Below are positions 1-64,000 of a stretch of 64,000 nucleotides of DNA, in pieces. This DNA is from Paragonimus westermani (taxonomy: Eukaryota; Platyhelminthes; Trematoda; Plagiorchiida; Troglotrematidae). The stretch covers positions 150,665-214,664 of the forward strand of contig QNGE01000741.1 in NCBI GenBank assembly GCA_008508345.1, read 5' to 3'. The position numbers and the translations under genes were made by a program. Numbering within the stretch: the first letter of the stretch is position 1; each line of letters starts with the position of its first letter. The notes under the pieces were generated by a model, which saw only the letters and a list, made by a program, of their open reading frames with translations, searched no databases and was not told where the DNA came from.

Positions 1-150
1 GGAAGTCTAATCGCGGGGCTATCGATTGGAGTTAACAGGACAGTTACTGTGTCTCCTCTCGAGACGATCAGGCAACCTGATCATTGCTCACTAGCGAGAG
101 TGGTTGAGCGTTCAGATTTGATAATTCGGTCGTGCCTGATGTGAGGTCAA

Positions 151-204
151 TGGCGCAGTGGTCGACACGGTTGCCTCATGATTGGAATGGCCGAGTTCAA
201 ATCT
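151..204 (+). promoter_or_regulatory. internal pol III promoter (A and B boxes) of the SINE
   Basis: TGGCGCAGTGG at 151-161 fits a tRNA A box and AGTTCAAATCT at 194-204 fits a B box. Their spacing is that of a tRNA gene, but the flanks do not fold into a full cloverleaf, so this is a tRNA-derived promoter and not a tRNA gene. Confidence 0.65.
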
Positions 205-222
205 CGTCCGTGACAACGATAG

Positions 223-266
223 GCACTACTGACGAGTTCTATGGGAGCGAAACTCGAGTCTAGTGC
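223..266 (+). ncRNA. hammerhead ribozyme (type I, short palindromic stem III)
   Basis: All core elements are present in order. Stem I is GCACTA (223-228) pairing perfectly with TAGTGC (261-266). The catalytic box is CTGACGA (229-235). Stem II is GTTCT/GGAGC around an ATG loop (236-248, two G-U wobbles). GAAA follows at 249-252, then the self-complementary CTCGAG (253-258), then T259-C260 with predicted cleavage after C260. The palindromic stem III, too short to close a loop, is the Sm-alpha design and is known to favour cleavage as a dimer. The pairing is seen in the sequence; activity is inferred. Confidence 0.85.
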
Positions 267-335
267 TTTTTTCCGGAAGAGGCTGGCTGGAGAGTCTATC
301 TGAATGCGAAGGCTGTGATCAAATGTGAGTGATGT

Positions 336-1176
336 TCAACTTGAAAACTTACTGTTCCGTTTATTTTGACTGGAAATTCAAATGCTGTCGTACGCCCTTC
401 TATTTCTCAGTTTGTTCAGCATACTTCCTAGGCGTTTACAACACATTACTATTGATTTTTTGGAATCTGAAAGTGCCGAACTAAGACGAAACGAATGAAT
501 TGCACTGGGCGTCCGGAAAACTCCATTATTGAGTCGTTCATATGCAAACTTGGGTCATCGATGAGGTTGTGGTGATAGCACTTCCGTCTTTCGATTTCCT
601 GCTATCCTATTCCACTTAAACGAGCAGTACCGTTTTCTGGGCGTTTGTCAGGATGGTACATGATTAAAAGGCTTTTTGCATGTGAAGACACATTTTAACA
701 GAAACGACTGTCCAGGGCGAACAAACCGGTTAAATAGCCGTCTAACTCGTTAGACCAACCCCGAGACAACGTCAAGGGATGCACTTAATCCATTTGCCAT
801 GTGACTGGTTGCCGTTTACACTAATGGGCTGAGCTGTTTTGGTTCATTTATTTGTTGTTCCTAAGTGCATCTTATATACAGTTTCTTAACCTCATGTCTC
901 CCCTGTGTTATGATGAGTAAGAATTTGTTAAGTCAGGCAATCGTTTCACGAACATATCGGGACACTCCGCCGCGTGAACGCTAGTCAGAATTTCTTGCCC
1001 ACAGTCTATGGAATGTTAACACAATGTTTTAGACTTCAGTAGAAATGTCTTTTTAACCCATTATGCGTGAACATCGTAGACAGACTTTACACAGTTAACG
1101 TTCAAAGTGGCGCTTGCAGTACGCTAGCTAGCGTACGCAAAAGAATAACCGCCGCTCCTCTTGTCTGTTAACAAAG
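336..1176. other. no gene seen
   Basis: Reading both strands, I see no recognisable coding, RNA or repeat feature between the SINE and the candidate exon at 1177. Confidence 0.5.
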
Positions 1177-1448
1177 TCTCCGATTACCCGTTTGTTCCCA
1201 GTTTGAACGAGATGAAACTGGTCGATCAGTTGGCGAAAGATGGGTTCACTGTACGGCCGGTGACTCCTCTGATAATTGATTCAGCAGACGATCCAGTGGA
1301 AGCGACATCCCCGGCAATGACACGGACGGCTGTATCACCGCAGACTATATCCGAACAGATTCGTTTTATACGTCAAAGAATTGGACACATTCGGCAATTA
1401 CTGTACAGTAGACCTGACAAACGAATCGGGGCCTACTATTCGTCTGAG
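1177..1448 (+). CDS. candidate internal exon of the Smr/N4BP2-like gene (DUF1771-like end)
   Basis: An open frame of about 90 codons between a pyrimidine-rich acceptor ending in AAAG (1173-1176) and a good donor GAG|GTTGGT (GT at 1449-1450). The predicted peptide is low in cysteine and unlike the repeats around it. Its last third (IRFIRQRIGHIRQLLYS then RIGAYYSSE) resembles the helical DUF1771 stretch that sits just before the Smr domain in N4BP2-type proteins, where an (A/G)xYY motif is typical. The donor leaves phase 0, and the Smr exon at 13655 begins in phase 0 on the same strand, so joining them is frame-correct. Function of the N-terminal part is unknown. Alternatives are an exon of another gene or a chance open frame. 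Confidence 0.45.
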
Positions 1449-2904
1449 GTTGGTCACATAACAGCACTTGTATTGCTCCCATTAAACACACTGCTTTAAA
1501 CGCACAGCAAATGAGTGGAAAAAAGGTACTGTGTTTGCTGCGTAATTAAGGCTACTCATACCTCCAATGCGTCGAAATCCTAGGAAGCCAATGAATGGTT
1601 TTTGACCACGAATGGAATACTGTACCGAGGCATCTACTCTGAGCAGGTTTGTCATGCAGTTCCACTGCAGTAGTAACCTCAGTGTGTGCACCGGCCATAT
1701 AACTCATTATTCGCGTTCCCAGACCCATCCTGAGCCTTAGTGTCACGAAGTGAGGACCATATTCTGCCCACTCGCATGATCAGAGTGAGTCGGTTTGGTT
1801 GTCAGTACGTACGCTTCAGCAGTTGACCACTGCCTAGAGCTAGGCTGAATTTTCTCTAGGAACCTGTTTGGATGCGGATGGTGGGGATTTCCAGATGGCA
1901 ACTCTCAAAGACGCATAGGAAGGTTGTGCAAGCATACACCAAGCTAATTGAATGGCATGAGATTATACTCAGACTCTTAGAAGTAAGCATCCAGAAAAGT
2001 TAACCAATTAGAGGTGAGCGACTACTTCTAAGAACTACGATAACAAATCCATCCATAGAATTTATCCGTTTTCAGCTTCGGTACATTGCGACAACGTTGA
2101 AACAACAGTTGGTCGATGCTCTGTAGATCTATTGTCTGAATTGGTTCGATTTTTATGTTCCAATAAATTGGTAGGGCTGGCTCAGCTTTCTCATGCCTGA
2201 TTGTCGCTTCTCGAGATATCGATACCAAATTACCGGTTTTGTGTAACTCAAATCCGGTCTTGCAAGTGCTGTAGAATGTGGTTACTATCCCGTAATATCG
2301 TGACTCGGCGTAGGCTCGGAGGCGTGGATATGAAGTCATGTGGTCCCCGCGTGTAGAAGTCAACGCGACAGTAAACCTGCTTACCAGGCCTACCAAAAGC
2401 GATCGCCCCGGCTCAGTACTCCTTCTGCAAATGTATGCTATTTACATCGCTCCTGGGAATTTGACTTTTTGATGGGTTGTTAGGCCCCATGTTTAGTAAT
2501 AAAGACTCCATTTTGAATCGAGTTAAAAATGGGTGTTTTTATAGGACTAACACAGCTTCTTTTACAGACAAACATCACTTCTGAACGGCATTCAGTAACA
2601 GTGACGGAGCCCATATCATTCACCCCTACCGTTGTCTAGCACTTAGTCGTAGCAAGAAACCTCATTACACAAGCGAACGGTAAAGAGATTACGCACAACT
2701 ACCGAAGGTCAGTTGAGTAAAGCTGTGTTGACGAAGCGTAAGTGTTAGTCACGATTTTTTCATTCATACATCCACAACGGTCCTGAACATGATCATAAGA
2801 TCTTCACTTACTGCAACAGTAATGTGGAATAATCTAGGGGGAAATGCTAAATTTTACACAAATAACGCTCAGCGTCTCATTATCCTCTTGGATGACGCTT
2901 CTCG
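1449..2904. other. no gene seen; probable intron sequence
   Basis: The longest open frame here (2028-2396, - strand, about 120 codons) matches no family I know and has no splice or repeat support. The stretch would lie inside the proposed long intron of the Smr gene. Confidence 0.4.
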
Positions 2905-3290
2905 CCAGCGACTTGAGTGATCACAAAGACCCACGTCGGGTATGTGTGCCCACCCACCTTACGACGTGTGGTAGCTAAGGTCTGCAAATTTCGTGACCTC
3001 GGTTCTGCTTGACCACCCCAGTTGTACCCAACTGTGAGTGGCCTAGGTGTGTAACACACAGTACGGTAAACGTTCAGCCAACATGCAGAGTACGTCACCA
3101 AACTGTCATAGACTATGCAACCTGGATAGTTGATCCGTGTATCCTCAGCGTTCCACATTACTCAGGCGGTCATCTCACTTGCAGTAGGCTGGTTGGCAGA
3201 GACAGCGATGGTTAAACACAGCAGGTTTGTTGGTGTCTTTGTTGCGAACCGATCACGTTTCAGAACCACAGGGCAAAACAGAATGCACAC
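2905..3290. repeat. diverged ~0.4-kb duplicated unit, copy 1
   Basis: This stretch reads in parallel with 3615-4030. Shared blocks include ACTTGAGTGAT, a run around TGCTTGACCACC, TACGGTAAACG/TACGGCAAACG and TTTGGCAGAGACA-type sequence near the end. The copies are clearly diverged and carry indels. No coding capacity is shared, so this is an old segmental or transposon-derived duplication of unknown family. Confidence 0.55.
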
Positions 3291-3614
3291 AAGCATTACG
3301 TACCCTTCCTTTTAACGACAACCAACTTCTTTTGGAAGCCACAGATCGCATGTTGGCAAAGGCAACACGTGCTTTTGGTATCCTCGCGGATTGCGCTTCA
3401 GCAGTCATCACCATAGCTATGAGCCTGGGCACAAGGTGCTGTGGCTCGAATCGTCGCAGTATTCAACAGTGACATAGAATATTCTAAGGAACGTTACTAA
3501 AACGGTTGAAAAAGATAACCAGAAGAAGACTAAGCAGATGAACTAGAAGTGGTATAGATGCAGGTGCGCTATTGACTTCGCCATACCGCCATCTCGAATA
3601 GCGTTTCCAACCAA

Positions 3615-4030
3615 CTACTTGAGTGATTACGAGGACCCCAGACAGGCAGGCAACAGCTAACCACTTTGCTCTGTGTAGGAGTCAAGGTCTTCATGTTTCG
3701 TGATTACGTTGTTGCTTGACCACCACGCGGTTTCACCCGACTGTTGGTCGTCTCAATATATTATACACATTACGGCAAACGCTCAACTGGCATGCGGTGG
3801 AGTACGTGACCCAGCCATCACTGGCTGTGAAACGCGATTAACTGACCAATTGGTCTTGCTTCCCGAGCGTTCCGAAATAGGCGTCGGCGAACGGCCGTAA
3901 TGCCCGCACGATCAGCCCACTTGATGTGGGCTGTTTGGCAGAGACAACGCCGGTCAAACGCAGCAAGTCTGTTGACATCTCCGTTACGAGTTGGCCACGT
4001 TTCCGAACCAGCAACAGCACAGGCTGATCA
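3615..4030. repeat. diverged ~0.4-kb duplicated unit, copy 2
   Basis: Second copy of the unit at 2905-3290 in the same orientation, about 0.3 kb downstream. It holds an extra segment around 3830-3915 that the first copy lacks. Confidence 0.55.
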
Positions 4031-5039
4031 GATAGTGCTACTCGATTATCTGAAACTGTACTCAGTCCTAACAGGATTGCCTGCAATGAGACACCTGCTG
4101 TTGCTGTCTGGAATCAGTACTGATTTACCTTGTTCGGCATGGTCTGCATTTGTGTTCAACAGAGGGCTAAGGAAGGTGCTGTTTTCTGCACACTTCATAT
4201 TGGTCGACTTAACGCCAAGAAGAAACCGGACGCCGTGCTCTAGACTTTTCAGGCGCACCTTCCAAGAATGTCGTGCACGGCACATTTGAACGGGAGTGGG
4301 GAGGTTGGACACCCCGGACGAACACCACTAGAAGTGATGAACACCCGAGATAGTTGTTCTTCAAACCTCTCTCTGCTTTCATAGTGCACTCATAGGGGTG
4401 TTGGCAGGTTAACCTACTTGTATGAAACGTTCCTGTTGAGATGGCAGTCTGAGAGAACGTCAGGAACTACGGGATCGAGGTTACCTTTGAATTTGAAAAG
4501 CAGACTACCGTCGGCTCTCTGTAAGGATGCTGATGCTCAGAGATTCGTCACAAGGTAAAAATGTGATCATGGCATCCTCGATCGGATCAACACCTTGCCT
4601 GTTTCTCTCGCACATCTGACTTTCACTGGACTCAGTGAGCCGGCGTAATATAAGGCCAGTGATTAGTTCGGATGTACTAGACTGATGTCTATGTGGTTAC
4701 CACATGGAGTTCAGGTCTGCTTTGTGGAAACTGGAAGTACTGTTGATTGGCCCCAAGCATGACGTACCTCTTCAGTTTCCCAAATTGTCTGAAGGGGTTT
4801 TGTCAGTCAACCTCTCTCCACCATCCTTGAGAAGAGAGGAGAGTAGATCTGGTCTAGGGCCACTTCTGCATCTGACGGATGGCCACGTGGAATGCCACAA
4901 CTGATCAGTTTGGTCACATCGTCCACATGGCCCAGTTGAGGCCAGCCGAACTGTTCCTCAGAATGTTCAGCCCACTTGTCAAGTCGGTGAGATTGACTGG
5001 CGATATGCGAACCATCTTTTTCTCGTACGGTGTCACACG
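4031..5039. other. no gene seen
   Basis: Open frames at 4704-4904 and 4879-5178 overlap each other and run into the SINE. Neither has a recognisable domain, and I do not call them genes. Confidence 0.4.
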
Positions 5040-5377
5040 AACTGGAGCATCAGGGTCAATGAGGTTTTCACACAAACTGAACATCATCCACAAGTCATCG
5101 CAGCTGCAGCGTTCGCATGGATTTTCCAGTGGCCCCTTTCGAACAGAGGCATTAGAGTCGAGTTTCGCTCTTGTGTAAAGCGTAATCTTGCCACGACTGG
5201 GACTGGAACTCCGACCACGTTTTCATGAGGCAACCGTGCTGATCACTGTGGCAATGACCTAACATTGAGCACTGAATCATCATATGTGAACGTTCATTCA
5301 CACTCACTTGTGAGTGATGCTCTGATTGCCCGATCGCCTCGACAGGGGACACAGTAACTGTGCTGTTAACTCCAGTG
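5040..5377 (-). repeat. hammerhead SINE, copy 2a (inverted)
   Basis: Read on the - strand from 5377, this copy follows copy 1 almost from its start: GTTAACAG(C/G)ACAGTTACTG, then the A-box region, then the B-box region GTCGGAGTTCCAGTC, then ribozyme remnants, then a tail ending near GTTCAGTTTG. It is the most complete copy in length but its ribozyme has lost the catalytic box. It lies head to head with copy 2b. Confidence 0.7.
5149..5188 (-). ncRNA. hammerhead ribozyme remnant (core lost)
   Basis: On the - strand the order is a stem II remnant ending in AAGAGC, GAAA, CTCGAC, TC and TAATGC. The CTGANGA box is missing, apparently by a short deletion, and the stem III palindrome is broken (CTCGAC for CTCGAG). 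This copy should not self-cleave. Confidence 0.65.
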
Positions 5378-5429
5378 GATGACCTCTCAACTGGGACTTC
5401 TCCCCGAGTTGAAATTACAGAAATCAATA

Positions 5430-5645
5430 ACTTGTTGATCGAGGTCAACACGGTTGTTTCATGAAAGCGTGGCCGGAGTTCTAGTGGCAGTCGTGGCCAG
5501 GTTATGCATTACCGACGACCTGTAACACAAGAGCGAAACTCGAGTCTAATGCTTCTATTCGAAAGGGGCCGACTGCAAAATCTATGGGAATGCGTCCGCT
5601 GTGATCACTTGTGGATGATGTTCAGTTTATATGAAATGCAAAATC
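5430..5645 (+). repeat. hammerhead SINE, copy 2b
   Basis: Same family as 31-335, from the A-box region through the tail, and about 80 percent like the inverted copy 2a by eye. The promoter boxes are degraded. The sequence between 5378 and 5430 is not shared with the other copies. Confidence 0.65.
5506..5552 (+). ncRNA. hammerhead ribozyme, point-mutated core
   Basis: Stem I is GCATTA (506-511) with TAATGC (547-552). The core box reads CCGACGA (5512-5518) instead of CTGACGA, changing the invariant U4. Stem II region is 5519-5534, GAAA 5535-5538, CTCGAG 5539-5544, then TC. Compared with 223-266, one stem I pair has changed from C-G to T-A with pairing kept. The U4 change is expected to abolish or strongly reduce cleavage. 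Confidence 0.7.
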
Positions 5646-8600
5646 ACCCACTACTCATCAAAGTGGTTCTATCATAAAATGTTTCACTAGTATATAAAAT
5701 AGTAAAACTGTTTATGCAATGACTGTTCCATTAGTATAAGGTTGTTCTCAGTTTAGTTTCACTGTGTGATCTCATTGTTGTGTTGAAGTTACAACACAAC
5801 ATGCTTGTTCATGCTAGTGATCAAATTCTCAAGTTCCGTTTTACTCAGATCACTGTCACTTTGCTGACTAGTTTCTAACACTTGATGTTTTGACGTAACT
5901 GAATAATGGATTCCACTACTTCACGGTTGGGTTAAGGTGGACATTCAGGACTAATCAAGTCACTGGTTGCCCACACGAGATTGTTTGCCCAGTTGGGCCG
6001 TATGTGTGTATGCTAATGGTGTTCCGTTGAAACACCACATGTTCAACGTCGTACTGGCTCAAAAGAGAAAAGGTGAATAGAACGTCTCCAAAACTGTGGT
6101 TAGTATTCTTGCTTCTCCTGCAAAAACACCCTTTCCAAGATCTCGCAGGAGATTCCATTTCTCCAGATCATTGCACTGTCACCGCCGCATCACCATCTAC
6201 GAGGTGCATCAGATTTCTCAGATAAGTCGTGTCGATAGTAGTTCCAACTGTCCATACAACTTGGATGAAATTCATTTCCATCGGGGACCACTTCTCATAT
6301 CGCTGCTCTATTCGGGGGGCGTGCCAGGCAGCTCAAATATATGTTGTGGTACTTCGTTAACGCCAGTGTTCGTCGAAACTATTCATGATCAAGCAATGTC
6401 AAACTTTTCACGATCCACTGGACATTAGTCTATGAAAACCCCAACGTCAAATCCCGTTGGATGGTGCGTATACTGGTGCTTTCTGTAGATACCTCACATG
6501 TGCCTGAAGTTCACAGTTTCTCCTACTTCCAGATCGCCTGATTTTTACCATTGTTTTCCACGGGCTGCATAGAAATTATTTGCTACGAATATTGATTTGA
6601 CAAGTTGCTGCTGGCTTAAAAGTTACCTAAAACCAGAATGTAAGTAACACCAATAACAAAAGGTATATGACACATAAGTGGCAGTGTAATAGATAAGTAA
6701 CATGTGGGAAACAAAACTAACTAACGAAACGTTTGCGATCATCGCAATCCTGAGAGGACGAGAGAAGTGATCTGGATTGTCGTGAATCACCTGTCTTGTT
6801 GGTTAGATTGACTGATGGTTAGCGAACCGTCTTTTTCACATACCGTCTGGTTTATATCTGGTAGACGACCAGCACGACAGTTAACCAGGGATAAAGACTT
6901 TACGGTATTTCCTGATTCAGTGCTTCGCGCGATCTCTCCTGTCGAATGATGCTAACGTTCTCTGTGGAAGGTTTCGGTAAGCTTGCTTATGAATTTTCGG
7001 TGATCAGTAACATGTCGGTTTCAGACAAATGTTTGTCAGTCGTTTCATACACACACTGCAGGAAGTGTGAACACATAACAGTCTGCGTCGGTGGTTGACA
7101 AGTCGTCTCTTTCTTTTTTTCCACTAATTCCATTCGACACGAGAAAGATTTGCGGAATGATATTGGTGCATGATATGACGCGGGGATATCCTGGCAAAGG
7201 TGTGTGCTGCGGACTTGGATTCATTATGGGATTCAGAGTGTAAGGACACTGGAGCCTCGTTTATTCTCCATTCGGCTGGCGTTGGACGCACATAGTCCGA
7301 GTATCGTCGCACCATTATACTATCTTTCTTGTGAGCTAACTGTATTTTAGACAGCTGCGGGTTGCCATGTTTTATTCGACAATTGCAACCGCCGAGTGGG
7401 AAGTAGGGAGGGGGTTGGGTGTAGAAACGAGTTGATTGGTGACGAAGCCACCGCCCGTTTTCTGATATGGCTTCACAACTTGGGCTGGTTGTTTACCTTG
7501 AATAGAATGACAGTCTATGGGACCATGGTTTGGTTAGTAACAAACCATCCTTTCACGGGGCATGGCCAGATGAGTGATTGGTAGCTAAGTGGGTGGCGCA
7601 TAATGCAGCATCGGAGAGTAAGGACTTTTACGGAAGAACCCAGACACTTAGAATGTCACTGACTGGAGCTATCGGGAATGGTGTAGAACCGAGTTAATTA
7701 ACGCTCTTGCTGCAACCGTTTACCGTTTTCTGTTATAGCCGCTGGGAAGGCAGACTTTTTTTTGTCGTAGTTGAACTTTTCTGCTCGTTTGTGATCATCA
7801 TATGGTGGTAATTGCTTTTATTCAGTGGATATAGCAAATGAGCAAACGGAATACAAATCCACTCTGATCAGCGTTTGGCATTCGGCCATCTACTTAGACG
7901 GTTGCCACAACCATTTTTATAAACATCTACACTATCCAGTGTGGAGTAAATGGCTCCGGAGATCAAATGTATCGCGATCAATAAGAGGTATATGCTGGAG
8001 CGAAGTGTCACATAAACATCATAACAACTTGTGCCGATGATCCTTGATTGTGCAAATTTCAAGCACATTTGCAAAAGAGATTTTTCCCTGATATCTGCTT
8101 CTGAATCACCATTCTAAACTTACTAAACATCTCTACGATAGGAAATTTCTGATTGTGATCTCCTTGGAAATTGATTTGAAATCTGCTTGTGAACTGAAGC
8201 TATTTTAGTACCTAAGGACAGTCTTGATTTCCCGTTGTTTTTGGTAGATTTTCTGTCGATATTTCTCAACGGAGTCGCCCAGTTTAGTCTATGTTAATCT
8301 CGAATGACCTTCGTGGTCGATAGTGTCGCTTCCGGAAACACAGGCGAATACCTTCAAACTAGCTCTTCGAATAGACGGAAGGGATTGAACGTGAACGACC
8401 TTCGGTTTCCAACGAGACTTCCAGTATTATGTTGATCAGGCTCATCGATATTATAGTGAGTTATGATATACCCTCGGTTCTAGCCAGTCTGTACAGTTCA
8501 CACTGTGAATAACAATGGTCATCCAATAGACCACCTATGGAACTAATCCTGATGATGATAGGCAACAGCCGTATCAAAATTACATCCGGTTTACCATTCA

Positions 8601-9027
8601 CTACGGGACAAAGATATGTGGGTGCTCATCTAATAAATTCCGCTTAACAAATCCACATTTTGGTGCAAATTCACTATTAGTTACGGTAATAACCCAGCGA
8701 ATCTTGAGCTTAGCACAGGAGTCAAACGGTCGATGCCAAACCCTTTTCCACAAGTGCGCATTTTGCGATTCTCATTCCGTCGTCATTCGTCATTGTTCCT
8801 TTTCTTTTACTTTTGTCCAGGTCCACAACGATGACATCCTTGGTTTGCCATTTTTTGGTAAATTTATCTTGTTTATTCCACGTCACTGTTACAGTGAGCA
8901 GCGACTCGAGCCACAGCACTCCCTTGATCAGGCTCATGTCTATCGTGAACGAATGAGGCTGAAATGATTGTGTGGCTAACGATCGGTCGTGTCAGTTCGT
9001 GGTGTTCTTCTCGGTGTGACTGTATGT
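5646..9027. other. no gene seen
   Basis: About 3.4 kb with only short open frames (none above about 110 codons) in mutually overlapping frames. I found no domain, RNA gene or clear repeat. It falls within the proposed long intron of the Smr gene. Confidence 0.4.
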
Positions 9028-9273
9028 GGCTTGTTGGAACTGTCCAACAACAACTTAACTCTCAGTCTGAATCTCACTAGCCACTATGAGAACAGAGACT
9101 TCGCACGTTGACCTCGTGTACTGTTAGAGCCCCTTAAAAGCAATGTGCAGAGGGAGAGACAGAGAGGGAGTTGTAACTTGGCTTAGCAACGGAAAAGATG
9201 ACTTAGCAGTTCGATTTGAACAGAGTAGGCTACAGATTAGAATCGCATAAAAATTCCCAGTGTAATTATAAGA

Positions 9274-9354
9274 AATAATGTGAAGCGAACAAGCTCATTT
9301 TCAGTGGTTTATCATCAGACTAAATATATCACATTTATATCACACATTTTACAA
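9274..9354 (-). repeat. left inverted terminal repeat of the Penelope-like element
   Basis: Reverse-complement match to 10437-10516; shared cores include CGAACAAGCTC, TTTTCAGT and ATCACATTTATATCA. On the - strand it contains CTGATGA (9312-9318), nine bases, then GAAA (9299-9302). Confidence 0.7.
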
Positions 9355-9385
9355 GAGAATCATTAGGGGAGTAAACGGGGAACGG

Positions 9386-9871
9386 GTGGTTAATGACGTT
9401 GACGATATCCTTTGCTTATTCGATAATAACCTAGATCCGACTGAAATCTTGGCCACATTCAACTCCGCACACCAAAATGTGCAACTTTCGTTGGAGACCG
9501 AAGTGAATAACCAATTAGGCTTTTTGGATGTATGTTTACGTCGTCGCGTTGATGACCCAGTTCAGCATGCGGTACACAAAAAGGATAATTGGAATGATCA
9601 ATGCATTCACTTCAATAGTTTCGTATCACTCACCTTGAAAATAAATCTGATCAGTTATTTGATGAGCAAAGCCTTAAGAATTTGCCCAGATAACACCCTT
9701 ACTGAAGAATTGGCATTAATACGTACAGTAATACAGAATGGCTACCCGGAAAGGTTCATTGACACGGTAACAGTGGAGTTAAACAGGCCAGCTGAACCTA
9801 GTAGACAAGAAAACTGTGCACATCGGATTACCATTCAAGGGCTATACGCTAGCCGAAACTATCATGCGTAG
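9386..9871 (+). pseudogene. Penelope-like reverse transcriptase, C-terminal part
   Basis: The open frame begins next to the RT motif C region: VDDILCLFDN matches the YVDDIxCxFDN motif of Penelope RTs, here with N-D-V in place of the tyrosine. The following NSAHQNVQLSLETE, NNQLGFLDVCLRR and HFNSFVSLTLKINLI stretches are typical of the Penelope RT thumb region. The upstream fingers and palm are missing. A frameshift near 9805 moves the conserved frame, and this frame stops at TAG 9869-9871. Its product would be only a fragment of the polymerase. Confidence 0.8.
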
Positions 9872-9886
9872 GCTCACAAATACAGT

Positions 9887-10195
9887 TTGTACAACGTTTA
9901 CGCCGCTAAATTACGTGTCCACTTTACGTCCAATCCAATTTTGTGTCCACGCCCAGAACATACAGTGCCTGTTTCTGTAGCATCGTTTTGTGTAAACTCT
10001 TTCACTTGTTCCCGTGAAGCCAGTTATGTTGACCGCACGACCAGGCGCTTATCTGAATGGGTCTTGGAACACCACCCGGCTTGGTGCAACAGTGGAATAG
10101 CGAAATCTGTCAACAATGCCGTATTATCGTACCTGGCGGGCTTGAATCACTCTGTCAATGTGACGGACGCGTCTCGCCCAGTCTACCGAGCTTAG
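9887..10195 (+). pseudogene. Penelope-like GIY-YIG endonuclease region
   Basis: The frame reads AAKLRVHFTSNPIL, then SFTCSREASYVDRTTRRLSE, EHHPAW and the terminal NHSVNVTDASRPVYR. SYVDRTTRRLSEWVLEHHP corresponds to the GIY-YIG nuclease segment usually read as YxGRTxRxLxxRxxEH, with the glycine replaced by aspartate. In intact elements this domain nicks target DNA for target-primed reverse transcription. It is in the same frame as 9386-9871 but separated by a stop and by two frameshifts. Confidence 0.75.
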
Positions 10196-10436
10196 GTCAT
10201 CCAGTCAAGGGCAGTGAGGCATAGGATTCCGTCTACAGCATAAGCTATTGGAATTCGCTTGTATAACCCGACCCTGTGGACCCAGAAACGTTTTTTAGGC
10301 TTTGGATCTGTGCTGACCACCCCCTGTTTACCTGTCAAAACCCGTTGTTCAAGTGGGCACTTGGTTACAATGTGACACTGAATGGACTGACCACATTGAC
10401 CACCCGTTCATCGTTTACCGCCTTAGTGAATCCACC

Positions 10437-10516
10437 GCAAAATGTTTGATATAAATGTGATGTACTACACTTGATGGGAAATAACTGAAAACGAGCTTGT
10501 TCGTTGCATATTATTA
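10437..10516 (+). repeat. right inverted terminal repeat of the Penelope-like element
   Basis: Inverted partner of 9274-9354, differing by several substitutions. The segment corresponding to CTGATGA reads TTGATGG here, followed by GAAA at 10487-10490. Confidence 0.65.
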
Positions 10517-10575
10517 CTAGTCACAAGTGTCGACAGGGTATAGCTATAAAATGTTTATTGTAGTCTTCACAGTCT

Positions 10576-13500
10576 GAACGATACTTGCAAACCGCTGCAG
10601 ATAAGGATAGCGAGTAAAATCGAGGTGGTGTTTTAGTTGCGATCGTTATTTAGGATAACCTAGCTTATTCAAGTTTGGTTGTGTAAGCAGTATTTTGAGC
10701 CACTTTTTGCAGTCACGCCTCCAGCTGTGTCAGGCCTTGAGGTCTACGACCGACATCAACCTGAACCGATGTCACTTGCGGTCGTCCATACACGAACAGT
10801 TTTATAAAAAACAGACTATCAGGATTTTTTCCCAGCTGTCGAGTGGAGCATGCATAACATTCAGCGTGTCACAGAGACCTGGTCCAGTGTTTAGCCTAAC
10901 ATGTACTCTGTTCATGCACGCAACGGTCACATAGATGAACTATCGGAACACTAGTTACTTAGTGGAATGCACGGGCAATTTCTCGATTCAGGGTATTTAG
11001 TAAATTTAAGATGGCTATCTGAAAACATCTTTCAGAAAACAGTACCTCGATTTTTAGTGTGCTTAAAGATTGCATAAACAAGAATCACCGGTATAATAAT
11101 ATCTGGTTTTTTTTCCCGTGCAACCTCTTTTGATCATGCTGTATTTGAACGCCATTTTATCAGTCATTTACTCTGCACTGGATAACAGACATTTGTAAAA
11201 ACGGTTGTGACACCCATTCATATACATGGCTATTTGCTAGTGTTTGGGCTACTCAAATCTCGATTTTCACTTTGTTTGCTCACAATTATCCTATCGTCAT
11301 ACGAAACTGTTGGCACTCAAATTCTTTGTGGACTTACACAAAGCTCTGTCGAATATCAGAGCTCGTTTAATGACAGCTAGGTTTCTTTTCTTTTGTTGTT
11401 CAATTCGTATGTGCCGAACATCAAGATCCTTCTCATCAACCAATTTCTTCACGTAAAAAATGGACGCGTGCACAGAGCATTTCCTCTAAGCTTATCGAAA
11501 GTGGCGAAGGCCTTTATGTCAGCCACTTAGCTTAAATGTTTTTGTCATTTTCCTTGCGAACAATCCGTTGTTTGATCATGTCTGCTTGGACATCTGGGAT
11601 CAAAACAACCGCTCCGTCTTACGCAAGTGACTTCATCTGGATCACTCGTGGCCTAAACCACCAGTCGGCAATGCCAAGGGGGGTTTGACATATTAGCACG
11701 ACAGAATCGGCTTTTGTGCACGTGAAACATCCAACTAGTCTGGGCGATGTGGGTTTAACGGAGAAATTTTGCAACCCTTCCCGGAATGGCGGCGTGTTTT
11801 ATGAAAACCAGCCGGTATGAACTGAAGATAGTCTCTTGTGAGGGGTGAAACCATCTGACAAGACAGTTTTTCGTATCACCTGTTGACAGTCAAGGAGTGT
11901 TCTCTTGGAACAGGGAAATTTTACCGGAAGCTCCGCTATTCCCGAATAAGGGTGTATTTCCTAGATTGCCTTACACAGGTAAACTCTTCGTATGTAGCAC
12001 CTCTCAAAATTTCCTCGTAAACCATGTGTACCAATCCGGTTATATTTTCTCGCATATGGGTTGGTTCATACTATTGTACATCCTTAGATATGTAACAGGT
12101 CTCTGCCACCATTTAGGATGCAAATCCACAGGCACGCAGCCCAGCGTAAAATGAGAACACCTGATGGCGATAGCTTCATCGAATACGAGGATTCAACGAT
12201 GAGACATAGATAGTCATCAAATCAATCAAGTGCATAACACATTTGGATCCTTCGAAGCTAAACAGGGAGAGAGAAGGACACATGTGCACGGGTAGACAGG
12301 TGACGTCGGGACAGCGGCAGGCGCGAATGTCAGTTTCCAATCGTATGCACACTCGACACAAACTGGTCCCCGAAACTTCTGTACAATTGTGGTCTCAAAC
12401 TGTAACACATAAGGTGGAAAAATTTACCGTTACTTTTCGGTTACTGAGATCCCGTCAGACTGTTGGTTTTCCGGCCTGATAGCCTCTTTTGCCAAGAAAT
12501 GAGCAAAAGTAAACCCCTAAAGCTTCATCGTTGTGATCTATCGGCGTCACGATAGGCTTGCATTTATGAAAAGTCAAACTGATCGCACTGTCTACAAACA
12601 TACACTCTAGGAGATCCCGTGCTTCATAATGTTCACGGGCGGATAAAGCAAATCAAGGGTATTTCACACATTTACATGCGTACTGCACTGAAGAGTGATT
12701 GTGATAACCTGCTCGCTCTAGTTCATACTTGTCAGCCAACAGAAGATGAACCACTCGTTTTTGTTCTGGTAACTGCGACTGCAACTGGGTACATCAAAAT
12801 GTCAAATTCGTTTTGTCACATCTAACAGAAAGAGATATTCACAACACACTTTACCTCAAGTTCTGGAGACGCCGACACCATGTACCTGTCTTCTGGCGCA
12901 GTGTAGACTCGCCACGTTTCACACGTACCTGTTTGGCTAGATTCGCGTAGGATAATTCGTTGGTACTGACCATCAAGTGTTGGACAGTTGGAATGTTCTC
13001 TATCTGGGAATACCTTCTCTAATCCCCTCCTTCCTTACGCAGAAGATATTAGTGTTGCAACTATGAATCTAGTTCTGTTGTATTATTAAAGGCTCGTGTC
13101 TTATTGCCTAGGCACTCCTGTGCAACCATTAGGACATGACTTTCGTCTGGCTGTTCCGTTCTAGCCTATATGGTCGAACCTATAAAGATCGAAGTGTTGG
13201 CCAGCACAGCCATCTGACAACCACAGCAAGGTAACACAAAAGGTCACGATACACAAACAAGACCACTTACGTACAGAGAAGGCACTGGTTAAAAATTGTC
13301 AGAGCTGGGCAACACGGCCTTTGCAGTACATTTCGGCTGGTGCGATTCTTCTAAATGCAGAAAGTAAAGGCTGTTCAGTGAATGTCGTTTCGGTCAAAAT
13401 GTGACTAAATTAGAGAAGTTAGTTTCAGACAGGTCATATGTACCAAATTTACGTCCACACTGAGGAACAGGGAGAACAGCTGTTACACGATTCTTCTCCG

Positions 13501-13654
13501 TAGAGCCAGGGAACGTCATGCTGATCAAGCGAACACTAGCCAATCTTCCATAAATAATGCTGTTTTTGCCTCCCGAATGGTGTCACGCGGGACAAGCTTG
13601 AGTGTGCACTTGTTTGGTTGTCGAGCTTCTAACCTCAGTCTTGACACATTGTAG
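10576..13654. other. no gene seen; probable intron sequence
   Basis: About 3 kb upstream of the Smr exon on the same strand. I looked for further exons. The open stretch 12619-12825 ends in a possible donor (CTG|GTAACT) but its peptide is not recognisable, so it is not called. Confidence 0.4.
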
Positions 13655-14116
13655 ATAAAACGTTTGCATCAGGACCTTCGATTTTTGTTGCTACAACGCG
13701 CACAACATTTGATAAAGTCGAGATCGAGGGAATTCGAACAACAAATGATTCAGCAAGGTGACACACGCTCGGTCGCAGCCACAAAGGGATTCGCCTACGT
13801 GGATTTGCATGGACTAGACGAGGTCTGCGCGTTGACTGTGCTTCGACAACGTCTGCAAGCTGTAGAGACCAAGCTGAAAATATCAACGAAGAACGGGTTC
13901 AGACGTTCGGTTTCCTGTGTCATCGTTATCACCGGTCGAGGAGGAACTAACGCAAAAACGGATTTGGTTCCAACATCTCCAGTTCTTCGACCGGCAGTAA
14001 TCAATTACTTCAAAGTGAATGGTTACAAATTCACCGAGAATTACACTGTCGGATCTGGTTATTTCACTGTACATCTACCTCCTCGAAAAATGACTGATCA
14101 GACGCCCAGCCAATGA
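13655..14116 (+). CDS. Smr-domain protein (N4BP2-like), last coding exon
   Basis: A 462-bp terminal exon starting after the acceptor CATTGTAG (AG 13653-13654) in phase 0 and ending at TGA 14114-14116, giving 153 residues. Residues from about 48 form a Smr domain: AYVDLHGLDEVCALTVLRQRL carries the DLHG motif, then VIVITGRGG is the TGxG motif, then PVLRPAVINYFKVNGY and a terminal beta strand GYFTVHLPP. Smr domains are nucleases or nucleic-acid binders; in metazoan N4BP2 the domain nicks RNA or DNA at the protein's C-terminus. The basic lead-in matches the helical region that precedes Smr. The rest of the gene lies upstream, with 1177-1448 the best candidate exon. No AATAAA is seen close downstream. 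Confidence 0.85.
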   Translation: MKRLHQDLRFLLLQRAQHLIKSRSREFEQQMIQQGDTRSVAATKGFAYVDLHGLDEVCALTVLRQRLQAVETKLKISTKNGFRRSVSCVIVITGRGGTNAKTDLVPTSPVLRPAVINYFKVNGYKFTENYTVGSGYFTVHLPPRKMTDQTPSQ

Positions 14117-14799
14117 GAGGACAGTTGTTCACAAACCTATAGCGAGGACTAACAGCCTCCATTCTTTGCCAATTTGTTGAACTTTCACATAATATCAAAA
14201 ACTAACCAACCATTTTATAACTGTAAATTGTAACCGCCTTTTATGGTGATTCTTTTTCAACGCGATGTTCCGCACTGAGTATGTCAGCTGTAGGACTTAC
14301 GATTGCTAGTTCGAATCTAGACCGTCTGAAAAGCTTCTACTCAGATTATCAAATCCAAAAGACCACGTAGCAACAGCCAGTGGTACAGTGTATATACGTT
14401 TAATTAGGTGATGGAAAACGTAGCAAGCTTTGGAGGCATTATCTAACGCCATCGATCATGACTGCCCTAGCTGCTTATTGGAAGCATGATGGGAAGTGGC
14501 GGTCAATCAGGCTTACTGCGTGAAAAATATTGTAAGAAAACTGTCCCGTGGATGCCCTTTCATTCCCACCTGACTCAGCCACTCCTGTGGTCACGTTTCT
14601 TGTAGTGCATTGATACCTTGCCCCTGGACTGTTAAGAATTTCACACAGTGGATCATTTTCATTCTCCCTAAAAATGGTTCAACCAATAGTTGATTATTTT
14701 CATTAAAACGTCGTTACTTGGTAGCATGAGTTTGGGCGTAATACAATGAACATGTTGCGCCCCAAATTACCCCCACATTGATAAATGTCTTAAAATATA
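14117..14799. other. 3' flank; no gene seen
   Basis: At 14306-14318 a B-box-like TAGTTCGAATCT follows a weak A-box-like stretch, possibly a decayed SINE head, but too little remains to call. Confidence 0.35.
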
Positions 14800-15060
14800 T
14801 TACTGATAAGTAATGTGGCAGATTTATGATTCCAGATGAGATCCAACTGTGAAAAGTCAGGTTTTCGGTTGGATTCGAACCAGCGACAGACACAGCATGC
14901 CTCAACGCTGCAAGCGCTCTACCAGTGTAACTACGAAGCCACACCAGGGGCTCAGGAATTTCACATTTGTACCTTGTCACCCACCCGTCCCACTGTTTCA
15001 TATGGAACCCACCAAATGATTCAAGGGATCGACTGCCCCGGTAGGATTTCTCAAACAGTT
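14800..15060 (-). repeat. tRNA-Ala-like SINE, copy i
   Basis: On the - strand a tRNA-like head (14871-14946) reads TTCGTAGTTACACTGGTAGAGC, an A box resembling tRNA-Ala, and GGTTCGAATCC, a perfect B box, then a shared body ACTTTTCACAGTTGG and a tail around ATAAATCTGCCACATTAC. It lacks the cloverleaf of a real tRNA. It parallels copy ii directly upstream of it. Confidence 0.75.
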
Positions 15061-15109
15061 CACGTTGAAATCCACCAACGTCACTGCTGAGCATAGGAAT
15101 TGTATTTCT

Positions 15110-15250
15110 AATAAGCGATGTGGCAGATTTATGATTTTAGATGAGACCCAACTGTGGAAAATCAGGATTTCGACTGGATTCGAACCAACGACAAACATAG
15201 CATGCCTCAACGCGGCAAGCGCTCTACCAGCTGATCTACGAAGCCACACC
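15110..15250 (-). repeat. tRNA-Ala-like SINE, copy ii
   Basis: The better preserved copy. Its head (15175-15247) has CTTCGTAGATCAGCTGG then TAGAGCGCTTGCCGCG and the B box GGTTCGAATCC. The shared body and tail run to about 15110. Together with copy i it forms a tandem pair in the same orientation. The sequence between them (15060-15110) is not part of the core. Confidence 0.75.
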
Positions 15251-15289
15251 TGCCGGGGGCAGTCGATCCCCTGAAACATTTGGTGGATT

Positions 15290-15346
15290 CCATGGTTCGA
15301 ATCCAGTCGAAGCCCTGATTTTCCACAGTCGAGTCTCGTCTTAAAA
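15290..15346 (+). repeat. tRNA-Ala-like SINE, inverted fragment
   Basis: GGTTCGAATCCAGTCG followed by CTGATTTTCCACAGTCGAG is the B box and body of the same SINE on the opposite strand, lacking the A box. It stands directly next to copy ii, so the two form an inverted pair. Confidence 0.65.
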
Positions 15347-16376
15347 TGAGCACAATGAAACCATCAATCACACGCACGTAAACTGTAGTTTTTATGTCAA
15401 AGAAAGTGAGACTTAGGCAAAATAATACTATACTAGGGTAACAGCGTCACTGCCAGCTAGTTTTGTATGTATTGTGTGTGCGATCGCGCTTCGACTTACT
15501 ACTGTTTCCGATCACTTAAATTGTGGTGGAATCCGTAAGATCGCTGTGACGAGCAGTCACTAGCAAATGTCTGACGATGTAAGAATTGAGCACATGTCAA
15601 CATTTCGGCAAGCTGGTTTGCGGCTGCTACATTAGTGTGAACAGCGGGGAAACATGCTCATTAGCTCTTACGCCGATACAACTGTCTCCTTAGCTATGTG
15701 TGAATTTATATACATAATGGGTGTGAACTGCTGGTGTATTAACGTTCCCATAAGACCTTTAGACGAAGTTCGAATGTACATTATCAGATAAAGCTTCACA
15801 GCACTCTAGACTTCATTCCAGGTGTTCCCGATCTTTAAAGACGTCAGGTAGTCGTTTGTTAATGATAACCCCTTGTAAACGGTCTTCTTCGAAATTTCAT
15901 CGACATGTTCTGCAGGAGGCCCAGCTATAACGCCCGACGAACAAGGGTCAGACAAATGTATCCGGTGTATCAAAAATACAAGTTTCACGGCCACAACGAA
16001 ACGAAGTGCAGGTCAATGACCGTCGGTTTCATTGTAAAACAGATTTCGAAATGAAAAAACCTGTCGGACTACGTAGCATTCTGATGTGTCGAACGTAGTA
16101 TTCGTTTCACTCTATAGATTCACGGAAAGTCTTGAATCGTGTGCATGCTCATCAGTTGCTATTTCGGCAGGTTTCCTTAAGATGGGTGGCAATTCAAGTC
16201 AGCCAGGAGTGTAAAGCGAGATTTACCACAGGATTTCGATCTAGGCACACAACGCGCGCTGTCACCGAGTCCGATATTTCCTCATCAATATGAGGAAATT
16301 GAGCCTTGGCACGACCTGAAGACTTGCACGCTTCTACGACTTACAAGGCGCGATGTAGCAGGTGGTTAGTTGGCAT
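15347..16376. other. no gene seen
   Basis: About 1 kb without a recognisable feature on either strand. Confidence 0.4.
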
Positions 16377-17233
16377 TCATGAGATGTGGCCATGCCAACA
16401 CAGCATGTGAGACGAACTCAGTATGCTCAAGGGTCGACAGTTGTAATCCGTTTCGAAAACGCGTCGACGAACTTCATCTGCCGATACGGTGTTTCCAGTA
16501 CGCGCAGCTGATGCTTGGGAGAGGCTGGTGGTCAAAATTGGATGCTCTGTGAAAACCCTGTGAACAAATGAACGGATTTTCGGAACGGTACACTAAGACT
16601 TGCCCTACAGTGCCATTGCACATTTGACCTTTCACAGAAAGACTAAAATTATGCCGACGTCACAATGACCAGATTTGGTAAACGCCGTCAGAATGTCTGC
16701 TGTGCCATTTGTGATCTTATCAGACATTTCTTCAGTGCTGATACAGCTCCCAAGGTACATGAACGTCTCGGCTACTTCCAACTGCTCATCAGAAAGGGTG
16801 AGAGCAGGCGCAGAGTTCTGCCGATCCTGTAATAACACATTATGTTTAGTGAGTGCAAAGGTCATCAAACTGACGGACTGAAGCTTCTAGTCTGTCTAAG
16901 ATGCTTTGTACCCCCTGAGCCCTCACATATTGAGACGATGTCCCAGGCGTACTTGATGTCTTGAAGTCGAGTGCCTTGGGGCAAACCCACGTCATCATAT
17001 TCACAGTCTGTCGAGTCGCACTGTAGAATCTCGTTTACTACAAAGTTGAATAAAAAAGGGAAGACTGGATCAACTTGTCGCACCCCACTTGATGTACTAA
17101 AGGCCGGTGATGCGCTGCCATAATCTTTAACCGTGTGCGAGATCTAACAGTGAATGGCTTCCCTGATGTTTACACACTACTCTGGCGCACCCTTTCTCGA
17201 TAGGCAGTCCCAGAGTACAGCTAGGTCAACTGA
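16377..17233 (-). mobile_element. LINE fragment A (RT palm to C-terminus)
   Basis: About 93-95 percent identical by eye to 19376-20177. On the - strand it encodes pieces of a non-LTR reverse transcriptase: RQVDPVFPFLFNFVVNEIL (the GVRQGCPLSPFLFN motif), KYAWDIVSIC (YADD box with A-D changed to A-W-D) and, frameshifted, TFMYLGSCISTEE (the YLGS motif). Inactive through substitutions and frameshifts. Its upstream end coincides with an N at 17234, so the truncation may be an assembly join. Confidence 0.8.
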
Positions 17234-17234
17234 N
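17234..17234. other. single unresolved base (N) at the end of a duplicated segment
   Basis: The LINE copy A matches copy B up to a few bases before this N, and the sequence beyond it is unrelated. This is what a scaffold or contig join inside a repeat looks like. Confidence 0.6.
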
Positions 17235-18956
17235 TGTAGGAGAAAAGGATAACGGAACCCGATTTCCGGGATCGACTAGTCTCCAAAATGCTCCGATCCA
17301 ATACAACCGGTAACGCAGGATGACGGGAAGAAGACTGTTCTCTAAGAGAACTGTGTTGATGTGCTCATTGACAGCGTAACTCTGAGAACACGTCTGTATG
17401 TATGCGGTTGTAGTCCAAACAAAAGGCACAAACGTAAACGGGCCGATCAGGAGTAAGGGAACACGAAGAGGAATAGATATGGAATGGTGGTAGATATAGT
17501 GCAGAGGGGTCGGGAATGTTTGCAAGAAGCGAAGCATCAAAATGTGGCACTGAATTGAAATTTCCAATAGAGAAACAATGGTTTCGGTTTTCATCATAAC
17601 AGTAATAGAAATTTTTTGGGGACCGATAGGTCTTCCGTAACACCATCATCAAATCGCTCTCCTTCGAAATTCATCACGTGTTTCCTCTCACCCACCTTCC
17701 TTTGACTGTATTGGTCCAAATGATTTTGTTTCTCTCTATATGCAACACCAGTGGCTACAACGCCTCCCCCAGTCTAAGCCTACTTTTCTATGCTGTGTAC
17801 TCGTCCATGACAGCTTCCGTGCTCTGCTAGTATTGAAACCATCCGTGTTCGGTAATCTTCTTAGTCTACGCGTTGATGTATGAAACTTGGATGCGCGCTG
17901 GATAACTGACAGTGAGGAAAAACGGTTCGCGCACAAATATCTTTCAAGCCTCTTGTGATCACCATGTATTTCCATCTATCCAGTTTGGTCTTCCTCGATC
18001 AGCATGCTGAATCCGATGACGGCCTGTTGGATCTGGTGACATTTTGATTCAATGAGACTGTGGTTTCCAGCAAACGTCATCTAATTGTTCAGTACTATGA
18101 AAGAAGCAACAGGAGGAAGTCACTTCATTCAGTTCGTCTAAGTGAAGGTTCAGTCAATGCACAGTATAGGTAGAGGCGCGACCAGTCGAATTCTACAGTC
18201 GTACCCCCTCTACTGTCAGGTCTCAGTTGGCTAATCAGTTTCAGCTGATCCCTCCAATTTGTGATGTCCGTGAGCGTACAGTGTGCATTTCTGACGTGCG
18301 CAGACTGCGCTTTGGGAACCACCTAATGCATCTTACCATCCGGAAGAGTACACTCAAACTGCAATGCACCCATAGCCGGCCAACGAAATGGCGACTTAAT
18401 CCACTGACCGTAATCCTGACAGCACTTAGAGACCCTTGAGCCCCGAATGTGTTTGACGTGACCGATAGTTAAAAAATTCCACACCGAGTTGTCGTACTAG
18501 GGCCCAAAGGGTTTTGATCCGACAGTAAACGATTTATGTCGAAGAACACACCGTTGTTGACAAGACGTCATGATGCGACTGGTTTCAGAAAGGAGTGAGC
18601 AATATCACTACTGACTGAAGAACATGTTACAATAGACATATTCTTTTTGGTTTTTAGTGTTACTGCGTGCTTCATTAATGTGTCGAAGACTTAGAACAGT
18701 AAAAGACCGAGCAATATGGGGTGATCATATTTCATCGGAAAAGTGACTTTCTTATGAAAAGCTTATCAGTAGGACAATAGTTCTATTAACGTTTGTCACT
18801 GTCTGTGACCACCTGAGTTCTGATTGGCCAGTTTGATATTGTAATTTGCGGCTTTGGTTCAATCGTTTCGGCTATTTAGGTTCGATTCGTGTTCGAACAG
18901 ATTGTTTCGACCGTGATACTTATAAACAAAGCCAACGTAACAGCTGGTCGCTCCAC
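17235..18956. other. no gene seen
   Basis: Open frames at 17226-17652 (-) and 18227-18439 (+) have no recognisable domains. Confidence 0.4.
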
Positions 18957-19015
18957 TACTTGGCTTGCGTTGGCGGATCATAGTTCTGCTTTTGACACCG
19001 TGAACTTCCATTAAC
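18957..19015 (+). pseudogene. tiny RT-like fragment (motif A)
   Basis: One frame reads TWLALADHSSAFDTVNFH, resembling motif A of LINE reverse transcriptases (xDxSxAFDxVNH). It has no flanking support and is only about 18 residues, so it could be chance. Confidence 0.35.
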
Positions 19016-19598
19016 CGCATCTTCTTCAGCTGTGATGTTGCTGCAATTCAACCTAGTGCACGACGTAACGGCCTGGTGGGGTAGTTGATAGCGTTGTGTG
19101 TTTTAAAAGGTATACGGTGGAAAACTGGAAGTCTTAGGTGCAATCATGTTCATTTTGCTCCTAATCGATGTACACTCCGTTTTCGGGGTCATTCAACATT
19201 TTGCACACGGTTTTGCTAAATATCAGCATACACATTTTTCATGTTTAGTTAACAGTTAGTTAAACGTAAAATAGCATTGTCATGTCATTTGGCGTCTGTC
19301 TGCCACCGGGTTGGCAAACATGTCACTGCTGTGTTCCCATTCGAGATCACTTGGCACGCTGTGAATTGACGTTCGTAAGATGTGGCCAAGCCAGCAAATT
19401 CTGTGAGATGAGCTCAGTATGCTCAAGGGTCGACAGTTGTAATCCGTTTCGAAAAGATGTCGGCGAACTTCGTCACTGTTGATCACGGTGATCCTACCAC
19501 AAGCCGGTAATGCAACGGAGAAACCTCCAAGCGGATGGACCAGGTTTCGGAACGGTACACTAAGACTTGCCCTTCAGTGCCATTGCACATTTGACCTT

Positions 19599-20700
19599 TC
19601 ACAGAAAGACTGAAATTATGCCGACGTCACAGTGGCCAGAGTTGGTAAACGCCATCAGAGTGTCTGCTGTGCCATTTGTGATCTTATCAGACACTTCTTC
19701 AGTGCTGATACAGCTCCCAAGGTACATGAACGTCTCGGCTACTTCCAACTGCTCACCAGAAAGGGTGAGAGCAGGCACAGAGTTCTGCCGATCCTGTGAT
19801 AACACATTATGTTTAGTGGGTGCCAAGGTCACATCAAACTGACGGACTGAAGCTTCTAATCTGTCTAAGATGCTCTGGGCCCCCTGAGCCCTCACATATT
19901 GATGTCTTGAAGTCGAGTGCTTTGGAGTAAACCCAAGTCATCATATTCACAGTCTATCAAGTCGCACTGTAGAATCTCGGTTACTACAAAGTTGAATAAA
20001 AAAGAGAAGACTGGATCAGCTTGTCGCACTCCACTTGATGTACTAAAGGCCGGTGATACGCTGTCATAATCTTTAACCGTGTGCGAGATCTAACAGTGAA
20101 TGGCTTCCCTGATGTTTACACACTACTCTGGCGCACCCTTTCTCGATAGGCAGTCCCAGAGTACAGCTAGGTCAACCGAATCTGATGTCCAAGAAGACAA
20201 CAATTGTTAACGTATTCTGTGAATGACGGAGTTCAAACATCTGACGGAGTGTGAAGATGTGATCAGTGCAGCGGTGGCCAGGGCGAAACCCAGCATGCTG
20301 CTCACGTTCATGCTGCTCGCTCATTTCGTTTAGTATGCGACGTGCAATGGCTACGAACAACTTTGACGCAGTAGGAATCATGCTAATAAATCCATTTGTG
20401 ATTTACATACAAACTGCGTGAGCCCTTTTTGGAACTGGGGATGATGCAGGCGAAACCTCAGTCATTTGGAGCGGCTTCACTGCCCCCGAGTTTCTGGAGC
20501 AGAGCCATCAGCTCTATAGCCAAGACTGGACCACCGTCTATAAAAAAGGGCCGGAGAGAGTTCGTCTGGGCCGGGTGTCTTATGAACTTTCACGAATTCG
20601 GTATCACGCGGGACTTTTGTTTCCGAGGCCGGAGCATTTTCAACAGACTAATGAGCACATGCGGAACCCAAATGCTTAGTCATTGGCGCGGGTGACCGGC
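19599..20700 (-). pseudogene. LINE reverse transcriptase region
   Basis: In order on the - strand: GPDELSPALF and DGGPVLAIEL near 20550, SKLFVAIARRIL then REQHAGFRPGHRCTDHIFTLRQ and TIVVFLDIRFG (motif A) at 20172-20381, GVRQADPVFSFLFNFV near 20010, and TFMYLGSCISTEE at 19599-19895. The YADD box is deleted here (compare copy A at about 16950), so the copy is catalytically dead. Upstream linker residues ITGNP and LLHPIRTTGDKKPAIGEAV near 20820 are typical of this family. Confidence 0.8.
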
Positions 20701-21009
20701 ACTTGGGAGTGCCAAGCCCAGCGTCCTGGACGCCGTTGTAGGTTATGAATACGTTCATCATTGGCTTCGTAGACTGCCTCGCCAATAGCTGGTTTCTTGT
20801 CACCAGTTGTTCGGATGGGATGTAACAGGTTTTAGGGGTTCCCGGTAATAGCGGCTTGTGCCGTCTCTATTGTACGTTGTGTTCACCAGGCCTCGCGAAC
20901 TGAACCACGTTCACCGTTTTTTGTTCGACGGGTACCGTTAGGGTATGGTCCATCAAAGCCACGCTGGTCAGCACTTACCCTCTACTTGAACGTTCAAGTT
21001 TACAGTTAG

Positions 21010-21664
21010 TATTACAATGTTCGTGTGCCGAAGCCTAGTGAACAGATGATAGAAATCATCTCCGTCTGTGTTTTGACTACAGTATGTGGGGTCATATGCT
21101 ACAACAACAAGCAGAAAACATTAGATGAAAACATTGATGTTCCAACCGTGCGATGGTGGCTATTGACGGGTACCCAGTCAAGCAGCGCCTTCTCGGTGTA
21201 TGTGCTAGGGCAATCCCAACACTGGCTTACCCATTGGCTTGGGCCATAGGGTCTTCAGACAATCGCATATTGTACGTGCACAGTGAAGCAGCTGATGTAA
21301 ACTGCAGTTGTAGCACCAAGCTAGAATCCTGAAGCCGTGTTTCAGCAAGACAACAATATATCAACAGCGAGGATCTCCAGAGTACGTGTATGAGTGTTCG
21401 AGCACTGAAAGTAGCCAGCTTAAGTGATGTTCGGGTAGCGAGTAGGGGTTTGTGTCCGTCAGACAGAGGAATCTTGGTGTTTGACACATGATTCTGGCTA
21501 CGGCTTCCGTCACGGGCAGAACAATGAGGTGACTCTATGGTGTGTGTCCGAAAACGAGAATGGGGGTCACTAAGGAGAGGGTTATTTAGCAAAAGAGTGG
21601 GAAACGAGACACACTGAGTACATGAAGTAGAATGTGACGAGGGAGCAAAGGCGGCATCTGGCAA
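21010..21664 (-). pseudogene. LINE APE-type endonuclease region
   Basis: The frame 21227-21664 contains LATFSARTLIHVLW then LLIYCCLAETRLQD, matching the N-R-T-L and CCLSETRxQD motifs near the N-terminus of LINE apurinic-type endonucleases. The next segment, frameshifted, has GIALAHT and VVAYDPTYCSQNTDGDDFY, corresponding to the xxxYAPT motif and the stretch that follows. In a live element it nicks the target. The first codon of the original protein is not identifiable. Confidence 0.7.
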
Positions 21665-22138
21665 CTCGCCAATGAGTTACGATACGAAGATAAGACAACA
21701 CTCCTAACCGAAATACGTTTATAAGCTCAGTTGTCTCGGATGCCTAGATCAAAAAGGGGCTTGGCTTGATGGCCAAAACCGGATCCTATGGTGCAAGATA
21801 AACTTCATTCACAAGGCATCAAGGGGAACTGCGGAGTTCGCAGTCCATTGGAGGCCGGTGGCCAATGGTGGTTCCGTTTGTACGTTGTTCAAGTTGAGTC
21901 CATCCATCCAGGATGCCAATGCACTCTGCATGAAGTTGCGTCGGAAACAGTGCAGCAGTTCGAGGATTCACCGTTGAAGTTGAATATGGTGTAATATATG
22001 TGTCCAGCCAGAGAGTCCAAGACCGACAGGAACGTTAAGATGCTTCGATCTTGATGTCGGAGGCCGGTGACCAAAATGTTTCATACACCCTTCGGATGGG
22101 ATCCAGTCAGTCAAGTTACCTGGCAAAGCTTTTGCACC
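21665..22138. other. no gene seen
   Basis: Between the LINE and the LTR-like segment. If that LTR is real and oriented on the - strand, this would be its internal leader. A short frame there (GAKALPGNLTDW, 21968-22153) is unrecognised. Confidence 0.35.
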
Positions 22139-22474
22139 TGTTAGAACCAGCAATCATCAGGGTGATTCGCGTACCTTCTGAATTTGTTCATGGTTAGCGG
22201 AGACTGAGGTTGCCCATACGCCATGCAGCCAACACGCCAGACGAACGGCATGCTGTTCCGAAACCCATGTGACACCGCTGGGGGATATTTGAAACCCAAT
22301 TGTGGTGGGGTGACGCACCATGACGTGGTGACGTCGAATGAGATATGTGGCATTTCATGAGACCCAGCTGCCATCCATGAATCTACTACGTCTCTGGTAT
22401 TGCTTCTGCTCGTCGTCCGCGACTGCTTATTCACTCTTGTAGCGACTATCAAAATATTTATTATAGTGGCTACA
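22139..22474 (-). repeat. LTR-like segment
   Basis: On the - strand it starts TGTAGCCACTATAATAAAT and ends GGTTCTAACA, so it has TG...CA ends and about 336 bp, the size of the other LTRs here. Its first 35 bases form a hairpin (one mismatch) that encloses AATAAA and matches the ends of the solo LTRs at 39000-39032 and 48222-48258. No target duplication is seen, so it may be one LTR of a truncated element. Confidence 0.45.
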
Positions 22475-22749
22475 AGAGCTCAGCTTACTTCGCAGTTAGC
22501 TCTCACGTGAAAGACCGTTCCCCAATCCGCAGCTTGGGGACGCGCCCGATGGCACTGAGCCAGCCCACCTGTTTACTGGGTGAGTGCTGCATTAACCAGA
22601 GTCCTCTGCTGTTTGTCGGTAATTAACATTTTAATAATTTTTGCGATTTACCATGAAGTCGTCGACTGAAGCTAACAAGATGATTACCATTTGCCCTTCA
22701 AAAAACTTGAGCATTACCCACAAATGCATTTGAATTAGCCTTTATGCAC

Positions 22750-22868
22750 GATCATTCGGTCATATGTAGTGTGAGATCAATGATACTATAGTCTGCACGG
22801 TTGCCATAAGAAGGCATCGCCAGAGATTGAATCCCAACCGTGACAAGACTATGCACCACTGGCTGACA
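22750..22868 (+). repeat. hammerhead SINE, 5' fragment (no ribozyme)
   Basis: Parallels copy 1 from GGTCATATGTAGTGTGAG through GCACGGTTGCC and the B-box region ATTGAATCCC to CCGTGACAAGACTATGCACCA. It then diverges where the ribozyme should start. Only the promoter half remains. Confidence 0.6.
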
Positions 22869-23930
22869 TTCAACTTGGTCCGGATTCCTGGTAACAGTAC
22901 GTTATGTACCGTCCACCGAAACCAAGAGGCAAATTCTCGGTGTGTGCCCAGGCTCCTATCGGGTACAGTAGTAGCAATGTTAAACATTCCTGCTAAAAAA
23001 GTACTGTGGTCGACACGTGGCTCCGACGGCTTCATTCGCCGAAGACATGAGTGCGAAGATGAACAGGTTGTACGATGTAATATCGTACTTTGATGGTTGA
23101 TCTTAATTAACATCAAACCACTCGGACGGTGGTGAGCGAACGCTGCAACACTACGTTGATCATCGGTTATTTTTTGCAGATATTCGTTGCAGACACAGGG
23201 TAGGCCAAAGCACACTTTGGTACGCCCCCACTCCCACTCAGACGGGCCACAGCGTCTCTGTCATGGACCGTCTACGTTCGTTTCCATGTCCTTTATTGCA
23301 GTCAGCTCCTTTAGGATTGTGCATTGTTCCGCCTTCCCAAGTAGCATAATCTCGCTAGCTCGTAATCCTTCCGGAGATAACAGTGAGAATATCATAAGCA
23401 CTTGCTAACCTCCAATGTCGTAAAGGCGTCTGGTTGCCACCCAAAAGAAGGAGTCGTAATGCTTGTTTAAGGCACATTTTCACTCCTTGACTTTGCTTGC
23501 AACAAAACTAGCTTGAAGTCAGGCAAAATGAAACGACTTAAGATAACGCAACTAGTGAATAAGAAACTTTGGAAACATTGAATTGACGTAAAACCAACCG
23601 GGAGATGAAACGAAGCGACTCCACAACGGAGCAGTAGGCGAGCGCGTGGAATAATTCACAAGTTTGTGTGGGAGATGCATAAGTCGGTATTCTTGCACGT
23701 TCAAACGTTTACAGCGAGATGGGTAAAAAAGACAACCGAAAGTTAAGCGAAGTCGACATTAAATAGACACGCGGGCTATACAGCTCACTTGTTAAAAGGC
23801 AGCCAGAGTTGAGTTTGACAACGCGAAAAGAATCCACCAGGTCGAAGCCATTGACATCAGCGTGAAGGGTTCAAATTCCTCCAGAAAACTGCTCGCGAAC
23901 GACGTTCGGTGAGGGGGCGGAGGGAGGTGT
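22869..23930. other. no gene seen
   Basis: The frame 22760-23215 (-) overlaps the SINE and has no domain. Nothing else recognised. Confidence 0.4.
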
Positions 23931-24146
23931 TGACCAGCGATCGTATGGCTTCTCTAAGCGTCCCAACTGCAACCATGTTTTCCCGCACACGTGATACTGC
24001 GTACGTCTGCTATAGGAGGCCTGATATGAACTCAGTGCCACTTACTTCAGCCGTGCAACTAACTGCACGTGGTGAATGTTCACTCTTTTCCCAACGATTC
24101 CTCTACCATTCCAATCTTCAAGCTCGTTTCGCTGGCACCTTTTCGA
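23931..24146 (+). repeat. dispersed repeat R, copy 1 (diverged)
   Basis: Shares TTCTCTAAGCGTCCCAACTG and the following 200 bp with 27910-28133. The apparent 215-residue open frame (23909-24556) starts inside this repeat, so it is probably not a gene. Family unknown. Confidence 0.7.
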
Positions 24147-24254
24147 ATGTTGCTCGGTTTTCGTCAGGAAAGAGATTTCTCAGTTGTAAGATATCCGCAC
24201 CAAATGTAGTACGAATGAAGTTGAATAGTTTGGGCGTCGTGTTTAACATGCTAC

Positions 24255-24385
24255 TGATAAACAGATTGGGAATAACACAATGCGACTTGGATTACAACAC
24301 TTTTGAGGAAGGCCACCCGATGTGGTTGAAACGTAGAATATTACAACTTGCTCGTAACGCTGTGTTATTCCCAATCTGTTTATCA
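24255..24385. repeat. perfect 25-bp inverted repeat with 81-bp spacer
   Basis: TGATAAACAGATTGGGAATA and five further bases at 24255-24279 are the exact reverse complement of 24361-24385. The spacer is not repetitive. It could be a small foldback element or an inverted duplication. Confidence 0.75.
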
Positions 24386-26269
24386 AGGACAATTGAGTTT
24401 CATGGGTCTGCAGATACAGACCCACTATTGGCTACAACCCACTGTCGTGCTAGGGTGTTTCGAGCTAGTGGTGTGGGTTATCATGAAATTCTCGAACCAG
24501 GTACACAAAAACCAACCTTGCTTATCGGAACAGTCCGTGGCCAAGCCATTGCCTAGCCACCATGCGGTTTCTTTCCACTACTAACAGTCACACTGAACAA
24601 TGTGCGGCACGGTAGACGTCTTGTTAGCAACTGGAAGTTGGTCAGAAACCCGCACAAAATTCACCTTGGCAAATATTGGCCAAGTAAACACAGCTGCTGT
24701 TAGATCTCCAATGTATGGGATTAGATGCACTGTTTAATGTCCGGTAGTCCTTACACAGACGACACAGATGTAGCCACACAGACCACGGACGGATGAGGCT
24801 AGCTGGAGCATAAGCTCAAAATCAGCTTGGATAATTTCAGCCTATCGGGCGCTACATGGCAGATTGACGGTGCTCGCGTGAAAAGATTGTTTATGACATC
24901 GCTTGTCACGGCCGACAGTTCGTTAACAGATCTAACCAGCTGTAGAGTCTCGAATGGTAAATTCAGTTATGGAGGTCGGACGGGTCACAACCGAGTGGTG
25001 CTTTGCCTCTGTATTGACCTGGAGATACCCCCGGTCTGCCTGCTGTACGATGCGTAAAATCCTTCCTAAAATCTTAGCTCACATTGTACATAGGACCTTA
25101 AGGATCTTTGCCTGCCGTCTGCCTGATGCATTAGGTCGCGTTGTTTGTTGGCATGCTTGTCGGCCTATGCGCGCCAAGCGCGACACACGCTTTTTCCGGC
25201 TTGCTCGCGCGCTCGTCGGTCGGGTCCTTATCCTCCCTAGCTGTTTCGCGCATCGGTGTCGCCTAGCGCTGATCGAGACCATTTGTAATTATCGCATAAT
25301 ATATTTTCGGTCTCGCAATTATTTGTATTTTCATTTCGCGTCTGGTATTTCTGCGCACACTTGAGGAAACGTTAATTTAGTGCACGTACGCACTAAACCT
25401 CGAATGTCAAGATACTGATTAGGCGCGATTGGCGGGTATCAACTAGCAAGTCGAAATGCTTCAGGGAATCAGCACCACTAGTAAGGAAGGAAGCATCGGC
25501 TATTGGGAAAATCCGGTTAAAACTGCGAAGTAGACCACAACTCACAACGCAACATCAGCAAACTGAATGCTTTAACAGGTAACTCATTTGTTGACCGGAG
25601 TGTTACGTCGGATTCCATTTGCGGTCTCATTGTTGGACAGACGACGCCAAACTCTTCCCAAATACAGAGTAGGGAGTTGACTTGAAGGAAGGACGGTCAA
25701 TTTGTCTGATCGACAGCTGTCATTGTCGAAACGTGCCGGTCTGCTAGTTTAATCGTCTGTTTCAATGACAAAAACATTGTGATCGGTGTCTTCCAACATA
25801 TTCATCGCACGTTCGATGGTCGCCACAGGTTTGGACAGAGATCAGGATGGCGACCTAGATGGCTAAGTGCTGGCACGAAAGGATGCCGATTCACACCGCA
25901 ACTACGCCATCACAGAATATGGATAAGATTGATTACGACCATAACGTTCTTTGGGTACCTTCCGCAGGGTTGTCATTCCGGCGTCCCTTGCAGTCAACAA
26001 ATTATCGGCGAGACTGCAATTAGTATAGTCGCATAAATGACAGTGAGAACGCGGCGCTTCGAAACCAATTGTGAGTGCACCAGCTAACATCGCCAGACCA
26101 CCCAACTAACTTGAGGGCGATAACCGTTAATGCCACCATGCATGAGCGACTGAACGCAGACACAGATGGTCATATACCGTAAGCCGATTCAAGTCTATCC
26201 TCAGACGCAAAGTAACACAGCCCTCGGTTGCTTTATATTCGCGACTCGTATGCCTCCGAGAGGTGCCTG
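24386..26269. other. no gene seen; GC-rich block and a repeat shared with the FET upstream region
   Basis: About 25090-25270 is GC-rich. About 25299-25400 resembles 33165-33265 (both contain CGCGTCTGG followed by (T/C)ATTT). The open frame 24954-25364 runs through this and has no domain. Confidence 0.45.
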
Positions 26270-27090
26270 TTTGTCATAGGAGATTCTCTAGATTAGCACA
26301 CATCATATTAGCGTTGGAGGTACGAACTTTTATTTCATCCGCAATACCTCCGTCATTGCTGATGCAACTCCCCAAGTATATGAAGTAAACAATTTCGATA
26401 ACTTCAGTACCCATCTGCAAACCAACGTCATCGCAACAGTTGCACTTGGAGGCTGCAAAGTGTATTCCGGAGAATCTAGTAGGGTGAAAAATAGAATCCA
26501 CCATTAACTGCGCTGCATGAAGATCAGCATTTTGTCACCAGCAAAGTTAAAACCAGTCTCCTGTCAACTGAGAGGTCCGCGCCGGCATATTATGGCGAAA
26601 TTAAGAGAAAAAAGTGACTGGACAGTGTCTGAGGTACGCCTACCAATACTTTGACAACTTACCGTGAACATTAGCTGTAGTGTCCCCACGTTTAGGAGAC
26701 TGATCGATCCACTGAATTAAACGCGCCATTACAGTACCGAAATAAGGCAACTGTTGGCCGGCAGTACACATGGCGGAGTTCGATGAACGTGGTCAGTACG
26801 GCACCGTCCAGGACGAAACTGTCCGTTCCTCCCTAGTGGCTTCCTCCCGGATTGCAGAGTCCGCGAAGCAAAATGGAAGCCAGAATCTTAGTTATGACTG
26901 GAATCAAGTCTCATTGTGGTTTTCCCAGGAGCCCCTGGTGTAGGGATAAGGTAACTACCATCGAGTGTATTCGGAAGAAAGGGATCTTCACCGTCAAGAA
27001 CTCTATCGATGACTCTCCACTCTTTTTGAAAAGTGCCGGCACAAGGTCATCCGGGTCAGAGACCCAGTCAAGTTTGCTTATCAATCGCAA
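26270..27090 (-). mobile_element. LINE fragment C (same family as A and B)
   Basis: On the - strand, in changing frames: DPDDLVPALFKKSG near 27040, LITKILASILLRGL-type sequence, ELRHVYCRPTVALF then GAFNSVDRSVS near 26730 (motif A region), GKLSK and VGVPQTL, and finally EVIEIVYFIYLGSCIS then IADEI in the frame 26274-26504. Heavily frameshifted. It ends before the C-terminus. Confidence 0.7.
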
Positions 27091-27150
27091 ACATAAAACA
27101 TGTCAATTATGTACATCATGCAGATAAGGACAAAGAGGAACTAGACACGC

Positions 27151-27780
27151 CTACAAGCACATCAAGTACGATGTAATCACGATTACGGCAACCCGACAGC
27201 TTGCCTTATGACTTCGGCTGGTAGGTTCGGATAAGCATCTCTTCGCAGAAGGCGGTAACCTTGGGTTTCGACTGCTCAACAATATCTTGGATGAGTTTAA
27301 CGGGTTGATTTGGTGACCCGTTATCACTAGGTGTTCAGCAATCAGTGACGCTTGATTTCGAGCAATCAGTTCACCCAGTTGAGACTGGTGCGTCATGAAT
27401 TATTTCAACCATTTCGAGATATGCTGAAAGACTCGCTGTGGTAGTTGTCAATCTGTTCTGCCTACGTAAACGTCCCCGCAACAGCAGGGGAACTGTTACA
27501 CAACATGGGAGACAGAAGAGTTCGAAAAAGTAACTTCACGACTGTGGAGAACCAGGCCTCCGGTGGTTTGAACCAAGCGCGGCTACACAGCCGTGTATGC
27601 TCAAGCTAGGACAGACTTTAGTTTGTGCTTTGAGTCGTTCGCTGAATGAACACCTTTGAGTGACAAGAGCAGGAAAACCTATCTTTTGAACCATACGTAT
27701 GGGCTTCGTGATCCTACTCATCGTACCGTGCCTCGAATTTATTGGGGTATCCATCTGCTAGTAAGGTTTGTTTTAATATC
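27151..27780 (-). pseudogene. second Penelope-like fragment (GIY-YIG and tail)
   Basis: On the - strand: LKAQTKVCPSLSIHGCVAALGS in the frame 27536-27754, then QFPCCCGDVYVGRT near 27480 (the GIY-YIG core with YVGRT), RVFQHISKWL, and in the frame 27151-27396 AEHLVITGHQINPLNSSKIL then RNPRL, the C-terminal end typical of these elements. Two stops and frameshifts interrupt it. It differs in sequence from the copy at 9274 and probably belongs to another subfamily. Confidence 0.65.
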
Positions 27781-27909
27781 TCCTGTTCTGACTGCAGTTT
27801 ACCACGGGTAAAAATACGTCCGGCTCTATGAAACGATGTTTTGACCAAACGCCATTTGTATGCCATAGGAACAAAGATGAAAAACCGAAGATACTGACCG
27901 CCCCTGTAG

Positions 27910-28409
27910 TGACTAGCAATCGTGTGACTTCTCTAAGCGTCCCAACTGCAACCATGTTTTCCCGCATACATGATTCTGCGTACGTCTGCCGTAGGAGACT
28001 TGATACGAACTCAGTGCCACTTACGTCAGCAGTGCAACTAACTGCACGCGGTGAACGTTCACCCTTTTCCCAACGATTCCTCTACCATTCCATTCTTCAA
28101 GCTCGTTTCGCTGACACCTTTTCGAGTGCTGTTTAACGCACCCGAATGTTCTACGCACTTCTCGGCTGGCGTGCTTTTGAGTGCCATCAGGTGGGCCGGA
28201 GCCCATGCCACACTTCTTTTCTTCTCTTGACTGACGCCATTGGTCCCAGGCTAGACTCGAGCTAATTATTTACTGCATTTCTAAACATTGCTGAGATTAT
28301 ACGGTTTATTTCCAAACCCCGCTGCGTTCTTTTACTTCGATGTCTGTTGGGACTACGGTTCGATCGTTTTTCAGGGAGAGTTTCAAATTATTAGTGGACG
28401 AGGGTTGAG
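27910..28409 (+). repeat. dispersed repeat R, copy 2
   Basis: From 27971 to 28408 it is almost identical to 39655-40092 (I see a single C/A difference, near 27982). The first 220 bp also match 23931-24146. No protein match on either strand. Near identity over 438 bp means a recent copy event or an assembly duplication. Confidence 0.8.
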
Positions 28410-29717
28410 CACATACCCACTTGTCCAACATACCACGTGTTGCTCTGCGGTGAACTAAGCGCTGTAACGTGCCACGTGTGCGCCTAATAATAAGTACATA
28501 AAAAATCCCGTGTTGTTCCACACAACTTCGTCAGATAAGGGTAAGTAGGGGGTAAACTCTAAGGAAACTGACAAAAAAATCAAAGTGACTAACATCAGTA
28601 AAAAGTAAAATACCACCAACTCATCGTCTACACAATAACGGTTTAGCTGTTGTAAGCCGGGACTTCCCGCCCAATTATTCCTAGGAAAATGCCCGCTAGT
28701 TTCCGGCGTAACGGACTGCACACAGCAACACCGTCTAGAGATTGAAACGAAATTTTTCTTAAAATAAAATGATACTCGAGGAGCACGTATCCCACCTCTA
28801 GCTACAGATACAATCAGGAAGAGGAACATTCGTGAAAAGGGAAGCTACAGCCACGGAACACACCACCTAAATTCTCGCCGAAGCGTTTTCCAAGCTTTCC
28901 GTCAATTCGAAAGTCTCCCAAACAATATGGAGATAAAAGTTTGTGGGTTGGATCCAAGGTTCCCGATGACTAACGAGCAACTTTGTGGTGAGTAGAGTTG
29001 TCCATGCACGAGATCGGGCGTACAGGGGCACCATTTCTGTGCACTTTTGAAGCGTCTCTCATTCGGTGTGTTCCCGCGTCAATTGCGTGATGCATACGGC
29101 TGGCAAGCGTTACGTTTGCGACTGATGACAGTAGACGGAATGCTAACATCGCAATGTATGTCTCCGTCCTACTCTAGTGCAGTGGTCAAACTTCTCAAAC
29201 GAAGACCCGTTTTCCCCACTGACATTTCTCGCAGAATATCGATTCATTGTTGCGACGAACAGCGCCCCTAACCACAGCCCTGCCCGGCCGTCTACAAATG
29301 AGTGAAGCGGATAGTCCTAAGCCGTACTAGAACAGATGTGGGCTCATGCCGTGTTCTTCCCCCACTGCCGGCTGACCCTCCGACCTGTTATTCGGCGTTA
29401 CCACTTTCACAAGGCTAGGTTTCAAACTAACGAGGCGTCGCAAACGGTATGATTGAACCAGCCATCCGTAGGCCACTACTCGTCATTAAGCACGTAAAGT
29501 AGATTTATCAAAAAGCGATAAAAGAAATCCGTTTATTGAACAACGTCCAGTGATAAAGTCATAGAAATGCTGAAAACTTGTAGTTACAGGGATAGGTATG
29601 TACGCTAGGAAGTTCCAACAACGAAGGACGGTGAAATGCACCCCGTCTAGTGTGAAGAGGCTACACAATGCAGTCTGTACGTGACAAAGACTGTAGAGAA
29701 AAAGAGATTCAAACTGG
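28410..29717. other. no gene seen; 3' side of the FET gene
   Basis: Lies downstream of the FET stop codon. The untranslated 3' end should extend here on the - strand. I see an AATAAA-like TCAATAAACG on the - strand near 29531-29540, about 180 bp after the stop, a candidate poly(A) signal. Confidence 0.4.
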
Positions 29718-32700
29718 TCAGTAGGGTGCGGGACGAGCTCTTCCAGCACCTACACCACTCCCGCGCATAGGCCCTCCTCCTCGGCCACCACGACCGGTCA
29801 TGGACATGGCACCAGCGCTGACGGGACCACCACGACCAAAACCGGGCATGGTATTCGGTTGGGAAGGTGCACTGAGAACAGGAGTGCCGACTTGTCCATT
29901 TCCTCTGGACACCGCGGTAGCCGAACCCCTTCCTGTACCAGAAACATCACCTGATCCTGACGTATCCAGCGCCCGTGGAACCTGAAACGATTTATTAAGA
30001 AAAAGCAGCCCATAGAGTCCGATCCAACATAATACAAAATCTCATCGCCTTAAGAAACATGTCTACATGCTGAACTGTAACACACGTATAAATTGGCTTA
30101 GCGAAGTCCGGAAAAGAAAACTAAACTTTAACCCTACTTAGTAAGCAAATGTATACAGGTGGAGCGGACAAAGCATAAGCCTTAACAAACGTTATCCTGA
30201 GTGTTTCCTTGATGTAAAAATCCTCTGAAGATACAGTGGGGTCAGGGATGACGCCAGAAAGCATACCTAAGAACAAAATAGAGAAACCCATTTAGGGTAA
30301 GGAAATGGTGCATGCACTCCTTGAATACGACGCGTTGTTGTCGCTTGGCTCTGTCCTGGACAGAGATAGGTAGTGACCGAAACCGTCATCAACAAGTTGT
30401 TATCAAACCCGATGCGGAAAAAAAGAAACGCACACACGGACTAACATGACATCGGTTGCACTGTTCCCGCCAAGAAAAATTGATATTCCCACATTGTGCG
30501 CAGCTCCAATCACCTTCTCTGGAACCAGCTTGATTGGAACCTCCTGTGCGTCCGTTGGTTGCACCGCCGCGGTTTCCACGAGAGAAAGAGCCACCACCAC
30601 GATTGGAAAAATCTTTCCCATCAAACTGGACACCAGCTCCCGTAAACGCCGCAAGACTTGCAGCGGCGGCAGCGCTGTTGTTCATGAGGCTAGCCATTGT
30701 ATTTCCGCTAGCCGCTGCTGCGACAGCAGCCGCTGCAAGAGCGGCTGCCGCATTGTTTGGTCCACCGGGGCCAATCATGCTAGCGTTTCCCAGCATTTGA
30801 TTGCTTTGACCTACACCACCTCCACCCGGAGGAATAATTACGGGACGTTGACTATTAACGGCCTGTTTGACTTCAATTTTTCGACCAAGGAAATCGTGTT
30901 CTGAAAGAGAGCAAGCACGGCCATTTGTCATCACATCACAAGACGACCACTGATTCAAATGAGGACTGATGTGCGGTTATAAAAAGAGATGACCATGCGG
31001 AAAGTATAGCCAAGAAATTGAACGCATGACGACGGCTCTAGAAAGTGCTTTGATGGTCACCAACCTATTATGCCTCGTGTACTCATGACATTCAAGCGAA
31101 CAAATAAGTCGTAAAAAGTCCAGGAAAAGAATAAGACGAAGAACATGGTAATTAGTAGGGGTCAACTAACCTGAAAACCACTTAATAGCTGCCTGCACAC
31201 ACTGCTGGTCCTCATAGGTGACAAGCGCCTCTCCTTTGGGGACGCCTTTTTCCTTGAAGATCCACACCATCGGCATTCCGCTTTTCGCGTTTATCTAGTT
31301 GCTGTTACCAAATATGACTAAACCCCTTACTTTGATTTTCCCAACAACGCCGAACTGGGCCTTCATAGTTTCGTGGTCGATTGTTTGCGGAAGATTGCTG
31401 ACAAACACAGTGTCCTCGCGCAGACCATCGGCTAAAAAAACAACCGTCGGAAGTATAAAAAAACGACCTACGGTTCGTCACACTGGGGAGGTTGGAGTTT
31501 GTTCGTGGACCTGTGGATTTAAATAAATAAAACATAATTGTAAGCCGTGATGTTCAGTGAGTTTAAAGAAAAACGATACCACGAAAAGGACCGCGAATGA
31601 CGGTACTTACCACCCAACTTGTTAAATCCACCTCTTTGGCTGAAAAACACTAATCTTCGTAAACGTGGAAAAAACCGGCGGGACCACACAAAAACAAGTA
31701 AAGGTTAAAAAAAGTACACGCTGGTCCGATTCCGCTATTCTGTAAAAAAAATGCATAAACGGTGCCGAAAAACACAGACTCACACATGGAGTAAAACGGT
31801 TGGCGTTGGACCAGCGAAACCGGAGTTAGTGACCAAAACAGGAACGAAAACAGCCCTTCCAGTAAACCGAACCATATACGTTTCTCATCGTTACCCAAAA
31901 AGTTGCTTAAAACTCAAAAGCCCGTTGGGCAAATGCAAAGTTTACAAAAACCGGAACTCAACATACCCGCCTCGTGTTGTGGTTCCACCGCGAGTAGATG
32001 CGCCGCTTGCGTCTTGTAAAAAAGCCATATGACCAAAACCTGATGGAGACGACATCAGAAACTAAAGGAAACTTACCAGCTAAGCTTTGATCATGCGCGA
32101 AGGCTTCTAAGATAGCTCCGTTAGTGGGCATAGGTTGCCCAAATGCATTCGTCATAAGCGGTCCGAACTGTTGCATATCTGAAGTGCACTCAATAGCGGC
32201 AACATCAAACTAACCACTTCCTAAAGTTGCTTGCATGGCGGTAAGACCAGGGGGGACGTTTTGCCCCATGCCTGCATACTGATTGAAAGTTCCAGAAAAA
32301 TCCGGGTAGGCAAATCCTCCAGTACCTCAAATACAAAATACATGACAGCCAGAACAGTACCTGGTTGCATTGGAACTTGAGAACCAGGGCCTACTTGACA
32401 CACTGGTACAGATGATGACTGTGAGTAGCCAACATTTGACTGATCGAAATTGTATGACGCAGCCGATTGGTTTCCAAACATAGCACCGGGAACGCCCGTA
32501 GAGCCTGCACCACCTTGTTGCGGTAGAGCGTAACCCTGAAGCAAGTGGGCGTTTTGATCACCGCTGGCCGTTGGGTAGTGAAAGGATGGATAACCGCCAG
32601 CTTGTCCAGGTTGCTGCATTCCGGGATAAGCGAACTCTGCAACAAATCAAGTGTTCACATTAAACGAGGAAGACAGGAAAATTCGATGGACATAAAGACA

Positions 32701-32964
32701 AATGGTAGACAGTATTAGCATGTCTAGACGCAGACAATAGGGCACGATCACTACTGTGAGGCCAGAGTCATACGCGGAGGTAACCACCAGACAATATACA
32801 AAACACCTAATTCGGAATGTCCCGGTGGTAGCGACGAGGTGAACAGGACAGGGAACTGGGACGATCAACAGCTGTCCGATACGGCTAGTTCTCGAGTATG
32901 TTCGCAAGCGAGCCCCGGTCTTAGAGGATACTCCCGCCGGGTCAGTACAAGCGAAACCCACCAT
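29718..32964 (-). CDS. FET-family RNA-binding protein (FUS/EWSR1/TAF15/Cabeza type), complete
   Basis: Eleven exons on the - strand: 32962-32964, 32361-32634, 32215-32325, 32077-32178, 31967-32012, 31611-31639, 31472-31510, 31331-31431, 31171-31294, 30446-30900, 29718-29981. All introns are GT-AG, phases agree at every join, and the total of 1548 bp is 515 codons plus TGA. Domain order: Q/G/Y/P-rich low-complexity N-terminus (2-165), short RG stretch (172-190), RRM (208-290, with TVFVSNLP as RNP2 and GEALVTYED near RNP1), an A/G-rich linker, RGG block (about 370-400), RanBP2-type zinc finger (406-428, C410, C413, C424, C427 with W408) and an RGG C-terminus ending RARPAPY, a PY nuclear-import signal. 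FET proteins bind RNA, couple transcription to splicing and phase-separate. The start is the least certain part: it puts only ATG in exon 1; the alternative is the in-frame ATG at 32617-32619. Confidence 0.88.
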
Positions 32965-33004
32965 AACCTTCTCTGTTTAGCGATTTAACAAGTTGAGCCC
33001 GGGC

Positions 33005-33010
33005 TATATA
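33005..33010 (-). promoter_or_regulatory. candidate TATA box of the FET gene
   Basis: On the - strand TTATATAGCCC lies 41 bases upstream of the proposed ATG at 32962-32964. The spacing leaves only a very short leader, so a different start site or trans-splicing is possible. Confidence 0.35.
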
Positions 33011-34002
33011 ACGGCCGGTTTCCCGTTTATTTAAGCCCGTTAAATTCACTATGCTTTCGAAGGCTCAGATCGAGGGCTAACGGCCGGTACTGCAATTACT
33101 GGTTTAATTATATAGTGACATTGAGGTAACTGCGGCCGAAAACACCAGCTTGCATTACGACCGTTATATATGTCGGGTATCGCAAACATTCGCACTTTTA
33201 TTCCGCGTCTGGCATTTACTGTGTAACTGTGAGACATTAGGTGACTGCATGTTCGCACCAAAACGTGTTACTTAGCCGGAGCACACCTGAGCGAGAATAA
33301 TGCAGCTTGCACCGAACGTGCATGTCGCGCCAATGTGGGCTGATATGGGTAAATCACAACTTCTTTCAGACTATATGCCTAAACAAACATGGCGTGTTCA
33401 ATATGGAAAGACGACAAAAAAGCGCATATTAAACTATTGAGTGCAGCAAATGCAGGGTTAATAGAAACACGAAAATGCACCAAAATCTCGGCAGCCAACA
33501 GGCACCACCACTCACGGTCAGCCATGTTCATTGTTTGTGACACAGTGATTAAAACAAACCTCCGGCGGCACATCACGACTTCCCCCAATACCGTTTATCA
33601 ACTAACAGTATTCTTTATCACGATTTCTTGAAGTCAGTTAAGGCTCTGAACATCTCGACAAGCATTTTTGGTTGCGTTGGGACAACCATAGTGACCAGTG
33701 ATTATGTTTCGTTTTCGCAGTCCACGGTCATATTCTTGCGGTTCGTTCTTGATTTCGACTGGCTGCAGCAGTGAACAAGATTTTCCACGCACCGCTTCTG
33801 TTTTCTCACTTTGAGTGAACTTTCTGGCTGAACTAAATGCACGTTAAATATTTTTCCTCAAGCATACGTTACCATAGCAGCACTTGTAGTATCTACATTT
33901 CATTATTATATTTTGCAAATCTTTTGTATATCCTTCTACATACCGTTTCGTTAACTACACCTGGACACATTTGAAAGCATCATCACCACTTTGAATTTCG
34001 TC
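33011..34002. other. upstream region of FET; no gene seen
   Basis: 33165-33265 resembles 25299-25400. An 80-codon frame beginning ATG at 33389 (+, divergent from FET) is unrecognised. Nothing else is seen up to the LTR. Confidence 0.4.
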
Positions 34003-34052
34003 GTCTTGTTGGAACTGATCCAACAAAATACAACCCTGTCAGTTATCACTAT

Positions 34053-34388
34053 TGTAGTGGAACGGAGAGTTGGGGGAACAGTACCTCAAGGCAAATACAA
34101 GAATTCACAGTAGGTGTCCGCAACTAATTCCACTACACTAAGTCTGCTGCGTATTGCAAGAAGATTCTTGCCTTTAGTAATAACGTAATTGGTTCCTCCA
34201 ACGAGCTAAATGAACGTTACCACCGTTAGTCCACGATAACCAGGACCGCGTGCGAGCAGGAGGCGAAAAGCGCGAGGACGAAGTGTGTATTGATTCAAAC
34301 AATAGACAAGTAGTTAATATGTACAATGAACATAACCGGTATGAAGAATGGTAAGTAACAAAAGATCGAAATGGTAACAGACTCTACA
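34053..34388 (-). repeat. Gypsy-1 3' LTR (336 bp)
   Basis: Ends are TGTAG...CTACA. Matches 38587-38775 at both ends with a number of substitutions. The middle (about 34209-34350) has no counterpart in the other LTR. Confidence 0.85.
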
Positions 34389-34391
34389 TAA

Positions 34392-34400
34392 CTCCCCCCT
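34392..34400 (-). other. Gypsy-1 polypurine tract
   Basis: AGGGGGGAG on the - strand, three bases before the 3' LTR; this is the usual plus-strand primer position. Confidence 0.6.
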
Positions 34401-34449
34401 AGAGCGTGAGAGAAAAGGAAACGCTCGATAGTTAGAGAATCACAGTGAA

Positions 34450-37400
34450 TCAATGATGATAATCTCTATAGATTGTCGGCCATCTAACGGTTCGGCCAGA
34501 ACGGGTGTGTGGTTTGCATGTCTTGGGTTGGGAGGCAGGAAAATGGGTATGGTCACTAGTGTCAAACATAGGTTGGGTAGACTGAGAAAGGTTTTGTGAG
34601 TCGGTAGACGGATCTAGGATACGCTGGCTGAAATCATCGGCATTTTTTATGTCTGGCGGACGAGACGGGGACGTTGAATCCTGGTCGACGTAAGCAACTT
34701 TTAGTCTGTCAATGCTCACCGAGTGACGTGTTCCGTTTTTGTCAATGACAAAATACTTGTCTTTACGATCAAGCACTCTGAAAGGACCATCATACGGCGG
34801 CTGTAGGGGTGTTTTAGGTGAACCAACGCGAATGAAAACAAAAGGACAAGTGCGCAGATCACGATGAATTTGTTCTTGGCGCAGCGTTCTCCGTGGGGGT
34901 GAAGGTTGAATATGCCGCATGTGATTCTTAAGACTCGTGACGTAACTCGTGTCGGGACTCAGATGTACCAAGGAATTAGAGAGAAACTCTCCAGGGATAC
35001 GCAATGTACAACCGTACACGAGTTCTGCTGGGGTGCACCCAACATCTTCCTTGACAGTAGTTCGCAAGCCGAGGAGAATAAGAGGTAGGCGATCAGCCCA
35101 TTTGTCACCAGTCGATGTTGCCATTAAAGATGATTTTAGTTGACGGTGAAACCTTTCGACCATACCGTTTGACGATGGATGGTACGCAGTGGTCGTTATA
35201 TGTTCGCAACCAAGAACGCGATTCAAATCACGAAAAAGAGCTGAAGTAAACTGAGATCCACGGTCAGTGGTGATAGTGGCCGGAACGCCAAAATTCGAAA
35301 TCCACGAATTGACAAAACTGCGTGCGATAGTTTCCGTTGACGTATTGTTCACAGGAACGGCAATGGGCCATCTGGTGAATCGATCCACGCAGGTTAGAAG
35401 ATGTGTATAACCGTTGGAAGGAGGAAGGGGACCAACGATATCAAGGTGGACGTGTTTAAAGCGTCCATCTGGTAAGGCAAAAGTTCCTGGAGTAGTGATG
35501 GTGTGACGATAAACTTTACTACGTTGACATTCCAGGCACTGTTTGGCCCAGTTACGAACATCCTTACGAATGCCGGGCCAAATGTAACGCTCGGTGACTA
35601 GCTTCGTTGAGGCGCGTATGCTTGGATGCGACAAAGAATGGAGGCGGCTAAAAACATCAAACCGGTGTGTGAAAGGAACAAACGGCCGCGATATACCGGT
35701 AGACATATCACACGTAAGTGAATATTCTGACTGGGCTAAAGGAATATCACGCAGTTTTAGAGATGGGTTGGCACGAAGTTGACGAAGTTCTGGGTCATTA
35801 ACCTGGGATTTCGCGAGGGAGAGAAAATCGATGACGCTTGCGGATATTTGACTAACATCCGAACGAGATAAGGCGTCGGCGACAAAATTACTGGAACCGT
35901 CTATAAAACGGATGTCAGTGGTAAACTGAGATATAAAGTCCAGGTGTCTTGTTTCTCTCGGAGAGTACCGATCTGGAGGGGAACGAAAGGCAAACACAAG
36001 GGGTTTGTGATCAGTGAAGACAATGAAGTTGCGACCCTCCAGAAGATGTCGAAAGTGTTTAATGGCAAGGTAAATAGCCAGCAACTCACGACCGAAGGTA
36101 CTGTAGCGCGTTTGCGCTGGTTGGAGTTTTCGGGAGAAAAAGGACAAGGGCTGGATCTCACCATTCACGTTCTGTTGTAAAACAGCGCCAACAGCCGATT
36201 GAGATGCGTCAGTCTTCAGAATCAGCGGCGAGTGTTCATCCGTTCTTAAATGCGTTAATGTGGTTGCTTTGGACAAAGCTTCTTTGGCTGCGAGAAACGC
36301 ACTATTAGCTTCCGGAGACAGAACGAAGTGTTTAGGATTGGCTTTCAAAATGTCCGTGAGGGGTTTTAGAAGTTCTGAACATCGGGGGATAAAACGACAA
36401 TAATAATTGACAATACCTAGGAAGCGTCGGAGACCTTTTAAGGACTGTGGCTGTGGGTAGTCCTTAACAGCACTAATTTTCTCTGGCAAAGGCCGGATAC
36501 CGTTACTGTCGATTCGATATCCGAGAAAATCTATGGAAGTAACTCCGAAGGTACACTTCATAGGGTTTAGCGTGACACCGTATTGGGTAAGACGTTCAAA
36601 CAGCTTTCGAATATGTGACTCGTGCTGTTGAGTGTCCTCACTGGCGACTAAGATGTCGTCAATATAAACGTACACGAAATCTAAACCACGAAGTTCTTGT
36701 TCCATGAACCTTTGGAAAGTCTGTGCAGCGTCCCGTAAGCCAAATGACATATGAACGAATTCATACAGTCCAAAGGGGGTGGTAATGACGGTCTTTGGGA
36801 CGTCTTCCGGGGCCACGGGGATTTGGTGGTAAGCTCGAACCAAATCTATCTTCGAGAAAATGCTCTTGCCGTTTAACCCGATTGTAAAATCGTGAACGTA
36901 AGGAATGGGGTATCGGTCTGGAACGTTGACGTTGTTCAGGGCGCGGTAATCGCCACACGGACGCCAGTCACCTGGTAATTTTTTTGAAACCATATGGAGG
37001 GGTGAGGCCCAGGGACTATTGGAAGGCTGGATAACACCGAGTCGTAAGAGGTGTTTAAACTCTGCTTTGGCCACTTTGAGTTTGTGCGGCGGCAAACGTC
37101 TGGGACGTGCGCATGTAGGTGGGCCTTTGGTGACAATGTGATGGAAAACGTCGTGTTTAGACGGTGACGTTGCATTAGACGGATTTGTTAGTTGTGGAAA
37201 TTGTCGGAAGGTGGCAGCAAAACCGTTATCTGGTATGACCGACCGTAGTCCAATCGAATTGATTGATATGGCCTTGCTATGCACGTATAGGGTTGTTGTG
37301 CTGTCAATTAAGTTACGGTTGCCGACGTCCACTACAAGTCCAAAGAATGATAGAAAATCAATCTCAACGATCAGGTGTTGTACATCTGCCACCGTAAATC

Positions 37401-37644
37401 TCCAAGGGAACTGACGACGGAGGCCGAGATCCAAAGTGAGTAGCTTCTCACTATAAGTTGGAAATGTTGAACGGTTGGCTGCTTGCAGTGTGTAAGATAC
37501 CGGTTTCAGGTTGTGTTTGTCACCTCTTGGTGGGATAACACTAATCTGTGCGCACGTATCAATGAGAAAACTCAGGGCAGTGTAACGGTCGAACACATAA
37601 TATAGGCGACAGTTTGAAGAGCCATGAGCAGCCGTCGCCATCAC
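34450..37644 (-). CDS. pol: Gypsy-1 Pol: protease, reverse transcriptase, RNase H, integrase
   Basis: An uninterrupted 1064-codon frame. The protease motif at residues 29-31 is D-T-C where aspartic proteases have D-T-G, a change expected to stop processing. RT follows with YIDD at 327-330, RNase H with [12 protein letters not shown] and [20 protein letters not shown], and integrase with an H-x3-H...C-x2-C zinc finger and the catalytic triad D735, D794, E830 (35-residue spacing between the last two). The C-terminus has a chromodomain-free tail with [15 protein letters not shown] typical of the group. The frame begins GTG ATG at 37644; the ATG at 37641 overlaps the gag-end TGA as TGATG. Copying and insertion are its roles in the element. 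Confidence 0.92.
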
Positions 37645-38460
37645 TGTCTGGCTTCCGCGTTTTCCGAATGAGGGTTATCCTTAGCAAAACTGCATGGTCT
37701 GGTACAACGGACAGCTTTAGCGCCAAACCGACGATGGTAGTAACACACGTTTTGACTGCCTCGCCGTCTGCGTGAACGACTGGCGGCGGTATGGAGGGCC
37801 TCCTGACTGGGCTGCCAGTTGTTTAGAGATTTCAGAGAGCCGCATGGACATTCCGGAAAACCGTTGTTTCAGAGCGTCCACTTCCGTCGGCCAACTACGG
37901 CCTGAAGACACTTCTGATGAATGCACATGAGATACAGTGCAACTCTGATAACTCTCATATAGTTGGTCAGCCAACTCTGCAAGTTTTTGGAGTGGTGTGT
38001 TCTTATCAAGTATAAACAGTACTTTTCGAATATCGTCTGGCATATTTTTGTGCCATAACTCACGTAGAATTCGTTCGTTTACCGTATGTTTGCCCTGAAG
38101 CTGTGTCATGTGACGGAGGAGTCGTGAAGGAGTTCTGTCACCCAACTCTACTCCTGCCAGAAGTTTGCGCAGGTTCTTCTCGTCGGTTGCTGCAGTTCGT
38201 TTGATGATTGCGGCCTTTAGGGTGTCGTACGAGCTAATGCTGGGTCGAGTGTAGATAAGGTCGGCGACCTCGGTAGCGACCTGCTCAGGGGGGTTGGCAA
38301 CTATGAAATTATACATGGACTTTTGATAACGTATTCTTCTAGAATCAACGATAGCCTCAACTTGAGCAAACCAAAGCCTAGGATTGCGACTACCGAACTC
38401 AGGAAGTTTGACATAAACTACATTCTCCGATGCGGTGGGATCTTGTTAAGAATCGGTCAT
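37641..38460 (-). pseudogene. gag: Gypsy-1 Gag, interrupted
   Basis: Starts ATG at 38458-38460 but has TAA at codon 5 (38446-38448). The frame is then open from 38445 to about 37760: WFAQVEAI at the front and later PSRLLRHMTQLQG and LRELWHKNMPDDIRKVL, the conserved capsid region. The nucleocapsid knuckle C-Y-Y-H-x9-C-x3-C (CsRn1 CHCC type) lies one frame over, near 37735-37690, and that frame ends at TGA 37641-37643. In the capsid frame the sequence stops at TAA 37717-37719. So knuckle and capsid cannot be read together without a frame change. Confidence 0.8.
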
Positions 38461-38569
38461 GTTCAGGGAGAGAGCAAAAACACTCAAAGAAGAAGTCGAT
38501 CAGATGGAGGAAAGAAAATTTCGCGGGGTTGTGTAAAAATGTAGAAAAATAATCGAATGAACAAATGAA

Positions 38570-38582
38570 CTCGTGCTCACCA
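38570..38582 (-). other. Gypsy-1 primer binding site (tRNA-Trp-like)
   Basis: TGGTGAGCACGAG on the - strand, four bases inside the 5' LTR. It resembles the better preserved site in Gypsy-2 (TGGTGAGCCCGACGTGA), which pairs with the 3' end of tRNA-Trp, the primer known for CsRn1. Confidence 0.6.
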
Positions 38583-38586
38583 AATA

Positions 38587-38775
38587 TGTAGTGGAACGGA
38601 GAGTTGGGGGAACTGTACCTCAAGGCCCATTCAAGAATTCACAGTAGGTGTCCGCAACTAATTCCACTGCAATAAGTCTGTTGCGTATCGCAAGAAGATT
38701 CCTCCCTTTAGTAATAACCGATTTGGTTCCTCCAGCGAGCTGTAACAAAAGATCGAAATGGTAACTGACTCTACA
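38587..38775 (-). repeat. Gypsy-1 5' LTR with internal deletion (189 bp)
   Basis: Ends match the 3' LTR (TGTAGTGGAACG... and ...GACTCTACA) but the segment corresponding to about 34209-34350 is absent. The loss removes part of U3/R, so the promoter is probably impaired. Confidence 0.85.
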
Positions 38776-39139
38776 CCATCGACAATCGATCGACAATGAA
38801 AAGCCAAATTTCAGCGCGTTGACTTCGTGTATTATTACCGACCCCTAGAAAATAGAGAGTACAGAGAGACACGTCAAGCAAGCGAGGCAGGGGCGAGTTG
38901 TGTTTTTTAGCCCCGGGCCGGATGTTACAGAATGGGTAGCTTGACTAAGACAATCGTAGGTACAAAACCAAAATCATAGAAAATGTACAGATGACTGCGA
39001 CTATCAAAATATCATTTATTATGGTCGCTACAGTCTTGATGAATGAAATCGTTTGTGTGTATATTTGTGCTGGTTTGTTAATCGCACGGCGAAACTTCCT
39101 CTAGCTCCGCGTGGTTGTTGCCCTATCGACACCGAACGT

Positions 39140-39374
39140 TCGTTCTTACTTATAAGTATACCGTTTGCACATGCCCGTTACTGTTGCAGCTTGCCTGAGG
39201 GTCGCCATATTTTAGTTATTTCTAATCAATCGATTGACTAGGCCACTACACAGTCANTCGTTCTTACTTATAAGTATACCGTTTGCACATGCCCGTTACT
39301 GTTGCAGCTTGCCTGAGGGTCGCCATATTTTAGTTATTTCTAATCAATCGATTGACTAGGCCACTACACAGTCA
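39140..39374. repeat. exact 117-bp tandem duplication split by an N
   Basis: 39140-39256 and 39258-39374 are identical by eye, with the single N at 39257 between them. An identical overlap flanking an N is what uncollapsed contig ends look like, so this is more likely an assembly artefact than biology. Confidence 0.85.
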
Positions 39375-39654
39375 ATGCATTGTCTACGATGCAGCGTGTG
39401 GAATTGATTATCCATTGCCGTCATAACCTTCTCTCTGGCGCTGTTGTTTAAATTGTCCCTTACTCGTTCTTTTGTTATTGGTGTCCTTCATTTTACTTGT
39501 TAACATTCTTCAGCGACCATTAACTTCCGTCATCCCTTTTATTCCGTGTTATCATGTGTTCGGTCATTCTATTGTCAGGTCTATTGGGCCATTAAACTTG
39601 ACGAATGGGATCCACGTCGCAACAGTGTTTCCTTGCTGAACTGTTCTGCACATA
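39375..39654. other. no gene seen
   Basis: Nothing recognised between the duplicated 117-bp unit and repeat R. Confidence 0.4.
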
Positions 39655-40092
39655 TGATTCTGCGTAAGTCTGCCGTAGGAGACTTGATACGAACTCAGTG
39701 CCACTTACGTCAGCAGTGCAACTAACTGCACGCGGTGAACGTTCACCCTTTTCCCAACGATTCCTCTACCATTCCATTCTTCAAGCTCGTTTCGCTGACA
39801 CCTTTTCGAGTGCTGTTTAACGCACCCGAATGTTCTACGCACTTCTCGGCTGGCGTGCTTTTGAGTGCCATCAGGTGGGCCGGAGCCCATGCCACACTTC
39901 TTTTCTTCTCTTGACTGACGCCATTGGTCCCAGGCTAGACTCGAGCTAATTATTTACTGCATTTCTAAACATTGCTGAGATTATACGGTTTATTTCCAAA
40001 CCCCGCTGCGTTCTTTTACTTCGATGTCTGTTGGGACTACGGTTCGATCGTTTTTCAGGGAGAGTTTCAAATTATTAGTGGACGAGGGTTGA
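39655..40092 (+). repeat. dispersed repeat R, copy 3
   Basis: Near-identical to 27971-28408, offset 11684. Ends about 50 bp before the Gypsy-2 LTR. Confidence 0.85.
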
Positions 40093-40141
40093 ACATATAC
40101 TCAGTTGTCAACTACAAACACCCTCTCTTCCCTGTCAGCCG

Positions 40142-40521
40142 TTTAGTGTTCGTCGCAGTAAGTCGCGTTTTCCTCAGGTACGCAATTATCAGACGCGAAA
40201 AGCAAAAGGCCGTTGAGGAGAGAGACCAAATCTTTATTCGACGACATGTACAGGTGATCTCGAATAGCGCCGTAAAAGGCATTGACACGCAAAATAGCTA
40301 GAGAGGCCAGAGACCGGCCGTCAACGAGCGAGTAAACCGGAAGAATGTGACACGTGTGTCCTTCGGGTTCGCGCCACGGTCACATGACATTTAGACAAAC
40401 AATTGGACAGCATGCATCATGCGAGCTTTCTTAATAGCCTAGGTACAATATGCAACTATGCGTTTTGGAACTATTTTACACACCATAGCGCAGGCGGGTC
40501 AGTGAAATCTCTAGGCCGGTA
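40142..40521 (-). repeat. Gypsy-2 3' LTR (380 bp)
   Basis: Same length as 45106-45485 and matching it base for base by eye except at about two sites near 40512 and 40518. Confidence 0.9.
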
Positions 40522-41157
40522 TATAGCGTCAACAACTCTTCGATCCTGACGAGGATAACTGAGGCCAGCCACCCTTGACCTGATCTAGTTCAAGGCGTAC
40601 CAGCCGATATCCAATCAGCCTGCGATTGTTACGAAAATCCCCCAGACGCCGCAGGTGGAGGAACACTAATGCCCACAGTTCCTAGCGAGAAACCACTCGA
40701 GTATCCTCTCTTAGAATTGCCGAAACAACCGTTTAAAAAATGTCCGAGGCGAGTTATCCACGGAACGTTCAAGCACGACATCCAATACGAGATAGAGGAT
40801 GCTCGCGATCGAAGATGCCACACAAGTCGTGCCAGCGTCGGATGAGACATGCGACAGAAAGTCGAACGAAACTGGCTGAGTATCAGTACAGAAATAACTG
40901 ACGTACTCAACCAAATTATTCAGCGAATAGGGACATTCGGGAGAGAGAAACCTGGGCAAACGCGATTGTTTTTGTTTTGAAAACGATATTTTTTGTATTT
41001 TCGAGAGAAAATTTTTTGGAATTTTTTTGTTTTGACCGAAACAAACGAGATTTCACAAACGCTTCATGAGACGTTTCGGCCAGTGCACCCTACGACCTGA
41101 ACGCGTTACGGCGGGTGCTGGCGTCATCGGCAAAGTCGTGATGTCTGCCTAGGACGA
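40522..41157. other. Gypsy-2 segment between pol and the 3' LTR
   Basis: About 0.6 kb on the pol-distal side, T-rich on the + strand around 40965-41035. Small open frames (40629-40959, -) have no recognisable domain and no env-like features. Confidence 0.5.
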
Positions 41158-41552
41158 TTAGCTTGGGCGAGGCTGTTCCGAGGCAGCTGCCGTCGTGGAT
41201 AGAGGCTGCAGAGGAGCACTGAAGGCTTCCTCTGTCCTTTCGAAGTAGGCCGGTTTTAGACGATCGATGCTAACCATGTCCCGAATACCTTGACGCTCGA
41301 GCACGTAAACGCGACCCTTCCGTTGAAGTACTCTGAAAGGACCTTCGTAAGGTCGTAAACCATCTACGCGAACAAACACATGTGTGCAGTCGTGGAGGTC
41401 TTTAGGACCAAACACCTTGTGGCTTTGTTCTCGTGTGTACGTGACACGGAGGCGACGCATGTGAGAAGCGAGTTGTTTGGCGTAAGATGCATCATATCGA
41501 AGGGCGTCGGTGGCGAATAAAAAGTAATCGCCAGGAAGACGCAGTGGTTGGC
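41158..41552 (-). pseudogene. pol: Gypsy-2 Pol C-terminal tail
   Basis: Continues the integrase frame after the TAA at 41554: GQPLRLPGDYF, then the frame 41158-41460 with THVFVRVDGLRPYEGPFRVL, VYVLERQG and MVSIDRLKPAYF, the usual end of CsRn1-type Pol. Confidence 0.8.
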
Positions 41553-41553
41553 C

Positions 41554-42945
41554 TTACAGGAGGTCGGCGCTGGAAACGTGAAAGTCGGTCTTAAGGGCGG
41601 CGCGGATGCCGAGTAAAACCATTGGCAGGGCTTCTGTCCGACGGATTGCGTCGACCGCGGCGAGGGCTGCTTTTAGATGGCGGTGGAAGCGTTCGACCAT
41701 ACCGTTTGCAGCCGGGTGGTATGCCGTGGTCCGCGTGCGATGACATCCAAGCGCGCTCAGTGTTTCCGCAAAGGAACAGCTCTCGAATTGAGGGCCACGG
41801 TCGGTCGTACCCGTGGCCAGGCAACTATGAGATGCTACCCAACGCTCAACGAATGCGCGTGCTACAGTCTCAAAACGGACGTCGGTTATGGGGACGGCCT
41901 CTGGCCACCGCGTGAAACGATCTATCATCGTCAAAAGATATGTCATCCCATTGGAAGGTGGCAAAGGACCTACAATGTCGATGTGGAGATGAGCAAGTCG
42001 AGATGTAATCGAAGGGAATCGGCCAATCGGGGCCGACACGTGGCGGTGAACCTTAGCCTGTTGACAAGCTAGGCAAGATTGTGCCCACGTGCGAAGATCC
42101 TTTTGCATACCAGGCCAGACGTACCTATCGGAAATGAGCTTGGCCGTGGCCCGGATGCCAGGATGGGCTATGTTGTGTAGCGTGTCGAACACGCGTCGTC
42201 GGAAAAGAGTAGGAACTACTGGACGTGGATGTCCAGTAGAGGTATCGCAAAGGATAGTGTCTGCAGACGCTGGCAAAGGTTGATCAGTCAGCCGTAGGGC
42301 TGATTGTTGGCAGGAGGCGCGGAAATCATTTTCCGAACGTTGTGCGTTGGCCATAGCGTTTAAGTCGATTGAGTCGTGACCAACTAGTGCCGACACTCGG
42401 GATAAAGCGTCAGCCACAACGTTATCGCTGCCAGAAACGTGGCGTACATCAGACGTAAACTGGGATACGAAGTCCAGATGGCGAACTTCGCGGGGCGAAT
42501 GTCTCTCAGACCTACTGCGGAAGGCGAAAATCAACGGTTTGTGGTCGGTGAAAATCACAAACTGGTTTCCCTCGAGGGCATGTCGGAAGTGCCGAACGGC
42601 CGAGTAAATTGCTAACAACTCACGACCGAACGTGCTATACCTAGTTTCAGCCGGAAGTAAACGTCTGGAAAAGAAAGCGAGCGGTTTCCAGAGTCCATCG
42701 ACGAACTGTTGAAGTACGGCGCCGACTGCGGTGTCTGACGCGTCAACAGCTACACTTATTTCCGCGGCTGAGTTGAAGTGGTGCAACATAACGGCGGTGG
42801 CTAATGCGTCCTTAGATCTATCGAACGACTCGATGGTTGTTGTTGATAACTCTACGACTCCGTTGACACGGCCGCGGAGTAAATCGGTTAAAGGCTGCAT
42901 AAGCTGAGCGCAATGTGGAATAAACCGCCTATAGTAGTTGACCAT
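41554..42945 (-). pseudogene. pol: Gypsy-2 RT end, RNase H and integrase
   Basis: Open for 463 codons. It has the RT connection MVNYYRRFIPHCAQLM, RNase H with [16 protein letters not shown] and [20 protein letters not shown], and an integrase with HNIAHPGIRA, then CLACQ as the zinc finger, [19 protein letters not shown] and [11 protein letters not shown] carrying the D-D-E triad. It stops at TAA 41554-41556, in the position of a tyrosine codon in the related elements. Its catalytic residues look intact. Confidence 0.88.
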
Positions 42946-43103
42946 CCCGTTAAATCGACGAATAGCGGCGAGGGTGGTAGGACGGGGAAAATCGCGGATT
43001 ACTCTTACCTTATCGGTTAACGGTCGAATACCGTGCTGGTCAACGTAATGTCCTAGAAACTCTATCGCTGATTGATCAGAAACACGCTTCTCTGCGTTAA
43101 TCG

Positions 43104-44783
43104 TTATGCCAAAAGTTGCAGATGAATCTGGTGTTCTTCAGGCGCGCTTGTAAATAATAGGTCATCGACGTAGGGGTGGATGAAATCCAGACCCCGTGTG
43201 ACGTCGTCGATGAAACGTTGAAACGTTTGTGCAGCGTTTCGCAAACCAAACGGCATACGTAGAAACTCGAATAAACCGAATGGTGTGATGACGGCTGTTT
43301 TGGCAACATCCTCATCCGCAACCGGGATCTGGTGGTATGCGCGCACCAGATCAATTTTCGAGAAAACACGGGTACCATGAAGGCTAGCCGTGATGTCCTG
43401 TATGTGCGGAATCGGGTACCTGTCGGGTATTGTGGCGTTGTTGAGCGAACGATAATCTCCACACGGGCGCCAATCGCCTGACGCTTTAGGGACCATGTGG
43501 AGTGGAGAGGCCCAAGGGCTACTGGACGGGCGAGTGATTCCAAGCTCGAGCATGTGCTCAAACTCAGCGCGAGCTATTTTAAGCTTGTCTGGTGTCAACC
43601 TGCGAGCTTTGGCGAACACCGGCGGGCCTGTCGTGACTAGGTGGTGCCTCGTGGAACCCCTGACGGCAGGCAGAGATGAAGACTGTCGAAAAACAGTCGG
43701 ATACTTATCGATTAGGAAACTAAAGGAGTTTAGTTTCGTAGAGCTTTGATATACGGGACTGACTGATACCTTATCGGTCAAAATCCCTGTAACTGTAAGC
43801 TTTGTCGTTTGGTCGACCAGACGGTGTCGTCTGGAATCTACCAAAAGGTCGAAGTGCTGGAGAAAGTCGATACCGATAATCGCCATTTGGACGTCGGCGA
43901 CCGTGAAGATCCAGCGGAAAGGCCTACGGAGACCTAAATTAAGTGTGCGAGAGCGCTGACCAAACACTTTTATAGTGCTTCCGTTGGCCGCGCGAAGATT
44001 CGAAATAGATGACCTGTTTAAGTCGTGGGTCTCAGGTGGGATCACGCTGACCTCGGCACCTGTGTCGATAAGATAGCGAATCCCCGACTCGTGATCTTTT
44101 AGAAAGAACAGGCGACCAGGCGGGCCAGTTACGTCGTTAACCATGTGGATTTGGCTGCCCTGTTTGCTGACTGGACCAAAGGTACAAGGCTGTCGGCATC
44201 GTCGGGCTTTCTTGCCAAATTGCTGGTGATACCAGCAGTGATCCGGATTAGCGTTCGGTGGCGCCTGACGAGAATCACGTGACCCTGCGTGGCTACTGTG
44301 TCGTCGAATGGGGGTAGTCGAACGTGATCTCGAACGATGCGTCGTTAAGGCCTGAAGTTGTTTAGTTAGGGTGGCAACTTGAGCAGTTAGAGTTGCAATT
44401 GCGCCCTGACTATTCGAAGCGAGCTGGGAAACAGCGGTGCCGTATGTTTCCCCGATCCGGTCGGCGACATCAGCCAAGGTTGACAAGGTTGCTGATGGGT
44501 TTGCGCTAAGAATGTTTTGCATATCCTTAGGCAAACGCTGTAGCCACATCTCCCAAAGTAGAGCCTCTTCTATGTGTGTCGTGCCAGCTAACCGCTGCAT
44601 GTGGCGAAGAAGCTGCGATGGTTTACGGTCACCGAGTTCGGTCGCACTCAGAAGCTGAGAAATACGTTGGCGATCGGACAAACCAACGCGCTTAATTACG
44701 GCCGCTTTAAGTTGCTCGTAGGGCTCCGTGGAGTCCGGTGACTCCAGAACATCGTCCACCTCGTCAATGACGTGAGATGGCAA
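43104..44783 (-). pseudogene. gag-pol: Gypsy-2 Gag end, protease and reverse transcriptase
   Basis: 559-codon frame. It holds the end of the capsid ([13 protein letters not shown]), the CHCC knuckle C183-x2-H186-x9-C196-x3-C200, an intact protease motif D240-T-G, and RT with LVRAYHQIP and YVDD at 538-541, ending prematurely at about HQIHLQ. The conserved RT sequence resumes in another frame at about 43125 (FGITINAEK), after loss of a few codons. The upstream capsid frame (WFAQLESIF) is cut off by TAG at 44814-44816. Gag and Pol are one frame here, unlike the staggered layout at the knuckle in Gypsy-1. Confidence 0.88.
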
Positions 44784-44960
44784 TGTCGCAACTACGTGAT
44801 GAAAACGCGTTGACTATGAACTAATCTGTCGTGGCGCAAATATGGATTCTAACTGAGCAAACCACGATTTAGGATTATTCTTTCTAAGGGGTGCAAATGG
44901 TACGGCTAATGCACTGCCCAAAGCGTCTGACAAAACGTGCGGTTGAGCCTCCAATAAAGC
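44784..44960 (-). pseudogene. gag: Gypsy-2 Gag N-terminal part
   Basis: Same frame as 43104-44783: ALAVPFAPLRKNNPKSWFAQ and ESIFAPRQISS, then TAG (44814-44816), then [16 protein letters not shown]. No start codon could be assigned. Confidence 0.7.
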
Positions 44961-45087
44961 GGAATGGATAATAAATAAGATTTTTATTCAAAAAATGAAT
45001 ATGTAAAATGCATAAAACAATAGCAACTCACAGTTATACAAAGGATATACCTGTGAAAAGCAAAAACTGTTCGAACAGGCTCACCAG

Positions 45088-45104
45088 TCACGTCGGGCTC
45101 ACCA
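45088..45104 (-). other. Gypsy-2 primer binding site for tRNA-Trp
   Basis: TGGTGAGCCCGACGTGA on the - strand, one base inside the 5' LTR. It matches the complement of the tRNA-Trp 3' end (TGGTGACCCCGACGTGA) with one mismatch. CsRn1-type elements are known to use tRNA-Trp. Confidence 0.8.
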
Positions 45105-45105
45105 A

Positions 45106-45485
45106 TTTAGTGTTCGTCGCAGTAAGTCGCGTTTTCCTCAGGTACGCAATTATCAGACGCGAAAAGCAAAAGGCCGTTGAGGAGAGAGACCAAATCTTTA
45201 TTCGACGACATGTACAGGTGATCTCGAATAGCGCCGTAAAAGGCATTGACACGCAAAATAGCTAGAGAGGCCAGAGACCGGCCGTCAACGAGCGAGTAAA
45301 CCGGAAGAATGTGACACGTGTGTCCTTCGGGTTCGCGCCACGGTCACATGACATTTAGACAAACAATTGGACAGCATGCATCATGCGAGCTTTCTTAATA
45401 GCCTAGGTACAATATGCAACTATGCGTTTTGGAACTATTTTACACACCATAGCGCAGGCGGGTCAGTGAAATCTCCAGGCTGGTA
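45106..45485 (-). repeat. Gypsy-2 5' LTR (380 bp)
   Basis: Partner of 40142-40521, same length, about two differences. Confidence 0.9.
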
Positions 45486-46609
45486 CCGGTTGCAGGAGGA
45501 ATCGAGCTAAGCGAGGGGAGACGGAGCTCTAGAAGTAACGGGAGCTGGGCACATAGTAAAAATGGGGTTGGACACCCTGAAAGGATATTTCCGCAGATTT
45601 GTGCCGCTGTTGGGAGCCATTTCCTAATAACATAGCTGTTGTCATTCGCACACGGTGTGTGGGAACATTATTTTTGTGGTGTGGTGGACTTTTATGAACA
45701 ATAGTCCACCCTCCGACGAGTTCTGTGAAGGGGTAGCGGTAGTCTAAACTGGAACACGGTTTATGGTTGTCAACGCCAGCAATAATAATGACAATATTAC
45801 TGATGAGTCGGTGGAGTGAAATCAATGCGGGTCAAAGGTCGTCTACTGGCCATTGCAGAAGCCATCGCAATCCGCTAATATTCACCACCGCTATGCTCAC
45901 AGAAACATCTGTTCAAAACACTGAATCTTTTGTGGCCCTGTATCAATAGCCTGGATCGATCTGCTTCATAGGTGTACCGATGTTTCGAAGACGTTTACAA
46001 CCCAATTCACTGATGCTACATGACTAGATCTGACGAGTTTGACTAGCTGCACATTAATGATCACCATCCTTCACCCCACTGACACACTACCCCCAGCGAA
46101 ACCAGATAAATGTGCTGTATTTAAACTGATAAGGAAGCGCTGGAAAGGAGCTTGTTTGCTACGAGTTTTTTCCCATGACGAAACTGGGCACATTTACGGT
46201 ACTCAAAAAAATAGACCCCACTGTAATGAAAAAATTTAATAAGTATATTGGGTTCAGTACATGAATGGCGGAGGCAAACGTGGTTGTTGAGTTTTTCTAA
46301 CAATGTATCAATGCAGCGATACTGGACCATCTTCAGACGAAATGGCACTAACACGGAACTTCACTACAGCGACTAGCTATAAATGAGAAGAACACATGGA
46401 CGATCAGTGCACGTGACAGGGACTACAAGCAGACTGTTTCCGCGAGGATATTGGCAGAGTTGCCACCGAATAAGGCAAACGAGTTTGAGAGTTACCTTCA
46501 ACAATAGCCAATGTTCAGAAGTCTATCGTCAACAACAAGTCAATGGTGCAGGAATAACTTTGTCAAGATTCGTGCTAATGATGTCAAGAGTTCAGCGGAT
46601 TGATGGTGC
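45486..46609. other. no gene seen
   Basis: Only short overlapping frames. A hammerhead-like string at 45800-45821 was considered and rejected. Confidence 0.4.
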
Positions 46610-46850
46610 GTCCTATTCTGTCGTCTAATATAATTTCTATCACATTTGAGGCACGCGAAAGCGGTGCCGCTCTGTGGTAGTTGCCTTCACCGGTTCTGCC
46701 GTTGCCTTTATAGATTGGAGAGATAATGCCGGGCTTCCAAAACTCGAGCAGGATATCAGAGGAATATGAATGTCGAAAAAATATGGAAAATGTGGCGGCT
46801 CTGGAAATATGTGAGTGGGTGTTCGATTTTCGTAACAGCAAGAGGAAAAA
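46610..46850 (-). pseudogene. LINE RT fragment (CR1/Jockey-like)
   Basis: The - strand reads LLEFWKPGIISPIYKGNGRTGEGNYHRAAPLS and VIEIILDDRIG, matching RT motifs 0-1 of CR1/Jockey-type LINEs (P-x-x-W-K, P-I-x-K, NYRPxSL, EKxxxxRL). About 70 residues; neighbours do not continue it. Confidence 0.65.
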
Positions 46851-47905
46851 ACGTACAAAGATGCTTCATTATTCTGCAATAAGCTATTTATCTTTGAGTG
46901 TTCAAACCGGTGCTCAAGATTGCAAGCATTAACCCAGCAACTAACAAAAATAACACTTTCTCTCATAGGACTCGTTCAATTGCTTTTGGAAGATTACATG
47001 GTGCTTATAAACAATGTTGGCCCGATCGGTTGATTCATGTGCACATTTCAGATTTCTCACAGGCGACGGAGGTAGGATTACACAGTCATGCTTATCGCCG
47101 CACCAATGGTAAGGTTTTGTTCCCTTGATTTTTGGTGAGATCGTTCATCCTGACGTTTTGTGACGACGGTCAAGTGCTCGACAAAAAGTTCATGCGCACG
47201 CTCTCCATCTTCATTTGTTTCCTTCCTATTATTTCACGTTTCTGTAACACTCGAAATCTTCCTCATGGCAATCGCCAGTCTTTTGCGCGGCGTGCAATCG
47301 GTAGATGGTAAATATCACTGTAATCTTTCAGGTAAAAACGGTTTTTAAGTTGCTTGATTTGTCACAGTATCGTGACTTGTTTTGGTTCATGAAATCTATT
47401 AATCTTGTTGGTGGAAATGCTTTTGTTTTAGACTCCCAAAGGCGTAAGTCGTAGTGGTGATCGGATCAATGGAGAAATAACGAAAAGTTGCACGTTACGT
47501 TATTTCAGAGCAGCAGTGCTGAAATATAATGGAAATCGGTGTTAGCAACGTGATGACATGCTTTTCTTGAATTTTGGGTACAATTAAGTAGGAAAAGTTG
47601 ATTATAGTTTCGGCGGTTGAACAGTCGTTGAATCATAAGAACTAAGCAGTTTATGAGGCCACAAACGTAAAATATACTAGAAAACATATTGCAGTGTGAG
47701 AGTGTGAACAAAACCGAGCGAATCGGCCGTATTTTTCAGTTATATTCGGCATTCCTATCGGAGTGTTATAGCCATTCACTTCTACCACGGTTGTAAACTT
47801 TTTCCAGGAGGCAAGACGTACGCTGGAATGCGGACAAGGTGACCTGCTTTGCGAACGACATCAAATGGCACTTCCTACGTGAAAGCTTACGAAAGTTCCG
47901 TGCAG
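46851..47905. other. no gene seen
   Basis: Short frames only (for example 47160-47348, +, with a hydrophobic stretch) and no recognisable family. Confidence 0.4.
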
Positions 47906-48400
47906 TTGTCCTAACTTACGAGTAAAGGCAAACACTACCCCACACTTAAACAGTTAAGACGGTTGGAATTGATCCAACAAACTAATACCCAGTCAATGTT
48001 CACTATCGAGAACCGATCGACTATGAAAAGCCAGGACTCAGCGTGTTGACCCCATGTATTACTATCGACCCTGGGAAATAGAACGTACAGAGAGACACGT
48101 TAAACTAGCAAGGCACGGAGCGAGTTGTCATTTTATCCCTGAGACAGATGTTGCAAAATGGATGGCTCGAGTAAAACAAAAATAGGTGGAAAACCAAAAT
48201 CATCGAAAGGGCGACGATGAATGCGACTATCAAAATATTATTTATTGTAGTCGTTGCAAGACTACTTCATCAACTCGTACTAGATTACGAGTGAAAACAA
48301 ACTGTACTGTATGCCGAAACACTCATGACTGCTTCACCCATTCGTCCTAGCTTACAATTGAGGGCAAACCATACCGTGTGCTGAGACACGCTTAAACACA
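47906..48400. repeat. short tandem units of about 75 bp interrupted by a solo LTR
   Basis: CAGTTGTCCTAACTTACGAG then GGCAAAC (47909 on), TCGTACTAGATTACGAGTG then AACAAAC (48273 on) and TTCGTCCTAGCTTACAATTG then GGCAAAC (48342 on) are versions of one unit, each followed by a similar CACTTAAAC/GAAACACTC-type end. The solo LTR lies between the first and second. Confidence 0.5.
47961..48258. mobile_element. solo LTR (298 bp), uninterrupted
   Basis: Flanked by AGAC at 47957-47960 and AGAC at 48259-48262, a perfect 4-bp target duplication. Starts GGTTGGAATTGATCCAACA (first base changed from T) and ends GTTGCA. It is the intact reference for the split copies at 34007-39032 and 9032-10571. Confidence 0.8.
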
Positions 48401-51400
48401 TGTGGACGAGTGAAATCACTGAAAGAGAATACGTGGAGATATCGACACGAATGATCTATTTGTGCTTCATGGAGAACGGTAAATGCTACCTCTGCCTTCC
48501 TTCAGCACAGTGTGTAGCCGTTGGTTTGCATGCATTCTGAGTGTCCTTCCGGATGACGTAAGCCGTATATGCGACAAACGCCTTGTCATCTCGTTTAGCA
48601 AACCTGACGCCTGCAAGGTAACTGTACGCATGTGTAAGGGAATTCCCGTTCTTCGAACTTACCACGATTCTGAAACAGTGCCTTGAAAGCCGTATTATAA
48701 TCCATTTCCTGAAAATAAAATACCTTGTTACTGGTTGGATAAACACTGCCTGCACAATCGTATATCGGCACCTGTTTACTAATAAGCGGTCAACCACAAC
48801 GGCAGTCACACCGGATTTTAAAAATAACGTCCGACGAGGTCGTTTTCAATTGACCCTCATTTAAAACAAAAAAATATGGGTCCGTGACAAAATTTCTGCA
48901 CCACGTAGTGTAGTAAAAAAGTAGAATGTACCGAAAACATTGAGTGTCCAATTCAAAAATGCGTTTAACTTACAACCGTTACAGCGTAGTTTTGATGGTG
49001 AGTCACGTCGTTATCTGGTGCGAAGCGCGATGCGAGTACAATTCGCTGGAGAAATGCAGTTTCAAATAAATATTTGAAACCACACGAAGCTGGGCCTTCC
49101 CGCAAAACGGAAGTATGAGTTCCGCTTTAAAAATCCCAACGGGAATATTTTCACAACGCACAATTGATGACGAATTGCAGTATGGCGTTTTTATCAGGAA
49201 ATATACAGTTCTTTGAGTATGAGCAGTTTTCAAGTACGAAGGACTTTTTCAAAGCAGTAGAGCCACCATGTACAATAAATGTTTCACATCTGTTTTGATG
49301 CATGCATTTTTACAGTTGTTGAGAATTAACATCAATCAACACCCAAGTGGATGCTCCCAACTTGGTTCGGCCTTCAGTCCCACAGAGCAATCTACAAAAC
49401 TGTATGAGCACGTCTTCTCTGTCACTTGTTGATTAGGGTAGTGAAGTTAGTGATCTGGTGTCCTCTGTTGTGTGTTTTGTAAGGATGGTGGCTTTAGAGA
49501 GTCTCACGCTGGTTGACACGGTGAACGTTGAGTTGGTCCGCAAAGGCCGTTTCGTGGTGGTCAAGGCAACTCGTCTCAAAATAATGTAAGTTCCCGCCGA
49601 CCGTCCAAAATGAGATCCAGCACAGTGACCACAAGTGTTTGCGTACGCCTTTTTAAAGAATGAGAAACTGAGCCGGTGGCCCAGTCAGTGCACTGACACA
49701 GGTCTTTCTGTTCACAAGAATGTGGGCCATGTATGTTCCATGTGCTGAGCAGTCAAGGGAAACGTACGGAGAACAGGAGTGGCTAACAGAAACTGCGGGA
49801 CGAATTCCTTGGGTAGAAGCGGTGCACGACCATAAACTAAATACACACAGGTGCAATAGAGGTACTGCTTCTGACGGGTTTTGCGTCTCCAAACGTACGA
49901 AGGCGAGAACTTTGCTCCCTGCCGCAGTAGCTGGTTGGCGTGAACCGAGGCTAAAGTAAAGAGTAAGAGCGTTTAACTTACCAGCTAACATAATGGGCAC
50001 TCTTCGGCCGGAATGTATCCGATCGAGATCGTCAGTTAAGTGTGAACATGGGATCCGGGTGGTGCACCCATAAATTCTGAAAATGAACTAAAAATGAAAT
50101 ACAAAAGTGTCACATATACATATATAGCATGTGTACTTGATTTATACAGCGCATAACGTGCAAACATGTTGCGTATAGTGCAACATATGTAAAAATGTAT
50201 AGCATGCGTATGCCTTCCAGTGATTTTGGCTGTTATTGTACGCAGGATGTTCGGACAAAACCCGATTGCTTCATTTAGCGTGGAGCGGGCGTCTGTTAAC
50301 ATCAAACTCCGTAGCTAAATCGAGGTGTATTTCCGGTTATTGGGGTTGTAGCAAGTATGAAGAATAGAATGGAATTTAGAATTCAACCGTGTTGATGGAG
50401 TAAAAATTTAACGCTCTGAAACGACCTCGAGAAGTACAGATAGCTCGGTTGTTAACCCCACAAGAAAAGAATTATGGTCTGCGGAGTGTCCAAGGACGAG
50501 TTTTGTGGAGCCTTTTCTCATGTCCCGGTCAACCGTGATCAACCAATAGAATAGGCAAAACGTGTGTAAGAATTAAACCGCCCCGGAGTTGTTGAAATCC
50601 GATTAAAAGCCGAGACTTGTGCGCGATGTTTCTTACTCCCGCGACTAGTTTAATAACGACGCACTGGGCACGCACAACAGCAAATGTCTTTTATCAGGCT
50701 GGTATATACGAACCGTTTAGCGTGCTCAGGTAAGCGTCTTATATGAATTCTGCAATGTGTTTGAAACGTTTCCTTGTGCATGCCGGGGAAAATCTGTTTA
50801 CTCATTCCTAGAGTGGCAAACACCATTTTGGTGACCACTTCGTGCTGATGCACGAAAGATGAGTTAAAAGGCATGCAGGAGCCTAGTCTTGTCTTCAGGT
50901 CGGCCTTTGTGGTGCCTACCTCGCTGGGCTGGTTATGGACCATGAAAGGACACACTATCAAAAACAAGACGCAATGCGCTGGGGCCACCAGCATTCCAAA
51001 CTCTTACCTCAATGGCACACAGCGAAGCACCACAAGAAATTCTGTCCGGAAGCTTGCTGATGTGAATAAGAAATAATGGGGGACCACGGAGTAGCTATTG
51101 AGTAGCTGCCAGGTGAACTCAGGTGGAGGTGGCTGGTCACTTCCGGTTTTAGCCCTAAAAATTGTCTCCGAGAAAAGAGAATCAATCAAAAGACATTTTT
51201 CTTGATGTCAAGCCCCCAGTGTGTGTCGGAGGTCGTTATTTCTGGACAACAACAGGCCACCCATGGAGATGAGCATTTTTGTTGTGCGTGACTAACTACA
51301 AGGGAAGTCAGTTTGGATGGAGGGGAAGCGAGCAGTTATGAGGAGTGTTTGAGGATGGTGCGCTCTCATGGGCGTCCCATTGTTTTGCTTGTGAGTTTGG

Positions 51401-54400
51401 CATGGATGTGTAGCCAAAAGCTAGCCGACAGCGCCGGTCGCCTGCTTTGAGGATAGGAGTGGCATGGTTTTTCCCATAGCACTGACTAGGTTTTCAGTCC
51501 GGAGTTCTCGGTTCAAATAACACGTAGAGTGATTCTGTTAGGTTACCAGTAGCCTGTTTGGGAGTCCCATGGTTAGCACCATCTGAACCCGTCACAATAT
51601 ATGCACCAAACGCGAATAAGAGTTTTCGGCGTCCGAAACGGAAAAGTGAGAATAAAACGGTGGCTGCCGGAAGTGTCGCAGAAGTGGAGTAGGGTGCCAT
51701 TTTTTCGATGCAACCTTGTAGACCAACGAGCGATACTCCTTGGGTATATCAACAACCACTCAATGATCGGAAGAATTTTTCTATCAAAGCAGGAGGCCTA
51801 TTTCTCTTTAGTCGACGCATATAAGTAAATGGTTTCATTCGCACGAGCTTTTGTTTGGCCTGGAGCATGCATAAGTTTGCGTATCCACGGACTCTCCTTT
51901 CTCATCAATTCTGAACAGTATGAAAACCGTTCAGGTCTTTCAAGTTTCCCGTGATATTATGCTTTGCGAATAGATAAGAGCGGTCACTACGGGAGCGACT
52001 TGTTTTGCGTAAAAGGGATGAGCCAAAAGATAAAGTGCTCAGTTTTCGCGATACGGATGAAGTGTCCGCGTTTCACATTATTCCACGAAATTTACGATAT
52101 CTGTGATTCACAGAATCATAGTCAAGATGTAGTGAACCCATGGCAGACTTTCAAGCCGAAAGGTAAGGTTCGATGTGAATCTCAAACCTTGGACGCTTCT
52201 GTTGGCTGTTGTAACCCTCAACAGGCAAATTCAAAGGCGAGTGAAGATAAACCACCACGTCCAAGTGGCGGTTTGGCTACCGTTGTGCCTATTAGGTGGT
52301 TGCCACTGGTAGTGACTACTTCACGCACAGAGTGACTTTGAACAGCACAAGGTAGCGTCAGGGAGACGACGTGTTATGTTTGCGTCTTCATTAATACCAA
52401 AATGGTTAAAAAACTCGGGAATACAACCTCAAATTGTCAGTGGGACGCTGATGATCCCGGGCACTTCACGGTAACCCATAACAAATCGAGAAAAAGTTGT
52501 AGTCTGGCAGGTTTTCTGGACTCATGAACGCAGTCTCATTATGAGTAGCGTCGCACGGGGAAGGGAGATAGATAAACGCCACTGGAGGTGTATCGTGGAC
52601 ACAATGCCAACTGAAGCCACAGGCAGTCGCGTTTACTGAAAGGCCGAAAATCCTCGGTGTTTGTGGCTGTCAGGCTACCCTGGTTGGGGAAGATCACACA
52701 TCGTCCTCCATTCTACATTCATGTCAGTCAACTCGACAAAAAAGGAGCATTTGGCGACGCTCGCTTTATTCTCGTTGACGTCACTTGCGAGCCAGACCTT
52801 TGTATAGGCATGTATATGAGATTGAGTGCCGTGAACCGGCTGTCGGATTTCCGGTATTTTTTGGAAGGCCCGCACAATCCGTATGCCATGCACCAAAGGC
52901 GAATCACTGATTTTATTCTGCCTGAAAAAAGTAAAGATGTGAAAAGCAGCCTGCAAGATATATCCTCAAAGTGAGGGGGGAACTGCGGTTGGCAAAGGAT
53001 TGAAGTCAGATTGTTTTGCTGAATTTCACTGAAGGCATTCCTTTGGGGCTGTGGGCGCCAAATCACTGCCGGCGACCCGACACAGAATATCACCAGCACA
53101 AATGACCCAACAACTTACTGCCTCTATCCCCTTTCAAATTTAGGGAAAACAACAGGTTTTTGTCGTTGTAAGACCACCGGTAGAAATTTCCAGTGGGATG
53201 GACCAAGCAAGTGCCTCTTGGCATATAGGTGACACCAATAAGTCTCCCAGATTCCGAATTCATGGAAGGGAAGTGTCTCCTGGGATGTAGTCCAGGTTGT
53301 AAAACGCAACTGACGAGGTGTGTTAGCCAAGAGTACCCCAATCCGATTCATACAGTCCAGGATATTCGGATTTGAGATTAGAACGGCCCCAATCGGAAAT
53401 TCAGAAAATATTAAGAGCAGAGTACATATAGGAAGTGACTTACATACAATTGGAAAGTTTTATGAGTGCTACTGGCGACAGTATTCATCCTGAGGGGAAG
53501 AACCTCCTGTTGAGTACAAAATGTAGTTTTGGCAGGGGGCAGTACTTGTAGTTTCGTTTGCGTACAACCGCCCTCTTTGTTCCTCGATAATGTCTTGAAA
53601 CCCTTTTCGTGGCTTTTTATCTAAGCCCGTTGTTGAAAGCAGCGGCAAGATGGGGTTGGGTAAATTCGGTGTCGTTCATGCAACTTCTAGTTTCGTGCGT
53701 AAGAAGGCGCCATCCTCGAGAATGTGCAAGATTGCCAAAGTGGTCCATTTGCGGCTTTTCTCTTGCAAGCTTCTCTCCCACCCGCTTGTTAGGAGTGATT
53801 ACTGGCTCCCGTCCATCAGCATTGGAGCGGAAGTGTCAAATTATGACCACCGCCTGAGTTCTCCGCAGCTCCGTAACAGTGCCCGTCAAGAATACGATTG
53901 CGGTAGCATATGTGCAACTATGCTTGCAGTAACCACGCTTGAGGGTAGTTGAGTACAGGAAGGCATGCCTGAGGCTGCTTTAGAATCGCATGCACATTAA
54001 TACATCCGACTACTGTTGCTCGCAGTGCGTTGCTAGTATCTCCGACACACGCTACTCTTTTTACGCGGTTTTTCGTTGTTGCGTCCGGAACGTAACATGC
54101 TGCCGTTTTGTTGGCGCCACTTTAGTTTGTGATTGTCATCCGTGTGCATGTGCTACTTGGCCCTTGGGGAATTCTCGTTCTTTTTTCTACTTTCAAAGGA
54201 CTATTGTGGGGAAGCTTGCACCGAAAGAACGCTGTTAAACGACCTTCCCATGGATATAAGGTTGATTCACCAGTACAACGGGTTATGTATCATCCCGCTC
54301 GAAAGAGAAAGTTAATCATCTTCAGCCCAAGCGCTGGTTTGCAAACGGAGCAATTCGTGGCCGCACGAAATTATCCAATGAACCCGATAGTCTACTGAAG

Positions 54401-54479
54401 CACCTTCAAGGCGGGACCCAAGAACATCCAGTCTGTGCTCACCAGCGAACCCACAACCGAATATTGGCCACGGATATAA
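48401..54479. other. about 6 kb with no recognisable gene
   Basis: Many short frames on both strands, none with a domain I know. The most gene-like are 49484-49585 (+, ATG, 33 codons, starts MVALESLTLVDTVNVELVRK), 51964-52335 (+) and 52657-52974 (+, VFVAVRLPWLGKITHRPP...). None has splice, repeat or family support. I do not call them. Confidence 0.35.
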
Positions 54480-54575
54480 TCATATATACAAAAAAGTAAT
54501 AAGTATCACGTATGTGTGTGGTGCATGTATATGCGCACATATACGCTCATACATGTATATGTATATATATAGGCA
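54476..54575. repeat. AT-rich (TATG/CATA)-type microsatellite
   Basis: Alternating purine-pyrimidine runs such as GTGTGTGGTGCATGTATATG and CATACATGTATATGTATATA; low complexity. Confidence 0.7.
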
Positions 54576-57253
54576 TATTCAGTACGTGGAATAAAACCTC
54601 ATACCAACATTGTTCCGTGCTCGATCAACTGTTTTTCCCTTGCGTAGAATGGCATCTGACTTAACAGGAGGGGCATTCATCTTCGGAATTGCTCATTTGG
54701 AGATATCAATTCCCCTACACAACCGTCCATCATCGTTATCCATTGGTGTTCTCCTTCAAACTTTTTGTGGAATACTGAAAGCACCAGCCTTATAGACTGA
54801 AGTGAAATCGGGGAGGATGAGTGTGATGACTGTATCCTGCGAGAAACCACTTCAGTTCGCCAAAGGACTTAGCGAAAGGAGAAGGAAATATCAGAAGTGT
54901 TGTGTGACCACATATCGTCTCAGTAGGCCAGGTATATAACGGCATACCTGGTTATTCCCTTCAGACTGTGTCGCCCGTTTTCGCCAGCTACCTCCTTCAA
55001 CTAATATCGGGAGTGATGGAATCAGATGGAAATACATTTCATTGATCCAGGAATGGATATCCGGGTGGCCATTCTGCAGGGTAGTGGTTCAGGCAATAAC
55101 AAGTGCTATTCAAAAGTAGAAGCAGAGAGTACTCAGTTCGGTGGGTGTGCGAACCACTACCACTACGGTGCAGCGATGTCACAAAGTGTCCTTGCGGACC
55201 GCATGTGGTTAACGGCGGTTTGTTAGTCAGGCATGATTAAACTCCATAGTTGTATTACCACTGTGGACGTTGAGGTACATCGCGATGAGATCTCTGAAAG
55301 TTGCGCGTCCCCAGTTGTGCTCAGCAGGGTGGAAAGCAGAGCAAACGGGATGAGAGATATTGTGCTGGATAATCCAGACACCACCGTGAAACTTTCCTAA
55401 AAGGCGAAAAGGCGAGATAGGTACCAACAAAGAGGCGGCTGCTAAACATAATCACTCGTTAGTTTAGGGCGCCGATGTGGAAACCGAAACTGATTTCTGA
55501 GCTAACGGCAAACAGAAGTGTCCCGACTACCATCATTGTGAGTTGTAGAAAAGTGACTATCGTGAAATGGGACAGTGGCACTAGAAGAGGGGGAAGTGAA
55601 GGAAAAATTGGGGAGCAACTGAGAATCGATCAGAACAAATGCAGTAAAGCGGAAGGGAAGAACTTAGAAGCCTGGAAGGGCTGATTAAAGAAATCTGGTT
55701 GAAAGTGGAAGTTCAACAGCAGGAATTGACCGAAGTCCATATTTGAGAGTGGGCTTTAAGAAAGCCTTTCCAAGACGTGAAACTGAAGGGGAATTTGCCT
55801 TTGGCACATGCGGGAATATCGTTGACAGGGACACATCTGAACCCATTATGAGAGAGGGTAAAGCCTGGAGACGATAGACGAGGTTGCACCTAGGGGACCT
55901 CCTAGGGCGAGTAGTCACCCTCGAACATGTAGCCACTGAGTGAGTAATGAGGTTAGGCGATTGACGAGCGAACGCGTACAGCCTTGTGCCTATGACGGCT
56001 GTGCTCTTTAACTCTGGGCACTGGAACAGGGTCTTGACAGCAGGAGGGCAGATGGGGACAGCAACCCAAGGACGATTTACGGCGACACCAGGTGACCCAA
56101 TGGAATGCAGATTGATAGCCGTCCCAGTGGCACTGAGTTGTCGATCGCAGCTCAGCAGTGCACTTATGATACAGGGTCGAGGGCATAGTCGACACATGGA
56201 GCTGAGAAACAGGGGGAAGATTTACTGCCGGTATGAAAGATTCCCAATTTACGGAGTGGAAATATGTCGCCACAAAACAAGGCAAGAGTAGCGAGTCTTC
56301 TGTAAAAAAACTAGGAGGATGCTCGGGTATAATGCTTGAGCCACAGGATGCCCATGGCTATACTGAAATCGAACCAGCGTAGTTGTGGGAGACCGCTGAC
56401 GGTCCTGAATATCACTTCTAGTAACCCGGGAAATAAACGGGGTGAGTTATCTGTGAACTAATGGGGGAGGATATCTTTGAGATTACTGAGACCTATATAA
56501 GTAAGGATATGTCCGTGGGTAGTGTTTGCCGTCCCGGATTCTTGGTCCACAGTGGATATAGAAGACACGGTAGGATGGGTACTGTTGTTCTGTTGTTAAA
56601 TGTGCGGCATTGTGGCCACAGCCAAGAAGCGGGGTTTAGTGAAATATATACAAATCTGAACAAATCAGAAAAATGAATGGCTAGACGTGTTCCGTGGTGA
56701 AGCGAACCTCGTTCTATCATCACTAGTGTTTACTGCAGACAAGCTGAAATGTGCAAAATCGCAAACTACAAAACGATCACGAAAGGTGCGATAAATAAAC
56801 GATCTTAGTTTGACGGGTTATTCTTCGGATATCCAGTAGAATTTGGCGCTGTTTGCTACAATACTGCAAGAAAAACCAAGCTGTCTGCGGAGAATCAGCT
56901 CAAAATTCTTTAACTCATTACCTGACAGAGGAAAAGTTTTCCAAAGAACCAAACCAATATTTAACGACGTTTTTGTCAACAGATTTGGACGAATATCAGC
57001 TCAAGGCGTTATCTCTTGGCTCAACATTTCACATTCCACTTATCGAACTGAGTACTAAGATACAGGCACAGTTTGAGAACTTCTATCGAAAACTGCATTA
57101 AATTCAACCAGTTTCACAAAACAACAAAAACTGGTTAAGAGCCCATTCCCAGCCAACGGCTGCAGCGCTCCCTCTGCTGACGCCAGAAAAATGTGTTTTT
57201 GAGATGCCGTATCGATTATGAGAAGGCCTGGCGGAGCTGCGCACTGACCAGTT
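54576..57253. other. no gene seen
   Basis: The 170-codon frame 55685-56197 (-) and its overlapping neighbours have no recognisable domain. Nothing else is supported. Confidence 0.35.
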
Positions 57254-57640
57254 TCATGTTACTTGGCGTAAAATGACTCTTCTGTCCCCTGTTGGGCGAA
57301 GCGCAGGATACTGTTTTGAACGGTCGTGCGATGAACATGGAGGGCGGTGGTACTGTACCATGCAGGCCAGCCGCTCCCGCCTAGATTGTCCGTGAAGCGA
57401 ATTTGGGGCAATGAGGAGGCACCGGGGAACAGTGTTCTTCCGAAGTAGGGGGTCCAACATAGTCCTGTAAAGGGAACAACATGAACAAGCATGAGCCACA
57501 GGCCCAGTAGGCCATACATACGACTTACACAAATGCAAACCAAAACTGCACCGACAACACAGCAGCAAGCCACGCTACACAACTCAAATTCAATTAGTGC
57601 GCGCTCGCTGGTTTCGGTTGCGCATTACCGTATGACCTTT
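57254..57640 (+). repeat. repeat shared in inverted orientation with 61130-61440
   Basis: The reverse complement of 61130-61290 parallels 57480-57640 (CATGAGCC, GACTTACACAAA, CACCGACAACACAGCAGCA, CTCAAATTCAAT), and 57260-57480 parallels the remainder more weakly. It lies just upstream of the Gypsy-3 gag, so it may be that element's leader. Confidence 0.6.
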
Positions 57641-57934
57641 CAAGAGCTCCGTCAATTGCTAGGCTCGCCTAGGTTGTCAGCACAATGGATGGAGCAATTT
57701 CAGGATGGCCGACAAAAACCAGGCCGAAGGTCGGTGTATTTGTGTGAGATCTGCGATACACCATCGAGCAGACCTAGGCGGCATATCTGCCGAGGAACAA
57801 CACATACGCGTGTTGGAGCAATTGGTCATCAGTCTAGCGCAAACGTCGAGCGTGAGCTTTCGGTGAACCCTCCAGACGAGCTGGATGTGGTGCTCGAAAT
57901 TGCCGAAGACTTAGAAAGAGTCGGTCTCTCTTGA
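57640..57934 (+). pseudogene. gag: Gypsy-3 Gag remnant
   Basis: The frame ends RELSVNPPDELDVVLEIAEDLERV, which fits the retrotransposon Gag pattern of short helices (xRRELxxxPPxxLDxAxxIA). A second frame has RVLEQLVISLAQ, so there is a frameshift near 57810. Confidence 0.5.
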
Positions 57935-58185
57935 GACCCCGGCAGTGCCGTGCTTCGTGATGCACAACGAACAACGCCTCTTTTGTCAATCGTTAGACAT
58001 GGTGCGGCGGTGAGACACAATTACGGAGGCCTTCTTATACCGGTCCCCCTTCAATTTGACCCACTACTCGGGCATGAAACTGTTACCGTGGCTGGAACAA
58101 TAGACGGTTCACTCCGCATCCACGGCAGCAGTGCGTAACCTCAGGTGTACATATCCCATCAGTAATAAGTTCAAGATTTTTTGGG

Positions 58186-58803
58186 TTGCCAGTCCAACGG
58201 ATCAGGTTGACCTGGACTACGTTACAACACACTGAGGAGATGTGTAGTAACCTCGGCCTCGTCTCGTATTACAGAATACTCTCACCGGGATTCGCAAATA
58301 TCGCTAGCCCGCAACCTACCCTCCTGAAAAACGTCGGAAGTTCGAGCAGTTCGGAGAATGAGAAGCAGCTTTCGTGTCCCTCTAGCGTCCCTTATGCTCC
58401 GTGTCTATCTTGTCACTGTCAGAATTGTCGCCTGAAGCAGGAGGGTAAATCTTGGATACTGACGCTAGTCACTATATCACTGAGGCCGTATTACCACAAA
58501 AGGGTGCTGGTGGACAAGCGGGGGTGTTTGTTTACGGATGCAGTACCCCATGCAAGAGGAGAAGTTATTGTACAACCGAGGAGATTCCAGCTCTGGTTTT
58601 TTGTGAAGCAATGCCGTCAATACTTGTTGGGCAGGCGGTTTGCCGTTTGTGTCGACCACCACTCCCTCCGTTGGTTCCAGAACTTCATGGACTCGGAGAG
58701 TCAGAATGGGCATTGGCAGGGGATTCTCCAAGAGAAGGGCTTTGAGTGCAAAACCGAGCTGGTAGGAGTCACCCTAATGAAGATATATTGTCCAGGGGGT
58801 TGA
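58186..58803 (+). pseudogene. pol: Gypsy-3 RT end and RNase H remnant
   Basis: GLVSYYRILSPGFANIASPQ matches the GLxxYYRRFIPxFAxIAxPL motif at the end of RT. DTDASHYITEAVLPQKG (58452-58745 frame) is the RNase H start, and FFVKQCRQYLLGRRFAVCVDHHSLRWFQNF corresponds to the RNase H sequence ending in TDHxxLxWL. Frames change at least twice. Confidence 0.7.
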
Positions 58804-59168
58804 GGCTTGTTCATGGAGACTGCCTGTCTTTAGTATGCAACATCTAACGCTAGCCACGATGTAAAGCTCGGATTATAGGCTGTAGAAGGAGGCCGAAGCG
58901 TCTCACCCCGAAACTGTCTTTATTTACGACAGCCGACGGAGAGAAGGCAGTAGGTCCACAGATAAAGGAGTGGAGGGGAAACGTTGTGAGCCACCGCCTA
59001 TGGGAAATATGGAACCATTAAGTGATTAACAGGGGTTTTTGTTTTACGATCACGGGCCTAACTATTGCAAGGGATAATTAGGTCTTAAAGGATTTCCATT
59101 GTGAGCTAGGGCACACCGCAATTAACAATCTGGACGCTACAGCCAGACGGCAATTTTCGTGCTCACAT

Positions 59169-59393
59169 TTGCATCGTAATGTGACAACCTTTTGTTATCT
59201 ATATGAACAATGTGGCAGTTTCAAACAGTTCAAGAACGAACTAAAGGCTCCCCCACGCTGGCTATACAAACCAAGTAGATGGCGTGGATATCGTAGACCC
59301 CTCAACTGCGACGTCAAGAGGCTAACTGTATGTGTTTCTCTTGGTCCACCACTTCGCCGAAATATGGGAAGCAATACCCTTGTTTCGCGTTAA
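59169..59393 (+). pseudogene. pol: Gypsy-3 integrase zinc-finger remnant
   Basis: HRNVTTFCYLYEQCGSFK resembles the xDVxxxCxxCxxCxxxK segment of Gypsy integrases, followed by APPRWLY as in KAPLxxL. The catalytic core is not recognisable. Confidence 0.45.
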
Positions 59394-59664
59394 GGTGAGG
59401 ACGGTGGCCGTTGCTGTCTTCGAGCGCTGGGTGTGCCAGTGGAGGGCGCTGGTGTGAGGGCACCTTGACCAAGGGTCCAAAATCAAAAGCGCGTTTTTGC
59501 GAGAGTTCTGTCGGATCCCCGGAATCGAAAATCCCGAAGGACCGCCTACTACTACCAAGCCAATTTTCATGTCAGGAGAAGTAACCACACAGAACTAGAG
59601 TTACTGGAAACATTTGCAGGTTACAATCTGCACGACTGAGATCTGGCACTCTCAAAGTGCGTAC

Positions 59665-59885
59665 TGGACAAAAAGGGCCGCAAATTCCAAAATATGGCAA
59701 ACAGTTGGACAAACTACCGCTCAGTGTTCATCGATTGCTGGAAAACGTCAAAAAGCTGCAAATCTCGCAAATCGTTTCGTGAACACGGGGGGGGTTTGTG
59801 TGCCCACTCGTCGCAGAAATTTCCCTCGTAAAACGCATGTTTTTGGGAGTAAGCAAAGGAATGGAACCTCACGTGTCAGATTAGA
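59665..59885 (+). repeat. diverged direct repeat, copy 1
   Basis: Parallels 61525-61735: AAAACGTCAAAAAG, CGCAAATCGTTTCGTG/CGCCAACCGTTCAGCT and GGAATGGAACCTCACGTGTC/GAATGAAATTCCACACGTTA. Family unknown. Confidence 0.55.
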
Positions 59886-59899
59886 AAGTGCAGAATGAT

Positions 59900-61129
59900 C
59901 ACATGTTCGGTGGCGTCCAATGCATACGTAACTTTTTGGCAGGCACTTTGCGACGTTAACCTTCCGTGTTTGTTAATAAAATGTACAGCACTGGCTTGAG
60001 ATGATTAGAGTAATTAGAGGTAATTAGACAATTTGGAGATCACCTGAAAAAACTTAGTTTTTGCTGCTTTTTTGTTACACAACTTGACACTCACTGCGAA
60101 GGCAAGTTTCCTTGGACCAGTTGTGTGCCTGATTTCCGGTGGTGTGAAAACTCTTCAATTTCTCACCCCGTACGCTGCACGCAAATTATTTGCCAACTGT
60201 GCAACTTCTTTCTCTTTGGTCATGGCAATATATAGGGCGTTGCGGTTTTCATGGCTTTTTGTTTCGTTGCTACTGGGTGAGTCATCGAACCTGGAGCAAA
60301 ACTTTTTGAGGGGTTTCCACAAACTGGTGAGCCCGACTTTGGTGCTCTATTCTCATTTGCGATCCGGTGGACTTCATCCCCGTGTGTTCTCGGTTCACGC
60401 TATTTGGCAGGTCAGTTCCTCAGTGTGAATCATTATTAGGCAGCGTTTCACCACTCTTACTGACCGTCTGTCCAAAAGGCGCAGAAGGTTTGTTTAGTAA
60501 ATTAGCTAGGATGTATGGCTCACTGGGGACAACGTCAGCTGACGTCCTTTCATCTGAGTGGCTAAAGGTTGAAGGCTTTCAGTATCTTCTATGGTGAGTC
60601 TCAGGCCATCAAGCTTGACACTGGTGACAACTCGAATAATTCCGTGAGGCTTTCCAAATTGGTTGCTGCAGTGAGCCCTACTTCGCTAGGCAGCAACAAG
60701 CAATGTTCGACATCGGCCTTAGGTTGACCCTTACAATAATACATCAGGCAGGACAGCTTGGCACCCGTCATTTAATCTTTTGGCCACGCCAGGCTCAAAA
60801 TTCGGCATGTAGCCACTGAATTTCGGGGGCGACTTTTCAAAAAATAATAATACATATTTCTCAACGCATATGTGAGAAGCACGTTGGGTCATGCGCGATC
60901 ACTGCAGACATTTACAAACCATACAAAGACGAATAAGTAATTAGTAGCAAAACGTTGGGCCTTCCGCCGAGAAAGACGTGGTCCAAAGGCAAATGGATGT
61001 AGTTTATGAAAACTTTGACGCACGCAACAGAGAAGTAGATAGTTCGGTCGCTTCACAGATTTAGTCTCGAACAAATGGGATGTTACACTGATTTACTTTC
61101 TACAAGGTCGTTGGATAGTTCAAGGTCGC
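59900..61129. other. no gene seen
   Basis: Open frames 60072-60428 and 60367-60597 (+) have no recognisable domain. Confidence 0.35.
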
Positions 61130-61440
61130 TCCGGGAAGAATTGTAACGCGCAACCGAAACAAGCAAGCGCGCACGGATTGAATTTGAGTGGTGTGACGGG
61201 GCGTGCTGCTGTGTTGTCGGTGCCGTTTTGGCTTTCGTTTGTGTAAGTCGTGTGCATGGCTCACTGGGCCTTCGGCTCATGTTTGGCTGTATTGTTTCTC
61301 TTTTCAGAACTGTTGTTCGAACCCCTACTTCGGAAGAGCGCTGTCCCCTGGTGCGTCCACGTTGCCCGAAGGTTGGTCCGCGTATTCACGGGCATCCAGA
61401 GTAGAGTCGACTGGCCTGAATGTTACAGAATGCCCAAACG
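61130..61440 (-). repeat. inverted partner of 57254-57640
   Basis: See the entry at 57254. The best matched part is 61150-61290. Confidence 0.6.
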
Positions 61441-61524
61441 CATCTTTGAGGAGTTTCGCCATTAGAAGATAAAATTGACGTCCGGAAAATGTCAAGATAG
61501 GTAGGTTGTGGCAAGGCAGGGCGG

Positions 61525-61735
61525 AAAATCCCGAAATTTAGCGAACGATTGGGCAGATTCCGAAGCAGGATTTCGTCGATTCCCCGAAAAACGTCAAAAA
61601 GTTGAACATGTCGCCAACCGTTCAGCTAGGACAAAGTTCCGCGCGCCCATCTGTCGTAGAAAAGTTTCTCGCCGAGTGGATGATATGGGGATCGGAAAGG
61701 AGAATGAAATTCCACACGTTAGATGAGAAATTGTG
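61525..61735 (+). repeat. diverged direct repeat, copy 2
   Basis: Partner of 59665-59885, about 1.86 kb downstream in the same orientation. Confidence 0.55.
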
Positions 61736-62119
61736 GGGTTATAACATTTACTATGACAAACAATGTGCTGACGGAATTTTTTGACGAAGACCTCATACGA
61801 TATTATTATTTTTGCTATGATTATTGAAAAATATAACCTTATCTAATGTTTGTTGTGGCATTTTGTTATATACTCGGGATTTATCCGGGCCTACGGAGAA
61901 TTGAGTCGACGGTTTGGAGAGCCGCATGAAGTGAGCGTCTGATAGCTAAAGCTTACATGACGTCTTTCTGCTGGACTTATTTTTAGGCGCCGCGGTCACA
62001 CGTCGGAGGACGTTAGGCAGCGGGGTGGTTATCTACGTCATGCGCATCTGACAGCTGAATGTTTCTCGGACCACACTCAAAAAGATCATCAAGTGATACA
62101 GAGAGTTTGAAGGTAGACA
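61736..62119. other. no gene seen
   Basis: Probably the 3' flank or 3' untranslated part of the LINE that follows; nothing else is visible. Confidence 0.35.
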
Positions 62120-62562
62120 TTGTGTCTGTTAACGTAAGATAGCTGTCCGAACCTTTTTGAAACGCTGAATGTTGTTACTGGCTCTAACTTCATTTGGAAG
62201 TTTATTCCAAATCTAGGAATACTTTTTAAGGAAGAAGTTTGCACGTATATTTTTCCGAGATATCAGTGTCGACAAGGTGGAACCCTTATTTCTTAGACTA
62301 TATTGAGGGCTGTGTTGCAAGTGGATGATAAACGCTGTGGTAATCACATCCGAATGTGAGTGTATATAGCAGCGTCGGGTACATCTTTAGTTTACGCAAC
62401 CGAAGTGGATCAATACCAAGTTTTTCACAGCGCTTTCTGAAGACTATACCAATAAGCTTTTGGTAAACGATCGTTGAAGGTTTTCTAACACAAGCCCATC
62501 AGACTTGCGCAGATGACAGTGAATGAAAGTGCAATAATCGAGTTGAGGCCGAGCACACATTT

Positions 62563-63558
62563 TTAGAGCGTCAGCTTCGCAGCTGGTAGACTGAACGTCT
62601 TTTTGATACAACCTATTGTTCTTTTAGTTTTTGCTACCTGGAAGCATACGTGTCCAGAAAAATTGAAGGAGTTTGAGTTTCGTATTCCTAGGCCTCTGAC
62701 CGAAGTGGCTGTATCAATATCACAACGATGTAGTGAGATGGAGCCATGAGGTAATTTACAACCATATGTGACGATGTTCGATTTGTTCGTTAAGATCGAC
62801 ATCAGCCGTGTTCTGCACTACAACTGCAATGACGCTAGGTCCTGTCGTACATTTTGTAGACAGAGATTGATGTTACTACCCTGGCGGAATGTGTAAACGA
62901 TTTTGATATCGTCAGCAAACAGAAAGGGCTTGACATGTGTACTAACGTCGCATAAGTAATTTATTTACATTAAGAAGAGCAACGGACCCAGAACGCTTCA
63001 TTGGACCACCCCACTAGTCAACGGTTTTGGTGTTGAGTAGTGTTCTCCTATTTTCACTGTTTGAGTGCGACCTTCAGTTTATGACGACAGCCAGCTATAC
63101 ACGGGATCTTGTATGCCAAACGATGCTGTTTTGACCAAGAGGCGCTTATGAGGCACACGATCAAAAGCCTTTCGCATGTCCAAGAGTAGGATAAATACTT
63201 AATTTCCTGCGTCAACAGACGTCGATATGTAGTTTAAGAATTCCAGCTGACATGTCATACAAGAGCGTTTACTAAGAAAACAGTGCTATAAAGGGTTTAT
63301 AAGGTTTTGTGTCCTTAAAAACTCGACTTTGTGCACCTTTATTATCTTTTCAAAGATTCTCGAAGCAGATTGACGTATGGTTGATGGGACGATAGTTACT
63401 AACGTGCTGCCTTGGACCACTCTCGTGACAAGGCACAAGGATTGAGGTTTTCCACTGAGGAGGAAAGGTGCTGGAAAAAAGTGATAGGGTGAACAAATTG
63501 AGTAAGAGGATGGGTATATCCTCACCTGCTTGTCTGACGACCATTGGTTGGATACCAT
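62563..63558 (-). pseudogene. LINE reverse transcriptase (CR1/Jockey-like)
   Basis: Motifs in order on the - strand: PPQWKTSILVPCHESGPRQH and SNYRPINHTSI (63350-63544), FEKIIKVHKVEFLRTQNLIN (other frame), LLDMRKAFDRVPHKRLL (motif A, near 63170), FADDIKIVYTF (motif C, F-A-D-D, near 62910) and the post-RT YGCKLPHGSISLHRC with LGIRNSNSFNFSGHV (62563-62802). The catalytic aspartates are present but at least four stops or frame changes block translation. Confidence 0.8.
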
Positions 63559-63621
63559 CCGGTCCAGGATGGATTGGGGGCCTAATGCTAGCTAACTGTG
63601 GACGAATGCTTCGAACATCGA

Positions 63622-63975
63622 TTAAAACATTACTAACAAAACTTTATCTGTTTTCGACGGGATATTAGCAGGTAATGAGAAGCTTACTATGCTAAACGAG
63701 GCAGCGAAATGCGAATTAAAGGTTTCGCATATCGCTACAGGTTCATCGACAACCCTTTCGTCTTTGAGAGTAATAATTCTTATAGCAGGGTACCTCATGG
63801 AATATCTCCATCTCAACAGTTGCACTAGTTTCGTGCTTCTCTGCTCACTACTGAGTGCGAGTTTCTCTTTGTTTATTTGATGGAGTTGCGTCTGACGTTC
63901 CATGTGTTTAAACATTTTGCTCATTTGCATCACTAGGGAAAAGTCTAGTGTTCTTCCGTACGTCGACTTAAGCAT
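63622..63975 (-). pseudogene. LINE linker region before RT
   Basis: KLVQLLRWRYSMRYPAIRII then LKDERVVDEPVAICETFNSHFAASF matches the segment between endonuclease and RT of CR1-like elements (xLxxxDGxxxxDxxxIAxxFNxxF). The endonuclease would lie beyond the window edge. Confidence 0.65.
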
Positions 63976-64000
63976 TTTAATTCCGTCAGTCTCTCTCGCA

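Follow-up and report, generated by a model that had tools for sequence, protein, structure and literature searches.

Sm-alpha of schistosomes carries pol III boxes and a hammerhead ribozyme with a palindromic stem III. Together with Sj-alpha, it has been reported as a high-copy, SINE-like element with a type I hammerhead, and Sm-alpha itself as derived from tRNA-Gln (PMC2770079, PMC8490949). A further group of animal elements, the non-LTR retrozymes, consists of tandem units of a few hundred base pairs, which contain a type I hammerhead, have a low GC content and give a strongly self-paired RNA (PMC7229834), and which, according to a review, seem to lack promoters (PMC7761336). Penelope-like elements (PLEs) were proposed as helpers of the retrozymes, without a proving motif (PMC7229834, PMC7761336), and the same 2020 review describes the repeats as free of any conserved motif that would betray the helper (PMC7761336). 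PLEs themselves occur as tandem repeats with a hammerhead, mutation of which was no hindrance to insertion in vitro (PMC11167929). The protein of an anole PLE cuts and extends both target strands, and reverse transcription begins at two adjacent internal sites, which results in an optional tail of 30–40 bp (PMC11167929). For rotifer PLEs, inverted pLTRs in a mostly head-to-head arrangement, a 31-bp tail and duplications of 8–10 bp were reported, and insertion in trans with pLTRs alone has been described (PMC3846280).

Here, we analysed a stretch of 64 kb (hereafter the window) with a hammerhead at positions 223–266, which belongs to an element that we call family A. With Sm-alpha and Sj-alpha, family A has in common the hammerhead-bearing, SINE-like plan of flukes, a likeness at the level of published descriptions; this genome differs in holding at least three such families and in insertion traits of the PLE type, for which we met no description in Sm-alpha within the literature consulted. 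Compared with the retrozymes, which seem to lack promoters according to the review, family A contains A and B boxes within its unit. Our literature search, outside which the key papers of 1998 and 2014 lie, yielded no account of families A, B and C, and within the same limit none of PLE-type insertion traits in hammerhead SINEs.

The ribozyme and its copies in the window

An Rfam search of the window gave a full-length match to the type I hammerhead (RF00163) at positions 223–266 of the plus strand, with 34.4 bits at a gathering score of 34 (E 8.3e-5), and RF00163 was the sole Rfam family that reached its cut-off in the 64 kb. A lax scan of the window (E ≤ 10) revealed no second hammerhead. 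The boxes were located where the preliminary description had placed them, and the covariance-model search that it had suggested for the type I hammerhead confirmed its claim with this above-threshold match. The features of the element in the window are as follows (percentages refer to the 431-bp unit of family A).

1–347, plus strand: family A copy (blast, 92%), 5' side lost to an assembly gap
151–161, plus strand: A box TGGCGCAGTGG, agreeing with the consensus at all 11 places
195–203, plus strand: B box GTTCAAATC, full consensus
223–266, plus strand: type I hammerhead with palindromic stem III, predicted cleavage after C260 (Rfam and box reading)
223–228, plus strand: hammerhead box, 5' strand of stem I, GCACTA
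229–235, plus strand: hammerhead box, core CTGACGA
236–248, plus strand: stem II of the hammerhead
249–252, plus strand: hammerhead box, core GAAA
253–260, plus strand: CTCGAGTC, between GAAA and the 3' strand of stem I
261–266, plus strand: hammerhead box, 3' strand of stem I, TAGTGC
267–272, plus strand: T6 run adjoining the ribozyme (unit 350), possible pol III terminator
5073–5430, minus strand: old family A copy, minus arm of a head-to-head pair (71–72%)
5443–5660, plus strand: old family A copy, plus arm of the 5073–5660 pair, with a dead ribozyme (75–77%)
22750–22861, strand not recorded: old family A fragment, unit 198–310 (70%)

Stem II of the ribozyme at 223–266 has the 5 bp described before, though two of them are G-U pairs, and loop II is one base shorter than in the adjoining inverted arm. 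When folded locally, this copy takes a rival hairpin as its minimum-energy structure; in the fold of the reference copy L068, stems I and II both form. The ribozyme at 223–266 is thus a slightly worn copy. The surrounding copy at 1–347 represents one arm of a head-to-head pair, the other arm of which is located at C741:148628–149007, past a run of 1,657 N; aligned over 343 columns, the arms show 96% identity.

The preliminary description had also noted pol III boxes just upstream, and indeed the A and B boxes are both of full consensus; they correspond to positions 229–282 of the unit, and about 0.17 such full-consensus pairs would be expected per 64 kb. The 431-bp unit contains a single T4 run, immediately 3' of the ribozyme at unit 350. 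The proposed plan of Sm-alpha, with a type I hammerhead, high copy number, A and B boxes and a palindromic stem III, was found in all its parts. The label "tRNA-derived" is only partly borne out: the A and B boxes are full, but the tRNA model RF00005 did not match the element, either in the window (E ≤ 10) or in nine loci including L068 (E ≤ 1), although old copies may have drifted. Elsewhere in the window, a tRNA-like repeat without hammerhead is located at 15165–15245 on the minus strand (RF00005, 26.3 bits, cut-off 29; six copies in the window according to blast), and long frames on the minus strand at 34450–45000 resemble, by eye, a Ty3/gypsy gag-pol.

A second copy at 5506–5552 had been taken as evidence for covariation. 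Its stem I reads GCATTA/TAATGC, so that the change from C-G to T-A relative to 223–266 does exist, but the core is CCGACGA, stem II does not form, and the copy was not listed in the Rfam scan of the window even at E ≤ 10. This ribozyme is a dead copy in an old head-to-head insertion. Among the collected copies, the 3' strand TAATGC was found only in the two arms of the 5073–5660 pair, and just one of these arms has kept the matching 5' strand. The change, one event in dead DNA, may go back to a source lineage in which it had been compensated.

Three hammerhead families and their covariation

When up to three mismatches were allowed, the hammerhead core pattern matched 14,562 times (7220 + 7342) in the 823-Mb genome. 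The reversed control pattern was absent, and we therefore conclude that the hammerhead core is commoner than expected by chance. That the ribozyme motif lies inside a high-copy element is as good as certain. The genome-wide Rfam search, in which 74 of 136,546 candidates were scored, listed 72 matches, 35 of them above the cut-off. The 72 matches were sorted by eye (30 loci), by blast (37) or by their location within further loci (5), and they split into three families, A, B and C, with the exception of L080, which had no blast match and looks like family A. Families B and C follow the ribozyme plan of family A with different stems and a different palindromic stem III (ACUCGAGU in A, ACAGCUGU in B and ACCGGU in C). 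The A box is full in the reference sequences of families A and B and absent in C; a B box precedes the ribozyme in the references of B and C as it does in A. Family B, with 133 matches at up to one mismatch (some few of other kinds; control 0), is small and old.

Two peculiarities of the other families may be added. A family C copy (L019:1492–1560) obtained its top score with Rfam Hammerhead_HH9 (47.5 bits, cut-off 52). In family B (e.g. L018), a GGTGG a few bases downstream could, by eye, serve as an alternative partner for CACCAC, the 3' strand of stem I, an alternative pairing that might drive cleavage forward.

For covariation within the families, we used copies not chosen by the Rfam model (61 of family A, 22 of family B), in which the core was intact in 52 and 8 copies, respectively. 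Double compensations numbered three in family A compared to a shuffled mean of 0.97, a value reached in 61 of 1000 shuffles, and five in family B compared to 4.37 (464 of 1000 shuffles). Within both families, covariation thus did not clearly exceed the shuffles, and the earlier claim of covariation, for which a collection of all copies had been proposed as the check, was not upheld within family A. Little covariation is to be expected inside a family of elements whose copies should decay without constraint. In the old copies, conservation of the core was 0.79 compared to 0.69–0.80 in other parts (13 rows not chosen by the model), a contrast that we set aside as too weak. Between the families, all six stem I pairs were changed on both sides in an alignment of 12 sequences from A, B and C, in which 94.7% of the cells were paired and the covariation score was reached by none of 500 shuffles; 11 of the 12 rows were Rfam matches, which favours pairing, and L068 came from a DNA search. 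With the reservation that 11 of 12 rows are such matches, the covariation between families is strong, and better evidence than that within them.

Unit, ends and junctions of family A

The family A unit comprises 431 bp with a GC content of 0.478, and the ribozyme occupies unit positions 302–346 with the predicted cut site after 340. Arrays reach 1,062 bp, which corresponds to about 2.5 units (L068), and among the 100 matches listed two pairs of same-strand neighbours are exactly 431 apart. The folding energy of the unit RNA is −139.9 kcal/mol (z −2.75), a value as low being found in none of 100 shuffles. As a tandem repeat within the range of about 150–450 bp, with a type I hammerhead and a GC content below 50%, family A qualifies as a retrozyme unit; its length falls far below what the 838-aa frame of the local PLEs requires, so that it does not qualify as a PLE.

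From the 69 readable 3' ends, 26 were located at ...ACTTGAAAAT, 32 at ...CTCATCAGTAAT and 11 elsewhere, so that 58 ends fall on two fixed sites about 31 nt apart; the 30 nt between the sites are 73% A+C. The 56 readable 5' ends were scattered (P 0.22 for the fullest 20-nt window) and did not accumulate at a pol III start; one of them was located 3 nt or less from the cut site, as many as chance would give. It therefore seems that the usual template is not a discrete pol III transcript, and not a linear monomer cut by the ribozyme either, whereas a circle or a concatemer would fit. Inverted fragments starting at unit 340–359 had suggested cut RNA; the junctions disagree with this, as does the single 5' end near the cut site, and we rejected the idea. 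Likewise, we dismissed a hammerhead on the minus strand of the tail (plus-strand sequence ACTCATCAG), as Rfam gave no match there in L068.

Across the window and 107 loci, we then counted neighbours of one family that are less than 250 bp apart, after merging pieces on the same strand that lay within 150 bp of each other. Head-to-head pairs numbered 20 in family A, 19 in B and one in C, tail-to-tail pairs were absent, and same-strand neighbours occurred once each in A and C. In a list of 100 matches unselected for pairs, six head-to-head and two tail-to-tail pairs were found within 600 bp, and among the 100 family B matches listed three head-to-head and no tail-to-tail pairs within 300 bp. A repeat without ribozyme (D) showed two head-to-head and one tail-to-tail pair, its six copies, all in the window, being too few as a control. 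The head-to-head junctions of family A were fused (−12 to +20 bp, with one of 103; the L069 junction contains N). Of the tail-to-tail pairs, that of L121 has its aligned parts separated by up to 315 bp of other DNA, and L120 is a true fusion of two family A copies, the arms of which share a loop II variant.

A head-to-head junction was contained in 16 of the 38 insertions with clean flanks. Target duplications of at least 7 bp were present in four of the 38, compared to about 1% or less in shuffles, one example being the 8-bp duplication around the head-to-head pair L071; most of the 38 insertions have no clear duplication. In 14 comparisons of inverted arms, rare variants were shared in five and none was shared in nine; tandem rows were left out of this comparison, since those with overlaps of 60–85 bp may be one DNA stretch aligned twice. 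The arms showed on average 7.7 differences per 100 bp compared to 8.7 between loci, and most of the arms that had no rare variant in common were 7–18% apart. Given the nine comparisons without a shared variant, many pairs seem to need two RNAs. On contig C345 (231000–242500, L072), an inverted duplication about 10.5 kb across has identical hammerhead matches on both sides and is either a palindrome or an assembly artefact.

Penelope-like elements and the origin of the copies

PLEs are frequent in this genome, with at least 152 matches (150 of 12,557 candidates scored). Among the matches listed, PLE pairs within about 6 kb were arranged head-to-head in four cases, two of which are perhaps one locus counted twice, tail-to-tail in none and on the same strand in three. 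L112 contains a PLE tandem of 2,634 bp; it includes a frame of 838 aa, an RVT_1 domain and a part, unlisted by Pfam, which by eye we take to be the GIY-YIG domain. The PLE protein had its best match in P. westermani (95% identity over 77% of the query), and the host is therefore most probably a Paragonimus. In the window, one PLE copy has the head-to-head plan that is also seen in the hammerhead element.

9267–10515, plus strand: PLE copy
9267–9399, minus strand: inverted pLTR of this copy
from about 9395, plus strand: reverse transcriptase of this copy, 5'-truncated
10353–10515, plus strand: direct pLTR of this copy

A second PLE end fragment is located at 46103–46179. The 3' ends of families A, B and C showed a likeness to two PLE families that was within the range of shuffles, and shared 3'-end motifs of the elements and PLEs, alike by eye, were dropped because their scores were within chance. 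As a candidate for a PLE hammerhead we considered a conserved CTGATGATGAATCACTGAAAAC-like stretch that opens the next unit, yet Rfam lists nothing for L112 (E ≤ 10). In L117, an old family A copy (680–1099, about 70%) starts about 30 bp behind a PLE 3' end in the same orientation, an arrangement that is perhaps due to a template switch or to nested insertion.

As described in the literature (PMC11167929, PMC3846280), endonuclease-bearing PLEs resemble family A in partial tandems, head-to-head ends, an optional tail of 30–40 bp, short target duplications, 5' truncation and the hammerhead. Family A differs from them in its 431 bp without a reverse transcriptase of its own and in a 3' end unlike that of the two PLE families compared. 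With two 3' ends, tandems, head-to-head pairs and short duplications (4 of 38), its insertion anatomy matches that of a partner mobilised by PLEs, and "SINE" is therefore too simple a label. Taken together, hammerhead, pol III boxes and palindromic stem III remain from the preliminary description, but not the covariation from two copies or the simple SINE.

We consider it more probable than not that family A is a non-coding, high-copy hammerhead retroelement with a pol III-type promoter, the copies of which are made by the reverse transcriptase-endonuclease of PLEs; catalysis, RNA circles and the role of the PLEs are the parts of this model that we infer. The hammerhead would cut transcripts of tandem units into 431-nt monomers, which would be ligated into circles, or else the tandem transcripts might serve uncut, as concatemers. 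The PLE protein would begin reverse transcription at one of the two fixed sites about 31 nt apart, on either side of the AC-rich stretch, and could copy on both cut target strands, often using a second RNA. Copying that stops at random would leave 5'-truncated, partly tandem and head-to-head copies, some of them with short target-site duplications. Since no ribozyme-cut 5' ends are seen, insertion may proceed without the action of the ribozyme, as has been reported for the PLE of the anole. Several observations speak against the PLE model, namely the T run behind the ribozyme, which would halt a pol III transcript before the needed 3' end, the L120 fusion, the lack of a shared PLE 3' end and the mostly missing clear duplications.

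The full A and B boxes and the high copy number would suit a tRNA-type SINE of the Sm-alpha kind that is moved by a LINE; the ribozyme would then be a passenger, and twin priming on a single RNA would produce the head-to-head pairs, and Sm-alpha was indeed reported as SINE-like and tRNA-Gln-derived (PMC2770079). We regard this explanation as unlikely, because the 5' ends do not pile up at a pol III start, the tandem units are exactly 431 bp long, the 3' ends fall on two fixed sites, and the arms observed here overlap in sequence and both have the element's own 3' end outward, which is not an outcome of twin priming on a single RNA. Quite unlikely, in our view, is a non-LTR retrozyme that spreads via circles with a reverse transcriptase other than that of PLEs, its likeness to PLEs being convergent. 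The tandem 431-bp hammerhead unit, its GC content of 0.478 and its z score of −2.75 are as in reported retrozymes (PMC7229834), and no PLE 3' end is shared; however, tail, head-to-head and tandem traits occur together in the manner of PLEs, and no other helper was found in a search confined to PLEs.

Assembly or library artefacts, to which loci duplicated in the assembly (L066/L067, L073/L074), the large inverted duplication of contig C345, the 1,657-base N run that splits the window's own pair and the N within the L069 junction might point, are a highly improbable source of the head-to-head pairs and arrays: the arms stop at the element's own 3' sites, non-sharing arms are mostly 7–18% apart, an 8-bp duplication flanks one pair, and two other contigs also show the spacing of exactly 431 bp.

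As a wider and rather doubtful proposal, animal hammerhead SINEs and retrozymes might in general parasitise PLEs, which would read RNA structure instead of a common sequence and copy two RNAs simultaneously, one per target strand, into head-to-head pairs. If this is true, the palindromic stem III, found with different letters in each of the three families, could hold two RNAs together and thereby serve both dimerisation of the ribozyme and paired insertion. The presence of at least three ribozyme families in one animal allows the roles of the ribozyme, the palindromic stem III and circles to be compared. The insertion footprint in this fluke genome points to PLEs as the helper of its hammerhead elements.
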